Assembly: GCA_030065235.1 (NCBI GenBank)
Contig: JASJDC010000011.1
Location: 1-64,000 of the forward strand
Reading direction: 5' to 3'
DNA length: 64,000 bases
Source: Alphaproteobacteria bacterium
GTDB taxonomy: Bacteria; Pseudomonadota; Alphaproteobacteria; UBA8366; Aestuariispiraceae
Notes under the pieces: model-generated
Seen by the model: only the letters and a program-made list of their open reading frames with translations
The model's database searches: none
What the model was told of the DNA's origin: nothing
Shown here: positions 1-64,000 of the stretch, piece after piece
How the letters are laid out: every line of letters begins with the position of its first letter
Position numbering within the stretch: position 1 is the first letter of the stretch
Position numbers and translations under genes: made by a program

Positions 1-136
1 CCGTCGCCGCGCCGCCATAGGTCGCCGCCATCACCTTCGTGATCGCCGCCGTCAGCGTCGTCTTGCCATGGTCAACGTGACCGATCGTGCCGATGTTGCA
101 ATGCGGCTTCGTACGCTCAAACTTCTCTTTCGCCAT
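1..136 (-). CDS. tuf: Elongation factor Tu, N-terminal fragment (cut by window edge)
   Basis: EF-Tu is the GTPase that delivers aminoacyl-tRNA to the ribosome. The minus strand reads [20 protein letters not shown] followed by [16 protein letters not shown], which is the invariant EF-Tu N-terminus with the P-loop GHVDHGKT. Only the first 45 codons lie in the window, and the rest continues beyond base 1. It lies downstream of tRNA-Tyr and tRNA-Gly on the same strand, the tRNA-tufB arrangement known from many proteobacteria, so the three are probably one transcript. The start is the ATG at 134-136. Confidence 0.95.
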
Positions 137-272
137 CTCAGTCCATTCCTTGACTGTATTTCGCGGACTTCGATGAGGAAGCGCCGCTTCGGTCCATCCC
201 GATTCGCCCAACACGCACACAGCGCTCCCGGCCATACCGCGCAGTGCGGAAGGCCAGGCGGCGCCGACTGTC

Positions 273-346
273 TGGAGCGGGTGATGGGAATCGAACCCAC
301 GTAGCCAGCTTGGAAGGCTGGAGCTTTACCATTAAGCTACACCCGC
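273..346 (-). tRNA. tRNA-Gly (TCC anticodon)
   Basis: The minus strand folds as a cloverleaf. The acceptor GCGGGTG pairs with CACCCGC, the anticodon stem CCAGC/GCTGG holds the loop CTTCCAA (anticodon TCC), and the T arm contains GGTTCGATTCC. CCA is encoded. It sits between tRNA-Tyr and tuf on the same strand. Confidence 0.95.
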
Positions 347-408
347 ATGCTGAACCGCGCCGGTCTGGTCCAACCGCGTTCCAAACGGTCGGCGCGGCGG
401 CGAGCGGA

Positions 409-492
409 TGGTGGAGGGAGTTGGATTCGAACCAACGTAGCTTACGCAACGGGTTTACAGCCCGTCCCCTTTAACCACTCGGGCATCCCTCC
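409..492 (-). tRNA. tRNA-Tyr (GTA anticodon)
   Basis: The minus strand has acceptor GGAGGGA/TCCCTCC, an anticodon loop CTGTAAA (GTA), a long variable arm and the T-loop TTCGAAT. CCA is encoded. At 84 nt it has the class II length expected for bacterial tRNA-Tyr. It is the first gene of the presumed tRNA-Tyr, tRNA-Gly, tuf transcript. Confidence 0.95.
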
Positions 493-747
493 AACAGCAT
501 GCGCCGCCGCGGAAGCCGAAATCGGCGTCAGCGGCGTGGGGTGTATGGTTTGCGCATCGACCTGTCAACTCCCGCAGGCCCCGTTTCAGCGACGTTTCCG
601 GACAAAGCGACGACAACGCGAAGCGCCCGACTAGAGCGACCTGATCCGGGGTGGTTGCGGCGCCGGTCCAGATACCCTTGACTAGGCCCCACGAACGCCG
701 CGACACAGGCCGGCGACCAACCAAACACTCGTATCAGGGAGACGATT

Positions 748-1761
748 ATGACGCATTTGAACCGACGCGGGGCGCTTGGCCTGATGGGCGCGGCCGCCGC
801 CGCGCCGATGCTGGCGACGCCGGCCTTGGCAAGCACCAAACTGAATGTCGGGGCCCTGCGCTTCACCAGCCACGCCGCGAGTTTCGTCGCCTTTGAGCGC
901 GGCTACTTCTCGGACGAAGGCCTGGACGTCAGTTTCAAATTCTTCCAGGCCGCCCAGCCCATGGCGGTCGCCATCGCCTCCGGCGACGCGGATTACGCCG
1001 TGACCGCCGTCTCAGGCGGCCTGATCTCCTTGGCCGAGAAGGGTGCGGCGAAAGTGATCGGTGGCGCGCTGTCGGAAGAAGCCGGCATCGACGGCCAGAA
1101 GATCCTGGCCTCGGACGCCGCCTTTAAGGCGGGCCTGACCACGCCCGCGGCGCTTGAAGGCCGCAGCTTCGCGGTCACCCAGGCCGGGTCGTCCTTCCAT
1201 TATATGGGCAGCAAGATCGCCGCGAAGGAAGGCGTCTCCGTCTCCTTCAAACCGTTGCAGAAGGTCGGCGCGATCATCGGCGCGATGAAATCCGGCCAGG
1301 TCGACGCCTGGTCGATCGTCCCGCATATCGCCAAGCCGCTGGCCGGCAGCGGGGCCGTTCACATCATCGGCGATGTCGCCGACTATATCCCGAATTATCA
1401 GGTCACGACCGTCTTCACCTCGGCGTCGAACGCGGCCAACGAGCGCGGCAAGACAGAGGCCTTCCTGCGCGCCTTCTCAAAAGGCGCCGACGACTTCAAC
1501 GCCGCCTTGGTCGATAAGACGGAAGGCGAGGACGGGGCCGAGGCGATGGTCAAACTGATCCACAAATATGTCTATACCGACCGCCCGTACGACAAAGCGA
1601 AACCCAGCATCGTCAATGGCGCGATGCGGATCAACAAAGGGGCGGCGATGAACGCGGCGTCGATCCGCGACCAGTTGGACTGGTTCAAGTCGGAAGACCT
1701 GGTCAAGCAATCGATCACGTTCGAAACCTTGGTCGACGCGTCCTACGTCGAGACGTTCTAG
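748..1761 (+). CDS. ABC transporter substrate-binding protein, NMT1/SsuA-like
   Basis: This 337-residue periplasmic binding protein belongs to the family that serves sulfonate, taurine, nitrate or pyrimidine-precursor importers. The first 29 residues form an export signal with an RR pair (NRRGALGLMGAAAAAPM) ending in ATPALAS, which could be Tat or Sec. The mature part has the family pattern LRFTSHAASFVAFERGYFSDEGLDV, GDADYAVTAV and KSGQVDAWSIV. GGGAG-type spacing (cagggagacgatt) precedes the ATG. It heads a three-gene operon with an ATPase and a permease. The substrate cannot be read from sequence. Unlike the second importer at 20 kb, no riboswitch-like leader is visible in the 255 bases upstream. 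Confidence 0.85.
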   Translation: MTHLNRRGALGLMGAAAAAPMLATPALASTKLNVGALRFTSHAASFVAFERGYFSDEGLDVSFKFFQAAQPMAVAIASGDADYAVTAVSGGLISLAEKGAAKVIGGALSEEAGIDGQKILASDAAFKAGLTTPAALEGRSFAVTQAGSSFHYMGSKIAAKEGVSVSFKPLQKVGAIIGAMKSGQVDAWSIVPHIAKPLAGSGAVHIIGDVADYIPNYQVTTVFTSASNAANERGKTEAFLRAFSKGADDFNAALVDKTEGEDGAEAMVKLIHKYVYTDRPYDKAKPSIVNGAMRINKGAAMNAASIRDQLDWFKSEDLVKQSITFETLVDASYVETF

Positions 1762-1822
1762 CGGCTGCGCGCGGCGCCGGGGCGATCCGCCTCCAGCCCG
1801 CGCGCAAGGCTCAATATCGGTG

Positions 1823-2590
1823 ATGGACCTTCACCTGGACTCTATCCGCCACGCCTACGGTTCCGTAGCGGTGTTGGAGGATATCTCCCTGACCATTCCG
1901 TCGGGCCGGATCGTCTGCGTCATCGGTCCGTCCGGCTGCGGAAAATCCACACTGCTGCGCCTGATCGGCGGATTGGAGCGGCCGGCGTCGGGCGCGATCT
2001 TGCAAGGCGGCGATCCGCCAGCGGGATGCCTGAACCCACTGACATTCATATTTCAGGACTTCGCCTTGCTGCCCTGGCGCAGCGTCGCCGGCAATGTCAG
2101 CCTGGCGCTTGAGGATCACGGCCTCCCCAACGCCGAGACAGAGCGCATCATCGGTGATGTGCTGGCGCGCACCAAATTGTCCGATTTCCGCGACGCCTTG
2201 CCCAAGCAACTGTCCGGCGGGATGAAGCAGCGCGTTGCCATCGCCCGAGCGCTGGCGGTCAACCCGGCCGTGCTGCTGATGGACGAACCTCTGTCAGCCC
2301 TCGACAGCCAAACTCGCGCCTTGCTGATGGAGGATCTGGTCGGGCTGTGGACTCGGCGGCCCTTCACCGCGGTCTATGTCACCCATAACCTTCAGGAAGC
2401 CGTGCTTCTGGGCCACGAAATCGTCGTTCTGTCCCGTCGACCGGGCCGGGTCCGCGAGATTGTGAAACTTGAAACGCCGCTTCAGGACCGGCGGGTCGGC
2501 GACCCCGATCTGGAACGGGAGCAGCAACGGCTGTGGTCCCTGATGCGCGAGGAGGCGCAGGCGGCGGACCAGGAGTTGATCGATGTCTGA
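1823..2590 (+). CDS. ABC transporter ATP-binding protein, SsuB/TauB-like
   Basis: This is the cytoplasmic ATPase of the importer. It has Walker A GPSGCGKST near residue 37, a Q-loop FQDFALLPW, the signature LSGGMKQRVAIARAL, Walker B VLLMDEPLSALD and the switch histidine in YVTHNLQEA. The length of 255 residues fits the SsuB/TauB group. I chose the ATG at 1823 over a GTG one codon earlier. It ends 8 bases inside the permease gene, so the two are translationally coupled. Confidence 0.9.
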   Translation: MDLHLDSIRHAYGSVAVLEDISLTIPSGRIVCVIGPSGCGKSTLLRLIGGLERPASGAILQGGDPPAGCLNPLTFIFQDFALLPWRSVAGNVSLALEDHGLPNAETERIIGDVLARTKLSDFRDALPKQLSGGMKQRVAIARALAVNPAVLLMDEPLSALDSQTRALLMEDLVGLWTRRPFTAVYVTHNLQEAVLLGHEIVVLSRRPGRVREIVKLETPLQDRRVGDPDLEREQQRLWSLMREEAQAADQELIDV

Positions 2591-3413
2591 AGCGACCGCG
2601 TCCCGGAACGCACCCGACACGGCCGACACGGGCAAACGCGTCGCCTTTCGCGGCGGGGGATTCGCCCCAACACGTAAAAGATGGATCGGCCCCCTGCTGT
2701 TCATCCTGCTGATCTTGCTGATCGAATGGGGAACGAGAACCGGCGTGATCTCCAACCTGACATTGCCCCGTCCCAGCGATGTGCTGGCGACCTTTGTCGA
2801 GCTGTGGGACAGCGGCCTTCTCTGGAAGCATCTGGGGCCGTCCCTAGGCCGGTTGGCGGTCGGCGCGACGCTCGGCGTTGGGGCGGGGGTCGCGATCGGC
2901 GTTCTGATCGGTCTGTTCAGCTATGTCCGGGCCGGCCTGACGCCGCTTGTCGCGGCGATCTTCCCAATCCCGAAGATCGCGTTGTTGCCGCTCTTCGTGA
3001 TCTGGTTCGGCATCGATGAAGGATCGAAATACGCGCTGATCGCGCTGGGCACTTTTACACCGACCGTGGTCGCCGCCTATGGCGCGGTGGACAATGTCGA
3101 TCGCAGCCTGATCCGCATGGGTCAAAGCTTCAACCTATCCTGGTTCTCGATCGTTCGGAAGATTGTGCTGCCCGGCGCCATGCCCGGCATCCTTTCGGGC
3201 CTTCGCGTCTCGCTGGCGATCGGGATCATCTTGTTGGTCGCGGCCGAGATGCTGGGCGCGGAGTATGGCGTCGGCGCCTATATTCTGGAGGCCGGCTCGC
3301 TCTATGATCTGGAGCGCCTGTTCGCAGGCGTAACGATCCTGTCGGTCCTCGGCGTGCTCGTAAACGCGTCGGTCGGCGCGATCGAGCGCCGCCTCTTGAA
3401 CTGGCGAGTCTGA
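2583..3413 (+). CDS. ABC transporter permease, SsuC/TauC-like
   Basis: This 276-residue inner-membrane permease has about six hydrophobic segments, the first around residues 37-50 (IGPLLFILLILLIEWG). The EAA-loop region reads KIALLPLFVIWFGIDEGSKYA, and the following AYGAVDNVDRSLIRMGQSFN matches the BPD_transp_1 fold of SsuC/TauC proteins. It overlaps the upstream ATPase gene by 8 bases and closes the operon. The exported solute specificity is unknown. Confidence 0.88.
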   Translation: MSEATASRNAPDTADTGKRVAFRGGGFAPTRKRWIGPLLFILLILLIEWGTRTGVISNLTLPRPSDVLATFVELWDSGLLWKHLGPSLGRLAVGATLGVGAGVAIGVLIGLFSYVRAGLTPLVAAIFPIPKIALLPLFVIWFGIDEGSKYALIALGTFTPTVVAAYGAVDNVDRSLIRMGQSFNLSWFSIVRKIVLPGAMPGILSGLRVSLAIGIILLVAAEMLGAEYGVGAYILEAGSLYDLERLFAGVTILSVLGVLVNASVGAIERRLLNWRV

Positions 3414-3457
3414 AGAGCGCCGGGCCGCGCGACTCTCTCGGCGAAAGGAGCAAGGCG

Positions 3458-4324
3458 ATGTCCCGTCATAGCCGACCCCGTGCGGCCAAACGCGGCCCCA
3501 ACCAACGCGGAAACAACCAGCGCCGGGCCGCGACCGCCGCGCCGCGCGCCGGCGACGCGCATCTTCTCTACGGCTTCCACGCGGTGGCGGCGGCGCTGGC
3601 TAATCCGAACCGCAAGATCCGAAGCCTGTGGGGCTCGAAAGCCGCTCTGGAGCGATTGCAGGACAGGCTCGGCCGGGACCTGACGGACGCACGGCTTCTG
3701 AGCGCGCAGGAGATCGACGCCGCCGCGCCGGAAGGGGCGGTGCATCAAGGGTTGTTGCTCGATTGCGCCCCGCTGCCGGCGGCCGCGCTTGAGGATGTCC
3801 TGGCCGAATCCAAACGCATCGCGGGGACCGACGAAACGGCGGCCCCGCTGCTGATCCTGGATCAGGTTTCAGACCCGCACAATGTCGGCGCGATCCTGCG
3901 CAGCGCGGCCGCGTTCGGCGCGGCGGGCCTGATCATGCATGACCGCCACGCCCCGCCGGAGACAGCGGTCCTGGCCAAGGCCGCCAGCGGCGCGCTCGAG
4001 ACGGCGCCGATCGCGCGGGTCGGCAATCTGGCGCGCGCGCTCGATCGGATCAAAGAGGCGGGCTATTGGATCGTCGGGCTCGACGGCGCCGCCGAGCGGC
4101 GGATGGGCGAGACTGACATCGCGTTCCCGGCCGCCCTGGTCTTGGGCGCAGAAGGCGCCGGGCTGCGCCGGCTCACCGCCGAAAGATGTGACGCCCTGCT
4201 CTCCATTCCGATGGCGCGCGGGCTCGCCGGATCGGGGCTCGACAGCGTGAATGTCTCGAACGCCGCCGCCATTGCGCTTTATGAAATCGCGCGTAGCCGG
4301 CGTGCGGCCGCCGGTCAGGCATAG
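3458..4324 (+). CDS. rlmB: 23S rRNA (guanosine-2'-O-)-methyltransferase RlmB, TrmH/SpoU family
   Basis: It methylates the 2'-O of a conserved guanosine (2251 in E. coli) in 23S rRNA. The N-terminus is basic and Arg/Asn-rich, followed by a substrate-binding domain beginning LLYGFHAVAAALANPNRKI. The SpoU catalytic domain has motif 1 DQVSDPHNVGAILRSAAAFG, motif 2 ALVLGAEGAGLRRL and motif 3 IPMARGLAGSGLDSVNVSNAAA, which form the trefoil knot. Length 288 is normal for RlmB with an N-terminal extension. AAAGGAG-type RBS (cgaaaggagcaaggcg) precedes the ATG. The last 10 bases overlap the convergent gene at 4315. Confidence 0.9.
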   Translation: MSRHSRPRAAKRGPNQRGNNQRRAATAAPRAGDAHLLYGFHAVAAALANPNRKIRSLWGSKAALERLQDRLGRDLTDARLLSAQEIDAAAPEGAVHQGLLLDCAPLPAAALEDVLAESKRIAGTDETAAPLLILDQVSDPHNVGAILRSAAAFGAAGLIMHDRHAPPETAVLAKAASGALETAPIARVGNLARALDRIKEAGYWIVGLDGAAERRMGETDIAFPAALVLGAEGAGLRRLTAERCDALLSIPMARGLAGSGLDSVNVSNAAAIALYEIARSRRAAAGQA

Positions 4325-5046
4325 ACGAAAACCGGCTCCAACATCAGATAGAAGTCGCGCTCCGGCGTGGTGTCGGTGACGACGAAGCGGAACTCGACAA
4401 CGCCGCCCGCATCGACAGCGCCGCCGTGGAACCGGACCCGGTCCGCGGGCTCGGCGATCCGCTGTCCAGTCTCGAAAAGATCGGACCGGAAGCCGCCATA
4501 GGCGTCGATCCGAGACGGCTGATTGAAGGACAACCCATCCCAATAGTCGCTCGGCGTTCCCGCCTCGGCCTGCAACTCCAAATCGTAGCCAATCCAGGTG
4601 CGGTCCGAGGCGTTGCGGACCCGCAGCAGGATCGAGAGGTGCTGAAACCCGCGATAGACGCCGGGCCGTTGGGAGACAAACCCATCATTGCGGATCATCA
4701 AGCGCACCGGCCCCGGCGTTCGATGATCGATTTCCACGAGCAGAGGCGAGTCCGGCGCGCCCGCCGCCGACACCGCCAGCACCGTCACTGCGCCGTAGGC
4801 TGGGGAAACGGTGAAACCGCCGCGCTGCTCTTGCGCGCCCACGCCCAACGCGGCCAAGCCGACCAGTAAGCCAAGCGCGCCCGCCAGACCGGACAGGCTC
4901 TGGAATCCGGGCCGGCGGCAGCCCCCCGACCGCTTTGGGAAGACGGACAACTCTGGGAAGACGCAAAAAAGCGCGCGCAAAGCGAGCCGCGCCCGGCGCG
5001 CGACGCCCGGCCCTCCCCGCCTGTTCAGCCGCCTAGATCCAGTCAT
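4315..5046 (-). CDS. Predicted exported protein of unknown function
   Basis: I do not recognise this protein. The C-terminal 170 residues look like a compact beta-rich domain (LMIRNDGFVSQRPGVY, LSILLRVRNASDRTWIGYDL, VVEFRFVVTDTTPERDFYLM). Before it lies a hydrophobic stretch LAGALGLLVGLAALGVGAQ that could be a signal peptide or anchor. The given start is the longest open frame. The Arg-rich first 45 residues look unlike coding sequence, so the true start may be an internal TTG or GTG just before the hydrophobic segment. The 3' end overlaps rlmB by 10 bases tail to tail. Confidence is good that the C-terminal part is a gene and low for the start. Confidence 0.6.
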   Translation of the reverse strand: MTGSRRLNRRGGPGVARRARLALRALFCVFPELSVFPKRSGGCRRPGFQSLSGLAGALGLLVGLAALGVGAQEQRGGFTVSPAYGAVTVLAVSAAGAPDSPLLVEIDHRTPGPVRLMIRNDGFVSQRPGVYRGFQHLSILLRVRNASDRTWIGYDLELQAEAGTPSDYWDGLSFNQPSRIDAYGGFRSDLFETGQRIAEPADRVRFHGGAVDAGGVVEFRFVVTDTTPERDFYLMLEPVFVYA

Positions 5047-5199
5047 CCCGGGACCCTAGCAGTTCTCCGCCCCGCCGTCGCCCGCCTATTGCCAAGCCCC
5101 GCCGCCGCCGCTAGGAAACGCACAAGCCTGACGCGGGTTCCGGCGACCACGACCGCCCACTCGCGCACCGGGAGGCCGCCCACATCGCGCCCTCCCCGG

Positions 5200-5275
<76 letters not shown>

Positions 5276-5311
5276 TCCGGCATTTTGACATGCGGATATC
5301 CTCTAACAATC

Positions 5312-5338
5312 TGAACACGCTGGATCTTTCGGTGTTCA
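5312..5338 (+). terminator. Inverted repeat 37 bases after tRNA-Thr, possible terminator
   Basis: TGAACAC at 5312-5318 pairs perfectly with GTGTTCA at 5332-5338 around a 13-base loop. No run of T follows directly, so factor-independent termination is doubtful; it may protect the tRNA precursor 3' end. The rest of 5276-5564 shows no gene I can support. Confidence 0.3.
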
Positions 5339-5564
5339 AACAGCCGGTTTTGCGGGCTTAGATCGGGCCGCCGCTTATGGCCAGGACAAGCGCAAACAGC
5401 CGGGCGTCAGACCCGCCGTTTGTCCGGATTGTATCAGTGTCAATTGGGAGTCGGCGGCGAAAGACGAAGCGCGACCACTCAGCAAGGCCGCAGCCACGGC
5501 CCGACGATCACAAGCCGCCGCGTCGGAGCGGTTGAGCGTAGCGAAACAAGCGCGAGACAAGTAC

Positions 5565-5653
5565 TGGCGGAGAGACCGGGACTCGAACCCGGGCATCGGT
5601 ATGACCCGATGACGGATTAGCAATCCGCTGCATTACCACTCTGCCACCTCTCC
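5565..5653 (-). tRNA. tRNA-Ser (GCT anticodon)
   Basis: The minus strand has acceptor GGAGAGG/TCTCTCC, anticodon stem CGGAT/ATCCG with GCT in the loop, a long class II variable arm (CATCGGGTCATACCGATG) and the T-loop GTTCGAGTC. CCA is encoded. Length 89 nt. Confidence 0.95.
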
Positions 5654-5805
5654 GCGGCCCGGCGGCGCGCGGACCGGCCCCGGTGAGGGCCGGCTGTGGT
5701 AAGCGCCGCCGAATGGCAAGGCCGGTGATTAGTCGCCTCGCGCGGCGCCGTCAATACGCCGAGAGCCGCGCGCGGTGCGTTTCTGTGCAACCGTCCCGGA
5801 CGGGC

Positions 5806-6972
5806 CTAACGGATAGCCTCGAGGATCGAGCAATAATTCGCGACCGCGGCCCCGCCCATATTGAAAACGCCGCCGGTTTTCGCGCCGTCGACCTGAAAAT
5901 CGCCGGCCTCGCCGCGCAGCTGCATGGCGGTCAGGATATGCATCGAGACGCCGGTCGCGCCGATCGGGTGGCCCTTGGCCTTCAAACCGCCTGAGGCGTT
6001 CACAGGCAGCTTTCCGTCCTTTTGGGTCCAGCCCTCCATCGCCGCCTTGCAGCCCTCGCCGCGCGCGGTCAGGCCCATCGCCTCATATTGCATCAGCTCG
6101 GCGATCGTGAAGCAGTCATGGGTCTCGACCAGATCGAGATCCTCGACCGCCATCCCGGCGCGATCCAAGGCGCCGTTCCAGGCCTGGGCGCAGCCTTCGA
6201 GAAAGGTCATGTCGCGGCGCGACATCGGCATCATATCGGTCACATGATGGCGGGCGCGAAAAACGACTGCTTTCTTGTGGCTCATCGCGGTTTCGAGATC
6301 GGCCAAGACCAAGGCGGCGGCCCCGTCGGAAACCAGTGAACAGTCGGTGCGTTTCAACGGTCCGGCGACGATCGGGTTCTTTTCGGATTCAGTGCGGCAG
6401 AAAGCGAAGCCCAAATCCTTATGCATCTGCGCCATCGGGTTGCCGCAGCCATTCTTGTGGTTCTTGGCGGCGATGGTCGCCAGAGAATCCGACTGATCGC
6501 CGTATTTCTGAAAATAGTTGCTGGCGATCTGGCCGAACACGCCGGCGAAGCCGCCTTCGACCGCCGCCTCCTCCTTGACATAGGAGGCGGAGAGCAAGAT
6601 CTCGCCGATCTGCTTGCCAGGCGTATCGGTCATTTTTTCGACGCCGATCACCAGCACCTTCCGGCCCTGTTTGGCTTCGATGAAATTCACGCCCTGATGG
6701 ACAGCGGCGGAGCCGGTGGCGCAGGCGTTTTCGACCCGCGTCGCCGGTTTCCAGCGCAGACCTTCGATCCCGTTCAGGACGAGGGAGGCGCCGAAATCCT
6801 GGCGCGAAAAGCCGCCATTGTAGAAGCCGAGATAGATCGCATCGATCTCCTCCGGCGCCGTCTCCGCGTCTTTCAGCGCCTTGGCCGCCACGTCGATCAG
6901 CAAGGATTCAACGTCCTCGCCTTCCAATTTGCCAAATTTCGAGTGGTTCCAACCGATGATGCAGGCGGTCAT
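5806..6972 (-). CDS. Thiolase-family acetyl-CoA acyltransferase (SCP2-like)
   Basis: This is a thiolase-superfamily enzyme acting on acyl-CoA thioesters. The nucleophile Cys lies in ENACATGSAAVHQG near residue 88. The C-terminal motifs are VNASGGLKAKGHPIGATG (His) and GGVFNMGGAAVANYCS, where the usual catalytic CxG Cys region is replaced by NMGG as in SCP2-type thiolases. The start is the ATG at 6970-6972 because AAGGAGCC lies upstream of it; a longer frame reaching 7029 lacks an RBS and homologous sequence. The length is 388 residues. There are no adjacent beta-oxidation genes, so the substrate is open, and an acetyl-CoA acetyltransferase label is only by family. Confidence 0.87.
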   Translation of the reverse strand: MTACIIGWNHSKFGKLEGEDVESLLIDVAAKALKDAETAPEEIDAIYLGFYNGGFSRQDFGASLVLNGIEGLRWKPATRVENACATGSAAVHQGVNFIEAKQGRKVLVIGVEKMTDTPGKQIGEILLSASYVKEEAAVEGGFAGVFGQIASNYFQKYGDQSDSLATIAAKNHKNGCGNPMAQMHKDLGFAFCRTESEKNPIVAGPLKRTDCSLVSDGAAALVLADLETAMSHKKAVVFRARHHVTDMMPMSRRDMTFLEGCAQAWNGALDRAGMAVEDLDLVETHDCFTIAELMQYEAMGLTARGEGCKAAMEGWTQKDGKLPVNASGGLKAKGHPIGATGVSMHILTAMQLRGEAGDFQVDGAKTGGVFNMGGAAVANYCSILEAIR

Positions 6973-7121
6973 GCGCGGGGCTCCTTCGCGACTCGTTCCG
7001 CTGTCTAAATAGCAACCATGGCGGACCAATCCAAGGCGCGACCGCCGCCTGGCCTAGGGACAACAGCGATGACCGGAATGACAAGACCGGGCGCGAAACA
7101 AGCGGCGCGGCGTTCGGAAGT

Positions 7122-9173
7122 TCAGGCGGCGGCCTGGCGGTTCCGGACGCCGTCAAAAACGACTCGACAGATCGTCTGCGCCTCAGCGAAGCCCTTCAGA
7201 CGCATGGCCCCGATTTGCTCAAAACGCAGCGTCGGACCGCACAAATCCCTCACCACGCCCGCCACGCAGATGGCGTTCGGTTCCGTCTTGCTGAGGATGC
7301 GCGCCGCCAAATTGACCGGCGTGCCGAAGATATCGCCGCTCTCGTGAATCGGCTCGCCGGCGCTGATCGCGATGCGGACCTCGAATCCGCGATCGGGCAT
7401 GGCCGCACGGAACCGATCAAAACCCTTTTGCATGGAGATCGAGGCTTTGACGGCCGTCTGTGCGGTCGGAAAGGTCGCCATGATTCCATCGCCCGTGTGT
7501 TTGATCTCACGACCGCCATGCCGCTTGACGCCCTCGCGCACGATCTCGTTATGGGCGCGGATCACGTCCATCATCCAATGATCGCCCTTGGCCTGTTGCA
7601 GTTCGGTGCTGTCGACGATGTCGGTGAAGAGTACGGCGACGAATTTGTCGCTACTTTCCGGCCGCGTAGGCTTGGCGGCGTCGCCATCCGCAGGATCCGC
7701 ATCGGCCATGGCGTCCCCCTCCGCGCCGCTGGCCGCGCCAAGCGCCTCAGCTTGCGCCGGGTCGAACGTCGGGGCCTCAGGGGGGCGCTTTTCCGGCAGG
7801 CGCGGGTTTCGCCAAACAGCAATCGCCTCATCCAGTCCCAGAGGCGCGTTCTCGTCCGCCAAACGGCGATAGGCGGCGGAGCGGCCGCTCTGATACATCG
7901 CCAGATATCGGTCGTCGATCAGGTATTCTTCGATATTGTGCACGAAGCCTTTGGCGATCGATTCCGGATTGCCGAGCCGCACCGCCAGCACCGTCACCGC
8001 GTCGCGGGCGGTATCCGACGCGACCTTGAACTTCCGCGCGAACGCCTCGCCGGCCCCTGTGAAGAACAGCGTCAGACCGAACCGCGTATAGTCATCGAAG
8101 GCCTCTCCGACGATCCGGCGCGCCTCAAGCTCGACCCTTTCCAGCTCCAAGGTCATCCGCCCCAGGTCCCCGCCGCTCTCGCCATGGATGGGTTGGGTTT
8201 CAACTTCATTGGCGATCTTGGCCTCGGCGGCGGCGAGTTCGTCGGAACCGTCCTGCGCCAAGTCGGGATAAGGCCCCGCAACCGCCTCTTGGGGCGCTTC
8301 ATGGCCCCGCCGGGTGGCCGTCGCGCTCGGTTCAGCGTCCAGCGCCTCCAGGCGGACTGTCAAATCATCGAAATCCTCAACACTCTCAAACGCCGCCGCC
8401 TCATCGACCGCATCGGCATGCAGATCGGCGCCGTCGAACGCGGCGGCGGGACCTGGCGAGACAGCGGCGGAGCCCGCTTGGTCATACTCAGTGTTGGAGG
8501 CGACTTTTACGAAGCGCCGAAATGAAGGAATGAAAGCGCCGGCGAACGCCAGCACGAAGGCGCCGATGACAGCCGCCTGAGCAATTTCCTTCTCGATCCC
8601 GACGCCCAGCGAGACCAGCTGCTGCAGAGCCAAGTAGACGATCCCCGCAGCCGAGGACGCGATAATCAGGCCGAATATAGCGAACGCCAGGAATTTCAGA
8701 ACCAGATCGCCTGTCCCCGGCCTACGGGGCGCTGACGCCTCACGCCGACGATCGCGTCTTGCGGCCGCGGCCTGTTCCGCCGCCTGAGTCTGCGCCGCCG
8801 CCTCACGAAGCTGCGTCGCCAAAAAAGCGCGCTCCTGCGCTTCGGCGGACTTGGCGGCGTTGGCCGCGACCGAGCCTTCCGGCGCCGGCATGACGGCGCG
8901 CGGCGCGCCGCCCGCGGCGGCGTCTTCGGCGATCTGAGAGACCAGCGGACGCGCTTTTAATGTCGGCGTGTGGTAGATGATCGTTTCATCGGAAACGCTG
9001 TGCGCCACGTCGAACGAATCGCGCACGACGCACGCAGCTTCGAAGCCGGTGGTGTCGAGATATTTCGCATCATTGATTGCTTCGTCGCCCTCGGCGGGCC
9101 CATAGCGCGCGTGCAAGCGCCAGCGCCCGTCCTGGAGGTAATAGACTTCGAAAGACAACTGACGCCTGGTCAC
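7122..9173 (-). CDS. Membrane-anchored class III adenylate/guanylate cyclase
   Basis: This is a 683-residue protein that probably makes cAMP or cGMP. Residues 1-75 form a small sensor-like domain (LSFEVYYLQDGRWRLHARYG). Residues 110-150 are Ala/Arg/Gln-rich, suggesting coiled coil. Two hydrophobic segments lie at about 157-184 and 199-217. A long acidic middle region follows, and the catalytic domain begins at about 510. The metal-binding aspartates are present in LFTDIVDST (D518) and HTGDGIMATF (D562), with transition-state residues in GTPVNLAARIL. The start is GTG. Nothing next to it is obviously linked, so the signal sensed is unknown. N-terminal homologues are common in Rhodospirillales-type genomes, by my recollection. 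Confidence 0.85.
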   Translation of the reverse strand: MTRRQLSFEVYYLQDGRWRLHARYGPAEGDEAINDAKYLDTTGFEAACVVRDSFDVAHSVSDETIIYHTPTLKARPLVSQIAEDAAAGGAPRAVMPAPEGSVAANAAKSAEAQERAFLATQLREAAAQTQAAEQAAAARRDRRREASAPRRPGTGDLVLKFLAFAIFGLIIASSAAGIVYLALQQLVSLGVGIEKEIAQAAVIGAFVLAFAGAFIPSFRRFVKVASNTEYDQAGSAAVSPGPAAAFDGADLHADAVDEAAAFESVEDFDDLTVRLEALDAEPSATATRRGHEAPQEAVAGPYPDLAQDGSDELAAAEAKIANEVETQPIHGESGGDLGRMTLELERVELEARRIVGEAFDDYTRFGLTLFFTGAGEAFARKFKVASDTARDAVTVLAVRLGNPESIAKGFVHNIEEYLIDDRYLAMYQSGRSAAYRRLADENAPLGLDEAIAVWRNPRLPEKRPPEAPTFDPAQAEALGAASGAEGDAMADADPADGDAAKPTRPESSDKFVAVLFTDIVDSTELQQAKGDHWMMDVIRAHNEIVREGVKRHGGREIKHTGDGIMATFPTAQTAVKASISMQKGFDRFRAAMPDRGFEVRIAISAGEPIHESGDIFGTPVNLAARILSKTEPNAICVAGVVRDLCGPTLRFEQIGAMRLKGFAEAQTICRVVFDGVRNRQAAA

Positions 9174-9405
9174 GTCACCGCCTCACTACCCGCCCTAAGC
9201 GAATGACCATCATCCGCCACACCGCCAGCAGATATATACATACTTGCTGCAATGCACTATCAAAAAATCACCAAGCGCCCCAAATCTTCGATGAGAATCA
9301 ATGGTTTCCTACCGGATCTCGCATGCGGGACCGCCTATGTGATGCGATCGAGCGAGACGGTCTCGCCCGGAGCTCGGACGTCAAAACCGCATGACGGTTA
9401 GCGCG

Positions 9406-10302
9406 CTAGGTCCGCTCTTCCGCCATAAGCGTCAGCCAAACCGGCGGGGCCGGCGTTACTTCTACGCCGCCGGCCATCAAAACGTCACCGCCTTCGATCG
9501 CGCGCCGGACGTGCTCTAACCGCAGCAAGGCGAGGGCCTTGTCGCCGGCGATCGATTTTAATTCCCCGGCGTTGACCCCGCCTGCGGAGATCGTCTCTCC
9601 AGGCGCAGGCGGCGCGCCCGATGCAGGGGCCAATGAAACCGGGATCAGGCGCTTCTTGACCAGACCGCGATATCGGGTTCGGGCCGTCAGTTCCTGACCC
9701 ATATAGCACCCTTTGTCCCAATCGAGCCCATTGAGCTCGTCAAAGCCGTTCTCCAACAAAATCGCCTTGTCCGGCTGCAAATCTCGGCTGCCGTCGGGCA
9801 GACCTAGATCGATGCGCGCCCGGTCATAGACCGACAATGGGGCGCGCTCCGCCCCGATAAAAGCGGCGGCTTGGTCAGCCGACAGCGGCGTCAGCCACCG
9901 GCAACCGATATCGGGCGTTCGCGGATCGACAAACCAAACGCCGGGCGACGGCGCTTTATTCAGCGCTCTTTCTGCGTCAGCGCCCATCACGGCATGCACA
10001 TGCCAGTCCTTTTCGAGACCTAAGGCCACATCGCTTCTCAGCTTGAAGCGCCACAAGGATTTGCCCAGATCGACCAGCCGGTCGCCGCCCTCGCAATCCA
10101 GCAAAAACCGGTCTCCGTCCAGCGCAACAAAGAACTCGTGCCGAAACTTGCCCTGTGGGGTAAGCAGCGCAGCCCAGAGGGCCGGCGCCGCCGCCAGCCG
10201 ATCCATGTCGTTGCTGATCAGACCCTGCAGGAACGCCGCCCGGTCCGCGCCGGCGACGGTAAGGACGCCGCGATGCGGTAATGGCGCGAGGAGGAGGGAC
10301 AT
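9406..10302 (-). CDS. ygfZ: YgfZ/GcvT-like folate-binding protein
   Basis: YgfZ (IbaG57/CAF17 type) supports maturation or repair of certain Fe-S proteins in a folate-dependent way. The family signature KGCYMGQELTARTRYRG, with the redox Cys, is present near residues 195-211, and the N-terminus LPHRGVLTVAGADRAAFLQGLISND is typical. Length 298 is as expected. GGAGGAGGGAC precedes the divergent region but lies on the other strand, and the ATG at 10300-10302 is the only reasonable start. Confidence 0.88.
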   Translation of the reverse strand: MSLLLAPLPHRGVLTVAGADRAAFLQGLISNDMDRLAAAPALWAALLTPQGKFRHEFFVALDGDRFLLDCEGGDRLVDLGKSLWRFKLRSDVALGLEKDWHVHAVMGADAERALNKAPSPGVWFVDPRTPDIGCRWLTPLSADQAAAFIGAERAPLSVYDRARIDLGLPDGSRDLQPDKAILLENGFDELNGLDWDKGCYMGQELTARTRYRGLVKKRLIPVSLAPASGAPPAPGETISAGGVNAGELKSIAGDKALALLRLEHVRRAIEGGDVLMAGGVEVTPAPPVWLTLMAEERT

Positions 10303-10633
10303 GTGCGAGCTCCAGTTTGTCGATCAGTCGACCCATCCTCGGCGACACGTCCTTCAGCTCTTTGCTTTGCCGACGCGACCGAGTTCTGGCCCCGATGGAG
10401 GTAGGAACGGCGCACGCCGGGCGCAAGTTCCAAACACCCTCTGAACCGACCCGGCTTGACACATGGGGCCGGCGTGACCGCGTCCGTTGACCCCAAGCCC
10501 GAGGCCCCGGATTGACACGGCGCTTCGCCGCCGCTACGCCCGCGGCCGAGGATGACGCGGTTCGGTTCTTGACCGGCGCAACCACGCTCGTCCGCTCTAG
10601 TCCCGCGCCGGAACAGGCGCCAGCCGGTACATC
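10303..10633. promoter_or_regulatory. Intergenic region upstream of a divergent pair (ygfZ / GT9)
   Basis: These 331 bases hold no gene I can support. Two TTGACA boxes occur on the plus strand at 10456-10461 and 10512-10517, and either could be the -35 element for the glycosyltransferase at 10634. No convincing -10 hexamer is obvious. No clear hairpin or riboswitch was found. Confidence 0.35.
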
Positions 10634-11620
10634 ATGCGCATCCTCTATATCACGTCCAACCGTCTCGGCGACGCCATCCTCTCGAGCGGCGTGCTGCGGG
10701 AACTGCATCGCCGTCACCTGGAAGCCCGTTTCACCATCGCCGCCGGCCCGGTCGCTGCGGGATTGTTCGAAGGTTTTCCGGCTTTGGAGCGCCTGATCCC
10801 GTTCCGGAAGACGCGCAGTCGAGGGTCTCACTGGCTCAAACTATGGGCGCAGGTCGCGCCGGGACCCTGGGACATGGTCGTCGATTTCCGCAATTCGATG
10901 ATCGGCTACAGCGTGCTGCGAAAGCGTTTGCTGACCGAGCGGCGGCCGACCGGACCGGTTCATCGCGTGCCGCTCGCCGCCAGCGTACTGAACATGGAGA
11001 ACGACCCGCCGGCGCCGAAAATCTGGGTCACCGACGCGCATCGGGCGCGCGCGGCCGAGTATTTCCCCTTCCCCGATACGACGGACGCGCCCTCGGTCGT
11101 CATGTTCGGACCGACCGCGAATTGGCAAGGCAAGATGTGGCCGATCGAGCGCTTCACCGAACTGGCTCGACGGTTGACGGCGCCAGGCGGTCCATACGAA
11201 GACGCCTATGTGGCGATCATCGGCGGCCCCGGCGAAGAGACGGCGGCGACGGCGTTGCGCGACGCCCTACCGGCCGACCGTAGGATCGATCTGTTCGGCA
11301 CGCCGTTGGGCGTTGCGGCGGCATGCATCGAAAGGGCCGATCTATATACCGGCAACGACTCAGGCCTGATGCATATGGCGGCGGCGGTTGAGACGCCGAC
11401 GGTCGGCCTTTTCGGGCCGACTCGCGATACGCTCTATGCGCCCTGGGGCCCGAAATCCATCACGGTGCGGACTCCGGAAAGCTATGAAGAACTGGCCAAA
11501 TCGCCGATTTACGGCCGCCACAACGCGGGCACCCTGATGGGCGGCTTGGCGGTGGATACAGTGCTGGCGGCGATCACGGAACTGAGGGCGCGTCTGCAAT
11601 CCGAGAAAGGCCCCGCCTGA
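10634..11620 (+). CDS. Glycosyltransferase family 9 (heptosyltransferase-like)
   Basis: This ADP-heptose:LPS heptosyltransferase-like enzyme would act in cell-envelope glycan assembly. The N-terminus MRILYITSNRLGDAILSSG is the GT9 nucleotide-sugar fold entry, and the C-terminal donor site reads DLYTGNDSGLMHMAAA with VGLFGPT following. Length 328 is typical. The next gene is a family 4 glycosyltransferase on the same strand 139 bases on, so the two may act in one saccharide pathway. The acceptor and sugar are not identifiable. Confidence 0.85.
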   Translation: MRILYITSNRLGDAILSSGVLRELHRRHLEARFTIAAGPVAAGLFEGFPALERLIPFRKTRSRGSHWLKLWAQVAPGPWDMVVDFRNSMIGYSVLRKRLLTERRPTGPVHRVPLAASVLNMENDPPAPKIWVTDAHRARAAEYFPFPDTTDAPSVVMFGPTANWQGKMWPIERFTELARRLTAPGGPYEDAYVAIIGGPGEETAATALRDALPADRRIDLFGTPLGVAAACIERADLYTGNDSGLMHMAAAVETPTVGLFGPTRDTLYAPWGPKSITVRTPESYEELAKSPIYGRHNAGTLMGGLAVDTVLAAITELRARLQSEKGPA

Positions 11621-11759
11621 CGCGCCATCGCCTTGCGTCCGCGGGACGCCGGCCATATGAAGTCTTCCGCTCTATTGGGCCTTCCATCGGCGCCGCAGAC
11701 GCGGTGCGCTTCGGATCGGGACGCGCCTCAGACCGGGACGCGACGGCAGGAACACGGAA

Positions 11760-12791
11760 ATGAAGGTGTTACAGCTTATGGCGGGCGCGTCTCAGGGCGG
11801 CGCCGAGCGCTTCTTCGAACGCCTGACCCTCGGCCTGCAGGAGGCTGGGGTGGACCAGCATGCGGCGATCCGCACGAACACCCGCCGCACCGCTCTGCTC
11901 AGGCAGGGTGGCGTTCCGGTCACCCAATGTCGTTTCGGCGGACCGCTGGACATCATGACGGCGATCAAGCTCAGGAGCTTGGTCACGCGCTTGGAGCCAA
12001 ACATCGCCCTCGCCTGGATGAACCGCGCCGCAGCCGCAACGCCCCGCGGGCGCCATATCACCATTGGGCGTTTGGGCGGATACTACAATCTTAAATACTA
12101 CAATAACTGCCATCATTTGATCGGCAACACGCCCGATCTACGCGATCATATAGTTCGCAACGGTTGGCCGGCCGACCGGGCGTGGTACATCCCAAACTTC
12201 GCAGAAGAAGCCGAGGCCGCACCGCAGCCGCGCGCCGCCTTGAATACGCCCGACGCTGCGCCGCTGCTGCTTTGCCTAGGCCGGCTGCATCAGAACAAGG
12301 GTTTCGATGTCGCGATCGGGGCGCTGGCCCAAGTCCCTGACGCATATCTCTGGATCGCCGGCGCCGGGCCGGAGGATGCGACGCTGAAGAGCCTGGCGCA
12401 GCGGACGGGTGTTGGCGATCGCGTCCGATTTCTAGGATGGCGCGACGACCCGGAAGCGCTTCTCGCCGCCGCCGATGTCTTCCTGTGTTCGTCCCGTCAC
12501 GAGCCTCTGGGAAACATGGTGCTCGAAGCATGGCTGCACGGCGTGCCGGTTGTCGCCTGCGATTCCCAAGGACCCGGATTTCTCGTCGACCACGGCGAGA
12601 CCGGGCTGCTGTCGCCGATCAACGATCCGGTCGGACTGGCCGCGTCGATCCAGACGGTGATCGACAATCCGGATCTGGCCGACCGGCTCGCGCAGGCCGG
12701 CGCCGCAGAGTATCGAAACAAGTATTCAAAGGCCCATGTGGTCGACGCCTACCAAACGCTTTTCCAAACGGTGCTGGCGCGCAAGGCGTGA
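11760..12791 (+). CDS. Glycosyltransferase family 4 (GT-B)
   Basis: The start MKVLQLMAGASQGGAERFFERL has the glycine loop of GT4 retaining enzymes. LLCLGRLHQNKGFDVAIGALAQV begins the C-terminal domain, and the EX7E region reads SRHEPLGNMVLEAWLHGVPVVAC. The length of 343 residues is slightly short for GT4 but complete. It lies after the GT9 gene in the same orientation, consistent with lipopolysaccharide or capsule sugar transfer. GGAACACGGAA before the ATG serves as RBS. The specificity is unknown. Confidence 0.87.
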   Translation: MKVLQLMAGASQGGAERFFERLTLGLQEAGVDQHAAIRTNTRRTALLRQGGVPVTQCRFGGPLDIMTAIKLRSLVTRLEPNIALAWMNRAAAATPRGRHITIGRLGGYYNLKYYNNCHHLIGNTPDLRDHIVRNGWPADRAWYIPNFAEEAEAAPQPRAALNTPDAAPLLLCLGRLHQNKGFDVAIGALAQVPDAYLWIAGAGPEDATLKSLAQRTGVGDRVRFLGWRDDPEALLAAADVFLCSSRHEPLGNMVLEAWLHGVPVVACDSQGPGFLVDHGETGLLSPINDPVGLAASIQTVIDNPDLADRLAQAGAAEYRNKYSKAHVVDAYQTLFQTVLARKA

Positions 12792-12840
12792 GCGTAGACG
12801 GCGTCTCGCAAACCGCGCCGATCGCTGTTATTGGTCGCCG

Positions 12841-13818
12841 TTATCGGCCGCCGCGCGTCATCTGCCTTTTCTTATAGTTTTCGAGAGCCGCGTCGATCTC
12901 CCCCGCCATCTCAGCTGCGTCGGCGGACGGATTGAGGCCGGCCAAAATCGCGTCCGACAGAGGCTTCAGCAGTTCCACATCTTTGTCCAGCGGGTCCTCC
13001 GGGTCGTCTAGCAGCCGTCCCGCCACGTCGATCAGGTTCCTGCAGACGCCGCCGAGATGCGCATACCGGGAGTCGGCAAGCCGCGCCGCAGTGTCCCGGC
13101 CGACTTTATCGATCGCTTGCAAAGTCTCCAGCACGTCATTCTGCGCGCCGCGCCTGGACTGTAGCATTGGCAGAGCGAGTTCTGTGAGAAAACACAACTG
13201 GAAGGCGTTTCGCTTGAGACGTAGACCGTCAATCTTCTTTAGCGCCGCGGAAATCATGGAATCGAAGCGCGCCGACTCAACCCGTTCGCCTTCAATCTTG
13301 GCTTTCAAGCTGTTCGGGACATCGAATTTCGGAATCTCAGAACCGCGGTCCGGATCCTTGCGCCGGTCCGGACCGATGTAGTCGGCGGTGACGATAAACG
13401 GTTTCCTATTGTCGGTCAGGACGCCGATCCGATCGACGAGACGTTGAGGCGAGACCGGTTTGACCAGCATATCGTCGACCCCGGAATTTGCGGTCTCATG
13501 AACGAGTTCCGCCGTCGGGCTCCACAATGTCACAATAAAGGGAATAAACGGATTTCGGCCAAGCCGGCCGTGCCGCACATCAGAAATCAATCCCGAAACG
13601 GCGCCGCCCTTCAAGCCGCCGTCTAGTATGACAAGATCCGGCGACCGCGACCCCAGAAAGGCCCTCACCTTATCCGTGCGATCGAGTTCGATGATAGTCT
13701 CGAACTTGGCGTTGCGCATGGCGAGCCGCATGTTGCTGCGCAACTGAGCCTCGGGCTCGCCATACACGATTTCGACGGTTTTCCTGGTATCCGTCCTGCG
13801 CGGTCCGACGTCGCTCAT
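12841..13818 (-). CDS. Orphan response-regulator-like protein
   Basis: Residues 15-135 form a CheY-like receiver. The phospho-acceptor Asp is in DLVILDGGL, the switch Thr in PFIVTLW and the conserved Lys in MLVKPVSPQR. A linker with ADYIGPDRRKDPDR follows, a short motif I have seen in other alphaproteobacterial receivers. The C-terminal 160 residues are helical with no recognised output domain (FDSMISAALKKIDGLRLKRN). Neither a kinase nor a target lies adjacent, so it is an orphan. It could work by protein contact rather than DNA binding. Confidence 0.7.
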   Translation of the reverse strand: MSDVGPRRTDTRKTVEIVYGEPEAQLRSNMRLAMRNAKFETIIELDRTDKVRAFLGSRSPDLVILDGGLKGGAVSGLISDVRHGRLGRNPFIPFIVTLWSPTAELVHETANSGVDDMLVKPVSPQRLVDRIGVLTDNRKPFIVTADYIGPDRRKDPDRGSEIPKFDVPNSLKAKIEGERVESARFDSMISAALKKIDGLRLKRNAFQLCFLTELALPMLQSRRGAQNDVLETLQAIDKVGRDTAARLADSRYAHLGGVCRNLIDVAGRLLDDPEDPLDKDVELLKPLSDAILAGLNPSADAAEMAGEIDAALENYKKRQMTRGGR

Positions 13819-13868
13819 GACAGCCTATGTTCATCATTCCGCCGTCCGGACCCACACGTTCTTTCGGC

Positions 13869-16541
13869 CTACGATTCTTGTTCCGCCCGTATGGCGGCCT
13901 GCGCGGCGGCGAGCCGGGCGATCGGCACACGGAACGGCGAACAGGAGACATAATCCAAACCGACCTGTTCGCAGAACGCGATGGAACGCGGATCGCCGCC
14001 ATGTTCGCCGCAAATGCCGGTCTTCAGCCCGGGCCGGGTGGCGCGCCCCCGCTCTCGCGCCAAGGAGATGAGCTCGCCGACCCCTTCCGTATCCAAGGTC
14101 TGGAAAGGATCGCTTTCAATGATGCCCTGGCGCTCATAGGCGCCAAGAAAGCTGCCCGCGTCATCCCGGCTGATCCCCAGAGCGGTCTGGGTCAAATCGT
14201 TGGTGCCGAAGCTAAAGAATGCGGCGCTATCGGCGATCTCGCCGGCGCGCAACGCGGCCCGGGGCAATTCGATCATCGTGCCGACAGTGTAAGGCGGCGC
14301 GGCCCCCTTCTCCGCAGCGACTTGGTCCGCCGTGCGGTCGATCACCGCCTTCAGCAGGTCCAACTCTTTCTTCATGCCGACCAACGGGATCATGACCTCG
14401 ACATGGGCCGGCTCGCCGGTTTGTTCGGCTGCGATCAAGGCCGCCTCGAAAATCGCGCGCGCCTGCATTTCGCAAATCTCAGGATAGGAGTTCAGCAAGC
14501 GGCAGCCGCGATGACCCAACATCGGATTCGATTCCTGAAGCTGCGCGGCGCGGCGCCGGACCTTTTCGACGCTGACGCCCGTGCCCGCGGCGATTTCGTC
14601 GAACTCGGATTTCTCGCGCGGCAAGAATTCATGCAAGGGCGGATCGAGCAGGCGCACCGTCACCGGCAGCCCTTTCATGATCGTGAACAGCTCGACGAAA
14701 TCGGCGCGCTGCATCGGCAGGATCTGGTCCAGCGCGGCGCGGCGGCCTTCCTCGGTCTCGGCCAGGATCATCTCGCGCACCGCCACGATCCGATCGCCTT
14801 CGAAGAACATATGCTCGGTCCGACAGAGCCCGATCCCCTCGGCGCCAAAATCGCGCGCTGTGCGCACGTCTTCCGGCGTCTCAGCGTTGGCGCGCACGCC
14901 CAAGCGGCGCACCTCGTCCGCCCATGCCATGATGGCCGCGAAGTCTTCCCCAAATTCCGGCTGTACGGTCGGCACGCGGCCGGCGAAGATTTCCCCGGCG
15001 GCGCCATCGATGGTGATCCAATCGCCTTCTTTCAGCGCCGCATCGCCGACACTGAAGGTCCCAGCGGCGTAGTCGATGGTGACATCGCCCGCCCCGGCGA
15101 CACAGGGCCGGCCCATGCCGCGCGCGACAACGGCCGCGTGGCTGGTCATGCCGCCGCGCGTGGTCACGATGCCTTCGGCCGCATGCATACCGTGGATATC
15201 CTCCGGCGAGGTTTCGACCCGGCAAAGCATGACCTTCTCACCGTCATGGGCCCATTTCTCGGCCTGATCGGCGGAGAAGACGATCCGGCCGCTGGCGGCG
15301 CCGGGGCTGGCCGGCAGCCCCTTGCCGATCACCTTCTTCTCGACATTCGGATCGAGCGCCGGGTGCAGCAACTGGTCGAGCGATTGCGGCTCGACGCGCA
15401 ATACCGCAGTTTTTTTGTCGATCAGGCCTTCCGCCACCATGTCGCGGGCGATCTTGATGGCGGCCTTGCCGGTGCGTTTGCCGGTCCGCGTCTGCAGCAT
15501 ATAGAGCTTGCCGTTCTGGACGGTGAACTCGACATCCTGCATTTCCTTGTAATGCGACTCCAGCGTGCTTCGGATGTCGTTGAGCTCGCCGAACAGCGCC
15601 GGCATCACCTCTTCCATCGCCGGCAGGGTCGAGCCCTGCAGGTTCTTGCCCCGCACGGTCAGATGTTGCGGCGTACGGATCCCGGCGACCACATCTTCAC
15701 CCTGCGCGTTGACCAGAAATTCGCCGAAGAAAATGTTCTCGCCATTGCCCGGATCGCGGGTGAAGGCGACGCCGGTCGCGCAATTCTCACCCATATTGCC
15801 GAACACCATCGCCTGGACATTGACCGCCGTACCCCATTCCTCGGGAATCCCGTGCAGGCGGCGATAGACGACGGCGCGATGGATTTGCCAGGAACCGAAG
15901 ACGGCGCTGACGGCGCCCCATAGCTGCTCATGCACATCCTGCGGGAAGGGCTTGCCCAACTCGGACACGACCAAATCTCGGTATTCCTGGATCAACGCTT
16001 TCAGGTCCTCCGCCGTCAGGTCCATATCCTGTTCGACGCCGGCCAGGTCCTTACGCAAGGACAGCAAGTCTTCGAAATCGTGATGGTCGACGCCCATGAC
16101 CACATCGGCGTACATCTGGATAAACCGGCGATAGCTGTCATAGGCGAAACGCGGATCGCCGCTCGCGCGCGCCAGTCCCTCGACCGTCTCGTCGTTCAAC
16201 CCCAAGTTCAGAACCGTGTCCATCATGCCGGGCATCGAGACCCGCGCGCCCGAGCGGACCGAAACGAGCAGAGGATTCTCCGGATCGCCAAACTTAGCCC
16301 CGACCGCGCGTTCGATTGAGGCGACGCCGGCGGCGATTTGATCGTTCAGGTCGGCCGGATACTGCCGGTCATTGGCGTAGAAATAGGTGCAGACCTCGGT
16401 CGTGATGGTGAAACCGGGCGGCACCGGCAGGCCGATCGCCGCCATTTCCGCCAGATTGGCGCCCTTGCCGCCCAGCAGATTACGCAACCCGGCGCCGCCC
16501 TCGGACGTGTCACCGCCGAAATTATAAACCCATTTCGTCAT
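13869..16541 (-). CDS. ppdK: Pyruvate, phosphate dikinase
   Basis: It interconverts pyruvate, ATP and phosphate with PEP, AMP and pyrophosphate in gluconeogenesis or glycolysis. The N-terminal ATP-grasp domain starts [13 protein letters not shown] and has [20 protein letters not shown]. The phosphohistidine swivel domain has [19 protein letters not shown]. The C-terminal PEP/pyruvate TIM barrel ends in [13 protein letters not shown] with the catalytic Cys. The length of 890 is normal. I start at the ATG at 16539-16541 because family homology begins there; ATGs at 16586 and 16592 with a GGGGGA upstream are alternatives. With the bhc cluster it would help route C4 products to PEP. Confidence 0.93.
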
Positions 16542-16622
16542 GCCGCTCTCGCTTCCAGTCACGTCAGCCAATTCACCCGTGCTCATAACCATCCCCCGGT
16601 CCGTGTATCCCTTTGGGCGCTG

Positions 16623-18725
16623 TCAGTCGCCCTCGACTTTCGAAAAGTCCGCCGCCGTCTCCATCACCGCTCGGATTCGGGACAGCAGTTTCAAGCGGTT
16701 TTGTCGGATCGCCGCGCCCGGCGCGTTCACGGTGACATGGTCGAAGAAGCCGTCAACCGGCGCACGCAACGCGCTCATCGCCATCATCGAACCCGCAAAA
16801 TCCTCATGTTCCCGCGCCTGAGTGGAGGCCGCTTCCGCCTTCGACAACGCCGCCGCCAGCGCAACCTCTTCATCCTGGTCGAACAAGGCCGGGTCCGGCG
16901 CCGCATGGTACGAGGCCCCGTCCTTCTTCTCTTCGATCCGCAGAATGTTGGCGGCGCGGCGATAGGCGGTGAGCAGGTTGGCGCCGTCCTCGGATTCGAC
17001 AAAGTCCCGCAGGGCGTGCGCCCGCGCCATCAGTCGTACGAGATCGTCTTCATCGCCCAGGGCGAACAGGGCGGTAATCAGATCGTGCCGAACACCCTCA
17101 TCCTTCAAATGCACTTTCATCCGGTCGGCGAGGAATCCCATCAGGTCGAGCACAATCCCGGTCGCGTCTTCGACCGTGACCTCACCCCGCCCCTGTTCGC
17201 CATACAGGCCCAGCGCCTCGCCGAACACATGGCCGAGCGGCAGACGGACGTCATTTTCCAGCAGCAGCCGGATAACCCCCAGCGCGGCGCGCCTCAAGGC
17301 GAACGGATCCTTGGAGCCGGTCGGTTTCTCATCGATCAGCCAAAAACCCGCGAGCGTATCGATCTTCTCCGCCAAGGCGACGGCGACCGAGATCGGCGCC
17401 GATGGGCACGCATCGCCCGGCCCGACAGGCGAGTAATGATCGGCGATGGCTTGCGCGACCGCCGCGTCCTCATCCTGTTCCAGCGCGTAATAGCGGCCCA
17501 TCACGCCCTGAAGTTCCGGGAACTCATAGACCATGCCGGAGACCAGGTCGGCCTTCGCCAATTGCGCCGCGCGTCTCGCCGACAGCGGATCACAGCCCTC
17601 AATACTGTCCGAGAGCGCCTCGGCCAGCGCGGCGATCCGGTCGACCCGGTCCGCGACGCTGCCCAGTTTGGCGTGGAAGACGATCTTCTCTAAATCTTCC
17701 AGCCGGTCTTCCAAAGGCGTCTTACGATCCTGATCCCAGAAGAACTTGGCGTCCGCCAAGCGCGCGCGCAGAACCCGCTCATTCCCATCAACGATCGCCG
17801 CGCCGCCATCCGGCGCCTGGATATTGGCGACGACGGCGAAGCGCGCCGCCATGGCCCCGTCTGGGGTCGACAGGGCGAAATATTTCTGATGCGCGCGCAT
17901 TGAGGAGGTCAGCACTTCCGGCGGCACGCTCATGAAGGCGTCATCGATCCGGCCAAGCAACACCACCGGCCATTCGACCAGTCCGACGACCTCGTCCAAC
18001 AGCCGCGGATCGTCCCGCACCGTCAGGCCCGCCTCGGAGGCCCGCGCCGACAGTTGCTCTTCGATCGCCGACGTGCGCTCCTCAGGGTCAAGGATGACCT
18101 TTCGGTCGAGCAATTCTTGCTTGTAGCCCTCGAACGACGAAATTGGGAAAGTTCCCGGCGCCATAAAACGGTGGCCTTCGCTGGTCCCGCCAAAGGCCAG
18201 TCGTCCTGGATTGAGATCGATGCCGCCCTCGACCACGGCCCCGTCGAAGACCGCAGCGATAGAGCGGATCGGCCGGACCCAGCGGAACCCGGCGTGGGCG
18301 AAACGCATGGATTTCGGCCAGGTGAGGCCTTCAATCGCGGCGCTCGCCAATTCGGACAGCACCTCCGATGTGGGTCGGCCCTTGCGCTCGATCACCGCGA
18401 CATAGACGGGCCCCTTCGGCGTGTCGCGCTGGTCGCATTGATCGATGGAGTCGAGCCCGACGCTCTTTAGGAAGCCTTGCAGCGCCTTCTCCGGCGCACC
18501 GACCTTCGGGCCCTTGCGTTCCTCGCGCAGATCCGGCTGCTCGGTCGGCAGTTCGTCAAACACTACCGTCAGGCGGCGCGGCGTTGCATAGGACGCGGCG
18601 GCGCTGAACTCAATCGACGCCTGCTTCAGCCCGTCTAACAACGCAGTTTGCAGTTCAGCCGCGGCGCGAGACTGCATGCCGGCGGGGATCTCCTCGCTGA
18701 AAATCTCAAGCAGGAACTCGGCCAC
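16623..18725 (-). CDS. glyS: Glycyl-tRNA synthetase beta subunit
   Basis: The beta chain of the bacterial alpha2beta2 GlyRS binds tRNA-Gly. It begins (V/M)AEFLLEIFSEEIPAGMQSRAA, the standard GlyS N-terminus, and includes FDELPTEQPDLREERKGP and the HD-like and C-terminal DALR-type regions (FFDHVTVNA, LLSRIRAVMETAADFSKVEG). The start is GTG at 18723-18725. Its G overlaps the glyQ stop TAG, so the genes are coupled. The 700-residue length is typical. A longer upstream frame is just glyQ read in another frame. Confidence 0.95.
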   Translation of the reverse strand: MAEFLLEIFSEEIPAGMQSRAAAELQTALLDGLKQASIEFSAAASYATPRRLTVVFDELPTEQPDLREERKGPKVGAPEKALQGFLKSVGLDSIDQCDQRDTPKGPVYVAVIERKGRPTSEVLSELASAAIEGLTWPKSMRFAHAGFRWVRPIRSIAAVFDGAVVEGGIDLNPGRLAFGGTSEGHRFMAPGTFPISSFEGYKQELLDRKVILDPEERTSAIEEQLSARASEAGLTVRDDPRLLDEVVGLVEWPVVLLGRIDDAFMSVPPEVLTSSMRAHQKYFALSTPDGAMAARFAVVANIQAPDGGAAIVDGNERVLRARLADAKFFWDQDRKTPLEDRLEDLEKIVFHAKLGSVADRVDRIAALAEALSDSIEGCDPLSARRAAQLAKADLVSGMVYEFPELQGVMGRYYALEQDEDAAVAQAIADHYSPVGPGDACPSAPISVAVALAEKIDTLAGFWLIDEKPTGSKDPFALRRAALGVIRLLLENDVRLPLGHVFGEALGLYGEQGRGEVTVEDATGIVLDLMGFLADRMKVHLKDEGVRHDLITALFALGDEDDLVRLMARAHALRDFVESEDGANLLTAYRRAANILRIEEKKDGASYHAAPDPALFDQDEEVALAAALSKAEAASTQAREHEDFAGSMMAMSALRAPVDGFFDHVTVNAPGAAIRQNRLKLLSRIRAVMETAADFSKVEGD

Positions 18726-19597
18726 TAGACGGCTCCCGTTCCGGCGAGATAGGTCTCGGCGCAGGCTTTGGACAATGCGCGGACGCGTTGGATGTAGGCC
18801 TGCCTTTCGGTTACGGAGATCACGCCGCGCGCGTCCAGCAAGTTGAACAAATGGCTGGCCTTTAGACATTGGTCATAGGCGGGCAACGCGACTCCCGCAG
18901 CGACCAGGGAACGGCACTCGTTTTCCGCGTCCTCGAAATGCCGGAAGATCATGTCGGTGTCGGCGAGTTCGAAATTATGCGTCGAATACTCGACCTCGGC
19001 CTTGTGATAGACGTCGCCGTAACTCATGTCGGCGCTGAACTTCAGGTCGTAAACATTCTCGACACCCTGAACATACATCGCCAGGCGTTCCAATCCATAG
19101 GTCAGTTCCGTCGAGACCGGGTTGCAATCGAAGCCGCAGACTTGCTGGAAGTAGGTGTATTGGCTGACCTCCATGCCGTCGCACCAGACCTCCCAGCCCA
19201 AGCCCCAGGCGCCCAGTGTCGGGCTTTCCCAGTCATCCTCGACGAAGCGGATATCATGCGCCGAGGGATCAATTCCGATCTCGCGCAGCGAGCCGAGATA
19301 AAGTTCCTGGCTGTCCTCCGGCGAGGGCTTCAGCAGCACTTGATATTGATAGTAATGCTGTAGCCGGTTCGGGTTCTCGCCGTAGCGCCCATCGGTCGGC
19401 CGACGCGAGGGCTGGACATAGGCGGCCTTCCACGGGTCAGGGCCCAAGCTGCGCAGGGTCGTCGCCCAATGGAACGTCCCCGCCCCGACCTCCATGTCAT
19501 AGGGCTGCAAGATCACGCATCCCTGCGCCGACCAGTAGCGATGCAAGGCCAGGATCATGTCTTGGAAAGTGTCGGTGTGTGGAGCCGCGACGGCCAT
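18725..19597 (-). CDS. glyQ: Glycyl-tRNA synthetase alpha subunit
   Basis: This is the catalytic chain of bacterial GlyRS, which activates glycine and charges tRNA-Gly. It has the strongly conserved [53 protein letters not shown] and [12 protein letters not shown] motifs. The length of 290 is normal. The ATG at 19595-19597 is preferred to a start 29 codons earlier, since the extra residues (Cys/His-rich) are not part of the family. It is followed directly by glyS, with one base of overlap. Confidence 0.95.
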
Positions 19598-19869
19598 GAT
19601 TCTTTCAGCTCGGCGCGAGTGCGCGTGACAATGGTTACAATGAAATGTGCGGCGCAACATATCCACCGGACCGGACTGAATCAACGCGCGATTCTGGCGA
19701 CGGTTTGCTTTGAACGAGGCGCGCCGCGCGTCGTGCTGGAAGGCGCTGGAACGCGCTGGAGACCAGCCCCTATCACCCGGCGACCAACGTCCCGATCTCA
19801 GGTTCTCAGGGCGTGTCCTGGAAATTCTCTTGCTAAAACAACGCAGTAAAAGTTTTTCGGTTTTCTCTG

Positions 19870-19898
19870 TTGACGCCGAAAGCGTTTCGGAACTATCA
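19870..19898 (+). promoter_or_regulatory. Sigma70-type promoter with internal palindrome, upstream of SAM-II
   Basis: TTGACG at 19870-19875 and CTATCA at 19893-19898 are separated by 17 bases, giving an expected start near 19905, immediately before the riboswitch. The spacer contains a perfect inverted repeat, CCGAAA-GCG-TTTCGG (19876-19890), placed where a repressor would block RNA polymerase. The promoter call is by inspection only. Confidence 0.55.
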
Positions 19899-19907
19899 CA
19901 CTCTCAC

Positions 19908-19968
19908 AGCGCCGATTTGAGGCTCAGATTGCTGGGGCGCTATATAAATACTTGCTAAAGAGAGCGGG
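19908..19968 (+). ncRNA. SAM-II (metA-type) riboswitch
   Basis: P1 is AGCGCC (19908-19913) with GGCGCT (19936-19941). Loop 1 has the conserved GATTTGA after P1 and GATTGC before the P1 return strand. The J/3' segment has ATAAAT and the hallmark GCTAAA-GAG (19954-19962). The pseudoknot GCTC (19922-19925) pairs with GAGC (19962-19965). The order matches the SAM-II consensus as I know it from alphaproteobacterial metA/metX leaders. It sits in the 5' leader of an ABC importer operon and overlaps an antiterminator. SAM binding is expected to switch the operon off. Confidence 0.85.
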
Positions 19969-20005
19969 TCGGGAACCCGCTGCTTATCGAAGCCGCGGGT
20001 TTTTT
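19963..20005 (+). terminator. Intrinsic terminator with competing antiterminator, linked to SAM-II
   Basis: The terminator pairs AACCCGC (19974-19980) with GCGGGTT (19995-20001), extended inside by GCTT/AAGC around an ATCG loop, and ends in a six-T tract. A competing stem AGCGGGT (19963-19969) with ACCCGCT (19975-19981) uses the same 5' strand. The first strand of that antiterminator also shares bases 19963-19965 with the SAM-II pseudoknot. The inferred logic is that with SAM bound the antiterminator cannot form and transcription stops. Confidence 0.8.
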
Positions 20006-20051
20006 CTTTGCCCCGCCGGAAAGCAGTCCTCCCCATCCGGTTCCGATTGAG

Positions 20052-20087
20052 CCTCGTCACAAGAGGCGCAATGGGCGCCTGATGAGG
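20052..20087 (+). promoter_or_regulatory. Leader hairpin that masks the ribosome-binding site
   Basis: CCTCGTCA (20052-20059) pairs with TGATGAGG (20080-20087) with one G-U pair, enclosing an inner stem GGCGC/GCGCC with loop AATGG. The 3' strand includes part of the GAGGAG ribosome-binding site for the ATG at 20097. An alternative stem, GCCTC (20051-20055) with GAGGC (20063-20067), would free it. It does not resemble a SAM-V or SAM/SAH element. Confidence 0.4.
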
Positions 20088-20096
20088 AGTAAGACC

Positions 20097-21122
20097 ATGA
20101 CTGCACTATCCCCTTCCCGGTCCAAAAACCCGGCTATCTCGAAACGGTTTTTCCTGGTCGCGACCGCCGCGCTGGCGGCGTCTCTGGGTCTCGGCTTCGC
20201 TGGTCAGTCGAAAGCGGACGACCTGCCCGACAGCATCGGCATCGACTACGCCTACTACAATCCGGTCGCCCTGCTCTTGAAGGAGAAGGGCTGGTTCGAG
20301 GACGAGTTCAACAAGGACGGAATCAAGGTCCGCTGGGTCTTGTCGCTCGGCTCCAACAAGGCGCTCGAATTCCTGCGCGGCAGATCGCTCGATTTCGGGT
20401 CCACAGCCGGCGCTTCGGCGGTGATCGGGCGCGCCGCGGGCTTGCCGATCAAAGCCGTCTACGCCTATTCCAAGCCGGAATGGACCGCCCTGGTGACCCG
20501 TCCCGAGACCGGCATCGCCAGCATCGCTGACTTGCGCGGCAAGCGCGTTGCCGTCACGCGCGGCACCGATCCGCATATCTTCCTGCTGCGCGCGCTCGAT
20601 TCCGTCGGGCTGACGGAGAAGGACATCAAGCCGGTCCTGCTGCAGCATCCGGACGGCTACACCGCCCTGACCAAAGGCCAGGTCGACGCCTGGGCCGGGC
20701 TGGACCCGCATATGGCCAAGGGCGAGCTGCGCAGCGACGCGACGCTGTTCTACCGCAACGCCGATTTGAACAGCTACGGCATTCTGAACGTGCGGGAGGA
20801 ATTCGCCGCCCAGCATCCTGACCTCGTGAAACGGGTCTTGGCGGTTTATGAACGCGGCCGGAAATACGCCATCGAGAACCCGGACGAATTGACCGCCGCG
20901 CTCGTCCGCGCCGCCCGGATCGACGAAGACGTCGCCCAGAAGCAGCTCACCGAACGGACCGACCTGAGCAACCCGCTGGTCGACGCCGACAAACGCGCGA
21001 CGCTGCTGGCTTCGGGCGAAATCCTGCAGAAGATCGAGGTCATCAAGCCCGATGTGGATGTCGCCTCGGTCGTCGATGATCTGATCGACAGCAGCTACCT
21101 CGCGTCGCTGACCGGCAACTGA
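20097..21122 (+). CDS. ABC transporter substrate-binding protein, SsuA-like (SAM-II controlled)
   Basis: This 341-residue periplasmic binding protein is close to aliphatic sulfonate-binding SsuA. The signal peptide is KRFFLVATAALAASLGLGFAGQSKADD. The mature part begins IGIDYAYYNPVALLLKEKGWFEDEF and has WVLSLGSNKALEFLRGRSLDFG, LRGKRVAVTRGTDPHIFLLRALDSVGL and KGQVDAWAGLDPHMA, typical of SsuA. The ATG at 20097 is favoured by GAGGAG eight bases upstream, over an in-frame ATG at 20082. It follows a SAM-II riboswitch and terminator and heads an operon with permease and ATPase. The SAM link supports organosulfur uptake for methionine or cysteine supply; the exact ligand is inferred only. Confidence 0.88.
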   Translation: MTALSPSRSKNPAISKRFFLVATAALAASLGLGFAGQSKADDLPDSIGIDYAYYNPVALLLKEKGWFEDEFNKDGIKVRWVLSLGSNKALEFLRGRSLDFGSTAGASAVIGRAAGLPIKAVYAYSKPEWTALVTRPETGIASIADLRGKRVAVTRGTDPHIFLLRALDSVGLTEKDIKPVLLQHPDGYTALTKGQVDAWAGLDPHMAKGELRSDATLFYRNADLNSYGILNVREEFAAQHPDLVKRVLAVYERGRKYAIENPDELTAALVRAARIDEDVAQKQLTERTDLSNPLVDADKRATLLASGEILQKIEVIKPDVDVASVVDDLIDSSYLASLTGN

Positions 21123-21175
21123 TCCGAGCCCAGGGACCCGACAGGCGACCCGACACGCCGTTAAAGGAGAGACGC

Positions 21176-22066
21176 ATGTCCAGCATCGATATAGCGGAAG
21201 CCGAAACGACCGCCGGGTCCCGCCGCTCAATCGCCAAGGGGGCCGCGCCGGAACAGGCGCGGTCCATGGCGGCGGCCGCGGTGCGGCGCGCCCTCACGCG
21301 GGCCATCCTGCCGCTCTTGGTTCCGTTCGGCCTGTTGGCGGTCTGGTTCCTGTTCAGTCGATGGGGCGTTTTCGATCCGCAATTGATGCCCGCGCCCGCC
21401 GAAGTCGCCGACGAACTGGCCTATCTGATCGACGACGGCACGCTGCTGACCCATATCCTGGTGACGGTCGAGCGCCTGATCTGGGGTTTCGCCTGGGGAG
21501 CCCTCGCCGCGACCGCGTTGGGCGCCGCGACCGGATACTCCCGACTGGCCCGCACCCTGCTCGATCCAACCATCCAGGCGTTGAAGGCGGTGCCCTCGCT
21601 CGCCTGGGTGCCGCTCTTCATCCTTTGGTTCGGCATTTTTGAGACATCGAAGATCACCTTGATCGCCATCGGCGCCTTCTTCCCGATCTATCTGAACCTG
21701 ATGACCGGCATTCAGGATGTCGACCGAAAGCTGGTCGAGGTCGGTCGGATCATGGGCCTGAACCAATTCCAACTGGTCTGGCGGGTGCTGATCCCCGCAA
21801 CCCTGCCCGCCTATCTGACCGGCCTGCGCGGCGGCCTGGCCCTGGCCTGGATGTTTGTCGTCGCCGCCGAATTGATGGGCGCCAGCGAAGGCCTCGGCTT
21901 CCTGATGATCGACGGCCAGATGACAGGCCGGCCAGCCATCATCATCGGCGCGCTGATCCTGTTCGCCATCGCCGGCAAACTCAGCGACGCCGCGCTGGGT
22001 CGCTTCAATGCACGGCTTCTGCGCTGGCAAGACTCCTTCGGCGTGCAAGAACACTCGAAATCTTAG
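21176..22066 (+). CDS. ABC transporter permease, SsuC-like
   Basis: This 296-residue inner-membrane permease has an N-terminal cytoplasmic tail of about 45 residues, then LPLLVPFGLLAVWFLFSRWGVF as the first membrane span and about five more. The EAA region reads VPLFILWFGIFETSKITLIAIGAFFPIYLN and then GIQDVDRKLVEVGRIMGLN, the SsuC pattern. A strong AAAGGAG lies 7 bases before the ATG. It is the second gene of the SAM-II-led operon. Confidence 0.9.
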   Translation: MSSIDIAEAETTAGSRRSIAKGAAPEQARSMAAAAVRRALTRAILPLLVPFGLLAVWFLFSRWGVFDPQLMPAPAEVADELAYLIDDGTLLTHILVTVERLIWGFAWGALAATALGAATGYSRLARTLLDPTIQALKAVPSLAWVPLFILWFGIFETSKITLIAIGAFFPIYLNLMTGIQDVDRKLVEVGRIMGLNQFQLVWRVLIPATLPAYLTGLRGGLALAWMFVVAAELMGASEGLGFLMIDGQMTGRPAIIIGALILFAIAGKLSDAALGRFNARLLRWQDSFGVQEHSKS

Positions 22067-22078
22067 GGGGTCAAAACC

Positions 22079-22816
22079 ATGCTCGATATCGACACCGTTT
22101 CAAAAAGCTTCCCCGATGACGCGGGCGCCGACCGGCCGGCGCTGGAGCCGGTCAATCTGACCGTCGGCGAGCACAAGATCGTCTCGCTGCTTGGCACCTC
22201 GGGCTGCGGGAAATCGACCCTGTTGCGCATCGTCGCCGGACTGGAGGCGCCGACGACCGGACGCGTCAGCATCGACGGCGCCCATGTCGACGGCCCGTCC
22301 CGCGAGATCGCCATGGTCTTCCAGGAGCCGCGTCTGATGCCCTGGTTGACGGTCGCGGAGAATGTCCGCTTCGGAATCCTTGACCTGCCCAAGGCCGAGC
22401 AGAAAGACCGGATCGCCGATGTGCTGGACAAAGTCGGCCTGGCGGACTTCCAAGACGCCTTCCCCAAGCAGCTTTCCGGCGGCATGGCGCAGCGCGTCGG
22501 GATCGCCCGCGCCCTGGCGCGCCAGCCTAAAATCCTACTCTTGGACGAACCGTTCAGCGCGCTCGATTCCTTCACGCGCCAGAAACTGCAGGACCATCTG
22601 CTCTCGCTTTGGGAGGCGGACCGGTTCACCATGGTCTTCGTCACCCATGACATCGAAGAAGCCGTCGTTCTGAGCGACCGGATCGTGGTGTTGCGTGGCC
22701 AGCCCGGCCGGGTCGAGAAGGTGCTGGATCTCGACTGGCCGCGTCCGCGCGCCCGCACCGCCGCCCGGGTTCAGGAGCTCAAAGCGGAGATTGTCGGACT
22801 GCTGGATTTGCGCTGA
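22079..22816 (+). CDS. ABC transporter ATP-binding protein, SsuB-like
   Basis: This 245-residue importer ATPase has Walker A GTSGCGKSTLLR, a Q-loop FQEPRLMPWLTVAENV, the signature LSGGMAQRVGIARALA, Walker B ILLLDEPFSALD and the H-switch FVTHDIEEAV. The MPWLTV and EPFSALDSF wording is characteristic of SsuB/TauB. It is the last gene of the SAM-II operon and lies 12 bases after the permease. Only one ATPase gene is present, so it would act as a homodimer. Confidence 0.9.
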   Translation: MLDIDTVSKSFPDDAGADRPALEPVNLTVGEHKIVSLLGTSGCGKSTLLRIVAGLEAPTTGRVSIDGAHVDGPSREIAMVFQEPRLMPWLTVAENVRFGILDLPKAEQKDRIADVLDKVGLADFQDAFPKQLSGGMAQRVGIARALARQPKILLLDEPFSALDSFTRQKLQDHLLSLWEADRFTMVFVTHDIEEAVVLSDRIVVLRGQPGRVEKVLDLDWPRPRARTAARVQELKAEIVGLLDLR

Positions 22817-22910
22817 ACCTCCCCACCCGCAGGCCCCATTGCCAAGCCGACCCGGCTTGGTCGATAGTGCGCGCTCCGTTTGAGATACGCACTGCGATAG
22901 GTTGGTTCGG

Positions 22911-23879
22911 ATGTTTCCTTCGACGCGAATGCGGCGGCTGCGCGGAACGCCGGCGATGCGCGCCATGCTGCGCGAGACATCGCTGTCGGCGGACGATCTG
23001 ATCTATCCGATTTTCGTCGATGAGGAGATCGAAACGCCGGTCCCGATCAAATCCATGCCGGGGATCAGCCGGATCCCCGAAGCGATGATCCCGGACACGA
23101 TGGCCGAGGTGCGCGCGGCCGGCGTCAGCGCGGTGCTGTTGTTCGGCGTGTCGCACCACAAGGACGCGACCGGGTCGGATACGATGCGCGAAGACGGCCT
23201 CGTAGCGCGCATGGTGCGCAGCGCGAAAATGGCCGCGCCGGAAATGCTGATCATCGCCGACACCTGTTTCTGTGAATTCACCGATCACGGCCATTGCGGC
23301 GTGCTGGTCGACGGGCATGTGCATAACGATCAGACGCTGGAGAATCTTGCCGTACAGGCCGTCATCGCGGCGCGCGCCGGCGTCGATATCGTTGCGCCGT
23401 CCGGCATGATGGACGGGGCGGTCGCAGCGATCCGACGGGCGCTCGATGAAGCGGGCTTCACCGACGTCGCGATCATGTCCTATTCGACCAAGTTCGCCTC
23501 CGAATTCTACGGCCCGTTCCGCGAAGCGGCGGGCTCGTCGCTGCAGGGCGACCGCAAGACGCATCAGATCCAGTCGGGCAATTTGCGCGAAGGGCTGCGC
23601 GAGAGCCGTGCGGATGAGGCGGAGGGCGCCGACATGCTGATGGTCAAGCCCGGCATGCCCTATCTCGACGTTCTCTACGCCATTCGCCAGGAAACCCTGC
23701 TGCCGCTTGGCGTTTATCAGATCAGCGGCGAGTATGCGATGATCAAGTTCGCCTCGCAGGCGGGCGCGCTGGACGAAAAAGCGGTGATGATGGAGAGCCT
23801 TCTAGGCTTCAAGCGCGCGGGCGCCGACTGGATCATTACCTATTTCGCCCTAGACGCAGCGCGTCTGCTCAAAAGCTAA
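22911..23879 (+). CDS. hemB: Delta-aminolevulinic acid dehydratase (porphobilinogen synthase)
   Basis: It condenses two 5-aminolevulinate molecules to porphobilinogen in haem and chlorophyll synthesis. The Zn-binding motif [15 protein letters not shown] is complete, and the Schiff-base lysines are in [21 protein letters not shown] and [15 protein letters not shown]. Length 322 is normal. ATG at 22911 is chosen; a TTG at 22902 is possible. The last 25 bases, encoding DAARLLKS and the stop, are the first unit of a tandem repeat that continues downstream. Confidence 0.95.
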
Positions 23880-24003
23880 CGCAGCGCGTCTGCTCAAAAG
23901 CTAACGCAGCGCGTCTGCTCAAAAGCTAACGCAGCGCGTCTGCTCAAAAGCTAACGCAGCGCGTCTCCTCAAAAGCTAACGCAGCGTGTCTCCTCAAGAG
24001 CTA
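23854..24003 (+). repeat. Tandem repeat of 25 bases derived from the 3' end of hemB
   Basis: Six consecutive 25-base units, ACGCAGCGCGTCTGCTCAAAAGCTA in the first, lie at 23854, 23879, 23904, 23929, 23954 and 23979; a decayed seventh starts at 24004. Units 1-4 are identical, unit 5 has one change and unit 6 has several. Unit 1 is inside hemB and includes its TAA. Divergence rises with distance from the gene, which suggests slippage copies made from the coding end. Because 25 is not divisible by 3, the copies do not extend the reading frame. There are no spacers, so it is not a CRISPR array. Confidence 0.95.
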
Positions 24004-24034
24004 ACGCAGTGCGGCTCCCCAATATCCGGTGGGC

Positions 24035-24310
24035 TCAGTAAGGGCAGTCCGGTTTGCCGCAATTCTTCGCGGTATGGATTGCGACATAGACGCCGCAAGT
24101 CGGGCATTTCTCGGTGTCTTCGATCGGCTCCGGCTCGGCGGTGTTCTTCGATTGCGCGGCGCGGCGCAGCCGGTCCGCCATCGTGCGCTCGCCCGGTTTG
24201 CGGCCGCCCGCGTCGATCCGCTGCATGCGGGCGTAGGCCTTGAATCCATACCAGACCGCCGCCACCACGAGCGCCAGAACGATGAGTTTGCCGAGCGAGA
24301 ATCCAAACAT
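24035..24310 (-). CDS. Small membrane-anchored zinc-ribbon protein
   Basis: This 91-residue protein has one N-terminal membrane span (LGKLIVLALVVAAVWYGF, residues 6-23), a basic linker, and a C-terminal four-cysteine cluster, CPTCGVYV then CGKPDCPY. It resembles the PP0621 family of proteins with unknown function. The linker and soluble end would face the cytoplasm. It precedes sppA-like 24365 on the other side in the same orientation, downstream of it. No function can be assigned. Confidence 0.7.
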   Translation of the reverse strand: MFGFSLGKLIVLALVVAAVWYGFKAYARMQRIDAGGRKPGERTMADRLRRAAQSKNTAEPEPIEDTEKCPTCGVYVAIHTAKNCGKPDCPY

Positions 24311-24364
24311 GGCAGAGTGATACGCAGGCCGGGGGAGTCGGTCAAACGCCGCCCCCCTCTTTCC

Positions 24365-25315
24365 TTACAATCCCAGCCGAGCCCACCAGGCGCGGCGCTC
24401 CGCTTCGCCAAGGGCCGCCTCGACCAAGCCGCTTCCCGCGCCGACAAAAGAACCGCGCGCATCCAGCCCCAATCGCCGTTGCAGCCATCCGCGCGCCGGG
24501 GTAACGACCGGCAGCCTCACTTTGTCGCCGAACTTGGCGCGGCAAACCGACCGGACATCGCCGATCTCGTCGATCAGGCCGAGTTCTTTCGCCCGACGCC
24601 CTGTCCAGAACCGGCCGGAAAAGAGATCCTCTTCCGCCTCTGTCGCCGCCACGAGCTTGTCGCCGCGCCGTTCCGTCACCCATTCCTTGAACTGCGCGTG
24701 GATGTCGGCCTGAAGATCCTTCAGCCGCGCGATATCTTCTTTGTCTTCCGGCTGGAACGGGTCGAGTTGGGATTTATTCTCGCCGGCCGCATAGACCCGC
24801 CGCTCGACGCCGATCTTCTTGATCAGGTCAGTGAAGCCAAAGCCGGCGGAAATCACCCCGATCGAACCGACCACCGAGGCCGGCGTCGCGTAAATCTCAT
24901 CCGCAGCGCAGGCCAGCCAATAGCCGCCGGACGCCGCCGCATCCTCGCAGAAGGCATAGACCGGCAGCTTTTTTTCCTTGGCCAAGAGCCGAATTCGGCT
25001 GGCGATCAGGATCGATTGCGCCGGCGAGCCGCCCGGCGAATTGATGGCCAGCGCCACCGCCCGCGCGCCCTTGGTCTCGAAAGCCTTGTCCATCGCGCCG
25101 GCGAGGCGACTGAGGCTGAGCGTCGGCCGACCGAACCCGCCGCTATCCGCGATCACGCCGGCCAGGCGGATCACCGGCACCACCACGCGTTCGGCGCGCC
25201 GCTTGAGAATCTTTGGACCCAACCAGGGGATATAACGCAACCAGGGCAAATCCTGGGTGTGCGACGGCGGCGCGGAGGACGTAGAAGACGGGTCGGACAC
25301 GAGATTGAGATCCAA
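24365..25315 (-). CDS. S49-family peptidase (SppA/SohB-like)
   Basis: This is a Ser/Lys peptidase thought to degrade signal peptides or membrane fragments. The nucleophile motif is EDAAASGGYWLACAAD near residue 150, the general-base Lys lies in AGENKSQLDPF, and INSPGGSPA supplies the oxyanion region. The length of 316 is that of short SppA/SohB-type enzymes. No clear signal peptide or membrane span is seen; residues 20-45 are only amphipathic, so attachment to the membrane is uncertain. Gene 24035 follows on the same strand. Confidence 0.85.
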   Translation of the reverse strand: MDLNLVSDPSSTSSAPPSHTQDLPWLRYIPWLGPKILKRRAERVVVPVIRLAGVIADSGGFGRPTLSLSRLAGAMDKAFETKGARAVALAINSPGGSPAQSILIASRIRLLAKEKKLPVYAFCEDAAASGGYWLACAADEIYATPASVVGSIGVISAGFGFTDLIKKIGVERRVYAAGENKSQLDPFQPEDKEDIARLKDLQADIHAQFKEWVTERRGDKLVAATEAEEDLFSGRFWTGRRAKELGLIDEIGDVRSVCRAKFGDKVRLPVVTPARGWLQRRLGLDARGSFVGAGSGLVEAALGEAERRAWWARLGL

Positions 25316-25387
25316 GCTTTGAAAAACCAGGACCTCAAGTGGTGCCGCGCGCCGGCGAGTTCAACGGCTCCGCCGGATTGGGGAGAA

Positions 25388-26539
25388 CTAGGTCAGTTCG
25401 ATATTAATCCGCGTGATGTCCACGGCATCGTCGAAAACCTTCACATTCACGACGACTCCGTCCACCGGCGAGCTGCTGCCGAAGGTCACGTCCAACTCAT
25501 TACCCGTTGATTGTTGCAGCAGGTTCGTACCGACATTGTCGAGATTGCCGAACTGGTTGACTGTGACCTCGAAGACACCCGCGTTGATATCCGCCAAAGC
25601 GTCGCCGTTCACGAAGGTTCCCTCGAAAGATACAGTCAGGCGGGGGATGGTGACCTCCGCTTCGGTCAGACCGATAAACTCGAATCGCTCCAACCCGTCC
25701 CGCGTAAACCGTTCGACGCCGATATTGTTCGTGGTGATGGCGCTGGTGACTAGGCCGCCACGTAGGCCGTTCGCCGTGTCTAAGCCGACAACGCTGAAAT
25801 AGTCCAAGCCATTGAACTCGTCAGACTGGTATTCCAGCTGCTCATACTCGGCCAGCGTCAGTTGATATTCCTGATTGCCGGCCAATTCGACGCCGTTCAG
25901 CAACAGCTTGCCGACAGGCGGACCCAGAGTGGTTTCGCCCGTGTCGGAGTCGACCGAGGCCCCTGCGCTGTTATCCAGCCGGACCAGAACAGCATCGGGC
26001 GTAATGGCCGATGGAGAGATCTGCAGATTGCTCAGATCATAGGTCTCGTCAGGCCCAACGATCACTCTGTTCGTATTCAGTTGGGTCAAGCCCGGATCAA
26101 GCGTGAGGCCCGCGGTCCCGTCGGGGAACAGATCCGCCAGATCAGGCCGGTCGAAGACAGAGGCGAAATCGGTGCGCGGACCATCGGCGCTGATACCGTA
26201 GCGCAGGCGCAAATCCTCAAGCACCTGATCGGGACTGCGGCGCAGATACTCGTTTTCGATCAGGTCGCGGTTGCGCAGGCGGTTCTGGACCGAGCGCGCG
26301 TCCACGCGCGGTTGGTCATCTTGCAATCGGTCGAAAATGCGCTGTTCCAGAAGCGCATTTTCGGCGTCCACGACATTGACGATCGGCTGGAATAGGAGGT
26401 CGGCGGTGGCCGTCGAAAAACCGGGTAGGGTCTTTTGTTCGTTCGACCCGAGCTGAAAAAAGCCCTCAGGACGCGCGATACGGCCCAGCGACGCGGCGAG
26501 GACGATCCCCCCTTGGTTCCTGGAAACGGATTCAACCAT
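25388..26539 (-). CDS. Unknown acidic protein of 383 residues
   Basis: I do not recognise it. It is strongly acidic and rich in Asn, Asp, Thr and Val, with no signal peptide. The N-terminal third (residues 45-115) is helical and charged, with FQPIVNVVDAENALLEQRIFDRLQ. The remaining two thirds look beta-rich, with DETYDLSNLQISP, GKLLLNGVELAGNQEYQLTL and SFEGTFVNGDALADIN, similar in style to secreted repeat or adhesion proteins. The ATG at 26539 is preceded by AGAAAGGCTG. The next genes do not suggest a role. A type I-secreted or surface protein is a guess. Confidence 0.6.
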   Translation of the reverse strand: MVESVSRNQGGIVLAASLGRIARPEGFFQLGSNEQKTLPGFSTATADLLFQPIVNVVDAENALLEQRIFDRLQDDQPRVDARSVQNRLRNRDLIENEYLRRSPDQVLEDLRLRYGISADGPRTDFASVFDRPDLADLFPDGTAGLTLDPGLTQLNTNRVIVGPDETYDLSNLQISPSAITPDAVLVRLDNSAGASVDSDTGETTLGPPVGKLLLNGVELAGNQEYQLTLAEYEQLEYQSDEFNGLDYFSVVGLDTANGLRGGLVTSAITTNNIGVERFTRDGLERFEFIGLTEAEVTIPRLTVSFEGTFVNGDALADINAGVFEVTVNQFGNLDNVGTNLLQQSTGNELDVTFGSSSPVDGVVVNVKVFDDAVDITRINIELT

Positions 26540-26709
26540 TGCTCAGCCTTTCTGGCTTATCTTGCATCGGATCAGACGGACGATATGCGCGCAAAACAGC
26601 GCTCAACGCACCCATGCAATCCGCGTTCCAGCGCCTTTCGCGAGGCGTTCTCCACCGCGTGCAACGCTAGTCATACGCGTTCTGCGTTCGGAGATGATAG
26701 CAGAAAGGC

Positions 26710-27456
26710 TCACCCAATGAAAGATCTGGGGTTGGAGAGAAGCCGAGCCGTGTCCGGCGTGTATTTCTCGGTCGAGGTCGGATCGTGCAGGATCAGCCCT
26801 TCGGCCAGCCGAGCCGGTCCTCTCACCCCTTTTCTTGCGCGTATGATGACACGGCTGGCGTCGGCGCCCGCGCGCGCGCGGATCGGCAGTATCTCGACCG
26901 CCCCCGCCCGACCGGCCAAGGCCCCGAGGATCCGGTCCACCCGGTCTGCGCGATGGATCAAGGTCAAGCCGCCCTTGGGGCGCAGCGCCAGCAGCATCGC
27001 GTCGATCCAATCCGCCAATCCTACCGAGCCGCTAACATGAGCCTGGCGCTTGCTTGCATGCGGCGGCGCCGTGCCGTCTTGATCGGATAGGTAAGGCGGG
27101 TTGGCCATCACTTGCGCCGCGCTGTTTGGCGGCAGAAATCCTCCGAGCGCTGTGACGCACGCCTGATGCGCTTCCGCCGATAAGGCGAAGGCGTTCCTCC
27201 TAAAGTTCCACTGCGCCAATTCGATCGCCGCCGGATCACTGTCAACGCCGACGCCGCGCGCCTCAGGGACCCGCGCCAGATAGCAAAGCAGCGCGGCCCC
27301 GGCGCCGACCCCAAAATCGACCACGGTTTCCCCTTGCTTTACCTCTGGAACGGCGGCGGCCAGAAGGACCGGGTCAATGGCCGCGCGATAACCGGTCCTA
27401 AACTGACGCAGCGCCACAGCCCCGCCGAGCAGCGTATCGTCCGTCGTCTCGCTCAC
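26710..27456 (-). CDS. TrmN6-like N6-adenine tRNA methyltransferase
   Basis: This class I SAM-dependent methyltransferase of the tRNA1(Val) A37 type has SAM motif I DFGVGAGAALLCYLARV, an acidic SAM ligand in GVDSDPAAIELA, and NPPY in VMANPPYLSDQDG. NPPY is the adenine N6 catalytic motif. Length 248 is normal. I start at GTG 27454-27456, whose GTGA overlaps the TGA of the DUF2007 gene, so the two are coupled. An rRNA or protein-release-factor methyltransferase is less likely given the overall layout. Confidence 0.82.
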   Translation of the reverse strand: MSETTDDTLLGGAVALRQFRTGYRAAIDPVLLAAAVPEVKQGETVVDFGVGAGAALLCYLARVPEARGVGVDSDPAAIELAQWNFRRNAFALSAEAHQACVTALGGFLPPNSAAQVMANPPYLSDQDGTAPPHASKRQAHVSGSVGLADWIDAMLLALRPKGGLTLIHRADRVDRILGALAGRAGAVEILPIRARAGADASRVIIRARKGVRGPARLAEGLILHDPTSTEKYTPDTARLLSNPRSFIG

Positions 27457-27662
27457 CAATATTCCTCGGCCGCCTTCAAAAGGGCGACGGCGGCGTCGAA
27501 ATCCTCATCCAGAACCATCAACCGGCGTGGAAAAATCCCGATAGAGCCCTCCACCGCGCTGATGAACGCATCCAATTGGACTGTCTCGATCCCTGCGTCG
27601 CTTAACAGGGCGGTGACATAGGACAGGCGCACCGGGTCGGTGCTGCGGATCACCTCTTTCAT
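27453..27662 (-). CDS. DUF2007-family putative signal-transducing protein
   Basis: This 69-residue protein MKEVIRSTDPVRLSYVTALL is followed by a sequence ending ALLKAAEEYW, which fits the DUF2007 ferredoxin-like fold with DAGIETVQLDAFI and RLMVLDEDFDAA. The function is not known. It is translationally coupled to the TrmN6-like methyltransferase, an arrangement that recurs in alphaproteobacteria by my recollection. Confidence 0.8.
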   Translation of the reverse strand: MKEVIRSTDPVRLSYVTALLSDAGIETVQLDAFISAVEGSIGIFPRRLMVLDEDFDAAVALLKAAEEYW

Positions 27663-27825
27663 GCGCCGCCCCTTCGGCCGGTGTAGGGCGAGACGCTGCG
27701 CCGGCTGCGGCGTTCCAGCCGCTTGACCCCTGTTGCGCGCTGGTTATTTTGCGCGTGTCGCTGGGCGAGGTCGGAACTGAATTCGGGCGCAGGGCGCAGC
27801 ATTTTGGATCGGTCCTAAGGGGAAT

Positions 27826-28866
27826 ATGGACGTGGGTGTGGTGGTTAATATGTCCGGGGACGCCGCGCGTCAAAATGACGACGCGGCGGCGCCGTCCTTC
27901 GACCGGATGTTCGCCTTGGTCGAAAGCGATCTGGGCCGGGTGAACCAGCATATCCTGGACCAGATGCAGAGCCCGGTGGCTCTGATTCCGCAACTGGCGG
28001 GCCATTTGATCGCGGCGGGCGGCAAACGGATCCGGCCGATGCTGACCCTGGCCGCGGCGAAACTCTGCAATTACACCGGCTCGCGCCATATCGGTCTGGC
28101 CGCGAGCGTCGAGTTCATCCACACGGCCACGCTCTTGCATGACGACGTGGTGGACGAGTCGGCCTTGCGCCGGGGCCAAGACAGCGCCAACGCGCTATGG
28201 GGCAATCAGGCCTCCGTCCTGGTCGGCGATTTTCTGTTCTCCCGCGCCTTTCAATTGATGGTCGCCGACGGCTCGCTGCCGGTCCTGAAGATCCTGTCAG
28301 ACGCCTCAGCCGTGATCGCCGAAGGCGAGGTGCTGCAGCTGACCACTGCGAACGAGCCGCAAACCTCAGAAGAAGACTATCTGCAAGTCATCAAATCGAA
28401 GACGGCGACCCTGTTCGCCGCCGCCTCCCGCGTCGGCGCCGCCGTCGCCGAACGCCCGAGCGCGGAAGACGCGGCTCTCGACTCCTACGGCATGAATTTG
28501 GGGATCGCCTTTCAGCTGATCGACGATGTGCTCGACTACTCGGCGAAACAGGCGGAGTTGGGCAAGGCCATCGGCGATGATTTCCGCGAAGGCAAAGTGA
28601 CACTGCCGATGATCCTGGCCTGGCGGCGTGGCGGCGACGAAGAACGCGCCTTCTGGCGCCGGACCGTGGCGCGGCTGGAGCAAGAGGACGGCGACCTGCA
28701 GCGCGCGATTGAGATCATGCAGAGCCGCGACGCGCTGGCCGACAGCGTCGACCGGGCCCGCCATTATGGCGCGGTCGCCCGCGACGCGCTGGGCATTTTC
28801 CCGCAGTCCGAAATCAAGGACGCGATGCTGGAGCTGATCGACTTCTGCATCACCCGCGCACACTGA
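27826..28866 (+). CDS. ispB: Polyprenyl diphosphate synthase (octaprenyl/decaprenyl type)
   Basis: It extends isoprenoid diphosphates to make the ubiquinone side chain. The first aspartate-rich motif is LLHDDVVDES and the second LIDDVLDYS, with GGKRIRPMLTL upstream, the IPP site. The residues before the first motif (VEFIHTAT) are small, allowing a long chain; the length is not readable exactly. Length 346. AAGGGG five bases before the ATG at 27826 supports that start; an ATG at 27850 is also in frame. Divergent from the coupled methyltransferase pair. Confidence 0.9.
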   Translation: MDVGVVVNMSGDAARQNDDAAAPSFDRMFALVESDLGRVNQHILDQMQSPVALIPQLAGHLIAAGGKRIRPMLTLAAAKLCNYTGSRHIGLAASVEFIHTATLLHDDVVDESALRRGQDSANALWGNQASVLVGDFLFSRAFQLMVADGSLPVLKILSDASAVIAEGEVLQLTTANEPQTSEEDYLQVIKSKTATLFAAASRVGAAVAERPSAEDAALDSYGMNLGIAFQLIDDVLDYSAKQAELGKAIGDDFREGKVTLPMILAWRRGGDEERAFWRRTVARLEQEDGDLQRAIEIMQSRDALADSVDRARHYGAVARDALGIFPQSEIKDAMLELIDFCITRAH

Positions 28867-28939
28867 GCCGCCCCCACAGGGCCTGAACGAAGGGCGTACG
28901 CGTACAGGCGAAACGAAGGGACGGCGATGGCGGAGTCCC

Positions 28940-30484
28940 CTACATCTCGATTTCGATCAGATGCGGCCCATCCTTGGCCAAACCACGCCCGATCGCGGCC
29001 GCCAGCGCTTCCATATCGCCGACACGCTCGCCGGGAACGCCGAACCCTTTCGCCAGGCTGACCCAATCGACGCGCGGCCGGTCGAGGCTGAGCATGTCGA
29101 GCGCATTGCGGCCCGGATTGCGCACTCCGACTTGGCTCATTTCGCCCTGCAAGATGGCGTAGGAGTGATTGGCGAAGACCAGGGTGATGACGTCGAGCCC
29201 TTCACGCGCCTGTGTCCAAAGCGCCTGAGCGGAATAGAGGCCGGAGCCGTCCGCCTGAAGGTTCAGCACCTTGCGGCCCGGCGCCCCGATCGCGGCGCCC
29301 GTCGCCAGGGGCGGGCCGATGCCAATGGCGCCGCCGGTGATCTGCAGCCAGTCATGCGGCGCGGCCTTGTCGGTCGCCGGGAAAAACAAACGGCCTGTGG
29401 TGATCGATTCATCGACGATCACCGCCTGATCCGGGATCATCGCCGCCAGCAGCGCCGCGATTTTATCCTGATCGATGGCGCCGACAGGGCGCGCAGGCGG
29501 ATCGTAGCGGTTTGTCGGCGGCTGAACGCCCGTCGCATCCGTCGCCTCCGCCAACAGCCGCAAGGTCTCAACCGGGTCGAAGGACGCATCGGCCAACGGC
29601 GTCACCGCGCAATCCGGCGGCAGCAGCCGGCTGGGCTTGTCGGGATAGCCGAAAAAGGCGACCGGCTCCCGCGCCCCGACAAGCACCATTCGCCGCGCGT
29701 CCGCGAAATGCGCCAAGGCGATATCCACGACATAGGGCGTTCGTGTGATCGGCGTGCGCCCGGCCCCGCGCGCGATCCGCTTGTTGGAAAGCGGGGCCAT
29801 CACGCGCGCCCCGGTTTTCGCGCCAATCTGACCGGCGAGTCGCAGCCCCTCTTCGCGCAGGGCGGCGTCACCGATGAACAGGATCGTCGATGCGCCCTCG
29901 GCCAAGAGCCGCGCCGCCGCCTCGATGGCGGCCATGGACGGGACCGGTCGGGCGGGGGGTTCAGGAACCGGCGCCGGCCCCGGCGATGGCCCCCAAGCGG
30001 CGTCCGCGGGCAGGATCAGGGTGGCGATCGCCCCCGCGCCGCTGCGGGCCGCTTGGACGGCCGCCGCGCCGTCCCGCGCCAGCGCCTCCGACCCGGCGGC
30101 CCGCCGCACCCAATCCGAGACCGGGCGGGCGATGCTCTCGATATCGGTGGTCAGCGGCGCATTATGGGCCAGATGCGCGCTGGCGTGTTCGCCGACGACA
30201 TTGACCATCGGCGACCGCGCGCGCCGGGCATTGTGGATGTTGGCGAGCCCATTCCCCAGGCCGGGCCCCAGATGCAACAGCGTCGCCGCCGGCTTGTCCG
30301 CCATCCGGGCGTAGCCGTCCGCCGCGCCGGTCACCACGGTCTCGTGCAGGCCCAGAACGCAGCGCATGTCCGGGCGCTGGTCCAACGCCGCGACGAAATG
30401 CATTTCCGACGTACCGGGATTGGCGAAACAGACCTCCACGCCGCCGGCGAGGAAGGTGTCGACCAGCGCCTGCGCGCCGTTCAT
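28940..30484 (-). CDS. Thiamine-diphosphate enzyme, acetolactate synthase-like (IlvX type)
   Basis: This 514-residue ThDP enzyme has three domains. The N-terminal PYR domain includes the catalytic Glu in GLHETVVTGAADGYAR, the central domain is nucleotide-like, and the C-terminal PP domain has the ThDP motif as QADGSGLYSAQALWT with FANHSYAIL. The usual GDG is ADG, which occurs in a subgroup often called acetolactate synthase large subunit-like. No small regulatory subunit gene is present. The reaction could be decarboxylation or ligation of a 2-oxo acid; the substrate is unknown. Confidence 0.8.
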   Translation of the reverse strand: MNGAQALVDTFLAGGVEVCFANPGTSEMHFVAALDQRPDMRCVLGLHETVVTGAADGYARMADKPAATLLHLGPGLGNGLANIHNARRARSPMVNVVGEHASAHLAHNAPLTTDIESIARPVSDWVRRAAGSEALARDGAAAVQAARSGAGAIATLILPADAAWGPSPGPAPVPEPPARPVPSMAAIEAAARLLAEGASTILFIGDAALREEGLRLAGQIGAKTGARVMAPLSNKRIARGAGRTPITRTPYVVDIALAHFADARRMVLVGAREPVAFFGYPDKPSRLLPPDCAVTPLADASFDPVETLRLLAEATDATGVQPPTNRYDPPARPVGAIDQDKIAALLAAMIPDQAVIVDESITTGRLFFPATDKAAPHDWLQITGGAIGIGPPLATGAAIGAPGRKVLNLQADGSGLYSAQALWTQAREGLDVITLVFANHSYAILQGEMSQVGVRNPGRNALDMLSLDRPRVDWVSLAKGFGVPGERVGDMEALAAAIGRGLAKDGPHLIEIEM

Positions 30485-30512
30485 CGGCTTGTTTTTCGGC
30501 TCGCTTATGGGC

Positions 30513-30947
30513 CTAGCCGTGCCCGGCGATATAGTCGCGCATCGCCTCGGTTTCGTGCTCCAGTTCGCTGATCCGGCTCTTGACCACGTCGCCGATCGAC
30601 ACGATCCCGGTCAGCTTACCGTCATTCAGCACCGGCAAATGGCGAAAACGCCCTTCGGTCATCCGGCGCATCAGGACCTCCGTCGTGTCCGCCGGCGTGC
30701 AGGTCTGCACTTTCTCGGTCATGAAGGCGGAAACCGGCTGCTCCATCGCCGCCGCGCCATGCTCGCCCATGGCGCGCACGACATCGCGTTCGGACAGGAT
30801 GCCGACCAACCCTCCAGCCGAGTCAATGACCACCGCCGCGCCGATTCTCTTCTCGCATAGGAAGGCCACCGCCGCCGTCAAGCTCATCTCCGGCGACATC
30901 GAATGAACGTCCGATCCCTTGCCCTTCAATATCGACGCGACCGTCAT
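30513..30947 (-). CDS. Tandem CBS-domain protein
   Basis: This 144-residue protein consists of two CBS domains, which usually bind adenine nucleotides. The first runs from about residue 8 (MSPEMSLTAAVAFLCEKRIGAAVVID), and the second from about residue 70 (TCTPADTTEVLMRRMTEGRFRHLPVL). LVGILSERDVVRA and LTGIVSIGDVVKSRI close each. It lies downstream of nothing obvious on the same strand. A stress or energy-sensing role is typical of the family. The ATG at 30945-30947 has a GGGGGAAGC upstream. Confidence 0.88.
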   Translation of the reverse strand: MTVASILKGKGSDVHSMSPEMSLTAAVAFLCEKRIGAAVVIDSAGGLVGILSERDVVRAMGEHGAAAMEQPVSAFMTEKVQTCTPADTTEVLMRRMTEGRFRHLPVLNDGKLTGIVSIGDVVKSRISELEHETEAMRDYIAGHG

Positions 30948-31260
30948 CGCCGCTTCCCCCTCTGATCTGTTTTTTTAGCCGACGAAGGATAACGCCGAAT
31001 CTCGCGCCAGCGCAAACCTTCGGGTCGGGGCCGCGGTCCCAAGCTGCACGCCCGACTTGGTCAAAAGCGCCGCCGCAAACGCTGTCAAAAGCGCAGCGAG
31101 CCCTTCACACTCGGGCGTAAAAAATCCCGATCCGAGAGCGCATCGGGCGGCTTGCACGCCCCTAATGGCTTGGCTATAACCGCGCGTCTTCGGCGCAGGG
31201 GCCTTCCCGCCGCTCCCTCTCAGACGCGCCCGAAGACCCCAACCGCAAGCCGGTAGGAAA
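30948..31260. other. Intergenic region with no supported gene
   Basis: These 313 bases between the CBS gene and tRNA-Pro contain no frame with convincing coding character. The only short minus-strand frame (30975-31157) is Ala/Thr-rich and has no RBS. The region must hold the tRNA-Pro promoter, but no clear -35/-10 pair stands out. Confidence 0.5.
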
Positions 31261-31337
31261 CGGAGTGTAGCTCAGTCTGGTAGAGCACTGTCTTCGGGAG
31301 GCAGGGGTCGTTGGTTCAAATCCAGCCACTCCGACCA
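31261..31337 (+). tRNA. tRNA-Pro (CGG anticodon), integration site of the island
   Basis: Acceptor CGGAGTG pairs with CACTCCG, the anticodon stem CTGTC/GGCAG has TTCGGGA in the loop (CGG), and the T arm is TTGGTTCAAATCCAG. CCA is encoded. The 3' half is repeated, with changes, at 39733-39782, consistent with a tRNA-targeting integration event. Confidence 0.96.
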
Positions 31338-31490
31338 ATCACCTTTTTGAAATACAAAGAATTTTTCTAGCCCTCGGTATTCGGCCCCCGCCTTGCCTGA
31401 GCAACAAACGAAACCGATGCTCTGTCGATGGCGAGGGATCGTCGGGCTTTGTCAAACCAATCAGTTATTATCGCGGAACCGCTTCGTCCC

Positions 31491-32858
31491 CTACGCCATG
31501 AAATCACCCGGTATCAATAAGTGAGCAAGATAGTGAAGGCTCGCTTGAAGCTGTTCCCGACTGATCGCCCCCCCCAAGCAAAGGCGGACATGCTCATCCG
31601 GCTCTTCGCCAACCGTAAAAGCGTCTGAAGGCGTTATACCCACATGGCGCCCGGCCATATTGGCGATAATGTTTGCGCGCCCCGAACCGTCCGGCAGGCG
31701 CAGCCAGACATTGAAGGCGTTCTCCGCCGCTTGAAATTCCAGACCCTCGAACGCCTTGGCCGCCATCTTCTGCCTCAGGCTTGTTTCGCTGCGCACGAAG
31801 CGACGAATGTTGTCGGCGGTTCCGTCATTGACCCATCGTGTCGCCAGGGCGATCGAAATCGGCGACGGCATGACGGTCAATGCGCGCAAGGCTTGGCCGA
31901 GCGCCAATGTGTGTTTGGGGGATGGCGTGACGGTATAGGCGAGACGGAGGCCGGCGCCGATGCACTTCGCCAGGCCCCCTATATGCCAGGTTAGGTCGGG
32001 CGCGGAGACGGCCAAAGGCGCCGGCGCCTTCGCCGGTATGAAACCGTACGCGTCGTCTTCTATCAGAGCCAAACCATGATCATTGATAACTTTTGCGATT
32101 TCCAGACGACGCGCGGTCGGCATTGTGAGGGTGGTGGGATTATGGAGAGTAGGGTTTAGGTAAAGCGCCCGGGGTTTATGTTTTTTGATCGCGGCCTGCA
32201 GGGCGCATGGCAAGAGACCATGTTCATCCTTGTCCAATCCGATAAGCTCAACGCCCATAAACTTTGAGATGCTTCGGAGCCCAGGATAGGTTATTTTTTC
32301 AGTTAACAAACAGTCCCCCCGATCGGCGATCAGCGAGAGGATCGCCGCCATCGTCGGGTGTGCGCCGGGCGTTACGGCGATTCGGTCAAGCTTAGGCACC
32401 AGACCACGCAGCGACAGCCATGTGGACGCTGCAATCTTGTCGATCTCACCGCCTAGCGTGTCTTGATACCTCAGCAGCGGAACCAGATTGGCGGACACAT
32501 AGTTCAATCCTGTCTGCATCTGTTCCAAAAGTCTTGGATCGCGCGGCTCCGGCGGCATGTTCATCGCCAAATCTTCCGCAGCATCCCGGGCTTCATCGCG
32601 CAACATGTCGGTTTTTACACTGTTCGAAACGAAGGTGCCGCGCCCGACCTGGCTGTCCAACAGGCCACGCGCTCGCGCTTCCGAATAGCCACGCGTCACG
32701 GTTGTAAAATCGATCCCTAGCTTGGCCGCGAGTTTACGTTGCGGCGGCAAACGCATGCCTGCCGCGAGTGTGCCGTTTTTGATCTCTTCCGCAATCAAAT
32801 CGGCAATCGCGAGGTAACGGGGCCGCCCGTCATCCTCCAGTACCGGGTTCCACTCCAA
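31491..32858 (-). CDS. MocR-type (GntR plus aminotransferase) regulator
   Basis: This 455-residue regulator has a winged helix at residues 15-78 (YLAIADLIAEEIKNGTLAAG, LGIDFTTVTRGYSEARARGLL, VGRGTFV) and a fold type I aminotransferase domain from about 120 to the end. The PLP lysine is probably K298 in HIGGLAKCIGAGLRLAY, and ALIEDDAYGFI supplies the Asp. It is transcribed away from the Nit1C operon, sharing a 243-base intergenic region with a palindrome, so it is the likely local regulator. MocR proteins often respond to PLP or an amino compound; the effector is unknown. Confidence 0.88.
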   Translation of the reverse strand: MEWNPVLEDDGRPRYLAIADLIAEEIKNGTLAAGMRLPPQRKLAAKLGIDFTTVTRGYSEARARGLLDSQVGRGTFVSNSVKTDMLRDEARDAAEDLAMNMPPEPRDPRLLEQMQTGLNYVSANLVPLLRYQDTLGGEIDKIAASTWLSLRGLVPKLDRIAVTPGAHPTMAAILSLIADRGDCLLTEKITYPGLRSISKFMGVELIGLDKDEHGLLPCALQAAIKKHKPRALYLNPTLHNPTTLTMPTARRLEIAKVINDHGLALIEDDAYGFIPAKAPAPLAVSAPDLTWHIGGLAKCIGAGLRLAYTVTPSPKHTLALGQALRALTVMPSPISIALATRWVNDGTADNIRRFVRSETSLRQKMAAKAFEGLEFQAAENAFNVWLRLPDGSGRANIIANMAGRHVGITPSDAFTVGEEPDEHVRLCLGGAISREQLQASLHYLAHLLIPGDFMA

Positions 32859-32907
32859 GAGAGCACCTCCTCCTCAGATAAATTGTTTCGGAATGTATGG
32901 ACTGCTG

Positions 32908-32925
32908 GATTGGAAATTGCCAATC
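32908..32925. promoter_or_regulatory. Inverted repeat between mocR and Nit1C (candidate operator)
   Basis: GATTGG (32908-32913), AAATTG, CCAATC (32920-32925) is a perfect 6-6-6 palindrome. The word TGTATGGA occurs directly before it at 32894-32901 and again at 33025-33032, giving a widely spaced direct repeat of the sort MocR dimers can bridge. The role is inferred from position only. Confidence 0.4.
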
Positions 32926-33046
32926 AAAATCTTCGAATGGTGAACATTTTTTTGTCAAAACCCGCCTAAAGAATGAGCAGATTGCGCAGCTTTTGAGCAA
33001 TTATGCCGATATTGTAAGTTTTATTGTATGGATATTGAACTGGCTA

Positions 33047-33096
33047 TTGACGCATACAAATTCGATCATAACCTGAAAGCCGAAACAACAAGGAGG
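33047..33096 (+). promoter_or_regulatory. Promoter and strong RBS for the Nit1C operon
   Basis: TTGACG at 33047-33052 and TAACCT at 33069-33074, with a 16-base spacer, form a plausible sigma70 promoter. AAGGAGG at 33090-33096 sits five bases before the ATG at 33102, the strongest RBS in the operon. Confidence 0.45.
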
Positions 33097-33101
33097 GCGC
33101 A

Positions 33102-33584
33102 ATGCCTGCAGTACAGCACGAAGCACACAAGGACGGGGACTATTTTGTCGACTATGAGGAAAAAGTCTTCGAGGACGTCAAGGCGGAGGAAGGTGAGAAG
33201 GCGCTTGTCACTTTCCACACAGTCGCTTTTGAAGGATCCATCGGACTGGTCAATATCCTGAACGCCATCCGTTTGAACCGTAAAGGGTATGAGACGTCGA
33301 TCCTACTTTATGGTCCCGGCGTAACCCTCGGCATTCAGCGTGGTTTTCCAACGTTGGGAGATGAGGCGTTTCCCGGACACCAGAACTTCGCCGCCAATTT
33401 GAAGAAATTCATGGGCGAAGGTGGAAAAGTGTATGCATGCCGATTCGCACTGCAGGCCCTCTACGGACATGGCGAACCCGCGTTGCTGCCCGGGATTACG
33501 CCGATCGCCCCGCAGGATGTGCTTGACTGCATCTTGCTGCACAAGAACGCCAACGCCGTCATCCTAGACACCTGGACGGTATAA
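33102..33584 (+). CDS. Nit1C protein, Sll0783/MSMEG_0572 family
   Basis: This 160-residue protein is the first member of the conserved nitrilase cluster Nit1C and is named in databases as a nitrogen-starvation response protein. It has the DsrE-like look of a small alpha/beta protein: [41 protein letters not shown], and [14 protein letters not shown] with one conserved-looking Cys. No enzyme activity is known to me. Its strong RBS and a hairpin just downstream suggest it is made in excess of the other products. Its position before the nitrilase is the usual Nit1C order. Confidence 0.85.
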
Positions 33585-33592
33585 ATCTCAAG

Positions 33593-33623
33593 CCGGGCCG
33601 ATGCATTGCGGCCCGGCGTTTTA
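33593..33623 (+). terminator. GC-rich hairpin inside the Nit1C operon, possible partial terminator
   Basis: GCCGGGCC (33593-33600) pairs perfectly with GGCCCGGC (33611-33618) around a 10-base loop, followed by GTTTTA. It lies between the first gene and the nitrilase gene. It may be a leaky terminator or a 3' RNA stabiliser, giving more of the first product. Confidence 0.5.
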
Positions 33624-33652
33624 CTTCGTGATACAACGTCGGCAGAGATGAA

Positions 33653-34681
33653 ATGCGAACAGATACAATAAGAGCCGCCGCCGTACAGATTTCGCCGGAT
33701 CTCAGCAGCTGCGCCGGCACTTTGGATCGTTCGTTGAACGCCATTCGCGATGCGGCAGGCAAAGGGGCGGAGTTTATTGTTTTCCCGGAAACGTTTCTTC
33801 CCTACTACCCCTATTTTTCCTTTGTCCTGCCGCCTGTACAGCAAGGCAAGCCGCATCTTGAACTTTATGCTGAGGCCGTGGCCGTGCCTTCGCCGGTTAC
33901 GGATGCGTTGGCCGACGCCGCCCGCAAAAGCAACGCGGTCGTTGTTATGGGTGTCAACGAGCGGGACCATGGGTCTCTGTACAATACCCAGCTGATCTTT
34001 GATGCATCCGGCGAGATCATCTTAAAACGGCGCAAAATCACGCCGACCTATCATGAACGGATGGTCTGGGGGCAAGGCGACGGCGCTGGTCTGAAAGTTG
34101 TTGATACAAAGGTTGGCCGCGTCGGGGCCCTCGCCTGCTGGGAACACTACAATCCACTTGCCCGCTACGCCCTCATGGCTCAGCACGAAGAGATCCACGC
34201 CGCGCATTTCCCGGGCAGCCTCGTCGGACCGATTTTCGGCGAGCAAATCGAAGTCACCATGCGCCACCACGCGCTGGAAGCCGCTTGCTTCGTCGTAAAC
34301 GCAACAGGCTGGCTGACTGAAGAACAGATCGCGTCAATTCACCCGGATCCGGCGTTGCAGAAAGGCCTGCGCGACGGGTGCATGACATGCATTATCTCGC
34401 CCGAAGGACGGCATCTCGCCGATCCCCTGACCGAGGGCGAGGGGATTCTGATCGCCGATCTCGACATGAAGCTCATCACCAAGCGCAAGCGCATGATGGA
34501 TAGTGTCGGCCACTACGCCCGACCGGAATTGTTGCATCTTGTCCACGACAACAGCCCTAAGAAGCCGCTCTTCACGCCTGAAACCCAATCAGAACAGCCG
34601 CCGGCCAACCGCCTAGCCGACCCCGAACCGGCGCCCGGCCCGTCGGCTGCGCCAATGGAGAAGGAACTGCAAATTGTCTGA
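33653..34681 (+). CDS. Nitrilase, Nit6803/Nit1 family
   Basis: This carbon-nitrogen hydrolase is the hallmark of Nit1C. The triad is Glu46 in [12 protein letters not shown], Lys128 in [16 protein letters not shown] and Cys162 in [15 protein letters not shown], with second glutamate E135. The YYPYF and [11 protein letters not shown] wording is that of Synechocystis Nit6803 and true nitrilases, not amidases. Length 342, with a C-terminal tail rich in Pro/Glu after residue 300. The last eight bases overlap the radical SAM gene. The native substrate is unknown; related clusters were linked to growth on cyanide. Confidence 0.92.
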
Positions 34682-35783
34682 TTCCAATCTCATCAACGAT
34701 TTGCAAACCCATGGGGTGCGCATCGTCGACACAACTGTCGGCCATCAAAGCCGTCGTGGCGGCGCAGGCCCTTCCGACCATAAAGCGCTTACGATCAACG
34801 GCACGACCGTCATGGTCCCGGTCCACACGGCCCCGGCGTTTGAAAGTCCTTTCCTTGTGGGGGCTCCGGACGATGGCGGCGTCGCGAGCATCACCCGGAA
34901 CGGAACCCACCTCGCAAAGGTTCGCTTTCCTGGAAGACCGAAATTCTACGATCTGAAAACGCAGGATGGCGTACCCTACAATCAGATTGCCGTGCTCCAT
35001 TCCCGGAACGTATTGGCGACAACCGTTCTGCAGACCTGCATTCGGTATGAAAGTCGCAAGAAAACGTGCAAGTTCTGCTCCATTGGTCAGAGTTTGGCCG
35101 CCGGCCGCACCATTGCGCACAAGATCCCCGAACAGCTTGCCGAGGTCGCAAAAGCCGCGGTTGAACTGGATGGCGTTGAACATATGGTCATGACCACGGG
35201 GACCCCGGCGACGAAAGACCGGGGTGCGGCTGTCATGGCGGAAAGCGCCCGCGCGATCAAAGCGGCGGTCGCCCTACCGATTCAAGGCCAGTGCGAGCCC
35301 CCAGACGATGACATCTGGCATCAACGCATGTTTGACGCGGGCGTCGATTCGCTTGGCATGCACCTTGAGGTCATTACACCTGAAGTGCGCGCGGAAATCA
35401 TGCCCGGCAAAGCGTCTGTGCCGGTTGAGAAATACTTCTCCTCGTTCGAAGCGGCGGTCAAAGTCTTTGGCTGGGGTCAGGTTTCGACCTACATCCTCGC
35501 CGGCCTGGGCGATACGGCCGAGACTATTCTCGATACTTCCCGAAAACTATGCGCCATGGGCGTCTATCCGTTCGTCGTTCCATTCGTGCCAATCTCCGGC
35601 ACACCGCTTGAAAGTCATCCTGCGCCCTCCGCTGAGTTTATGGTGTCGATCCTTCAACCCCTTGGTGAAATGATCGTTGAAGCGGGCATCAAGTCGGAAA
35701 ACGTCAAGGCCGGCTGCGCCAAATGCGGCGCCTGCTCGGCGCTGTCCACATACGAGAAGCTCAGCAAATTCAAGGCGGCATGA
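34674..35783 (+). CDS. Radical SAM protein, MSMEG_0568 family
   Basis: This 369-residue radical SAM protein of Nit1C has its iron-sulfur cysteines in [18 protein letters not shown]. That gives Cys122, Cys132 and Cys135, a CX9CX2C pattern rather than the usual CX3CX2C. The SAM-binding region then follows, with [17 protein letters not shown]. The C-terminus has CAKCGACSA, a possible second cluster site. The start is TTG at 34674, overlapping the nitrilase stop by 8 bases, with AAGGA upstream. It may modify or build the nitrilase substrate; no reaction has been shown to my knowledge. Confidence 0.87.
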
Positions 35784-36325
35784 TGGCGGGCGACGTTCAC
35801 TGCTTTCGGTCGCCCGGATACTACATTCGCCAGGCCGCTCAGACTTGGGAAACGCAAGGGGCTTTTGATCTTCGCCGACGTGTTTTCGTTGAAGAGCAGG
35901 GCATTTTCCAAACCGACGATCGCGATGACATTGATGATGGCGCAGCCCATCTGGTCGCCCTCTCCACCTATGCCCACGAACCGGATTCTGTCGTGGGCAC
36001 CGTCCGTGTCCACGAATCCGAACCCGGCGTTTGGTGGGGGTCGAGGCTCGCAGTTGATGACTCATTCCGAAATGTAGGGACCCTGGGCGCGGAACTGATC
36101 AGGCTGGCGGTCAGGAGCGCCAACGCCCGGGGGTGCGATAAGTTTCTGGCGTATGTGCAAATGCGAAACGTCATCCTGTTCCGCCGACTGCGCTGGAAGC
36201 CTCTCGAGGAAGTTGACTTGCATGGTGTTCCGCACATGCGCATGGCCGCCGATCTGAAATATTATCCGCCCGCAAGCGATCCACAGATCGGTTGGTATCA
36301 CAAGCCGTTCAAAGTCGCGGCTTAG
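35780..36325 (+). CDS. GNAT-family N-acetyltransferase, MSMEG_0567 family
   Basis: This 181-residue acyl-CoA-dependent transferase of Nit1C contains FDLRRRVFVEEQGIF near the start and VGTVRVHESEPGVWWGSRLAV with ELIRLAVRSANARGCDKFLAYVQ, the GNAT V-shaped strand and acetyl-CoA loop. The ATG at 35780 overlaps the preceding TGA (ATGA). In some genomes this domain is fused to the PurM-like protein; here the two are separate, only 4 bases apart. The acyl donor and acceptor are unknown. Confidence 0.87.
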   Translation: MMAGDVHCFRSPGYYIRQAAQTWETQGAFDLRRRVFVEEQGIFQTDDRDDIDDGAAHLVALSTYAHEPDSVVGTVRVHESEPGVWWGSRLAVDDSFRNVGTLGAELIRLAVRSANARGCDKFLAYVQMRNVILFRRLRWKPLEEVDLHGVPHMRMAADLKYYPPASDPQIGWYHKPFKVAA

Positions 36326-36329
36326 AGCG

Positions 36330-37301
36330 ATGAATGTCGCTCAGGTCGCCTCAGCGCTTAGAGAGCATCCGTCGATCCGCTCGAAACTTGCAATTTCGTC
36401 TGCGACGGAAACGCTCGGCCTTGCGCAGATGAACGAAGGCAGACCCGGTGACGATGCGGCGATACTGCCACGGAAAGGGGGCGGTTTTGATCTCCTTGCA
36501 GGAGAGGGATTCATCCCCGGCTTCGTCAAGGATGATCCTTGGTTCGCAGGTTGGTGCGGCGTGATGGTCAACGTCTCCGACATCGCGTCGATGGGCGGCC
36601 GCGCAGTCGGCGTCGTTGACCAGGTATGGGCGCCCGATGCGGATACAGTGAAACCTCTACTCCAAGGTCTGCGCGATGCGGCGAACGCCCTTGGCGTCCC
36701 GGTTGTTGGCGGTCACTCAAACTTTTCGGCCGGCGAACTTGGTCTGGCCGTTTCGATTTTCGGCCGCGCCGAAAAACTCATCACCAGCTTTGACGCAGCC
36801 CCTGGGGATGTCTTGATCGCGGCCGCCGATTTACGGGGCGCCTATCGCAATTTCGACAATTTCTTTGCGGCGGGCGATGCTCCGGCAGGTCGCGTGCAAG
36901 AGGACTTTGAGGTTCTCCCGTGTCTTGCGGAGGATGACTTGGTCAAAGCCGGAAAGGACATTAGCCAGGGCGGCCTTGTCGGCACCGCGCTGATGCTTGC
37001 CGAATGCTCCGGCGTCGGAATTGAGATTGACCTTGACCGCATCGAATCTCCCCGCGGCGTAGCGCTGGATCGATGGCTGCGGAGCTATCCCAGCTTTGGT
37101 TTTCTTCTCTCAGTCGCCCCTGAAAAAACCAGTCAGGTTTGCGATCGCTTCAACGAAAGAGATATCGACGCCAGGCCCATCGGGGTCGTCAGTCAAGGGA
37201 CGGCCGTTCACTTGCGCGCTGACGGCGCAAGCGCGGAATTCTGGAATTATCAGTCGGCCCCCTATCTGGGGTTGGGCTTGCGGGAGATGCATCATGCCTG
37301 A
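36330..37301 (+). CDS. PurM/AIR-synthase-like protein, Sll0787 family
   Basis: This 323-residue ATP-binding protein has the PurM fold of AIR synthase, SelD and HypE. It carries GRPGDDAAILPRKGGGFDLLAGEGFIPGFV, then WCGVMVNVSDIASMGGRAVGVVD, the characteristic substrate loop, and DISQGGLVGTALMLAECSGVGIEID in the C-terminal domain. In the family it may phosphorylate or activate a small molecule with ATP. It is part of Nit1C, with its last 8 bases overlapping the MSMEG_0570-like gene. The true substrate is unknown. Confidence 0.88.
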   Translation: MNVAQVASALREHPSIRSKLAISSATETLGLAQMNEGRPGDDAAILPRKGGGFDLLAGEGFIPGFVKDDPWFAGWCGVMVNVSDIASMGGRAVGVVDQVWAPDADTVKPLLQGLRDAANALGVPVVGGHSNFSAGELGLAVSIFGRAEKLITSFDAAPGDVLIAAADLRGAYRNFDNFFAAGDAPAGRVQEDFEVLPCLAEDDLVKAGKDISQGGLVGTALMLAECSGVGIEIDLDRIESPRGVALDRWLRSYPSFGFLLSVAPEKTSQVCDRFNERDIDARPIGVVSQGTAVHLRADGASAEFWNYQSAPYLGLGLREMHHA

Positions 37302-37581
37302 GGTTTGGTTCACCCTTCGTTGGCCGGATGACACGGAAGAACGGTGCTACTCACCGTCCAGCATCATTTGCGACTATCTGAAACCAGGCGCAAGCTACTC
37401 GTTGGAAGAGTTCAGGACGCTCGCACACGAGTCGCTCAATGCCGCTTCGGGCCGGGTTGAAAAAATCTATGGCCATCCATGCAGCCGCGCCATGGGACAG
37501 CTTCAGCGCCTAGAGAAGAGGGTGTCGCAATTTGGAAACCGGCCGGGCGGCGTCGTGACCTGTCTGCAATTGACCCGCTGA
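37294..37581 (+). CDS. Nit1C small protein, MSMEG_0570 family
   Basis: This 95-residue protein begins MPEVWFTLRWPDDTEERCYS and has SSIICDYLKPGASYSLEEFRTLAHESLNAAS followed by RAMGQLQRLEKRVSQF, matching the nitrogen-starvation response protein family found only in this cluster. It overlaps the PurM-like gene by 8 bases and lies 9 bases before the flavoprotein. It is probably a small partner protein. No catalytic residues are known. Confidence 0.83.
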   Translation: MPEVWFTLRWPDDTEERCYSPSSIICDYLKPGASYSLEEFRTLAHESLNAASGRVEKIYGHPCSRAMGQLQRLEKRVSQFGNRPGGVVTCLQLTR

Positions 37582-37590
37582 GGAAAGATC

Positions 37591-38859
37591 ATGGCACAGC
37601 AAGATGCATCTTACATTCCGGTCGTCATCATCGGCGGCGGTCAGGCCGGACTCTCTGTCAGTTGGCACTTAAATCGGGCCGGTGTCCCTCATATCGTTTT
37701 TGAACGATATGAAAAATTCCACTCCTGGCGAAAGAACCGGTGGGACTCGTTTTGCCTTGTTACACCGAATTGGCAATGCAGATTGCCGGGATACCCATAC
37801 CAGGGTGACGATCCGGACGGCTTCATGCTCAAAGATGAAATCACCGAATATTTGGACGGCTTTGCAGAGAGTTTCGACCCGCCTCTTCGTGAGAATGTGA
37901 CCGTCACGCGGGTCGCTCCCTCCAAAGCGAGCGGGTACGTTGTAGAGACCTCCATTGGCGATTGGCTCTGCGATGAGGTGGTCATTGCGACCGGCGGGTA
38001 TGACGAGCCGATCGTGCCCCCGTACGCCGAGAAACTGGATGCTTCCATCCAACAAATGCACTCGCGCGACTATCGCCGCCCGTCTCAGATACCGGAGGGG
38101 GCCACGCTCATTGTCGGGACGGGGCAGTCCGGGGTGCAAATCATGGAGGACTTGGTGCGGGAGGGACGCGAGGTTCACCTCGCTGTTGGTCCTGCGCCGC
38201 GAAGCCCACGCAGATACCGCGGTCGCGACGCCACCGACTGGCTCTATGACATGGGCCACTACGCCATCACGATCGACAAACATCCAGACCCTGTGAAAGC
38301 CGTGACGCAGACCAATCACTACATGTCCGGGCGTGATGGCGGTAAGGAAATAGATCTTCGCCGGTTTGTACTCGACTACGGCGTTTCGCTATACGGCTCG
38401 CTTTCAGGCATGGCCGGCGGCACGCTGACGTTCCTGCCGGACTTGGAAAAGAACTTGGATGACGCCGACAGGAGCTATGTCGGTATTTGTGATCAGATCG
38501 ACGCCTATATCGAGCAACAGGGCATTGACGCACCGTCAGCGACGCCGTTTCAGAAGGTATGGCGCCCGAAGGCGGCGGTGACGGAGATTGACGCCGGCGA
38601 ACTCGGAATAACGTCGATTATCTGGGCGATAGGCTTCCGGCCAAGCTACAATTGGATCGAGGTCGATGTTTTTGATGAGCATGGTCGGCCGGTATACGAC
38701 CGCGGCGTCTGCAAACCGCCTGGCTTCTATTTCATCGGACTTGGCTGGCTGAATACTTGGGGCTCGGGCAGATTTCTCTCAATCGACGAGGACAGCCGAT
38801 ATATCGCCGACCAGATTACCGCCAATCTTCGTCAGAAGTCGCCTGTGGTAGCCGCATGA
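37591..38859 (+). CDS. FAD-dependent oxidoreductase, MSMEG_0569 family
   Basis: This 422-residue flavoprotein monooxygenase-like enzyme of Nit1C has an FAD Rossmann motif at residues 8-22, VVIIGGGQAGLSVSWHLNR, and a second nucleotide motif near 175, LIVGTGQSGVQIMEDLVREG (NADPH). WGIGFRPSYNWIEV-like text (IIWAIGFRPSYNW) and FYFIGLGWLNTWGSGRF complete the fold. AGGAAAGATC precedes the ATG. It would oxidise the pathway intermediate. It ends with ATGA overlap to the LnmK-like gene. Confidence 0.9.
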   Translation: MAQQDASYIPVVIIGGGQAGLSVSWHLNRAGVPHIVFERYEKFHSWRKNRWDSFCLVTPNWQCRLPGYPYQGDDPDGFMLKDEITEYLDGFAESFDPPLRENVTVTRVAPSKASGYVVETSIGDWLCDEVVIATGGYDEPIVPPYAEKLDASIQQMHSRDYRRPSQIPEGATLIVGTGQSGVQIMEDLVREGREVHLAVGPAPRSPRRYRGRDATDWLYDMGHYAITIDKHPDPVKAVTQTNHYMSGRDGGKEIDLRRFVLDYGVSLYGSLSGMAGGTLTFLPDLEKNLDDADRSYVGICDQIDAYIEQQGIDAPSATPFQKVWRPKAAVTEIDAGELGITSIIWAIGFRPSYNWIEVDVFDEHGRPVYDRGVCKPPGFYFIGLGWLNTWGSGRFLSIDEDSRYIADQITANLRQKSPVVAA

Positions 38860-39650
38860 ACAGGGTTATCGCGCTTGATTCGTGGCCTGCAAGACAAGTC
38901 GGGTCGCGGCGGCATATTCGGCTCGGCATGGCTGAACTCGCCCCCAATGGGCTTTCTGAACAATGGCTCTTGCGGTTTGGGGGGGATATTCATTGGTCGC
39001 TGATCGCAGAAGGCATGGGTCAGACTCAGGCGGTTTTTCAGGATGTTGACGGACGTCCGGTATACGCGGCCTTCTGTACGACATCGCTCGACATGTGCGG
39101 CGAGAACCTAGACCTTCTAGGAAAGGACGTTTCTGTTGCATCAGAGCTCTACGGTGTTGGAAAAGCAAAGATAGGCTCTATGCACTCCATACACTTGGGC
39201 GGGAAATTGATCGCCCGTCTGGACATGATCTCAACCTTTGTTTGTCATGATGATACAGGGTCCAACAGGCGCATAATCAGAAATCAGAATATGCCGCCTT
39301 TCACACTGCCGCCAGCGCCAAGAACCTTGGTTGAACTCGGCGAGTCGTCGCGTGCGACAGCCCGCACAGCGGCGAGTCCAACTCTAGGGACAAAAGTGTT
39401 CGAGGCAAGGCCATGTCCTAGTCTCGACTTCAATGCGGTTGGGCTTCTGTACTTTCCGACATTTTCCAAGTTCGCCGAAATGGCGGAATTCTCTGATGGA
39501 GACGCTTCTAGCCTAGCCCGCCGAGAGGTCACCTATCTCGGCAATGTCGATAGGACGGACACGATTAGCGTTTTCAGATCAGGTTCACTGCTGACAATGA
39601 CGCGAGACGATGGAAAAACAATCGCCGTGGTGACCACGTCTCGGACGTAG
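38856..39650 (+). CDS. LnmK-like biosynthetic protein, probable double hot-dog fold
   Basis: This 264-residue protein is coupled by ATGA to the flavoprotein and so belongs to the same operon. The section NGLSEQWLLRFGGDIHWSLIAEGMG resembles the start of LnmK, an acyltransferase/decarboxylase with double hot-dog domains in leinamycin synthesis, and of the Pnap_2097 family. LDFNAVGLLYFPTFSKFAEMAE and DTISVFRSGSLLTMTRDDG fit the second hot-dog domain. The resemblance is by eye. It suggests the pathway uses an acyl-CoA or acyl-ACP substrate. It is not part of the seven-gene Nit1C core I know. Confidence 0.65.
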   Translation: MNRVIALDSWPARQVGSRRHIRLGMAELAPNGLSEQWLLRFGGDIHWSLIAEGMGQTQAVFQDVDGRPVYAAFCTTSLDMCGENLDLLGKDVSVASELYGVGKAKIGSMHSIHLGGKLIARLDMISTFVCHDDTGSNRRIIRNQNMPPFTLPPAPRTLVELGESSRATARTAASPTLGTKVFEARPCPSLDFNAVGLLYFPTFSKFAEMAEFSDGDASSLARREVTYLGNVDRTDTISVFRSGSLLTMTRDDGKTIAVVTTSRT

Positions 39651-39732
39651 CGGGCCTTTCCCGAAACTCCTTCAGAATTGACTTGGCCGTCCATAATCGT
39701 ACAGAGACGGACATCACTTGACACGCTCGGTT

Positions 39733-39782
39733 ACTGCTTTCGGGAGGCCGGGGCGTTGGTTCAAATCTGACCAGGCGGACCA
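39733..39782 (+). repeat. Diverged 3' half of tRNA-Pro, right end of the island
   Basis: This 50-base stretch aligns with tRNA-Pro 31288-31337 from the anticodon stem to the CCA end, with the anticodon loop TTCGGGA and the T-loop GGTTCAAATC intact but the acceptor strand and part of the stems changed. It cannot form a tRNA because the 5' half is absent. It is the expected attR relic. Confidence 0.8.
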
Positions 39783-39849
39783 AATCCGCAAATCCTGGAT
39801 GCAAATGAACGCGGCGAGCGTCGTCGACACGCGCCGCGTCCAGGGCCGA

Positions 39850-41157
39850 TCACACGAACCGGTTGACCAGGTTCTCCAGCCGTTCCTGGCGCCCTGATCT
39901 TGGTTCGGGGTCGATGCTTTGCCCCACGATCCGTTCGTCGCAGGCCTCGAGCGTGCCGTTTTTCAGCATGGCTTGGGCGTCGTCGCTGTCCCAGCCGGCA
40001 TAGCGTTCGGACCGCAATTGTTCGAGCGAGCCGTCCGCCAGCATGGCGGCGGCGGATTTGAAGGCGCGGGCGCAGGTGTCCATGGCGCCGGCATGGGCGA
40101 GGATGAGGTCTTCCGGATCGAGCGACTGGCGCCGGACCTTGGCGTCGAAATTCGTACCGCCCTTCGTGAAGCCGCCCGCCTTCAGGATCTCGTAATAGGC
40201 CAGCGCCACTTCCGGATGCATGTTCGGGAACTGGTCGGTGTCCCAGCCCGACTGATAGTCGTTCCGGTTCATATCGATCGAGCCGAAGACGCCAAGCGAG
40301 GCGGCCAGCGCGATCTCATGCTCGAACGTATGGCCGGCGAGGATCGCATGGCCCTGTTCGATATTCAACTTCACCTCATTCTCGAGCCCGAAATCCTTCA
40401 GAAACCCGTAGACGGTCGCGACGTCGAAGTCATATTGATGCTTCGTCGGCTCCTGCGGTTTGGGCTCGATCATGATGGCGCCCTTGAACCCGATCCGGTG
40501 CTTGTAATCGACCACCATCGACAGGAACCGGCCGGCCTGTTCGCGTTCGCGCTTGAGATCGGTGTTAAGCAGCGTCTCATAGCCTTCGCGCCCGCCCCAC
40601 AGCACGTAATTCTCGCCGCCCAGTTTGACGGTAGCGTCGATGCAGGACTTCACCGTCGCGCCGGCATAGGCGAAGACGTCCGGGTCGGGATTGGTGGCTG
40701 CGCCCGCCATGAACCGGCGGTGGCTGAACAGATTCGCGGTGCCCCAGAGCAGCCGCGTGCCGGTCGCCTCCATCTTCAAACCGATATAATCGGTGATCTC
40801 CTCCAGCCGCGCTTTCGACTCGGCGAATGTGTCGCCTTCGGGCCGCACGTCGGCGTCATGGAAACAGAAGAAGGGCTGACCGAGGCGGGCGAACATCTCG
40901 AACGCCGCATCGGCTTTCAGCTTGGCGTTCTCCATCGTGTCCTGCGGATGCCAGGGCCGCTCGAACGTCTTGCCGCCGAACGGGTCGCCGCCTTCCCAGG
41001 CGAAGGTGTGCCAATAGGCGACGGCGAAGCGCAGATTGTCTTCCATCCGTTTGCCCATGACCATTTCGTCCGGGTCGTAATGGCGGAAGGCGTATTCGTT
41101 GTCGGTCTCCGGTCCCTCATAGCGGATCGTCGGGACATGCTCGAAAAAGTCGGTCAT
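39850..41157 (-). CDS. xylA: Xylose isomerase
   Basis: It converts D-xylose to D-xylulose with two divalent metals. The N-terminus has [24 protein letters not shown] and [19 protein letters not shown] with the catalytic His, then [32 protein letters not shown] and [19 protein letters not shown] give the metal residues. Length 435 is that of class II enzymes. The ATG at 41155-41157 is used because the family starts at TDFFEHV; the longer frame to 41472 is xylB read in another frame. Four-base ATGA overlap with xylB. Confidence 0.95.
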
Positions 41158-42590
41158 GATATCTCCAATATGGCTGTAGCGGCCGCCTTGTAGCGGGCGT
41201 GGGAGTCGGCGAAGGCCTGGGTAAGCGTGGGGTCGGTTTCGACCGTGCGGACGGTGCGGGGCGGCGTTGCGGTCGAAGCGTCCCCGGTCGCGGCGATCAT
41301 GCCGAGGCGGGCGGCGCCGAAGGCCGCCCCGAAATCGCCGGCCTCGGGGATCGATAAGGGCGTGTCGAGCGCGGTTGCAATCGCCGCTAACCAATAGTCC
41401 GACCGGCTGCCGCCGCCCACCGCGACCAGACTGTCGATTTGCGTGCCGGTCTGGGCGAGCGCGTCGCGGCAATCGGCGAAGGCGAAACTGACGCCCTCCA
41501 GCACCGCGCGGGTCGCCGCGGCGCGGTCCGTCGCATGCTCAAGGCCGATGAACGCACCCCGGATCGCGGCGCTGTTGAGCGGCGTCCGCTCGCCCCCGAG
41601 ATAGGGCAGAAAGAGCGTCTTGCCGGGCGCACGCAGCGGCCCGAGATCAGCGGTCAGGCCCGCCGCGTCGCCGCCGGCGATCCCAGCGAACCAATTCAGC
41701 GCGTCGGTCGCCGCCAGGATCACGCCCATCTGATGCCAAGCGCCGGGAAGCGCGTGGCAGAAAGTATGCACCGCCGTTGCCGGATCGGGCCGGTAGGCTT
41801 CGTTGGCGGCGAATAGGACGCCGGACGTCCCCAGCGAGACGAAGGCCTGGCCCGCCTCGACGACGCCCATGCCGATGGCCGAGGCCGCGTTGTCGCCGCC
41901 GCCGCCGGCCACGACCACGCCGGACCCGAATCCCCACTGCTCGGCAAGTTCCGGGCGCAGGGTTCCGGAGACGTCCGACCCCTCAACAAGACGCGGCATC
42001 GCGGCGCGCGTCAGGTCGGATTTGGCGAGCAGCGCGTCGCTCCACGCCCGCGCGCCCGTATCGAGCCAGCCCGTCCCGGTGGCGTCCGACATCTCGGCGA
42101 CCTTCTCCCCGGTGAGCCAGAGCCGGAGATAGTCTTTGGGCAGCAGAACCGACGCGACCCTCTCGAAGATGTCGGGTTCGTTGTTCTTAACCCAGGCGAG
42201 TTTTGGCGCCGTGAAGCCCGGAAAAACGATGTTGCCCGTAATCCGGCGCCAATCCGCATCGGCGTCCATCTCGGCGGCCTCACGGTGCGCGCGCGTATCG
42301 TTCCAGAGAATGCAGGGCCGCAAGACCGCGTCGGACGCGTCCAGCAAGGTCGCCCCGTGCATTTGACCCGAAAGACCGATCGCCACGGTCATTGAAAGAT
42401 CGCATTGGCCCGCAAGGTCGGTCAGCACGGATTCCGCCGCCGCCAGCCATTCGGCCGGGTCTTGCTCCGACCAGCCGTCTGCGGGACGGCTGACCGTCAG
42501 CGCGGCGCTCGCTTCGGCGATGATCGACTGATTTTCGTCGATCAACAGCCCCTTCAGCCCCGAAGTGCCGAGATCGAGACCCAAATACAT
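41154..42590 (-). CDS. xylB: Xylulokinase
   Basis: It phosphorylates D-xylulose for the pentose phosphate pathway. FGGY kinase motifs are [20 protein letters not shown] at the N-terminus, [14 protein letters not shown] with the substrate loop, and [24 protein letters not shown] at the C-terminal ATPase site. Length 478. It is upstream of and coupled to xylA. No xylose transporter or xylR is adjacent, so regulation must come from elsewhere. Confidence 0.93.
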
Positions 42591-42740
42591 AACGCTTCCA
42601 CCCTGGTTTTGACTGCAACATGGCCGCAGCGATCCCGATGGTCAATTCGAGGGATTGTGTCGTAGAATTGGGGGAGAGCGTCGTCAGCCTCGCCGAGCGA
42701 CGATTGCGGGCGGCGCAGCCGCGGAATGGAGGGCATGTGG

Positions 42741-43454
42741 ATGAGAGTTTGGTGCTTGGGTTTGGCCATATTCTGGGCCGTAACCGCCGGCGCCGCGCCT
42801 GTCGCCGCGGAAGAGAAGACGCTCGTGAATATCGTCCGTTTCACGAACTACGAAGAGGGTCCGATCGACGATTGGCTGCAAAGCAAGGGATTCCGGTTCG
42901 AGGAGGATGCGCGGCGGCGCGACCGGATCGATTTTGATGTCGGTGAGAATGGACTGGTGATCGAGGCCAAGGTGCGGGCCTTCGGTTTGATGCCGAACGA
43001 GGCCGTGAACGTGCCCACTTTCACCACCATCGAGGTGGATTGGGGCGTCAATCGGTTTCCAGCCGGCGCCTCCTATGAACAAGGCATTCGCAACGAGCCT
43101 ATCATGGTCGTCGTCTTTCTGGGCGACGAACGTCAGCCCAGCGGCTCGATGTTCATCCCAGACAGCCCCTATTTCATCGGCCTGTTTCTATGCAGCGGCG
43201 ACGATCGGCTGAACCACCCCTATGTCGGGCGGTATTTCAAGAAAGGCGGCCGGTATGTCTGCGTCGACCGGCCCCAACTTGGCGAGACGGTGACGTCGCG
43301 ATTCGATCTGCTCGACGGCTATCGGACGTTTTTCGATAAGGAAGGCGATGACGATCCGGCGGTCTCCGGCATCGCGCTTGGTCTAGACACCAAGCGCGCC
43401 GGCGAAGGCGGAAAATCGTCGGCTTTCATCAAGGAAATCCGCTTTTACCGCTGA
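42741..43454 (+). CDS. Exported DUF3047-like protein
   Basis: This 237-residue protein has a signal peptide MRVWCLGLAIFWAVTAGAAP with cleavage near AEEK. The mature part is beta-rich with VPTFTTIEVDWGVNRFPAGASYEQGIRNEPIMVVVFLGD, a wording typical of DUF3047 (a galectin-like lipoprotein-type family). It starts at ATG 42741 because GGAGGG lies seven bases upstream; ATGs at 42726 and 42735 are too close to the RBS. No function is known. Convergent with bhcD. Confidence 0.75.
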   Translation: MRVWCLGLAIFWAVTAGAAPVAAEEKTLVNIVRFTNYEEGPIDDWLQSKGFRFEEDARRRDRIDFDVGENGLVIEAKVRAFGLMPNEAVNVPTFTTIEVDWGVNRFPAGASYEQGIRNEPIMVVVFLGDERQPSGSMFIPDSPYFIGLFLCSGDDRLNHPYVGRYFKKGGRYVCVDRPQLGETVTSRFDLLDGYRTFFDKEGDDDPAVSGIALGLDTKRAGEGGKSSAFIKEIRFYR

Positions 43455-43481
43455 TCGAACAGCGCCGCGCGGTGCGGAGGT

Positions 43482-44447
43482 CTAGAAATCGACTGAGACC
43501 GCGACGCCCCTCTCCACAGCGCGCTCGAGAACCGACGCGGCGACCGCCAAATCCTGAAGACCGACCCCGGTTCCGTCGAACAACGTGATCTCACGATCCG
43601 ACCGCCGTCCTTCGTCGGCGCCATTGATCACCGCCCCGATCTCGACGATGTCCGTTGGCCCGATCGAGCCATCCGCAACGGCGTGCTGGCATTCGCCGAT
43701 GGTCGTCGACTGGGCGATCTCGTCGCTAAAACAGCGCGCCGCAGCGACCAGGGCGGAGTCGACCTCTTGTTTGCCCTTCGTGTCCGTCCCCATGCAGGCG
43801 AGATGAGTCCCAGGCTTGATCCAGTCCTTCATCAACAGCGGTTCGGAGGCTGAGGCGATGGTGATGATGACATCCGCCTGCGCGCCGAGCGCTTCCGGCG
43901 AAACGGAATCGAACGGAAGGCCGGCCTCTTCGGCGACAGTCGCCAGCGCCGCCAGTTTGTCCGCGTTCCGGTTCCAGGCGACGACCTTCTCGAACGGACG
44001 CTGCTCCAAAGCCGCGCGCAGTTGGAACGTCGATTGATGGCCGGCGCCGACCATGCCCAGCACCTTCGCATCCTTACGCGCGAGATGTCGGATCGAAACC
44101 GACGAGGCGGCGGCGGTGCGCAGCGCCGTCAGCAGATTTCCGCCAATCACCGCCGTGATCCGACCGGTGTCCGCGTCGAACAGCATCACGGTCGACTGGT
44201 GATTGGGGATCCCGTGCGCCGCGTTTCCGGGCCAATAGCCGCCCGATTTCAGGCCAAGCGTCAGTGCGTCCCGGTCGAAGCCTGACTTGAAGCCATACAG
44301 CGCGTCTGCATGACCGATGGCCTCCCGGATGACCGGGAAGTTGTAGGCGCTCTTGCGCGCCATTGAGGCGAAGACGCTTTCCACCGCCCGATAGGCGTCG
44401 GCGCGCGTTAGCAGGCCCGCGATCTCGCGTTCCGGCACGATATACAT
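43482..44447 (-). CDS. bhcD: Iminosuccinate reductase (ornithine cyclodeaminase/mu-crystallin family)
   Basis: In the beta-hydroxyaspartate cycle BhcD reduces iminosuccinate to L-aspartate with NAD(P)H. The protein (321 residues) has the mu-crystallin fold: FKSGFDRDALTLGLKSGGYWPGN near residue 55, the Rossmann motif VLGMVGAGHQSTFQLRA, and AQADVIITIASASEPL. A family call alone would be ornithine cyclodeaminase; the assignment as BhcD comes from the complete bhcABCD neighbourhood. It is the last gene of the operon on the minus strand, 41 bases after bhcC. Confidence 0.85.
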   Translation of the reverse strand: MYIVPEREIAGLLTRADAYRAVESVFASMARKSAYNFPVIREAIGHADALYGFKSGFDRDALTLGLKSGGYWPGNAAHGIPNHQSTVMLFDADTGRITAVIGGNLLTALRTAAASSVSIRHLARKDAKVLGMVGAGHQSTFQLRAALEQRPFEKVVAWNRNADKLAALATVAEEAGLPFDSVSPEALGAQADVIITIASASEPLLMKDWIKPGTHLACMGTDTKGKQEVDSALVAAARCFSDEIAQSTTIGECQHAVADGSIGPTDIVEIGAVINGADEGRRSDREITLFDGTGVGLQDLAVAASVLERAVERGVAVSVDF

Positions 44448-44488
44448 AGCGGGCTCCCTACTGCAGGTCGGCGGGCGGACGATCCAGC

Positions 44489-45652
44489 CTAATAGGCCTT
44501 GCCGCGCGCTGAGACCGGCCAGAGCGTCTCGACCTTGCCGTTGCGCACGCCGACATACCAGTCATGGACATTGCAGGTCGGGTCGCAATGGCCCGGCACC
44601 AAGCGCAGCTTTTCATTGATCTTCAAGACCCCGGCCGGATCAGCGACCACGCCATGCTCGTCGGAGCATTTCACATATTCGACATCGTCGCGGCCGTAGA
44701 TGAACGGCAGGCCGGAATCAACCGATTGCGCCTTCAAGCCCGCATCCACGATCGCCTTATCGGCTTTGGCGTGGCTCATTACCGAGGTCAGAATGAACAG
44801 GGCGTTCTCCCACTCGCCCTGATCGATGCGGGCGCCGTTCTTATCGAGGATGCGGCCATAATCCGCGTCCATGAAGGCGTAGGAACCGCATTGCAGCTCG
44901 TTATAGACGCCCGAATTCCCTTCGAAATAGTAGGACCCGGTGCCGCCGCCGCCGACAATGTCGCAGTCCAACCCTTCGGCGCTCAGCCCTTCGACAGCGT
45001 CCGTCACCATGGCGATGGCGATGTCGATCTTCGCCTTGCGATCCTCGTAATGGTCGAGATGCTGCATCGCGCCCTGATAGGCCTGCAATCCCGCGAAGCG
45101 CAGTCCGGGGGATGCGTCGATCGCCTTGGCGATCTCGATCACCGCCTCGGTTGTGGTGACGCCGCAGCGTCCGGCGCCGCAATCGATCTCCACAAGGCAT
45201 TCGATTTGAGTCCCATGCTTCTGGGCGCCGGCTGACAGATCGGCGACATTGGCGATATCGTCAACGCAGCAGATCGCCCGCGCGCCGAGTTTTGGGATCC
45301 GCGCCAGACGGTCGATCTTGGCCGGGTCGCGCACCTGATTAGAGACCAGCACATCCTTGATCCCGCCGCGAGCGAAGACCTCCGCCTCAGACACTTTCTG
45401 GCAGCAGACGCCGCAGGCCCCGCCGAGCTCTTCCTGTAGCTTCGCGACATCAACGGACTTGTGCATCTTACCATGGACCCGGTGACGTACGCCCATCTCT
45501 TTGGCGAAGCGGCCCATCTTTCGGATATTATTCTCCAAGGCGTCCAGATCGAGCACCAGGCAAGGGGTTTGGATATCCGCCTCGTCCATCCCCGGGAGGG
45601 CGGGAACGTCGTAGCCGACCTCAAACCCGTCAGGCGATTTGATATGGTTCAT
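44489..45652 (-). CDS. bhcC: beta-Hydroxyaspartate aldolase (D-threonine aldolase-like, PLP)
   Basis: BhcC joins glycine and glyoxylate to erythro-beta-hydroxyaspartate. The 387-residue protein is of alanine racemase/D-threonine aldolase fold. The PLP lysine lies in RHRVHGKMHKSVDV (K62 likely), IDCGAGRCGV follows the barrel, and PGHCDPTCNVHDWYVG supplies the His and Cys of the metal site. The start with QTPCLVLDLDALENNI is typical. Alternative names (DSD1, D-threo-hydroxyaspartate dehydratase) fit by fold, but the operon argues for BhcC. RBS AAAGGAGAAC. Confidence 0.87.
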   Translation of the reverse strand: MNHIKSPDGFEVGYDVPALPGMDEADIQTPCLVLDLDALENNIRKMGRFAKEMGVRHRVHGKMHKSVDVAKLQEELGGACGVCCQKVSEAEVFARGGIKDVLVSNQVRDPAKIDRLARIPKLGARAICCVDDIANVADLSAGAQKHGTQIECLVEIDCGAGRCGVTTTEAVIEIAKAIDASPGLRFAGLQAYQGAMQHLDHYEDRKAKIDIAIAMVTDAVEGLSAEGLDCDIVGGGGTGSYYFEGNSGVYNELQCGSYAFMDADYGRILDKNGARIDQGEWENALFILTSVMSHAKADKAIVDAGLKAQSVDSGLPFIYGRDDVEYVKCSDEHGVVADPAGVLKINEKLRLVPGHCDPTCNVHDWYVGVRNGKVETLWPVSARGKAY

Positions 45653-45676
45653 GCGTGTTCTCCTTTAACGGGTTCT

Positions 45677-46657
45677 TTAGCTGCGCATCCAGGGCAGTCT
45701 GTCCAAATCCACATTGCCGCCGGTGATGACGACGCCGATCCGTTTGCCTCGAAAGACATCCGGGTATTTCAAAATGATCGCCAAGGGCACGGCGCAGCTC
45801 GGCTCGATCACGATCTTCATGCGTTGCCAGGTCAGTTTCATCGCGTCGATGATTTCCTGCTCCGAAGCGGTCAGGATGTCGGTGACGTGGTTCTTGACGA
45901 AATGCCAGGTCAACTCTTTGAGCGGCACTTTCAGGCCGTCGGCGATGGTGGTGGGCGCATCGTCGGCGATGATATGGCCGGCTTCCAGGCTGCGCGCCGC
46001 GTCATCCGCCTGCTCCGGCTCTGCGGCGATGATCGCCACCTCCGGAGCCAGCGTCGACAGGGTCAGACAGGTCCCTGAGATCATGCCGCCGCCGCCGATT
46101 GGCGCGACCATCATATCCAGACCGTCGGTCTGCGTCAGCAGCTCGCGCGAGCAGGTGCCCTGCCCGGCGATGACGCGCGGATCGTTATAGGGATGCACGA
46201 ACTCGGCGCCGGTCTCCGCAACGACTTCGGCGAAGACCGCTTCCCGCGACGAGGTCGAGGGTTCGCATTCAATGATGCGGCCGCCATAGCCGCGCACCGC
46301 CGCTTTCTTCGCTTCCGGGGCCGTGCGCGGCATCACCACCGTGCAGGGGACCCCGCGCCGCCCGGCCGCATACGACAAAGACAGCGCGTGATTGCCAGAC
46401 GAATGGGTTGCGACGCCCTTCTCCAACTGATCTTCGCGCAGACCGAACACCGCATTCGTCGCGCCGCGGACCTTGAAGGCGCCCGCTTTCTGGAAGTTCT
46501 CGCACTTGAAGAACAGAGACGCGCCGGTTGCGTCATTGAGGTAGGACGACGTCAGGACCGGCGTGTTGTGGATATGGGGCCGAATCCGGTCATGCGCCTC
46601 GACGACGTCATGAAAGGTCGGGATGATGGACGGGAGCGGAGGCGCCGTGTCGGGCAT
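45677..46657 (-). CDS. bhcB: beta-Hydroxyaspartate dehydratase (threonine dehydratase-like, PLP)
   Basis: BhcB removes water from beta-hydroxyaspartate to give iminosuccinate. The PLP lysine is K62 in FQKAGAFKVRGATNAV. HSSGNHALSLSYAAG binds the substrate carboxylate, and PIGGGGMISGTCL binds the phosphate. Length 326. The ATG overlaps the bhcA stop (ATGA). Without its neighbours this would be called serine/threonine dehydratase or racemase. Confidence 0.87.
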   Translation of the reverse strand: MPDTAPPLPSIIPTFHDVVEAHDRIRPHIHNTPVLTSSYLNDATGASLFFKCENFQKAGAFKVRGATNAVFGLREDQLEKGVATHSSGNHALSLSYAAGRRGVPCTVVMPRTAPEAKKAAVRGYGGRIIECEPSTSSREAVFAEVVAETGAEFVHPYNDPRVIAGQGTCSRELLTQTDGLDMMVAPIGGGGMISGTCLTLSTLAPEVAIIAAEPEQADDAARSLEAGHIIADDAPTTIADGLKVPLKELTWHFVKNHVTDILTASEQEIIDAMKLTWQRMKIVIEPSCAVPLAIILKYPDVFRGKRIGVVITGGNVDLDRLPWMRS

Positions 46658-47856
46658 CAGGCGGTGTCCTTTTTGATTGTGGTGTGATCGGACGCGGTCC
46701 GGCGGTAATGCGCTTGAGCGGCCGCGACGCCCGAGCCCAGATCGATCTGGAGCCCTAGATCCGTCATGGCCATCTCCGCCGTCGCGACGCCGCTGAGCGC
46801 CATCACGTCGGTCATGGCGCCGAGATGGCCAATGCGGAACACCTTGCCGGCCACCTCCCCCAGACCGCCGCCAAAGGCGACGCCGTATTTCTCCGCCGCC
46901 AGAGTGACGATCCGGCTCGCGTCGAACCTATCCGGCGTCTTTATGGCGCTGACCGTATCGGAATAGAGCGCAGGCTCGACGGCGCAAAGCTCCAACCCCC
47001 AAGCCTGGACGGCGGCGCGCACACCGTCGGCGATCCGGCGATGCCGCGCGAAGACTTGCGCCAACCCTTCCTCGAGCAGCATCTCGGTCGCCTGCAGCAA
47101 GCCGTTCATCAGGCCCACCGGCGGCGTAAATGGATAGCCGTCCGCCGCGTAGCCCGCAGCCATATCGCGGATGTCGAAATAGGATCGCGGCAGGGTCGCG
47201 TTTTCAGCCGCCGCCATCGCCTTCTCGCTGAAGCCCGCGATTGCGAGCCCGACGGGCAGCATGAAACCTTTCTGCGACCCGGCGACCGCGACATCCACGC
47301 CCCAGTCATCGAAACGGAAATCCATCGAGGCGATGGAACTGACGCCATCAACGAACAGCAGGGCCGGATGATCGGCGGCGTCTAGCGCGCGGCGCACCGC
47401 GGCGATGTCGGAGCGGACGCCCGTGGCGGTCTCGTTATGGGTCGTGAGAACCGCCTTGATGCGCTTCTGTTTGTCCTCGGCCAGGATCTCCGCGAAACGC
47501 TCCGCCGGCAGACCTTCGCCCCAGGCCGTTTCGACGGCGACCACCTCGAGGCCAAGCCGCTGGCACATATTGATCCATTTTGCGGAGAACATGCCATGGC
47601 GCGCCGCCAGCACCGCATCCCCAGGGCTCAGCGTATTGCTCAGCGCCGTCTCCCAGCCGCCCGTGCCGGTCCCGGGGAAGATGAAGACGTCGCAAGACTC
47701 GCTTCTCAGGATCGCCTGAACGTTACGGCGCACAGGATGCAGGATTTCCGCGAAGGCCGGCGAGCGGTGATCCATGGTCGGCAGATCGCAGGCGCGCCGG
47801 ATGGCTTCCGGCATATTGGTCGGGCCCGGGATAAAGACGGGATTCTGCGAGATCAT
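46657..47856 (-). CDS. bhcA: Aspartate-glyoxylate aminotransferase (class V, PLP)
   Basis: BhcA transfers the amino group of aspartate to glyoxylate, giving oxaloacetate and glycine. The 399-residue class V aminotransferase has FIPGPTNMPEAIRRA at the start, FPGTGTGGWETALSN for the phosphate loop, FVDGVSSIASMDFRFDDW, and the PLP lysine K196 in VAGSQKGFMLPVGLA. GAGGAGAGG eight bases before the ATG at 47856 fixes the start; the longer frame has no family match. It is the first gene of bhcABCD and divergent from bhcR. Confidence 0.88.
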   Translation of the reverse strand: MISQNPVFIPGPTNMPEAIRRACDLPTMDHRSPAFAEILHPVRRNVQAILRSESCDVFIFPGTGTGGWETALSNTLSPGDAVLAARHGMFSAKWINMCQRLGLEVVAVETAWGEGLPAERFAEILAEDKQKRIKAVLTTHNETATGVRSDIAAVRRALDAADHPALLFVDGVSSIASMDFRFDDWGVDVAVAGSQKGFMLPVGLAIAGFSEKAMAAAENATLPRSYFDIRDMAAGYAADGYPFTPPVGLMNGLLQATEMLLEEGLAQVFARHRRIADGVRAAVQAWGLELCAVEPALYSDTVSAIKTPDRFDASRIVTLAAEKYGVAFGGGLGEVAGKVFRIGHLGAMTDVMALSGVATAEMAMTDLGLQIDLGSGVAAAQAHYRRTASDHTTIKKDTA

Positions 47857-47928
47857 GGACCTCTCCTCAAAACGTGACCCAGACATAGACCCTCAAACTT
47901 AATTGGACAATTTTTTTGAAAAAACCTT

Positions 47929-47939
47929 TCGCACTGCGA
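47929..47939. promoter_or_regulatory. Palindrome in the bhcA-bhcR divergent promoter region
   Basis: TCGCA-C-TGCGA (47929-47939) is a perfect 11-base palindrome in an otherwise AT-rich intergenic region, which also holds TTTTTTTGAAAAAA (47911-47924). It is a good place for BhcR to bind and act on both promoters. Binding is not shown. Confidence 0.45.
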
Positions 47940-48007
47940 TAAAATATGAAAACAGTCCGTAAATCAGTGGCTTATATTTTTTTCACTTGGCGGAGTGATT
48001 TTTCAGA

Positions 48008-48850
48008 ATGGAGATTTCTTCCGATTCCGGCCCCTCGCGGGGTCGACCGCGCGGGCGGCCGCGTGGTTGGACCGACAGCACAGAGCAGAATAGAATCAAG
48101 TCCCTCGACCGAGCGCTCGATCTTCTCGACCTGCTCGCCCGCATGGACGGCGCCACGCTCTCGGAATTGGCGCAAGAGGCGGGTCAGAGCCCGGCGACCG
48201 TCTATCGAGTCCTAACGACATTCCAACAGCATGATTATGTCGATTTCGACGCGGGCTCCCAGACTTGGCATATCGGGCCCGGCGCCTTCCTGACCGGCTC
48301 GACCTTTCTCAGACGCACCAGCCTTGTCGAACGCGCCCGTCCGATCATGCGCGCCCTGATGGAGGAGACCGGCGAAACCGCCAATCTGGGGATTGAACGC
48401 GACGGCCAGGTGCTGTTCGTTAGCCAAATCGAGACGCATGCGGCGATCCGCGCTTTCTTTCCGCCGGGAACTCAGTCGCCGATGCACGCCTCTGGGATCG
48501 GCAAAGCCCTGCTGGCGCATCTCTCGGAAGCGCGACTGACTCAGCTTCTGACCGATCATTGGCTCGAAGGTTTCACGGAACGCACAATCACCGCCGAGGC
48601 GCTTCTGCGCGCCGATCTGGCCGAGACCCGCGACCGCGGCTATGCGCTGGATTCGGAGGAACGCCATCGCGGCATGCGCTGTATCGCGGCGCCGGTCTTC
48701 AACCAATTCGGCGAAGCGATCGCCGGCCTGTCGATTTCCGGCCCAGCCGAGCGGGTCTCCGACGCCCGGCTGGCCGGTCTCGGCGCGACAGTGCGCGAGG
48801 CGGCGGCCACGCTCTCCATGGCGATGGGGACGCGACGCGCCACGACCTGA
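48008..48850 (+). CDS. bhcR: IclR-family regulator of the bhc operon
   Basis: This 280-residue IclR regulator has an Arg/Gly-rich N-terminal tail (RGRPRGRPRGW), a winged helix with TLSELAQEAGQSPATVYRVLTTFQQHDYVDFD, and an effector domain ending SRSPASRA-like text replaced by AGLSISGPAERVSDARL. It is divergent from bhcA, as in Paracoccus, where BhcR binds glyoxylate and controls the cycle. The start ATG has GGAG 11 bases upstream. The tail may add nonspecific DNA contacts. Confidence 0.87.
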   Translation: MEISSDSGPSRGRPRGRPRGWTDSTEQNRIKSLDRALDLLDLLARMDGATLSELAQEAGQSPATVYRVLTTFQQHDYVDFDAGSQTWHIGPGAFLTGSTFLRRTSLVERARPIMRALMEETGETANLGIERDGQVLFVSQIETHAAIRAFFPPGTQSPMHASGIGKALLAHLSEARLTQLLTDHWLEGFTERTITAEALLRADLAETRDRGYALDSEERHRGMRCIAAPVFNQFGEAIAGLSISGPAERVSDARLAGLGATVREAAATLSMAMGTRRATT

Positions 48851-48856
48851 ACGGCG

Positions 48857-50839
48857 TCAGGAGGCCACCGCCTTTTCCGCCGCCGCCTCTTCGACAGGAA
48901 TGCGTATTTCAACAGTGGTGCCGGATCCCTCGGCGCTGTCAATCTGCAAGACGCCCCTGTGGGCGGACACCAGCGCATCGACGATCGACAGGCCCAGACC
49001 CGTCCCGCCATGCGCGATATGCGGGTCCATGTGGGAGCGCGCGAAAGGCTCTGTGATGGTCGGCAGCGTGTCGGCCGGGATGCCCAGACCGGTGTCACGC
49101 ACGCAAAAGACGAACGCGCCGCGCTCGAAACCGCAATCAATGAAGACGGACCCGTCGACGCGGTTGTATTTGATCGCGTTGACGATGATGTTGATGAAGA
49201 TCTGCTTCATCGCCTTGCGGTCCGCGAACACCGTGCGATGGGCCGCCCGGTCGCCGACGATGACGGACACGCCGGATTCGCGCGCCAGTTCGGTGAAGAA
49301 TTTCTCGGATTCGGTCAGCACTTCGGAGATGTCGATCGGCTCGAAGACCAGCGGCCGTTTGCCCGCCTCGATCGCGGAGATATCGAGGATGTCATTGATC
49401 AGCGCGAGCAAGTGACCGCCGCTGTCGTGAATGTCGCGAACATACGATCCGTATTGTGGAGAACCCAACGGGCCGTACATCTCGCGCCGCATCATGTCGC
49501 TGAAGCCGATGATGGCGTTCAGCGGCGTGCGCAATTCATGGCTCATCGTCGCCAGGAATTCCGACTTAGCGCGGTTCGCTCGGATAGCGGTTTCGACCGC
49601 ATCGCGCAGTTTCTGATCCTGGTCGCGCTTGTCGGTGATGTCCTTGCCGGACCCGCGATAGCCGCGGAATTCGCCGTCGACATAAACCGGCTTGCCGCTC
49701 AGCGATAGCGTGACTGGACCTCGGCTCGCATGCACGCGGTTGAACACGAAATCGGAAAACGGCTCGCGGCGCGCCAAGGTCTCTAGATGGTCGCGAAAGA
49801 CGTGCTCGTCCGCGCCGGGCGCGCCGACCTCCTCGCGCGTCTTGCCGAGGAACTTGGCGGCGGGCTCGCCGACAACGTCCTCGAACCGGTCAGAGAGGTA
49901 TGTAAGCCGCATCGTCGCATCGGTTTCCCAAAACCAGTCCGAATTGACGCTGGCGAAGTCGCGAAAGCGTTCTTCGCCATTCGCCAGGCGTTGCTGCCAT
50001 TGCAGCAATAGAAAGGCGGCAAGCCCAAGAAGGCCGGAAAACACCAGACCGACCGAAAGAACCAATCCGTCGATATGGCCGCCGACCGGGGCCGCGACCG
50101 GCCCGGCGTTGTGTAATGAAACCGTCCATATCCGGTTCTGCAGCGCCAAATCCTGAGAGGCGAGCGTCGGCGCATCCGGCGCTTTTATCGCGGCGGTGAA
50201 CACTTCGGCCCCAGCGTCGGTGATGCTGATGACGAAATTCGACCCGCCCAAATCGCTGATCGCCTCTTCGACCAACGGCTTCAGCCGGAACACAAGATTG
50301 ACGTAGCCGTCCCGGTCCGGGTGCTCGCCGATCGGCAAATAGCCCACGAAGCCGCGCCCGGCCTGCGCCAGTTCCAACGGCGGCGTCAGGGCCAATACGC
50401 CATCCCGCCGGCTGCGCGCCAGAATTTGAGCGGGGACCTGCATGGCCCGGATATTGAGGCCCACCGCATCGCGATTGCCTTCCAGCGGCGTGACCCAGCG
50501 AATCACGCCGCCCGGATCAACCCAACTAATCGCCTGGATATCTGAAAAAAGCCGACGCGGCGGCGCGGTCAGCGCGATGAAATCCTCATGTCCGGCGGGC
50601 CGTTCGGCCAGCACTTGCTCCGCAACGAAATAGGCGGCCTCGAACCGGGTTTGCACATGCGCTTTGATCCGCGACGCGTAGCCCTGGAGGATCTGCCGGT
50701 AGTCGGACTGAGCCGCCTCGGTCTGGTCGCGTCGCACCTCGACGCTCAAGAAATAGGAGGCGGCGATTGAGACGCCGATCACAGCCATCACAATCGCTAC
50801 GCGCCGAAAACTGAAACGATCGAGCGCCGATCGCGGCAT
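48857..50839 (-). CDS. CHASE/PAS sensor histidine kinase
   Basis: This 660-residue membrane kinase has a first span at about residues 12-32 (VAIVMAVIGVSIAASYFLSV), a CHASE-type periplasmic domain (SDIQAISWVDPGGVIRWVTPLEGN), a second span (LVLSVGLVFSGLLGLAAFLLL), a PAS domain, HisKA with FLATMSHELRTPLNAIIGFS and HATPase_c with NIIVNAIKYN, DTGLGIPAD and GGTGLGLSI. No receiver domain is attached and no regulator is adjacent. I start at ATG 50839, with GGAGGGG upstream. An AT-rich stretch at 50940-50975 is a likely promoter. It follows bhcR convergently. Confidence 0.87.
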   Translation of the reverse strand: MPRSALDRFSFRRVAIVMAVIGVSIAASYFLSVEVRRDQTEAAQSDYRQILQGYASRIKAHVQTRFEAAYFVAEQVLAERPAGHEDFIALTAPPRRLFSDIQAISWVDPGGVIRWVTPLEGNRDAVGLNIRAMQVPAQILARSRRDGVLALTPPLELAQAGRGFVGYLPIGEHPDRDGYVNLVFRLKPLVEEAISDLGGSNFVISITDAGAEVFTAAIKAPDAPTLASQDLALQNRIWTVSLHNAGPVAAPVGGHIDGLVLSVGLVFSGLLGLAAFLLLQWQQRLANGEERFRDFASVNSDWFWETDATMRLTYLSDRFEDVVGEPAAKFLGKTREEVGAPGADEHVFRDHLETLARREPFSDFVFNRVHASRGPVTLSLSGKPVYVDGEFRGYRGSGKDITDKRDQDQKLRDAVETAIRANRAKSEFLATMSHELRTPLNAIIGFSDMMRREMYGPLGSPQYGSYVRDIHDSGGHLLALINDILDISAIEAGKRPLVFEPIDISEVLTESEKFFTELARESGVSVIVGDRAAHRTVFADRKAMKQIFINIIVNAIKYNRVDGSVFIDCGFERGAFVFCVRDTGLGIPADTLPTITEPFARSHMDPHIAHGGTGLGLSIVDALVSAHRGVLQIDSAEGSGTTVEIRIPVEEAAAEKAVAS

Positions 50840-51038
50840 ATCTCGTCCCCTCCCATGGACCAGAACAATCGAAAGCGCGTGACGAAGAGCGACGGGGGCT
50901 GTACCCAGAGCCCAACCGACGCGCGCCACACGCGACGGGTTCTCTATTTAAGGAAAATATAATAAAGAAGGGTTAACGTCGGGTTCCGAAGCAATTCGAC
51001 GCGACCGAGAATGACTCAGGGTCGAGCCGCGCGGGCGA

Positions 51039-51917
51039 TCAGGCGATCGGCTCCTTATAGCCGGGCGTGTCCGCATCGGCGCTGAGGCTCTCCAGGGCGA
51101 CAGCGCCGCCTGGGGGCGCTGTCGGCTCAATCCCCGCCTCGCCGAGCGCCGACAGCAACGCCTCGTTCACGGCGTACCGGGTGGCGAAATATTTCTCGCT
51201 GGCGACCCAATAGCGCACGCCGACAATGACCCCGCCATAGGAAAAATCGTGGACCCCGACCAGGGATTCGCGCCCGCCTTCCGCTTCGGCGACGAGGTCG
51301 GGGACCCCCGCCAGGACCTGTTTCACCAAGGTGATGATGCGGGCCGCCTCGTCGCTCGACTGCGCGTACAGTTTGGTCTGGACGACGCGGCGGCGCTTGG
51401 AGTTGACGATCACTTGGCCGACCACTTCCTTGTTCGGCACGGTGATCCGCTCGCCGTCCTCGCCTTCCAGCACGGTCTGGGCCAAGGTCACTTCGGTGAC
51501 GACGCCGCTGACGCCTTGAACATTGATCGTGTTGCCAACCACGAACGGTCTGGTGAGGATGATCGACAAGCCGGCCCCGTAGTTGCTCAACGGCCCCTGC
51601 AGCGCGATGGTCGCCCCAAAGGCCGAGGCCCCGGCCAGCGCGATAAAAGGCGAAATCTCGATCCCGAAATTGCCCAACGTGATGATCACCACGATCGCGA
51701 TGAGCACGATCTTCACGACATTGCCGATAAACCGCGAAAGCGTGACGTCGAGGCCTTTTTTCTCGCACAGCGCGGTCGTTTTCCGCGCGAAGAAACTGGC
51801 CGCTTTCAGGCCGATGAGCAGAACGACCAGCGCGCCAAGCAACTGGAAACCATACTCGACCGCGAAAGCGATCAAAGTGTCGATCAGACTAGAGACGGCT
51901 TCGATATTCTCTTCCAT
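51039..51917 (-). CDS. mscS: MscS-family mechanosensitive ion channel
   Basis: This 292-residue inner-membrane channel has three spans: LGALVVLLIGLKAASFFA, IVLIAIVVIITLGNFGI and the pore helix GASAFGATIALQGPLSNYGAGLSIIL. The beta domain follows with FVVGNTINVQGVSGVVTEVTLAQTVLEGEDGERITVPNKEVV. It should release solutes on osmotic downshock. Length and layout equal E. coli MscS. The C-terminus after GEAGIEPTAPPGG is an extra acidic tail. Confidence 0.92.
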   Translation of the reverse strand: MEENIEAVSSLIDTLIAFAVEYGFQLLGALVVLLIGLKAASFFARKTTALCEKKGLDVTLSRFIGNVVKIVLIAIVVIITLGNFGIEISPFIALAGASAFGATIALQGPLSNYGAGLSIILTRPFVVGNTINVQGVSGVVTEVTLAQTVLEGEDGERITVPNKEVVGQVIVNSKRRRVVQTKLYAQSSDEAARIITLVKQVLAGVPDLVAEAEGGRESLVGVHDFSYGGVIVGVRYWVASEKYFATRYAVNEALLSALGEAGIEPTAPPGGAVALESLSADADTPGYKEPIA

Positions 51918-52117
51918 GCACCCTTACCCAGCGCCACCTGCGTCGCGCCAGCGTAGACCGCGCGCCGGCAAAATGCGACCGTGTTTCCGACAATTCGGCC
52001 CGACTCTTGCTCAGCGATTATTTGGACCCTGGCCGGAATCGCGCCTATGATCGCGGCGCAGTCCAGGAACCGGCAGGATTGACGCTAGGCGGCCGACGCG
52101 CCGTGGAGGAACGCCCG

Positions 52118-52567
52118 ATGTCGGATGAAGATTTCGACGAAGACGACATGATGGCGGCCATTGAGGCCGAAAGAAAAGAGCGCGCGGCGAACGGACCCGA
52201 CATCGAACTCGACGACGAAGAAGAAATGGATATGGCGGCGGCGATGGCGGGCGAACCGACCCGTCAAGCGGCGGCGAACCCCCAGGCCGCATCAGAGCCG
52301 AAAACGCTAGGCGACGCGCTCGGCGACATTGCGCGATCGTCAGCCATTCAGGACATCGGCGTCGACCTGACCGCCGTGCTCGGCACAGCGGAGATGAAAG
52401 TCAGCAATCTCCTGAAAATCGGCCGCGGCGCCGTCATCGAATTGGACCGCCGGGTCGGCGACACGGTCGATATTCGCGTCAGCGGCCAGTCCATCGCCCG
52501 CGGCGAGGTTGTGGTCGTCGAGGACCATCTGGCCGTCTCAATCACCGATCTGGTGAAGAAAACCTAG
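52118..52567 (+). CDS. fliN: Flagellar motor switch protein FliN, stand-alone
   Basis: This 149-residue protein has an acidic N-terminal region (residues 1-65, with DEEEMDMAAAMAGEP) and a C-terminal SpoA domain: DIGVDLTAVLGTAEMKVSNLLKIGRGAVIELDRRVGDTVDIRVSGQSIARGEVVVVEDHLAVSITDL. That is the FliN pattern with GEVVVVEDHLAVRI-like end. GGAGGA lies upstream of the ATG at 52118. No other flagellar gene is in the window, so the flagellar operon must be elsewhere. A type III secretion homologue is less likely. Confidence 0.85.
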   Translation: MSDEDFDEDDMMAAIEAERKERAANGPDIELDDEEEMDMAAAMAGEPTRQAAANPQAASEPKTLGDALGDIARSSAIQDIGVDLTAVLGTAEMKVSNLLKIGRGAVIELDRRVGDTVDIRVSGQSIARGEVVVVEDHLAVSITDLVKKT

Positions 52568-52598
52568 ACCTTCCGTCTCTACGTCCCCGAGGGCTCAG

Positions 52599-52865
52599 TC
52601 ACTCTGTTCCGATTCGCGGACCGTCCTTTTGTGAAGCCGGACCGAACGCTTTGTTCAGGATCGTCGTCGAATCTTCGGCGAGATTGATCGCCTCGCCCAG
52701 CAGGCTCATGATCTGAATGTTGTTCTCCAGGACTTTCCGCGCCTCCGGCCGCGGATCGTCCATAATTTTGGTCGCCCGATAGAGAATATCCTTCCGGAGA
52801 ACGATGAGAATGTCCTCCAGCGTGTAGCCGTCGGGCGATGCGTCGGAACGCAGAAAATGGGTCAT
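52599..52865 (-). CDS. Small hypothetical protein
   Basis: This 88-residue protein (MTHFLRSDASPDGYTLEDIL and following) is mainly helical, with LRKDILYRATKIMDDPRPEARKVLENNIQIM. AAAGGAG lies eight bases before the ATG at 52865. It sits between fliN and tusA. I do not recognise it. It could be linked to motility, since it is convergent with fliN, but the sequence does not show this. Confidence 0.55.
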   Translation of the reverse strand: MTHFLRSDASPDGYTLEDILIVLRKDILYRATKIMDDPRPEARKVLENNIQIMSLLGEAINLAEDSTTILNKAFGPASQKDGPRIGTE

Positions 52866-52927
52866 ACTGCCCGCTCCTTTCAAACTGCAACCGGCGCACG
52901 CGGTCCATGCGCACGCGTTGTATCGTT

Positions 52928-53179
52928 CTACGGCTTCGCGCCCTTTTCAATCCAAAACCGGTACACGCCCTCCGCCTCATCCGACGCAAGAAGCGTATGG
53001 CCTTGAGCGGGACAGAAGGCCGCGAAATCCGCAACAGCGCCCGGATCCGTCGCTTCGACCTTAAGAACTTGGCCCGCCGCCATCGATCTCAACGCCTTGC
53101 GCGCCTTTAGGACCGGCAAAGGACATAGCATGCCGATCGTGTCGAGCACGGCGTCTGGCGTGCGGCTGGGTTCGGTCAT
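52928..53179 (-). CDS. tusA: TusA/SirA-family sulfur-carrier protein
   Basis: This 83-residue protein has DTIGMLCPLPVLKARKALRSMAAGQVLKVEATDPGAVADF, the TusA fold with the persulfide Cys in CPLPVLKA. It carries sulfur as a persulfide to tRNA-thiolation or oxidation systems. It is divergent from the TauE and soe genes, so it may serve sulfur oxidation here and pass sulfane sulfur to sulfite-forming enzymes. Confidence 0.88.
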   Translation of the reverse strand: MTEPSRTPDAVLDTIGMLCPLPVLKARKALRSMAAGQVLKVEATDPGAVADFAAFCPAQGHTLLASDEAEGVYRFWIEKGAKP

Positions 53180-53416
53180 ACCGGCGTCCTTGATGGTTCC
53201 TGCGGTCTTCGACGGGAGAAAGTCAATGATCCGGATTGCGCCGGATCAATAGTGGCGCATCGGAGGATTTATGGGCTGACCGGCGGAATCACAAGGAGTA
53301 GGCTCACGCGCGCGGGTGCGCCTTCGAAGAGCCGCGCCAAAACAAATGCGCCATAAGAACCGAGCTGAGCGGCGTGCGCCGCCGCCGGCGCCAAGACCGG
53401 GCGGTTGGTTGCCTTG

Positions 53417-54340
53417 ATGAACATCTATCTGCCGATTGCAGAGATGTCGGTGAACATTTTCTTGATCCTCGGCATGGGGGTCGGAGTCGGCATGCTGTCC
53501 GGCATTTTCGGCGTAGGCGGCGGCTTTTTGATGACGCCGCTCTTGATCTTCATCGGCGTCCCCTCGCCGGTCGCGGTCGGCACCGAGGCCAATCAGATCG
53601 TCGCATCCTCGGTCTCGGGCGTGCTGGCGCATTGGCGTCGCGGCAATGTCGATTTCAAAATGGGCGGCGTGCTGCTGGCGGGCGGCATTATCGGCTCAAC
53701 CTTTGGGGTCTGGCTGTTCGCGCTGCTGCGAACCCTTGGGCAAGTCGATCTGGTCATCAAGCTCTCCTATGTCGTGTTCCTCGGCATTGTCGGCGGATTA
53801 ATGATGCTGGAGAGCGTCCGGGCGATGGTGCGCACCAAATCCGGATCGGTCGCGACGCTCCGCAAACTGCACGAGCATAATTGGCTGCATGGCCTGCCGT
53901 TCAAGATGCGGTTTCACCGCTCGAAACTTTATATCAGCGCGATCCTGCCGCTGAGCGTCGGCGTTCTGGTGGGGATCTTGTCGGCCATCATGGGCGTCGG
54001 CGGCGGCTTTGTGATGGTGCCGGCGATGATCTATCTGCTGGGCATGCCGACATCGGTTGTAGTCGGCACATCGCTGTTTCAAATCATCTTCGTCACCGCC
54101 AACGCCACCTTTCTGCAATCCTATCTGAACCAGACGGTCGATGTGCTGCTGGCGGTCTTGCTGCTGGTCGGCGGTGTCGTCGGCGCCCAAATCGGCACGC
54201 GGGTCGGCGCCAATCTGCGCGGCGAGCAGTTACGCGGTCTCTTGGCCGCCATGGTGCTCGCGGTGTGCGTTAAGCTTTTGTTCGATCTGGTGCTGGAACC
54301 GGACGACCTCTATTCAATCAGCCTGCCGGGAGGCCACTAA
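53417..54340 (+). CDS. TauE/SafE-family permease (sulfite exporter-like)
   Basis: This 307-residue inner-membrane permease has eight predicted spans in two homologous halves. Each half has GVGGGF near its start (FGVGGGFLMTPLLIFIGVPSPVAVGTEANQ and GVGGGFVMVPAMIYLLGMPTSVVVGTSLFQ). The start may be ATG 53417 or the TTG four codons before it; no clear RBS favours one. It is followed in two bases by the TIGR02186-like gene and then soeABC, so export of sulfite or an organosulfur by-product is likely. Confidence 0.87.
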   Translation: MNIYLPIAEMSVNIFLILGMGVGVGMLSGIFGVGGGFLMTPLLIFIGVPSPVAVGTEANQIVASSVSGVLAHWRRGNVDFKMGGVLLAGGIIGSTFGVWLFALLRTLGQVDLVIKLSYVVFLGIVGGLMMLESVRAMVRTKSGSVATLRKLHEHNWLHGLPFKMRFHRSKLYISAILPLSVGVLVGILSAIMGVGGGFVMVPAMIYLLGMPTSVVVGTSLFQIIFVTANATFLQSYLNQTVDVLLAVLLLVGGVVGAQIGTRVGANLRGEQLRGLLAAMVLAVCVKLLFDLVLEPDDLYSISLPGGH

Positions 54341-54341
54341 C

Positions 54342-55121
54342 ATGCGCCCGCGCCTCGCTGCATCGCTGACCCGGGTCGTCACGCTCGCCGTCTTGGCGGC
54401 GCTGATCGGACTATGCCGGCCGGAAACGGCGCGGGCTGAACCGTTGGTCGCCGACCTGTCGGATCACTTGATCGCCATCACCACAGGCTTCACCGGCGCC
54501 GAACTGCTGCTTTTCGGCTCGATCGAGCGGAACGGCCAAGTGATCGTCGTTGTCCATGGTCCGCGAACGGATGTGACGGTGCGTAGGAAGGACCGGATCG
54601 CCGGCGTCTGGGTGAATACCGAAGAGATGGTCCTGTCCGGCTCACCCGCCTTTTACCATGTCGCCATGACCGAGGGCGCGACGGAACGCTTGCCGGCCCC
54701 AGTGCTGTCGCGGCACGAGATCGGCCCGGAAAACGTGCGCGTCGAGCCGCCGGCCGACGCAGCACCGGAAGATATCGCCCGCTTCCGCGCCGCCTTGATA
54801 CGGAACAAACAAAACCAAGGCCTTTATGCGTCGGCGCCGGGTCAAATCGAGATGCGCGGCGAACGCCTATTCCGCACGAACGTCACCTTCCCGGTCAACG
54901 TGCCGATCGGCACCTATGTCATCGAGACTTTGCTGGTCCACAACGGCGAGGTGGTCAGCGCGCAGACCACGCCCTTGTTCGTCAGCAAGATTGGCGCGGG
55001 GGCGGAAGTGTTCCGATTGGCCAACGAATATCCGGCCCTGCACGGCCTGGCCGCGATCGCGATTGCGGTTTTCGCCGGATTGGGCGCCAATTGGGTCTTT
55101 AGAAAACTCGGCTCGGCTTAA
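54342..55121 (+). CDS. TIGR02186-family membrane protein
   Basis: This 259-residue protein has a signal peptide (ASLTRVVTLAVLAALIGLCRPETARA), a beta-rich periplasmic domain with GAELLLFGSIERNGQVIVVVHGPRTDVTVRRKDRIAGVWVN, and a C-terminal span (GLAAIAIAVFAGLGANWVF). It matches TIGR02186 as I recall it, a family of unknown function that often accompanies TauE/SafE permeases. It is one base after the permease gene. It may help the permease. Confidence 0.82.
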   Translation: MRPRLAASLTRVVTLAVLAALIGLCRPETARAEPLVADLSDHLIAITTGFTGAELLLFGSIERNGQVIVVVHGPRTDVTVRRKDRIAGVWVNTEEMVLSGSPAFYHVAMTEGATERLPAPVLSRHEIGPENVRVEPPADAAPEDIARFRAALIRNKQNQGLYASAPGQIEMRGERLFRTNVTFPVNVPIGTYVIETLLVHNGEVVSAQTTPLFVSKIGAGAEVFRLANEYPALHGLAAIAIAVFAGLGANWVFRKLGSA

Positions 55122-55169
55122 CTGAGCGGATCGCGAACCGCGCCGGTTCGCGTGAATGACGGGGGAAAC

Positions 55170-58100
55170 ATGGCGGTGACGAGGCAAGACCCGGACGGTC
55201 GGGGCCAGGTCCAGGTGGACACCGCGCCCATCGTCTCGGACGAGGTGAAGACGACCACCTGCTATATGTGCGCCTGCCGCTGCGGCGTGAAGGTGCATCT
55301 GAAAGACGGCGCGGTCCGGTATATCGAGGGCAATCCCGATCACCCAGTGAACCAGGGCGTGCTCTGCGCCAAAGGCTCGGCCGGCGTGATGCAACAGAAT
55401 TCGCCCGCGAAGCTGCGCAAGCCGCTGCTGCGCACGGGTGAACGGGGCGCCGGTCAATTCAAGGAAATCGAATGGGGGGAAGCTCTCGCTCTGGCGGCTG
55501 ACTGGCTCACGGAGATTCGAGGGCGCGATCCAAGCAAGCTCGCCTTCTTCACTGGCCGCGACCAGTCGCAGAGCTTCACCGGCTGGTGGGCGGCGCAGTT
55601 CGGCACGCCGAATTTCGCGGCGCATGGCGGGTTCTGTTCGGTCAACATGGCGGCCGCCGGGCTTTACACGATCGGCGGCTCTTTCTGGGAGTTCGGCGAG
55701 CCGGACTGGGACCACACGCGCTATTTCATGATGTTCGGCGTCGCCGAGGATCACGATTCGAACCCGATCAAGATGGGTCTGGGCCGGATGAAGACCAAGG
55801 GCCAGGCCAAGTTCGTCTCCGTCAATCCGGTTAAGACCGGCTATTCCGCCATCGCCGATGAATGGATCGGTCTGCGGCCCGGGACCGACGGGCTGTTCGT
55901 CATGGCGTTGATCCACGAATTGCTGCGGGCCGAGAAGGTCGATTGGGATTTCCTGGTCCGGTACACAAACGCGCATTGGCTGGTCGTGGATGCGCCAGGC
56001 GACCCCGACCACGGCCTGTTCGCCCGTAACGCTCTGGGCGACCCGCTATGCTGGGATGTACGGAACGGCGAAGGCGCGCTGCGCAGCGCGCTGATCCCGG
56101 AAACGAAACCGCGTCTGGTTGGCGCCGCGACGCTTGAAGACGGCCGGCGCGCGATCCCCGCCTTCGAACTGATGGCGCGGCGCTATCTCGATCCGCGCTA
56201 TGCGCCGGACGCCGTGGCCGAGACGATCGGGATCGAGGCGCGAACCATCAAACGACTTGCCGCGGAGCTGGCGGAGGCGGCCTTCGAGAGCGACCTCGAG
56301 CTCGATATCGAATGGACCGACTGGGCCGGCCGCAAGCATGACAGTTTCATCGGGCGGCCTGTCTCGATGCACGCGATGCGTGGGATCTCGGCCCATTCGA
56401 ATGGATTCCACACCTGCCGCGCCATCCATCTGCTGCAGATGCTGTTGGGCTCGATCGACGCACCGGGCGGCTTTCGGTCCAAACCGCCCTTCCCACGTCC
56501 CTGCCCGCCTGGCCCGAAACCGGCGGGCCAAACGGTGAAGCCGAACACGCCGATCGCCGGCATGCCGTTGGGTTTTCCGCAAGGACCCGAAGACCTGCTG
56601 GTCGATGAAGCCGGCGCGCCGAAACGGGTCGACAAGGCCTATAGCTGGGACTTCCCGATCGCCGCCCACGGCCTGATGCATATGGTGATTCACAACGCCT
56701 GGTCCGCCGATCCCTATCCGGTCGATCTGCTGTTTCTGTATATGGCGAACATGAGCTGGAACAGTTCGATGAACGCGGCCGGCGTCATGCACTATCTGAC
56801 CGACAAGCATCCGGACGGTTCCTACAAGATCCCCAAGATCATCTATTCCGACGCCTATCATTCAGAGATGGTCCCCTATGCCGATCTGGTGCTGCCGGAC
56901 ACAACCTACCTCGAACGATGGGACTGTATTTCGCTGCTCGACCGGCCGATTTGCAGCGCTCATGGCCCGGCCGACGCGATCCGGCAGCCAGTCCTTACGC
57001 CGGACAGAGACGTAAGGCCTTTCCAAGACGTGTTGCTCGATTTGGGCGCGCGGATCGGCCTGCCCGGACTCACAAGAGACGACGGCTCGCCAAAATTTCC
57101 CGGCGGCTATAGCGACTATATCGTCAATCACCAACGCGGTCCCGGAGTCGGTCCCTTGGCCGGCTGGCGCGGCGTGGACGGCGACAGCCACGGCAAAGGG
57201 ACGGTCAATCCGGACCAGTTGGACCGCTATATCGAGAATGGCTGTTTCTGGTCGGACAGCTTCACCCCGGCGCAGAGCTACTACAAACACGGAAACCGAG
57301 AATACCTGGACTACGCCCACAAGATGGGCTTCATTCCCGCCGCCGATCAGATCGTGATGCAGATCTATTCCGAGCATCTGCAGAAGTTCCGCCTGGCGGC
57401 GCAGGGACATGGAGATCGACAACCGCCCGACCATCTGCGCCAGCGCATTGAGAGCTATTTCGATCCGCTGCCGATCTGGTACACGCCGTTCGAGGAAGAG
57501 GCGGTGGATGAAGAGAGCTTCCCACTGCACGCCGTCACCCAGCGCCCAATGCATATGTATCATTCCTGGGGCTCGCAAAACGCCTGGCTGCGCCAGATCA
57601 CGGCGCGCAACCGTCTGTTCATCCATCCTTCCGTCGCCGAGGAATTGGGCGTCATCGAGGATGATTGGGTGTGGATCGTCAGCCATCACGGCCGCGTCAA
57701 GGCGCAGGTCAAACCGATGGCGGGCGTCAATCCCCACACGACCTGGACGTGGAACGCCATTGGCAAGCGCAAAGGCGCGTGGGGCCTCGCGCCGGACGCG
57801 CCCGAAGCAACCAAGGGCTTCCTGCTGAATCATGTGATCTCAGAACTGTTGCCGCCCAAATCGGACGGCCAGCGTTATTCAAACTCCGATCCGGTGACGG
57901 GTCAGGCGGCCTGGTACGACCTACGCGTGCGGCTGGAGAAATGCGCCGAGGACGGTCCAGGAGAGACGGAACCGACCTTCGACATGCTGCCGCCCCTCGC
58001 CGAAGCGCCGAAGCCCGCCGGCTTCGACGCCGAGCGCAGCTTGCTGCGCTACGGCGAGTCTCTCACCGGCGCGCCAAGCGGCCGAAGCGCCGCGGAGCAC

Positions 58101-58196
58101 CGGGAATGGATCGGCAATCGGCATGAATACGCCCAAGGCGACGCCGGCGTGCAGGACGGACAGGGGAACCGGTTGCGCGAGGAGGATGCGTCATGA
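55170..58196 (+). CDS. soeA: Sulfite dehydrogenase SoeA, molybdopterin subunit
   Basis: SoeA oxidises sulfite to sulfate on the cytoplasmic side. The 1008-residue Mo-bisPGD protein has a 4Fe-4S site C31, C34, C38, C66 in TTTCYMCACRCGVKVHLKDG, and Mo ligand Cys156 in HGGFCSVNMAAAG. There is no Tat signal (MAVTRQDPDGRGQ), which points to a cytoplasmic enzyme as in SoeA and against periplasmic PhsA or PsrA. The start is ATG 55170, with GGGGGAAAC upstream, rather than GTG 55152. soeB follows with ATGA overlap. Confidence 0.88.
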   Translation: MAVTRQDPDGRGQVQVDTAPIVSDEVKTTTCYMCACRCGVKVHLKDGAVRYIEGNPDHPVNQGVLCAKGSAGVMQQNSPAKLRKPLLRTGERGAGQFKEIEWGEALALAADWLTEIRGRDPSKLAFFTGRDQSQSFTGWWAAQFGTPNFAAHGGFCSVNMAAAGLYTIGGSFWEFGEPDWDHTRYFMMFGVAEDHDSNPIKMGLGRMKTKGQAKFVSVNPVKTGYSAIADEWIGLRPGTDGLFVMALIHELLRAEKVDWDFLVRYTNAHWLVVDAPGDPDHGLFARNALGDPLCWDVRNGEGALRSALIPETKPRLVGAATLEDGRRAIPAFELMARRYLDPRYAPDAVAETIGIEARTIKRLAAELAEAAFESDLELDIEWTDWAGRKHDSFIGRPVSMHAMRGISAHSNGFHTCRAIHLLQMLLGSIDAPGGFRSKPPFPRPCPPGPKPAGQTVKPNTPIAGMPLGFPQGPEDLLVDEAGAPKRVDKAYSWDFPIAAHGLMHMVIHNAWSADPYPVDLLFLYMANMSWNSSMNAAGVMHYLTDKHPDGSYKIPKIIYSDAYHSEMVPYADLVLPDTTYLERWDCISLLDRPICSAHGPADAIRQPVLTPDRDVRPFQDVLLDLGARIGLPGLTRDDGSPKFPGGYSDYIVNHQRGPGVGPLAGWRGVDGDSHGKGTVNPDQLDRYIENGCFWSDSFTPAQSYYKHGNREYLDYAHKMGFIPAADQIVMQIYSEHLQKFRLAAQGHGDRQPPDHLRQRIESYFDPLPIWYTPFEEEAVDEESFPLHAVTQRPMHMYHSWGSQNAWLRQITARNRLFIHPSVAEELGVIEDDWVWIVSHHGRVKAQVKPMAGVNPHTTWTWNAIGKRKGAWGLAPDAPEATKGFLLNHVISELLPPKSDGQRYSNSDPVTGQAAWYDLRVRLEKCAEDGPGETEPTFDMLPPLAEAPKPAGFDAERSLLRYGESLTGAPSGRSAAEHREWIGNRHEYAQGDAGVQDGQGNRLREEDAS

Positions 58197-58930
58197 CCGC
58201 CCTGCCCGCGCGGGAACTCGCCACAAAGTTGGGCCTCGTCATCGATCTCGACATTTGCGTCGGCTGTCACGCCTGCGCCGTGAATTGCAAGGAATGGAAC
58301 GCCGGCGGCCATTCCGCCCCGCTGACCGACAGCGATCCCTACGGCGCCGATCCGTCCGGCGTTTGGTTCAATCGAATCCACACATTCGAGGTCGAGACCG
58401 AGGCGGGCGACAGCCGCACCGTTCATTTCCCAAAATCCTGCCTTCATTGCGACGACGCGCCCTGCGTCACCGTCTGCCCGACAGGCGCCTCCTATAAGCG
58501 GGTCGAGGACGGAATCGTTTTGGTCAACGCCGACACCTGCATCGGCTGCAAACTCTGCTCCTGGGCCTGCCCCTACGGCGCGCGGGAATATGACGAAGAC
58601 GCCGGCGTGATGAAGAAATGCACGCTCTGCATCGATAAAATCTACAATGAGACGCTGCCGGTCGAGAGTCGTGTTCCGGCCTGCGTCTCGACCTGTCCGG
58701 CGGGCGCCCGCAGTTTCGGCGATCTCGGCGACCCTAATTCCGATGTCAGCAAGATCGTCGCCGCGCGCGGCGGCTACGATCTGATGCCGGAGCAAGGGTG
58801 TAAGCCGGTGAACAAGTACCTGCCGCCGCGCCCGCGCAAACACGACCCGGACGGGGAAGGTCTTAGCCCGGTCGAAGCGGATCAGGCGGGTCTTTTGGCC
58901 CGCTGGGTCGATCGCCTCTTCACGCGGTAG
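58193..58930 (+). CDS. soeB: Sulfite dehydrogenase SoeB, iron-sulfur subunit
   Basis: This 245-residue ferredoxin-like subunit passes electrons from SoeA to SoeC. Four cysteine groups are complete: CVGCHACAVNCKEWN, CLHCDDAPCVTVCPTGA, CIGCKLCSWACPYGA with KKCTLC, and CVSTCPAGA, giving four 4Fe-4S clusters. It is coupled by ATGA to soeA and lies nine bases before soeC. Confidence 0.92.
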   Translation: MTALPARELATKLGLVIDLDICVGCHACAVNCKEWNAGGHSAPLTDSDPYGADPSGVWFNRIHTFEVETEAGDSRTVHFPKSCLHCDDAPCVTVCPTGASYKRVEDGIVLVNADTCIGCKLCSWACPYGAREYDEDAGVMKKCTLCIDKIYNETLPVESRVPACVSTCPAGARSFGDLGDPNSDVSKIVAARGGYDLMPEQGCKPVNKYLPPRPRKHDPDGEGLSPVEADQAGLLARWVDRLFTR

Positions 58931-58939
58931 GAGCGCCGC

Positions 58940-59899
58940 ATGCATCCGGCCAAATCCGTCATCTTTTTCACGACCGCGTCGGGCGCCGGCTATGGGCTGG
59001 GTTTCTGGCTCATCCTCCTGTCGCTGACCGGTCTGGCGCCGCAGACCCCTCTCCTCGGTTGGGCCGGGTTCAGCCTGGCTTTTGTCCTGGTGACCGCCGG
59101 CCTTTTGGCTTCGACCTTCCATCTCGGCCATCCGGAGCGCGCTTGGCGGGCTCTGAGCCAATGGCGGACATCCTGGCTCAGCCGGGAAGGCGTTGCGGCC
59201 GTTGCGACTTATATCCCGGTTGGCCTCTACGGCGCCGGTTGGGTCTTCGGCGCCGACCTTTCCCAGCCGTTCTGGCAAACGGTCGGCGGGCTGGGGGCGG
59301 CGCTTTGCGTCATCACTGTGTTCTGCACGGCGATGATCTACGCCTCTCTGAAACCGGTGCATGCGTGGCGCAGCGCTGTCACGCCCGCCGCTTATCTGGC
59401 GCTGGCCTGGGCGACCGGCGCGGTGGTTCTGACAGTCTTGGTTCGGTTGGACGCTGGGCTGGCGGATATGCGGGCGGCAGTCGACACAATCGCCTTGTTC
59501 GGAATCGCCCTGTCGACAGTGATCAAGCGCGTCCATTGGTTCCGCGTGACCAAAACCCACGGCACAGGATCGGCGGAATCGGCGACCGGACTGGGCGATC
59601 TGGGTAAGGTCACCCTGCTCGAGGCGCCGCACACGGAAGCGAACTACCTGCTGAAAGAAATGGGCTTCTCGATCGCACGCCAGCACGCCGCCGCACTCTG
59701 GCGCGCCGCCTTCATCGCCGGCGTCATTTTGCCCTTCGCACTGATTGCGGTCGCCGGAGCGATGCCAAGTTCGCTCGGTCTGGTTCTGACGGCGCTCGCC
59801 GCCCTTTCCGCCGCCATCGGCGTTGTCGTGGAACGCTGGCTGTTTTTCGCCCAAGCCAAACACAGCGTGACCCTCTATTACGGCGCGGATCGGGCCTGA
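58940..59899 (+). CDS. soeC: Sulfite dehydrogenase SoeC, DmsC-like membrane anchor
   Basis: This 319-residue membrane protein has about eight spans, beginning VIFFTTASGAGYGLGFWLILLSLTGL. It belongs to the DmsC/NrfD-type anchor group that passes electrons to quinone. STFHLGHPERAWRALSQWRTSWLSREG is the conserved quinone-site loop of DmsC proteins. It is the last gene of soeABC. GGAGCGCC lies upstream. Confidence 0.9.
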   Translation: MHPAKSVIFFTTASGAGYGLGFWLILLSLTGLAPQTPLLGWAGFSLAFVLVTAGLLASTFHLGHPERAWRALSQWRTSWLSREGVAAVATYIPVGLYGAGWVFGADLSQPFWQTVGGLGAALCVITVFCTAMIYASLKPVHAWRSAVTPAAYLALAWATGAVVLTVLVRLDAGLADMRAAVDTIALFGIALSTVIKRVHWFRVTKTHGTGSAESATGLGDLGKVTLLEAPHTEANYLLKEMGFSIARQHAAALWRAAFIAGVILPFALIAVAGAMPSSLGLVLTALAALSAAIGVVVERWLFFAQAKHSVTLYYGADRA

Positions 59900-60065
59900 A
59901 CGCGTCGCGTTTGGTCATGGGCGTTCCGCCTCGGCTGAGCAGAACCGCCTTATAGCAAAATATCCCCTTACATTGAGTAATGCTTTATTAATATCCCGCT
60001 TGCTAGGGTCCCGCCAAACAGCGCGTATTGGTAAAATGGCCGGATGGCCGGGACGGGCCTGGGAA

Positions 60066-61264
<1,199 letters not shown>

Positions 61265-61280
<16 letters not shown>

Positions 61281-62548
61281 ACCAAGACGGCGCGGAAATC
61301 GTTCACGTTGGTGCCCGTCGGACCGGTGGTCACAAGATCGCCCAGCGCCGAGAAGAACCCATAGGCGTCGTTGTCGCGCAGCGCAGCCGCCCCGTCCAAG
61401 CCTAACGCCTGAGCGCGCGCCAGGGTCGTCGCATCGATCCTCGCCCCGGCATTGTCCTCCGATCCGTCTATCCCGTCCGTGTCTGCGCAGAGAGCGGCGA
61501 TCCCGGGCGCGCCCTGAAGCGCCAGCGCAAGACCGAGCGCGGTCTCGGCGTTGGGACCGCCGCGACCGGGGCCTGTGAGCGTAACCGTGGTCTCACCACC
61601 CGAAAGCAACACCGCCGGCGGCGGCGCCGGATCGCCATGGCGCGCGGCCGATTGCGCGATCCCAGCCAGAACCGTTCCCAACTCCCGGCTTTCCCCTTCC
61701 AACGCGTCGCCGAGGATCACGGGCGTGACGCCGGCTCGCCGCGCCGCCTCGGCCGCCGCCAGAAGCGACAGGCGCGGCGTCGCCGCCATGCGGACCTCGC
61801 TGTTGGCGAAGATCGGATCGCCTGGCTTCGGCGTTTCCGGCTCTCCTGCATGTAAAATCTGTAGCGCATTGGCGGGCAAAGCCATGTCGTAAGCGGAAAC
61901 CAACCGCCGCGCGTCTTCGAAGGTCGACGGGTCCGGAACCGTCGGACCGGAGGCGATCGCCTGCGGTTCGTCGCCCGGCACGTCCGATATTAGGATCGTG
62001 ACCAGACGCGCCGGGGCGCAGGCGGCGGCCAGTCGCCCGCCTTTGACGCGCGACAGGTGACGCCGGATGCAATTCATCTCGTTGATCGTCGCGCCGCTGG
62101 CCAACAGCGCTTGGTTCACCGCCTGTTTGTCCGCCAGGCTTAGCCCCGTCGCCGGCGCCGTCAGCAGCGCTGAGCCGCCGCCGGAGATCAGGCAGACAAC
62201 CAGATCCTCCGGCGTCAGGTCTGACACAGCGGCGAGGATTTCGTTGCAGGCGTCGACGCCCGCCTGATCCGGCGTCGGATGGGCGGCCTCGCGGATCGCG
62301 ATCCGGTCGCACGGCGCGGCGTAGCCATAGCGCGTGACCACAACGCCTGAGTAATCTGCGCGGGGATGAGTCCCGGCCCAACGCCGTTCAACCGCTTGCG
62401 CCATCATCGCCGAGGCCTTCCCGGCGCCGATCACAATGGTGCGCCCGGTCGGCGCCGGGTCAGGCGTCACGGGCGGCGTACAGACCAACGGATCCGCGGC
62501 CTTCACGGCTGTTCGGAACAACATCTCCAGAAACTCGAAATCGCGCAT
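61265..62548 (-). CDS. gckA: Glycerate 2-kinase, MOFRL/GckA family
   Basis: It phosphorylates D-glycerate to 2-phosphoglycerate in the serine cycle or glyoxylate/hydroxypyruvate routes. IVIGAGKASAMMAQAVERRW, CLISGGGSALLTAPATGLSL and ILISDVPGDEPQAIASGPTVPDP match GckA, with the MOFRL domain (LLSGGETTVTLTGPGRGGPNAE) near residue 300. Length 427. The ATG at 62546-62548 is used since the longer frame to 63007 reads non-homologous sequence. With the bhc cluster it gives a second route for glyoxylate-derived carbon. Confidence 0.9.
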
Positions 62549-62623
62549 AACGACCTTGGCGGAACGGGACGAGACGGCCAGACTAACCGGGCGGACCAGA
62601 CCGGGAAATCGAAAGAGGCGGCG

Positions 62624-63043
62624 ATGTCGGAAGAAGAATTCACGCTCCATGCGCGATTGGCCGCCGATACGCGTTTCATAGCCGATCTGGCGCTCTGCCG
62701 GGTCATGCTGATGAATGACAGCCGCTTTCCCTGGGTGGTCCTCGTCCCGCGCATACCGGACCTCCGCGAGTTGCATCGGCTTTCCGAGGCGGATCAAGCG
62801 GCGCTGATGGTTGAAATCGCCTTTGTCAGCGCGCGCATGGAAGCATTCACCGGCGCCGAGAAGATGAATGTCGCGGCGCTGGGCAACATGGTTCCCCAGC
62901 TTCATATTCATGTAATCGCACGGTTCCAGGCGGACGACGCCTGGCCCGGCCCGGTCTGGTGTGTCGGCGACGCGATCCCCTTTGAGCCCGAGGCGCTCGA
63001 CGCCCAAACCGCACGCGTCCGTGACGCGCTAAGCCCCGACTAA
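62624..63043 (+). CDS. HIT-domain hydrolase
   Basis: This 139-residue protein has the histidine triad as QLHIHVIARF near residue 105 (HxHx), with VLVPRIPDLRELHRLSEADQAALMVEI upstream. The family cleaves nucleotide-linked phosphoramidates or diadenosine polyphosphates. ATG 62624 has GAAAGAGG upstream. It is divergent from gckA. The third His of HxHxHxx is replaced by Ala (HIHVIA), as in some HIT proteins, so activity may be weak. Confidence 0.8.
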   Translation: MSEEEFTLHARLAADTRFIADLALCRVMLMNDSRFPWVVLVPRIPDLRELHRLSEADQAALMVEIAFVSARMEAFTGAEKMNVAALGNMVPQLHIHVIARFQADDAWPGPVWCVGDAIPFEPEALDAQTARVRDALSPD

Positions 63044-64000
63044 AGATCGGCCAAAAACGCCAGCGCCGCGTCCTGGGTCTCCACCGCGCGGTCCCAAACC
63101 ATGTGCTTCCAATCGTCGGCGTCTTGATAGAAAGCGTCGCGCGCGTGCGCTTTGATTTTCTTCCCTTGCGCGCTGTTCAGATCGCCATGCGCATGCAGCC
63201 AATTATCCGCGCGCAGCGCCTGCAGCACATCCCCCAGCGGAAGCGTGCCATACTCCAGGGCGATGCCCGCGAACTGCGCCTGTGACGCAAGCATCCGCAG
63301 CGCCGGAAGGTTGGTCCCGGTCAGAGGCGCGGAGCTTGAAGACCCGTCATCGGTCGAGGTGATGTCTGGCCAGATCGTCTTCGAGAACTCCCAATCGACG
63401 TCGCCCGGTCCGCCGGCGCAGATGCGTTCGCCGTAGCCGCGCGGCCCGAGCCCGGTATGGTAATCGATCAGGCAAATCACCCGCGCCACGCCGAGAAAGC
63501 GTTCGAAAATCCGCTCCATAGTCAGGCGCGACCAAGACGGTCGCGCCCCGCCATAGAAAAGCCCCTGCGGATCGACATACTGACCGGCCGAGATCGCCGC
63601 TTGCATCACCATCGGCGGCAGCGCCGCCACCAGCCGCTCGATCTCCGCCTTCGTCTCGCGCGCGACGGCGTCGGTCCAGTTCGACGGGCAGATCAGGTCG
63701 CGATATTTCAGATAGCCGTCATTCGCCGGCAAGGGCTGGTCGAAATCGACATAGTTGCGATTGACGTCGACATTCTCCTCCGTCGTCCGCCGCAGCCAAG
63801 CGAAGCCATAGGGATTGATCGCATGCACCTGCAGCAAGGCGGTGTCGCTTGGGAGAAGGGCGGCTTTTCCGCTACGGAACCAGCCGACCTGAACGCCCCC
63901 GCCGCAAAATCCTTCGGCGCCGTGCGTGCCGGACACGGTGACCAGGACCTTGGACGCGTCGCGCGGTCCCAGCCAGGCAACGTCCGTCGACAGGTCCAGC
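63040..64000 (-). CDS. DUF2817 (M14-like) peptidase-family protein, 5' end cut by window edge
   Basis: This is the C-terminal 320 residues of a zinc carboxypeptidase-like protein. SGTHGAEGFCGGGVQVGW gives the first Zn ligands (HGAE), VDVNRNYVDFDQP a conserved loop, and CLIDYHTGLGPRGYG the third Zn ligand (DYHTG). The frame stays open to base 64000 (LDLSTDVAWLGPRDASKVLVTV), so the true start lies outside. The stop at 63040 overlaps the HIT gene 3' end by 4 bases, tail to tail. The substrate is unknown. Confidence 0.85.
   Translation of the reverse strand, partial: LDLSTDVAWLGPRDASKVLVTVSGTHGAEGFCGGGVQVGWFRSGKAALLPSDTALLQVHAINPYGFAWLRRTTEENVDVNRNYVDFDQPLPANDGYLKYRDLICPSNWTDAVARETKAEIERLVAALPPMVMQAAISAGQYVDPQGLFYGGARPSWSRLTMERIFERFLGVARVICLIDYHTGLGPRGYGERICAGGPGDVDWEFSKTIWPDITSTDDGSSSSAPLTGTNLPALRMLASQAQFAGIALEYGTLPLGDVLQALRADNWLHAHGDLNSAQGKKIKAHARDAFYQDADDWKHMVWDRAVETQDAALAFLADL

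Follow-up and report, generated by a model that had tools for sequence, protein, structure and literature searches.

An SsuA-family ABC importer operon in Alphaproteobacteria is preceded by a SAM-II aptamer that overlaps an antiterminator and terminator

SAM-II riboswitches that carry a terminator are the common form of this class in the alpha- and beta-Proteobacteria (PMC2258182). The SAM-II element of S. meliloti metZ has a predicted terminator, and a short RNA from it rises in vivo at high SAM (PMC9373788). A transcription start near stem P1 was described for the class by Corbino 2005 (PMC1273637). The SAM_alpha targets given by Leyn 2014 (PMC4239095) are metY, metA, metX, hom, metC and metW, and in that account the element is confined to Rhizobiales and Rhodobacterales, with none in the survey's nine Rhodospirillales genomes. 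Among the Bacillota, 'SAM SAM' makes up 16-19% of the cases with contiguous riboswitches at ssuA/B/C (PMC12452182), and we infer that 'SAM' in that table denotes SAM-I. In Pelagibacter, osmC is under SAM-V, and its transcript rises more than any other when sulfur is limiting (PMC5069961).

The window analysed here is a 64,000 nt stretch of an alphaproteobacterial genome. An earlier note on it described a SAM-II riboswitch fused to a terminator upstream of an SsuABC-type importer, and held that SAM-II elements act mostly by occluding the ribosome-binding site (RBS). That generalisation is not supported, as terminators are the usual alphaproteobacterial arrangement (PMC2258182), and the aptamer-terminator 'fusion' is not new because terminator-type SAM-II is common (PMC2258182) and has in vivo support at S. 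meliloti metZ (PMC9373788). The window leader has the same P1/pseudoknot architecture, core letters, downstream terminator and predicted OFF logic as these known elements (PMC1273637, PMC2258182, PMC9373788), but its target is an ABC importer and its aptamer scores below the Rfam cut-off. The ssuABC-type switches of the Bacillota likewise place a SAM sensor before COG0715, COG0600 and COG1116 genes, but they belong to another phylum, are tandem, and precede a transporter that is named there for hydroxymethylpyrimidine (PMC12452182). The Pelagibacter SAM-II/SAM-V regulon also consists of alphaproteobacterial SAM riboswitches, with osmC among the targets, but the authors report that sulfur limitation activated no further importers of organosulfur compounds (PMC5069961). 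No description of SAM-II upstream of an ssu-type importer was found in the literature searched, which comprised openly licensed papers. The locus contributes a new target, together with a divergent subgroup, to a riboswitch class already known; the switch itself is ordinary.

The importer operon comprises three genes on the + strand (20097-22816), with hemB next downstream. They predict an SsuA-family periplasmic substrate-binding protein (SBP; 20097-21122, PF09084), an ABC permease that is SsuC/TauC-like at family level (21176-22066, PF00528) and an ABC ATPase that is SsuB/TauB-like at family level (22079-22816, PF00005), in agreement with the earlier note, which had the target as an importer and not a met biosynthesis gene. 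All three are like the SsuABC aliphatic sulfonate importer at family level, but only the SBP passes a curated SsuA-family cut-off (TIGR01728, 235 bits, cut-off 163.5). The SBP (105.7 bits), permease (179.2 bits) and ATPase (201.1 bits) do not reach the cut-offs of the SsuA (NF008588, 299), SsuC (NF008470, 347) and SsuB (NF008420, 395) models, respectively; the best NCBIfam matches of the permease are all below cut-offs, as are those of the ATPase among the 25 of 189 matches listed. Among solved structures, the best sequence relative of the SBP is 2x26, an aliphatic sulphonates-binding protein (8.4e-22). A similarity to the 'Sao' transporter, from the Sec-assisted organometallic operon (PMC13188914), was rejected, the scores being below cut-offs. 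A second ABC operon lies at 748-3413, where an NMT1-family binding protein gene is followed by ATPase and permease genes with products 47% and 32% identical to their importer counterparts; neither the Rfam scan nor the clade model described below found a SAM-II match there.

The leader upstream of the importer (19870-20097, + strand) contains a putative promoter, with a -35 element TTGACG (19870-19875), an 18-nt spacer and a -10-like TATCAC (19894-19899). The SAM-II aptamer core (19905-19970) includes the P1 stem (19908-19913/19936-19941) with loop L1, GATTTGAG...CAGATTGC, the 5′ strand of the pseudoknot, GCTC (19922-19925), the conserved core CTAAA (19955-19959) and the 3′ strand of the pseudoknot, GAGC (19962-19965). 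This last strand is also within the 5′ arm of an antiterminator hairpin (19960-19969 with 19975-19985, -12.7 kcal/mol), which in turn overlaps an intrinsic terminator (19973-19985 with 19990-20002, -17.2 kcal/mol) ending in a run of six U (20000-20005). Strands are therefore shared among pseudoknot, antiterminator and terminator in a mutually exclusive manner, as had been noticed earlier. A Shine-Dalgarno sequence, GAGGAG (20084-20089), is found ∼114 nt 3′ of the aptamer, close to the 110 bases first estimated, and is followed by the ATG at 20097. An equally stable antiterminator was seen in 4/200 shuffles of the sequence and an equally stable terminator in 0/200, with 0/30 in a separate shuffle test. 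Folding the whole 151-nt leader by itself showed no unusual stability (z -0.41), and simple terminator and promoter scans of the window did not report these elements, so the case for them is mainly comparative. The presence of a SAM-II aptamer, antiterminator and terminator upstream of the importer is nonetheless confirmed by the comparisons that follow.

The earlier note had proposed a scan with the Rfam SAM_alpha model and named a sub-threshold score as refuting a SAM-II element. RF00521 aligns over its full length with the window leader at 30.1 bits (E 6e-5, 501 bases searched). The gathering cut-off set for the model is higher, at 36 bits; it is the curators' threshold and not a biological feature, and SAM-II is absent from a gathering-threshold Rfam scan of the window for this reason. 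The SAM-V model has 0 matches up to E 10 in 19700-20200. Among the 15 other leader-positive loci of the class sample (RF00521 scores cover the leaders of L057-L081), 7 exceed 36 bits, 6 score 27.7-35.2 and 2 are unlisted at E<=0.1, and 0/10 leader-negative loci of the same sample are listed. The subgroup of importer leaders thus straddles the Rfam threshold, and because 7/15 orthologous leaders pass it, the 30.1 bits were not counted as refuting the assignment, which is kept. A clade covariance model trained on 28 homologous leaders other than that of the window, with sequence and P1 as its only input, recovers the window copy at 71.7 bits (E 1.3e-19 over 64 kb; next best 11.4 bits). In the whole window genome just two more places rise above noise with this model, at 44.4 and 41.8 bits, both at metY, a gene whose product is over the O-acetylhomoserine sulfhydrylase subfamily cut-off. 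The SAM-II core letters GAUUUG, UUGC and GCUAAA are present in the window, as seen from the Rfam consensus alignment and the conserved columns. As judged from the sequences, this comparative evidence appears to outweigh the sub-threshold Rfam score.

Pairing was examined across 29 leaders, 28 homologues and the window. P1 is paired in 99.4% of cells (6/6 pairs in the window) and the pseudoknot in 88.7% (4/4 pairs in the window), with 3 of the 4 pseudoknot pairs altered on both sides. Together they give 95.2% of cells paired, compared with 26-67% in slid controls. The real values for cells paired, double-change cells, further pair types and covariation score were each reached by 0/500 shuffles; a fifth measure, which counts the pairs that show a double change, was reached in 104/500. 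When the pseudoknot is counted by distinct strand combinations (n=16), 54/64 positions pair, and 38/48 pair at the three variable positions; shuffles average 24.3 there, and 2/10000 of them are as high. The pseudoknot is only 4 bp long, and three of the 29 leaders (L076, L080 and L118) retain 2/4 pairs. The columns invariant in the alignment include the SAM-II core letters, which the window keeps by definition, being within the alignment. The SAM-II aptamer reported in the earlier note is thus upheld by the 71.7 bits of the clade model and by covariation of the pseudoknot.

A U-run is present in 26/29 leaders. Each of these 26 has a hairpin ending at the U-run with a free energy of -12 kcal/mol or lower, as well as an alternative hairpin that claims at least 5 bases of the terminator 5′ arm and uses at least 2 of the 4 pseudoknot bases. 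The first two of these features, a stable hairpin and a claimed 5′ arm, occur together in 57/780 shuffled spacers. Leaders L070, L074 and L077 are missing the U-run and may work in another way. Each leader was treated separately in this analysis because a consensus fold of the complete alignment missed the terminator pairs, probably owing to misalignment of that part. A TTGAC lies 43-46 nt upstream of the L1 motif TTTGAG in 28/29 leaders, and this spacing would place the transcription start near P1, as is described for the class.

The reading we favour, at a probability of about 0.87, is that a SAM-II riboswitch with a transcription-terminating platform turns off the importer operon when SAM is plentiful, and that the importer most likely carries an organosulfur compound. 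RNA polymerase would start near P1. With SAM bound, L1 (19922-19925) would pair with 19962-19965, removing the antiterminator 5′ arm and allowing the terminator (19973-20002) to form, so that transcription would stop before the importer genes. When SAM is scarce, the antiterminator (19960-19985) would form first and occupy the terminator 5′ arm, and the importer would be transcribed. This predicted order, from SAM to pseudoknot, loss of the antiterminator and termination, is drawn from the overlaps of the elements and the established OFF logic of the class. As the antiterminator (-12.7 kcal/mol) is the less stable of the two hairpins (terminator, -17.2 kcal/mol), the ON state must rely on folding that precedes synthesis of the terminator 3′ arm, and read-through would hinge on co-transcriptional timing.

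The same aptamer could instead act mainly on translation, the Shine-Dalgarno of the read-through mRNA being hidden in a downstream hairpin and the terminator being incidental. Single-sequence folds of the post-terminator leader leave the window Shine-Dalgarno largely paired, as in several relatives when judged by eye, three leaders are without a U-run, and in S. meliloti a SAM-II element is described as acting at a distance on metA translation (PMC9373788). However, the distance of ∼114 nt from aptamer to Shine-Dalgarno is bridged by no strand in common, RNAalifold on 15 leaders gave no consensus structure between terminator and RBS, and terminator and antiterminator occur together in 26/26 U-run leaders, which makes translational control improbable. 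A second structured element in that interval was dropped as a candidate on the same RNAalifold result. The string GAGCCTC in this part of the leader (window 20010-20099) recurs in 14/28 leaders covering it, no start codon having been found for the 29th. It is more improbable still, and very much so, that the element is a degenerate SAM-II relic that has lost its SAM response beside an ordinary attenuator. The score under the Rfam cut-off would fit such a relic, as would the unique A before UUGC in the window L1 where the other 28 leaders have C, but the invariant columns are kept, core letters included (by definition), the clade model scores the copy highly and all four pseudoknot pairs form in the window.

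A different question is whether the switch works as described with an alkanesulfonate as cargo, the importer being a true SsuABC. The earlier note had linked SAM level with sulfonate-type uptake, a part of its account that is now doubtful, even though the SBP is over the TIGR01728 cut-off and has 2x26 as its best solved relative. The monooxygenase SsuD (profile TIGR03565), the one desulfonating enzyme searched for, has 0 matches at E<=1e-20 in the window genome, which is 98% complete. It is over cut-off in 2/28 riboswitch-bearing genomes versus 5/11 riboswitch-free ones (Fisher p 0.012, not corrected for relatedness), and SsuD-like matches at E<=1e-20 number 6/28 and 6/11, respectively; the six among riboswitch-bearing genomes can be taken in favour of a sulfonate. 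Near the operon, within the stretches examined, SsuD was found in 0/28 riboswitch-bearing and 2/11 riboswitch-free cases. The latter two, L155 (G306) and L157 (G210), belong to one family and have SsuD just upstream of the SBP gene with no OsmC found nearby, which is a sulfonate-type arrangement in homologous operons. Given the scarcity of SsuD alongside the riboswitch and the scores of SBP, permease and ATPase below the SsuA, SsuC and SsuB models, a sulfonate cargo is unlikely, and the importer probably does not bring in an alkanesulfonate destined for SsuD. The substrate we favour as the most likely is an organosulfur compound that would feed methionine/SAM.

An OsmC-like gene (PF02566) is found beside the importer in 17/28 riboswitch-bearing loci, in 13 just after the ATPase gene on the same strand, in 3 upstream and in 1 divergent upstream, and in 8/11 riboswitch-free loci, 7 after the ATPase and 1 at a locus with no detected ATPase; some of the stretches counted stop before the position after the ATPase. 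As OsmC is as common without the switch as with it, OsmC goes with the importer and not with the riboswitch as such, and an OsmC neighbour alone does not tie the cargo to SAM. Four cysteines are invariant in 26/26 rows of the OsmC-like protein alignment (two rows are from one genome). No OsmC was found within the 64 kb of the window. A tentative proposal, which we regard as possible though doubtful, is that the SAM-II leader, the SsuA-like importer and the four-cysteine OsmC-like protein make up a SAM-controlled route of organosulfur acquisition for methionine synthesis, widespread in Alphaproteobacteria and distinct from SsuD desulfonation, with OsmC performing the processing and the window version having lost or moved OsmC. 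In one genus (three genomes; L059, L061 and L062), the OsmC-like gene (L061 586-1239) has its own SAM-II at 34.4-35.8 bits, just under the cut-off, and lies immediately upstream of the importer operon, which carries a SAM-II as well; in L061 the OsmC aptamer is followed by a terminator-like hairpin, judged by eye. The importer as a replacement for MetNIQ found no support: MetQ (PF03180, E<=1e-5) has no match in the window genome, and was detected in 8/28 riboswitch-bearing and 4/11 riboswitch-free genomes (Fisher p 0.71).

The distribution of leader and importer was followed through homologues of the SBP. In genome contigs, 18 loci were found, made up of 12 clear relatives, for which upstream regions were read, and 6 weak ones at 22-30% identity. 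Whole-genome searches at E<=1e-70 gave 26/385 class genomes, and 10/61, 8/43 and 3/4 in three orders. Within the window's order, its own genome was alone among 43 at E<=1e-60. The operon is thus patchily distributed there, which may reflect loss from the other genomes or acquisition by that of the window. Leader presence was judged by motif and by eye, for L057-L081 also by Rfam. The leader occurs in 28/39 distinct genomes with a close SBP homologue, comprising 16/26 of the class sample together with 8/8 and 4/5 new ones from two orders. Five of the 12 genome-contig relatives have the leader, four of them repeating counted genomes and the fifth, Caenispirillum bisanense, bringing the set to 29 leaders; it is absent upstream of the other seven (L040, L041, L042, L046, L047, L048 and L049). 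In a maximum-likelihood tree of 47 SBPs (29 with and 18 without leader), the riboswitch label changes 7 times, compared with 14.6 in shuffles, of which 0/500 were as low, and well-supported branches force at least 4 changes. These few changes fit an old association of SAM-II and importer with several losses; gains or transfer are also possible.

Importer-linked copies were compared with 59 SAM_alpha loci, namely the metY locus of the window genome and two sets of 29. At 56/59 of them there is a protein whose best match is a MetZ-, MetY- or MetA-like representative (the MetZ and MetY representatives are over a family cut-off, that of MetA just below one), and the importer is the best match at 0/59, from which the importer-linked copies form a distinct, lower-scoring set. 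Aquibaculum and Caenispirillum, named carriers of the leader, are Rhodospirillales, and SAM-II targets are extended beyond the cited survey (PMC4239095), as far as its available text goes, from biosynthesis to uptake and to this order. Riboswitch control is in itself evidence of physiological role. A conserved SAM-II switch before genes of the 'aliphatic sulfonate transporter' family suggests that some members serve methionine/SAM supply and not the SsuD pathway, a reading that could change the annotation of many genomes.

Two further loci were noted. Near the importer of L040, an AT-rich relative that has no SAM-II leader, lies a gene (8134-8796, - strand) for a protein with a methionine synthase catalytic domain. 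The metY leader of the window genome (contig C1:285585-285832, - strand) carries two SAM-II-like aptamers in tandem, scoring 39.0 and 27.4 bits. Downstream of the first are a terminator-like hairpin and a U-run, and the end of the second is 55 nt upstream of the likely metY start codon (ATG), an arrangement that resembles described mixed tandem SAM-II leaders (PMC9481103).
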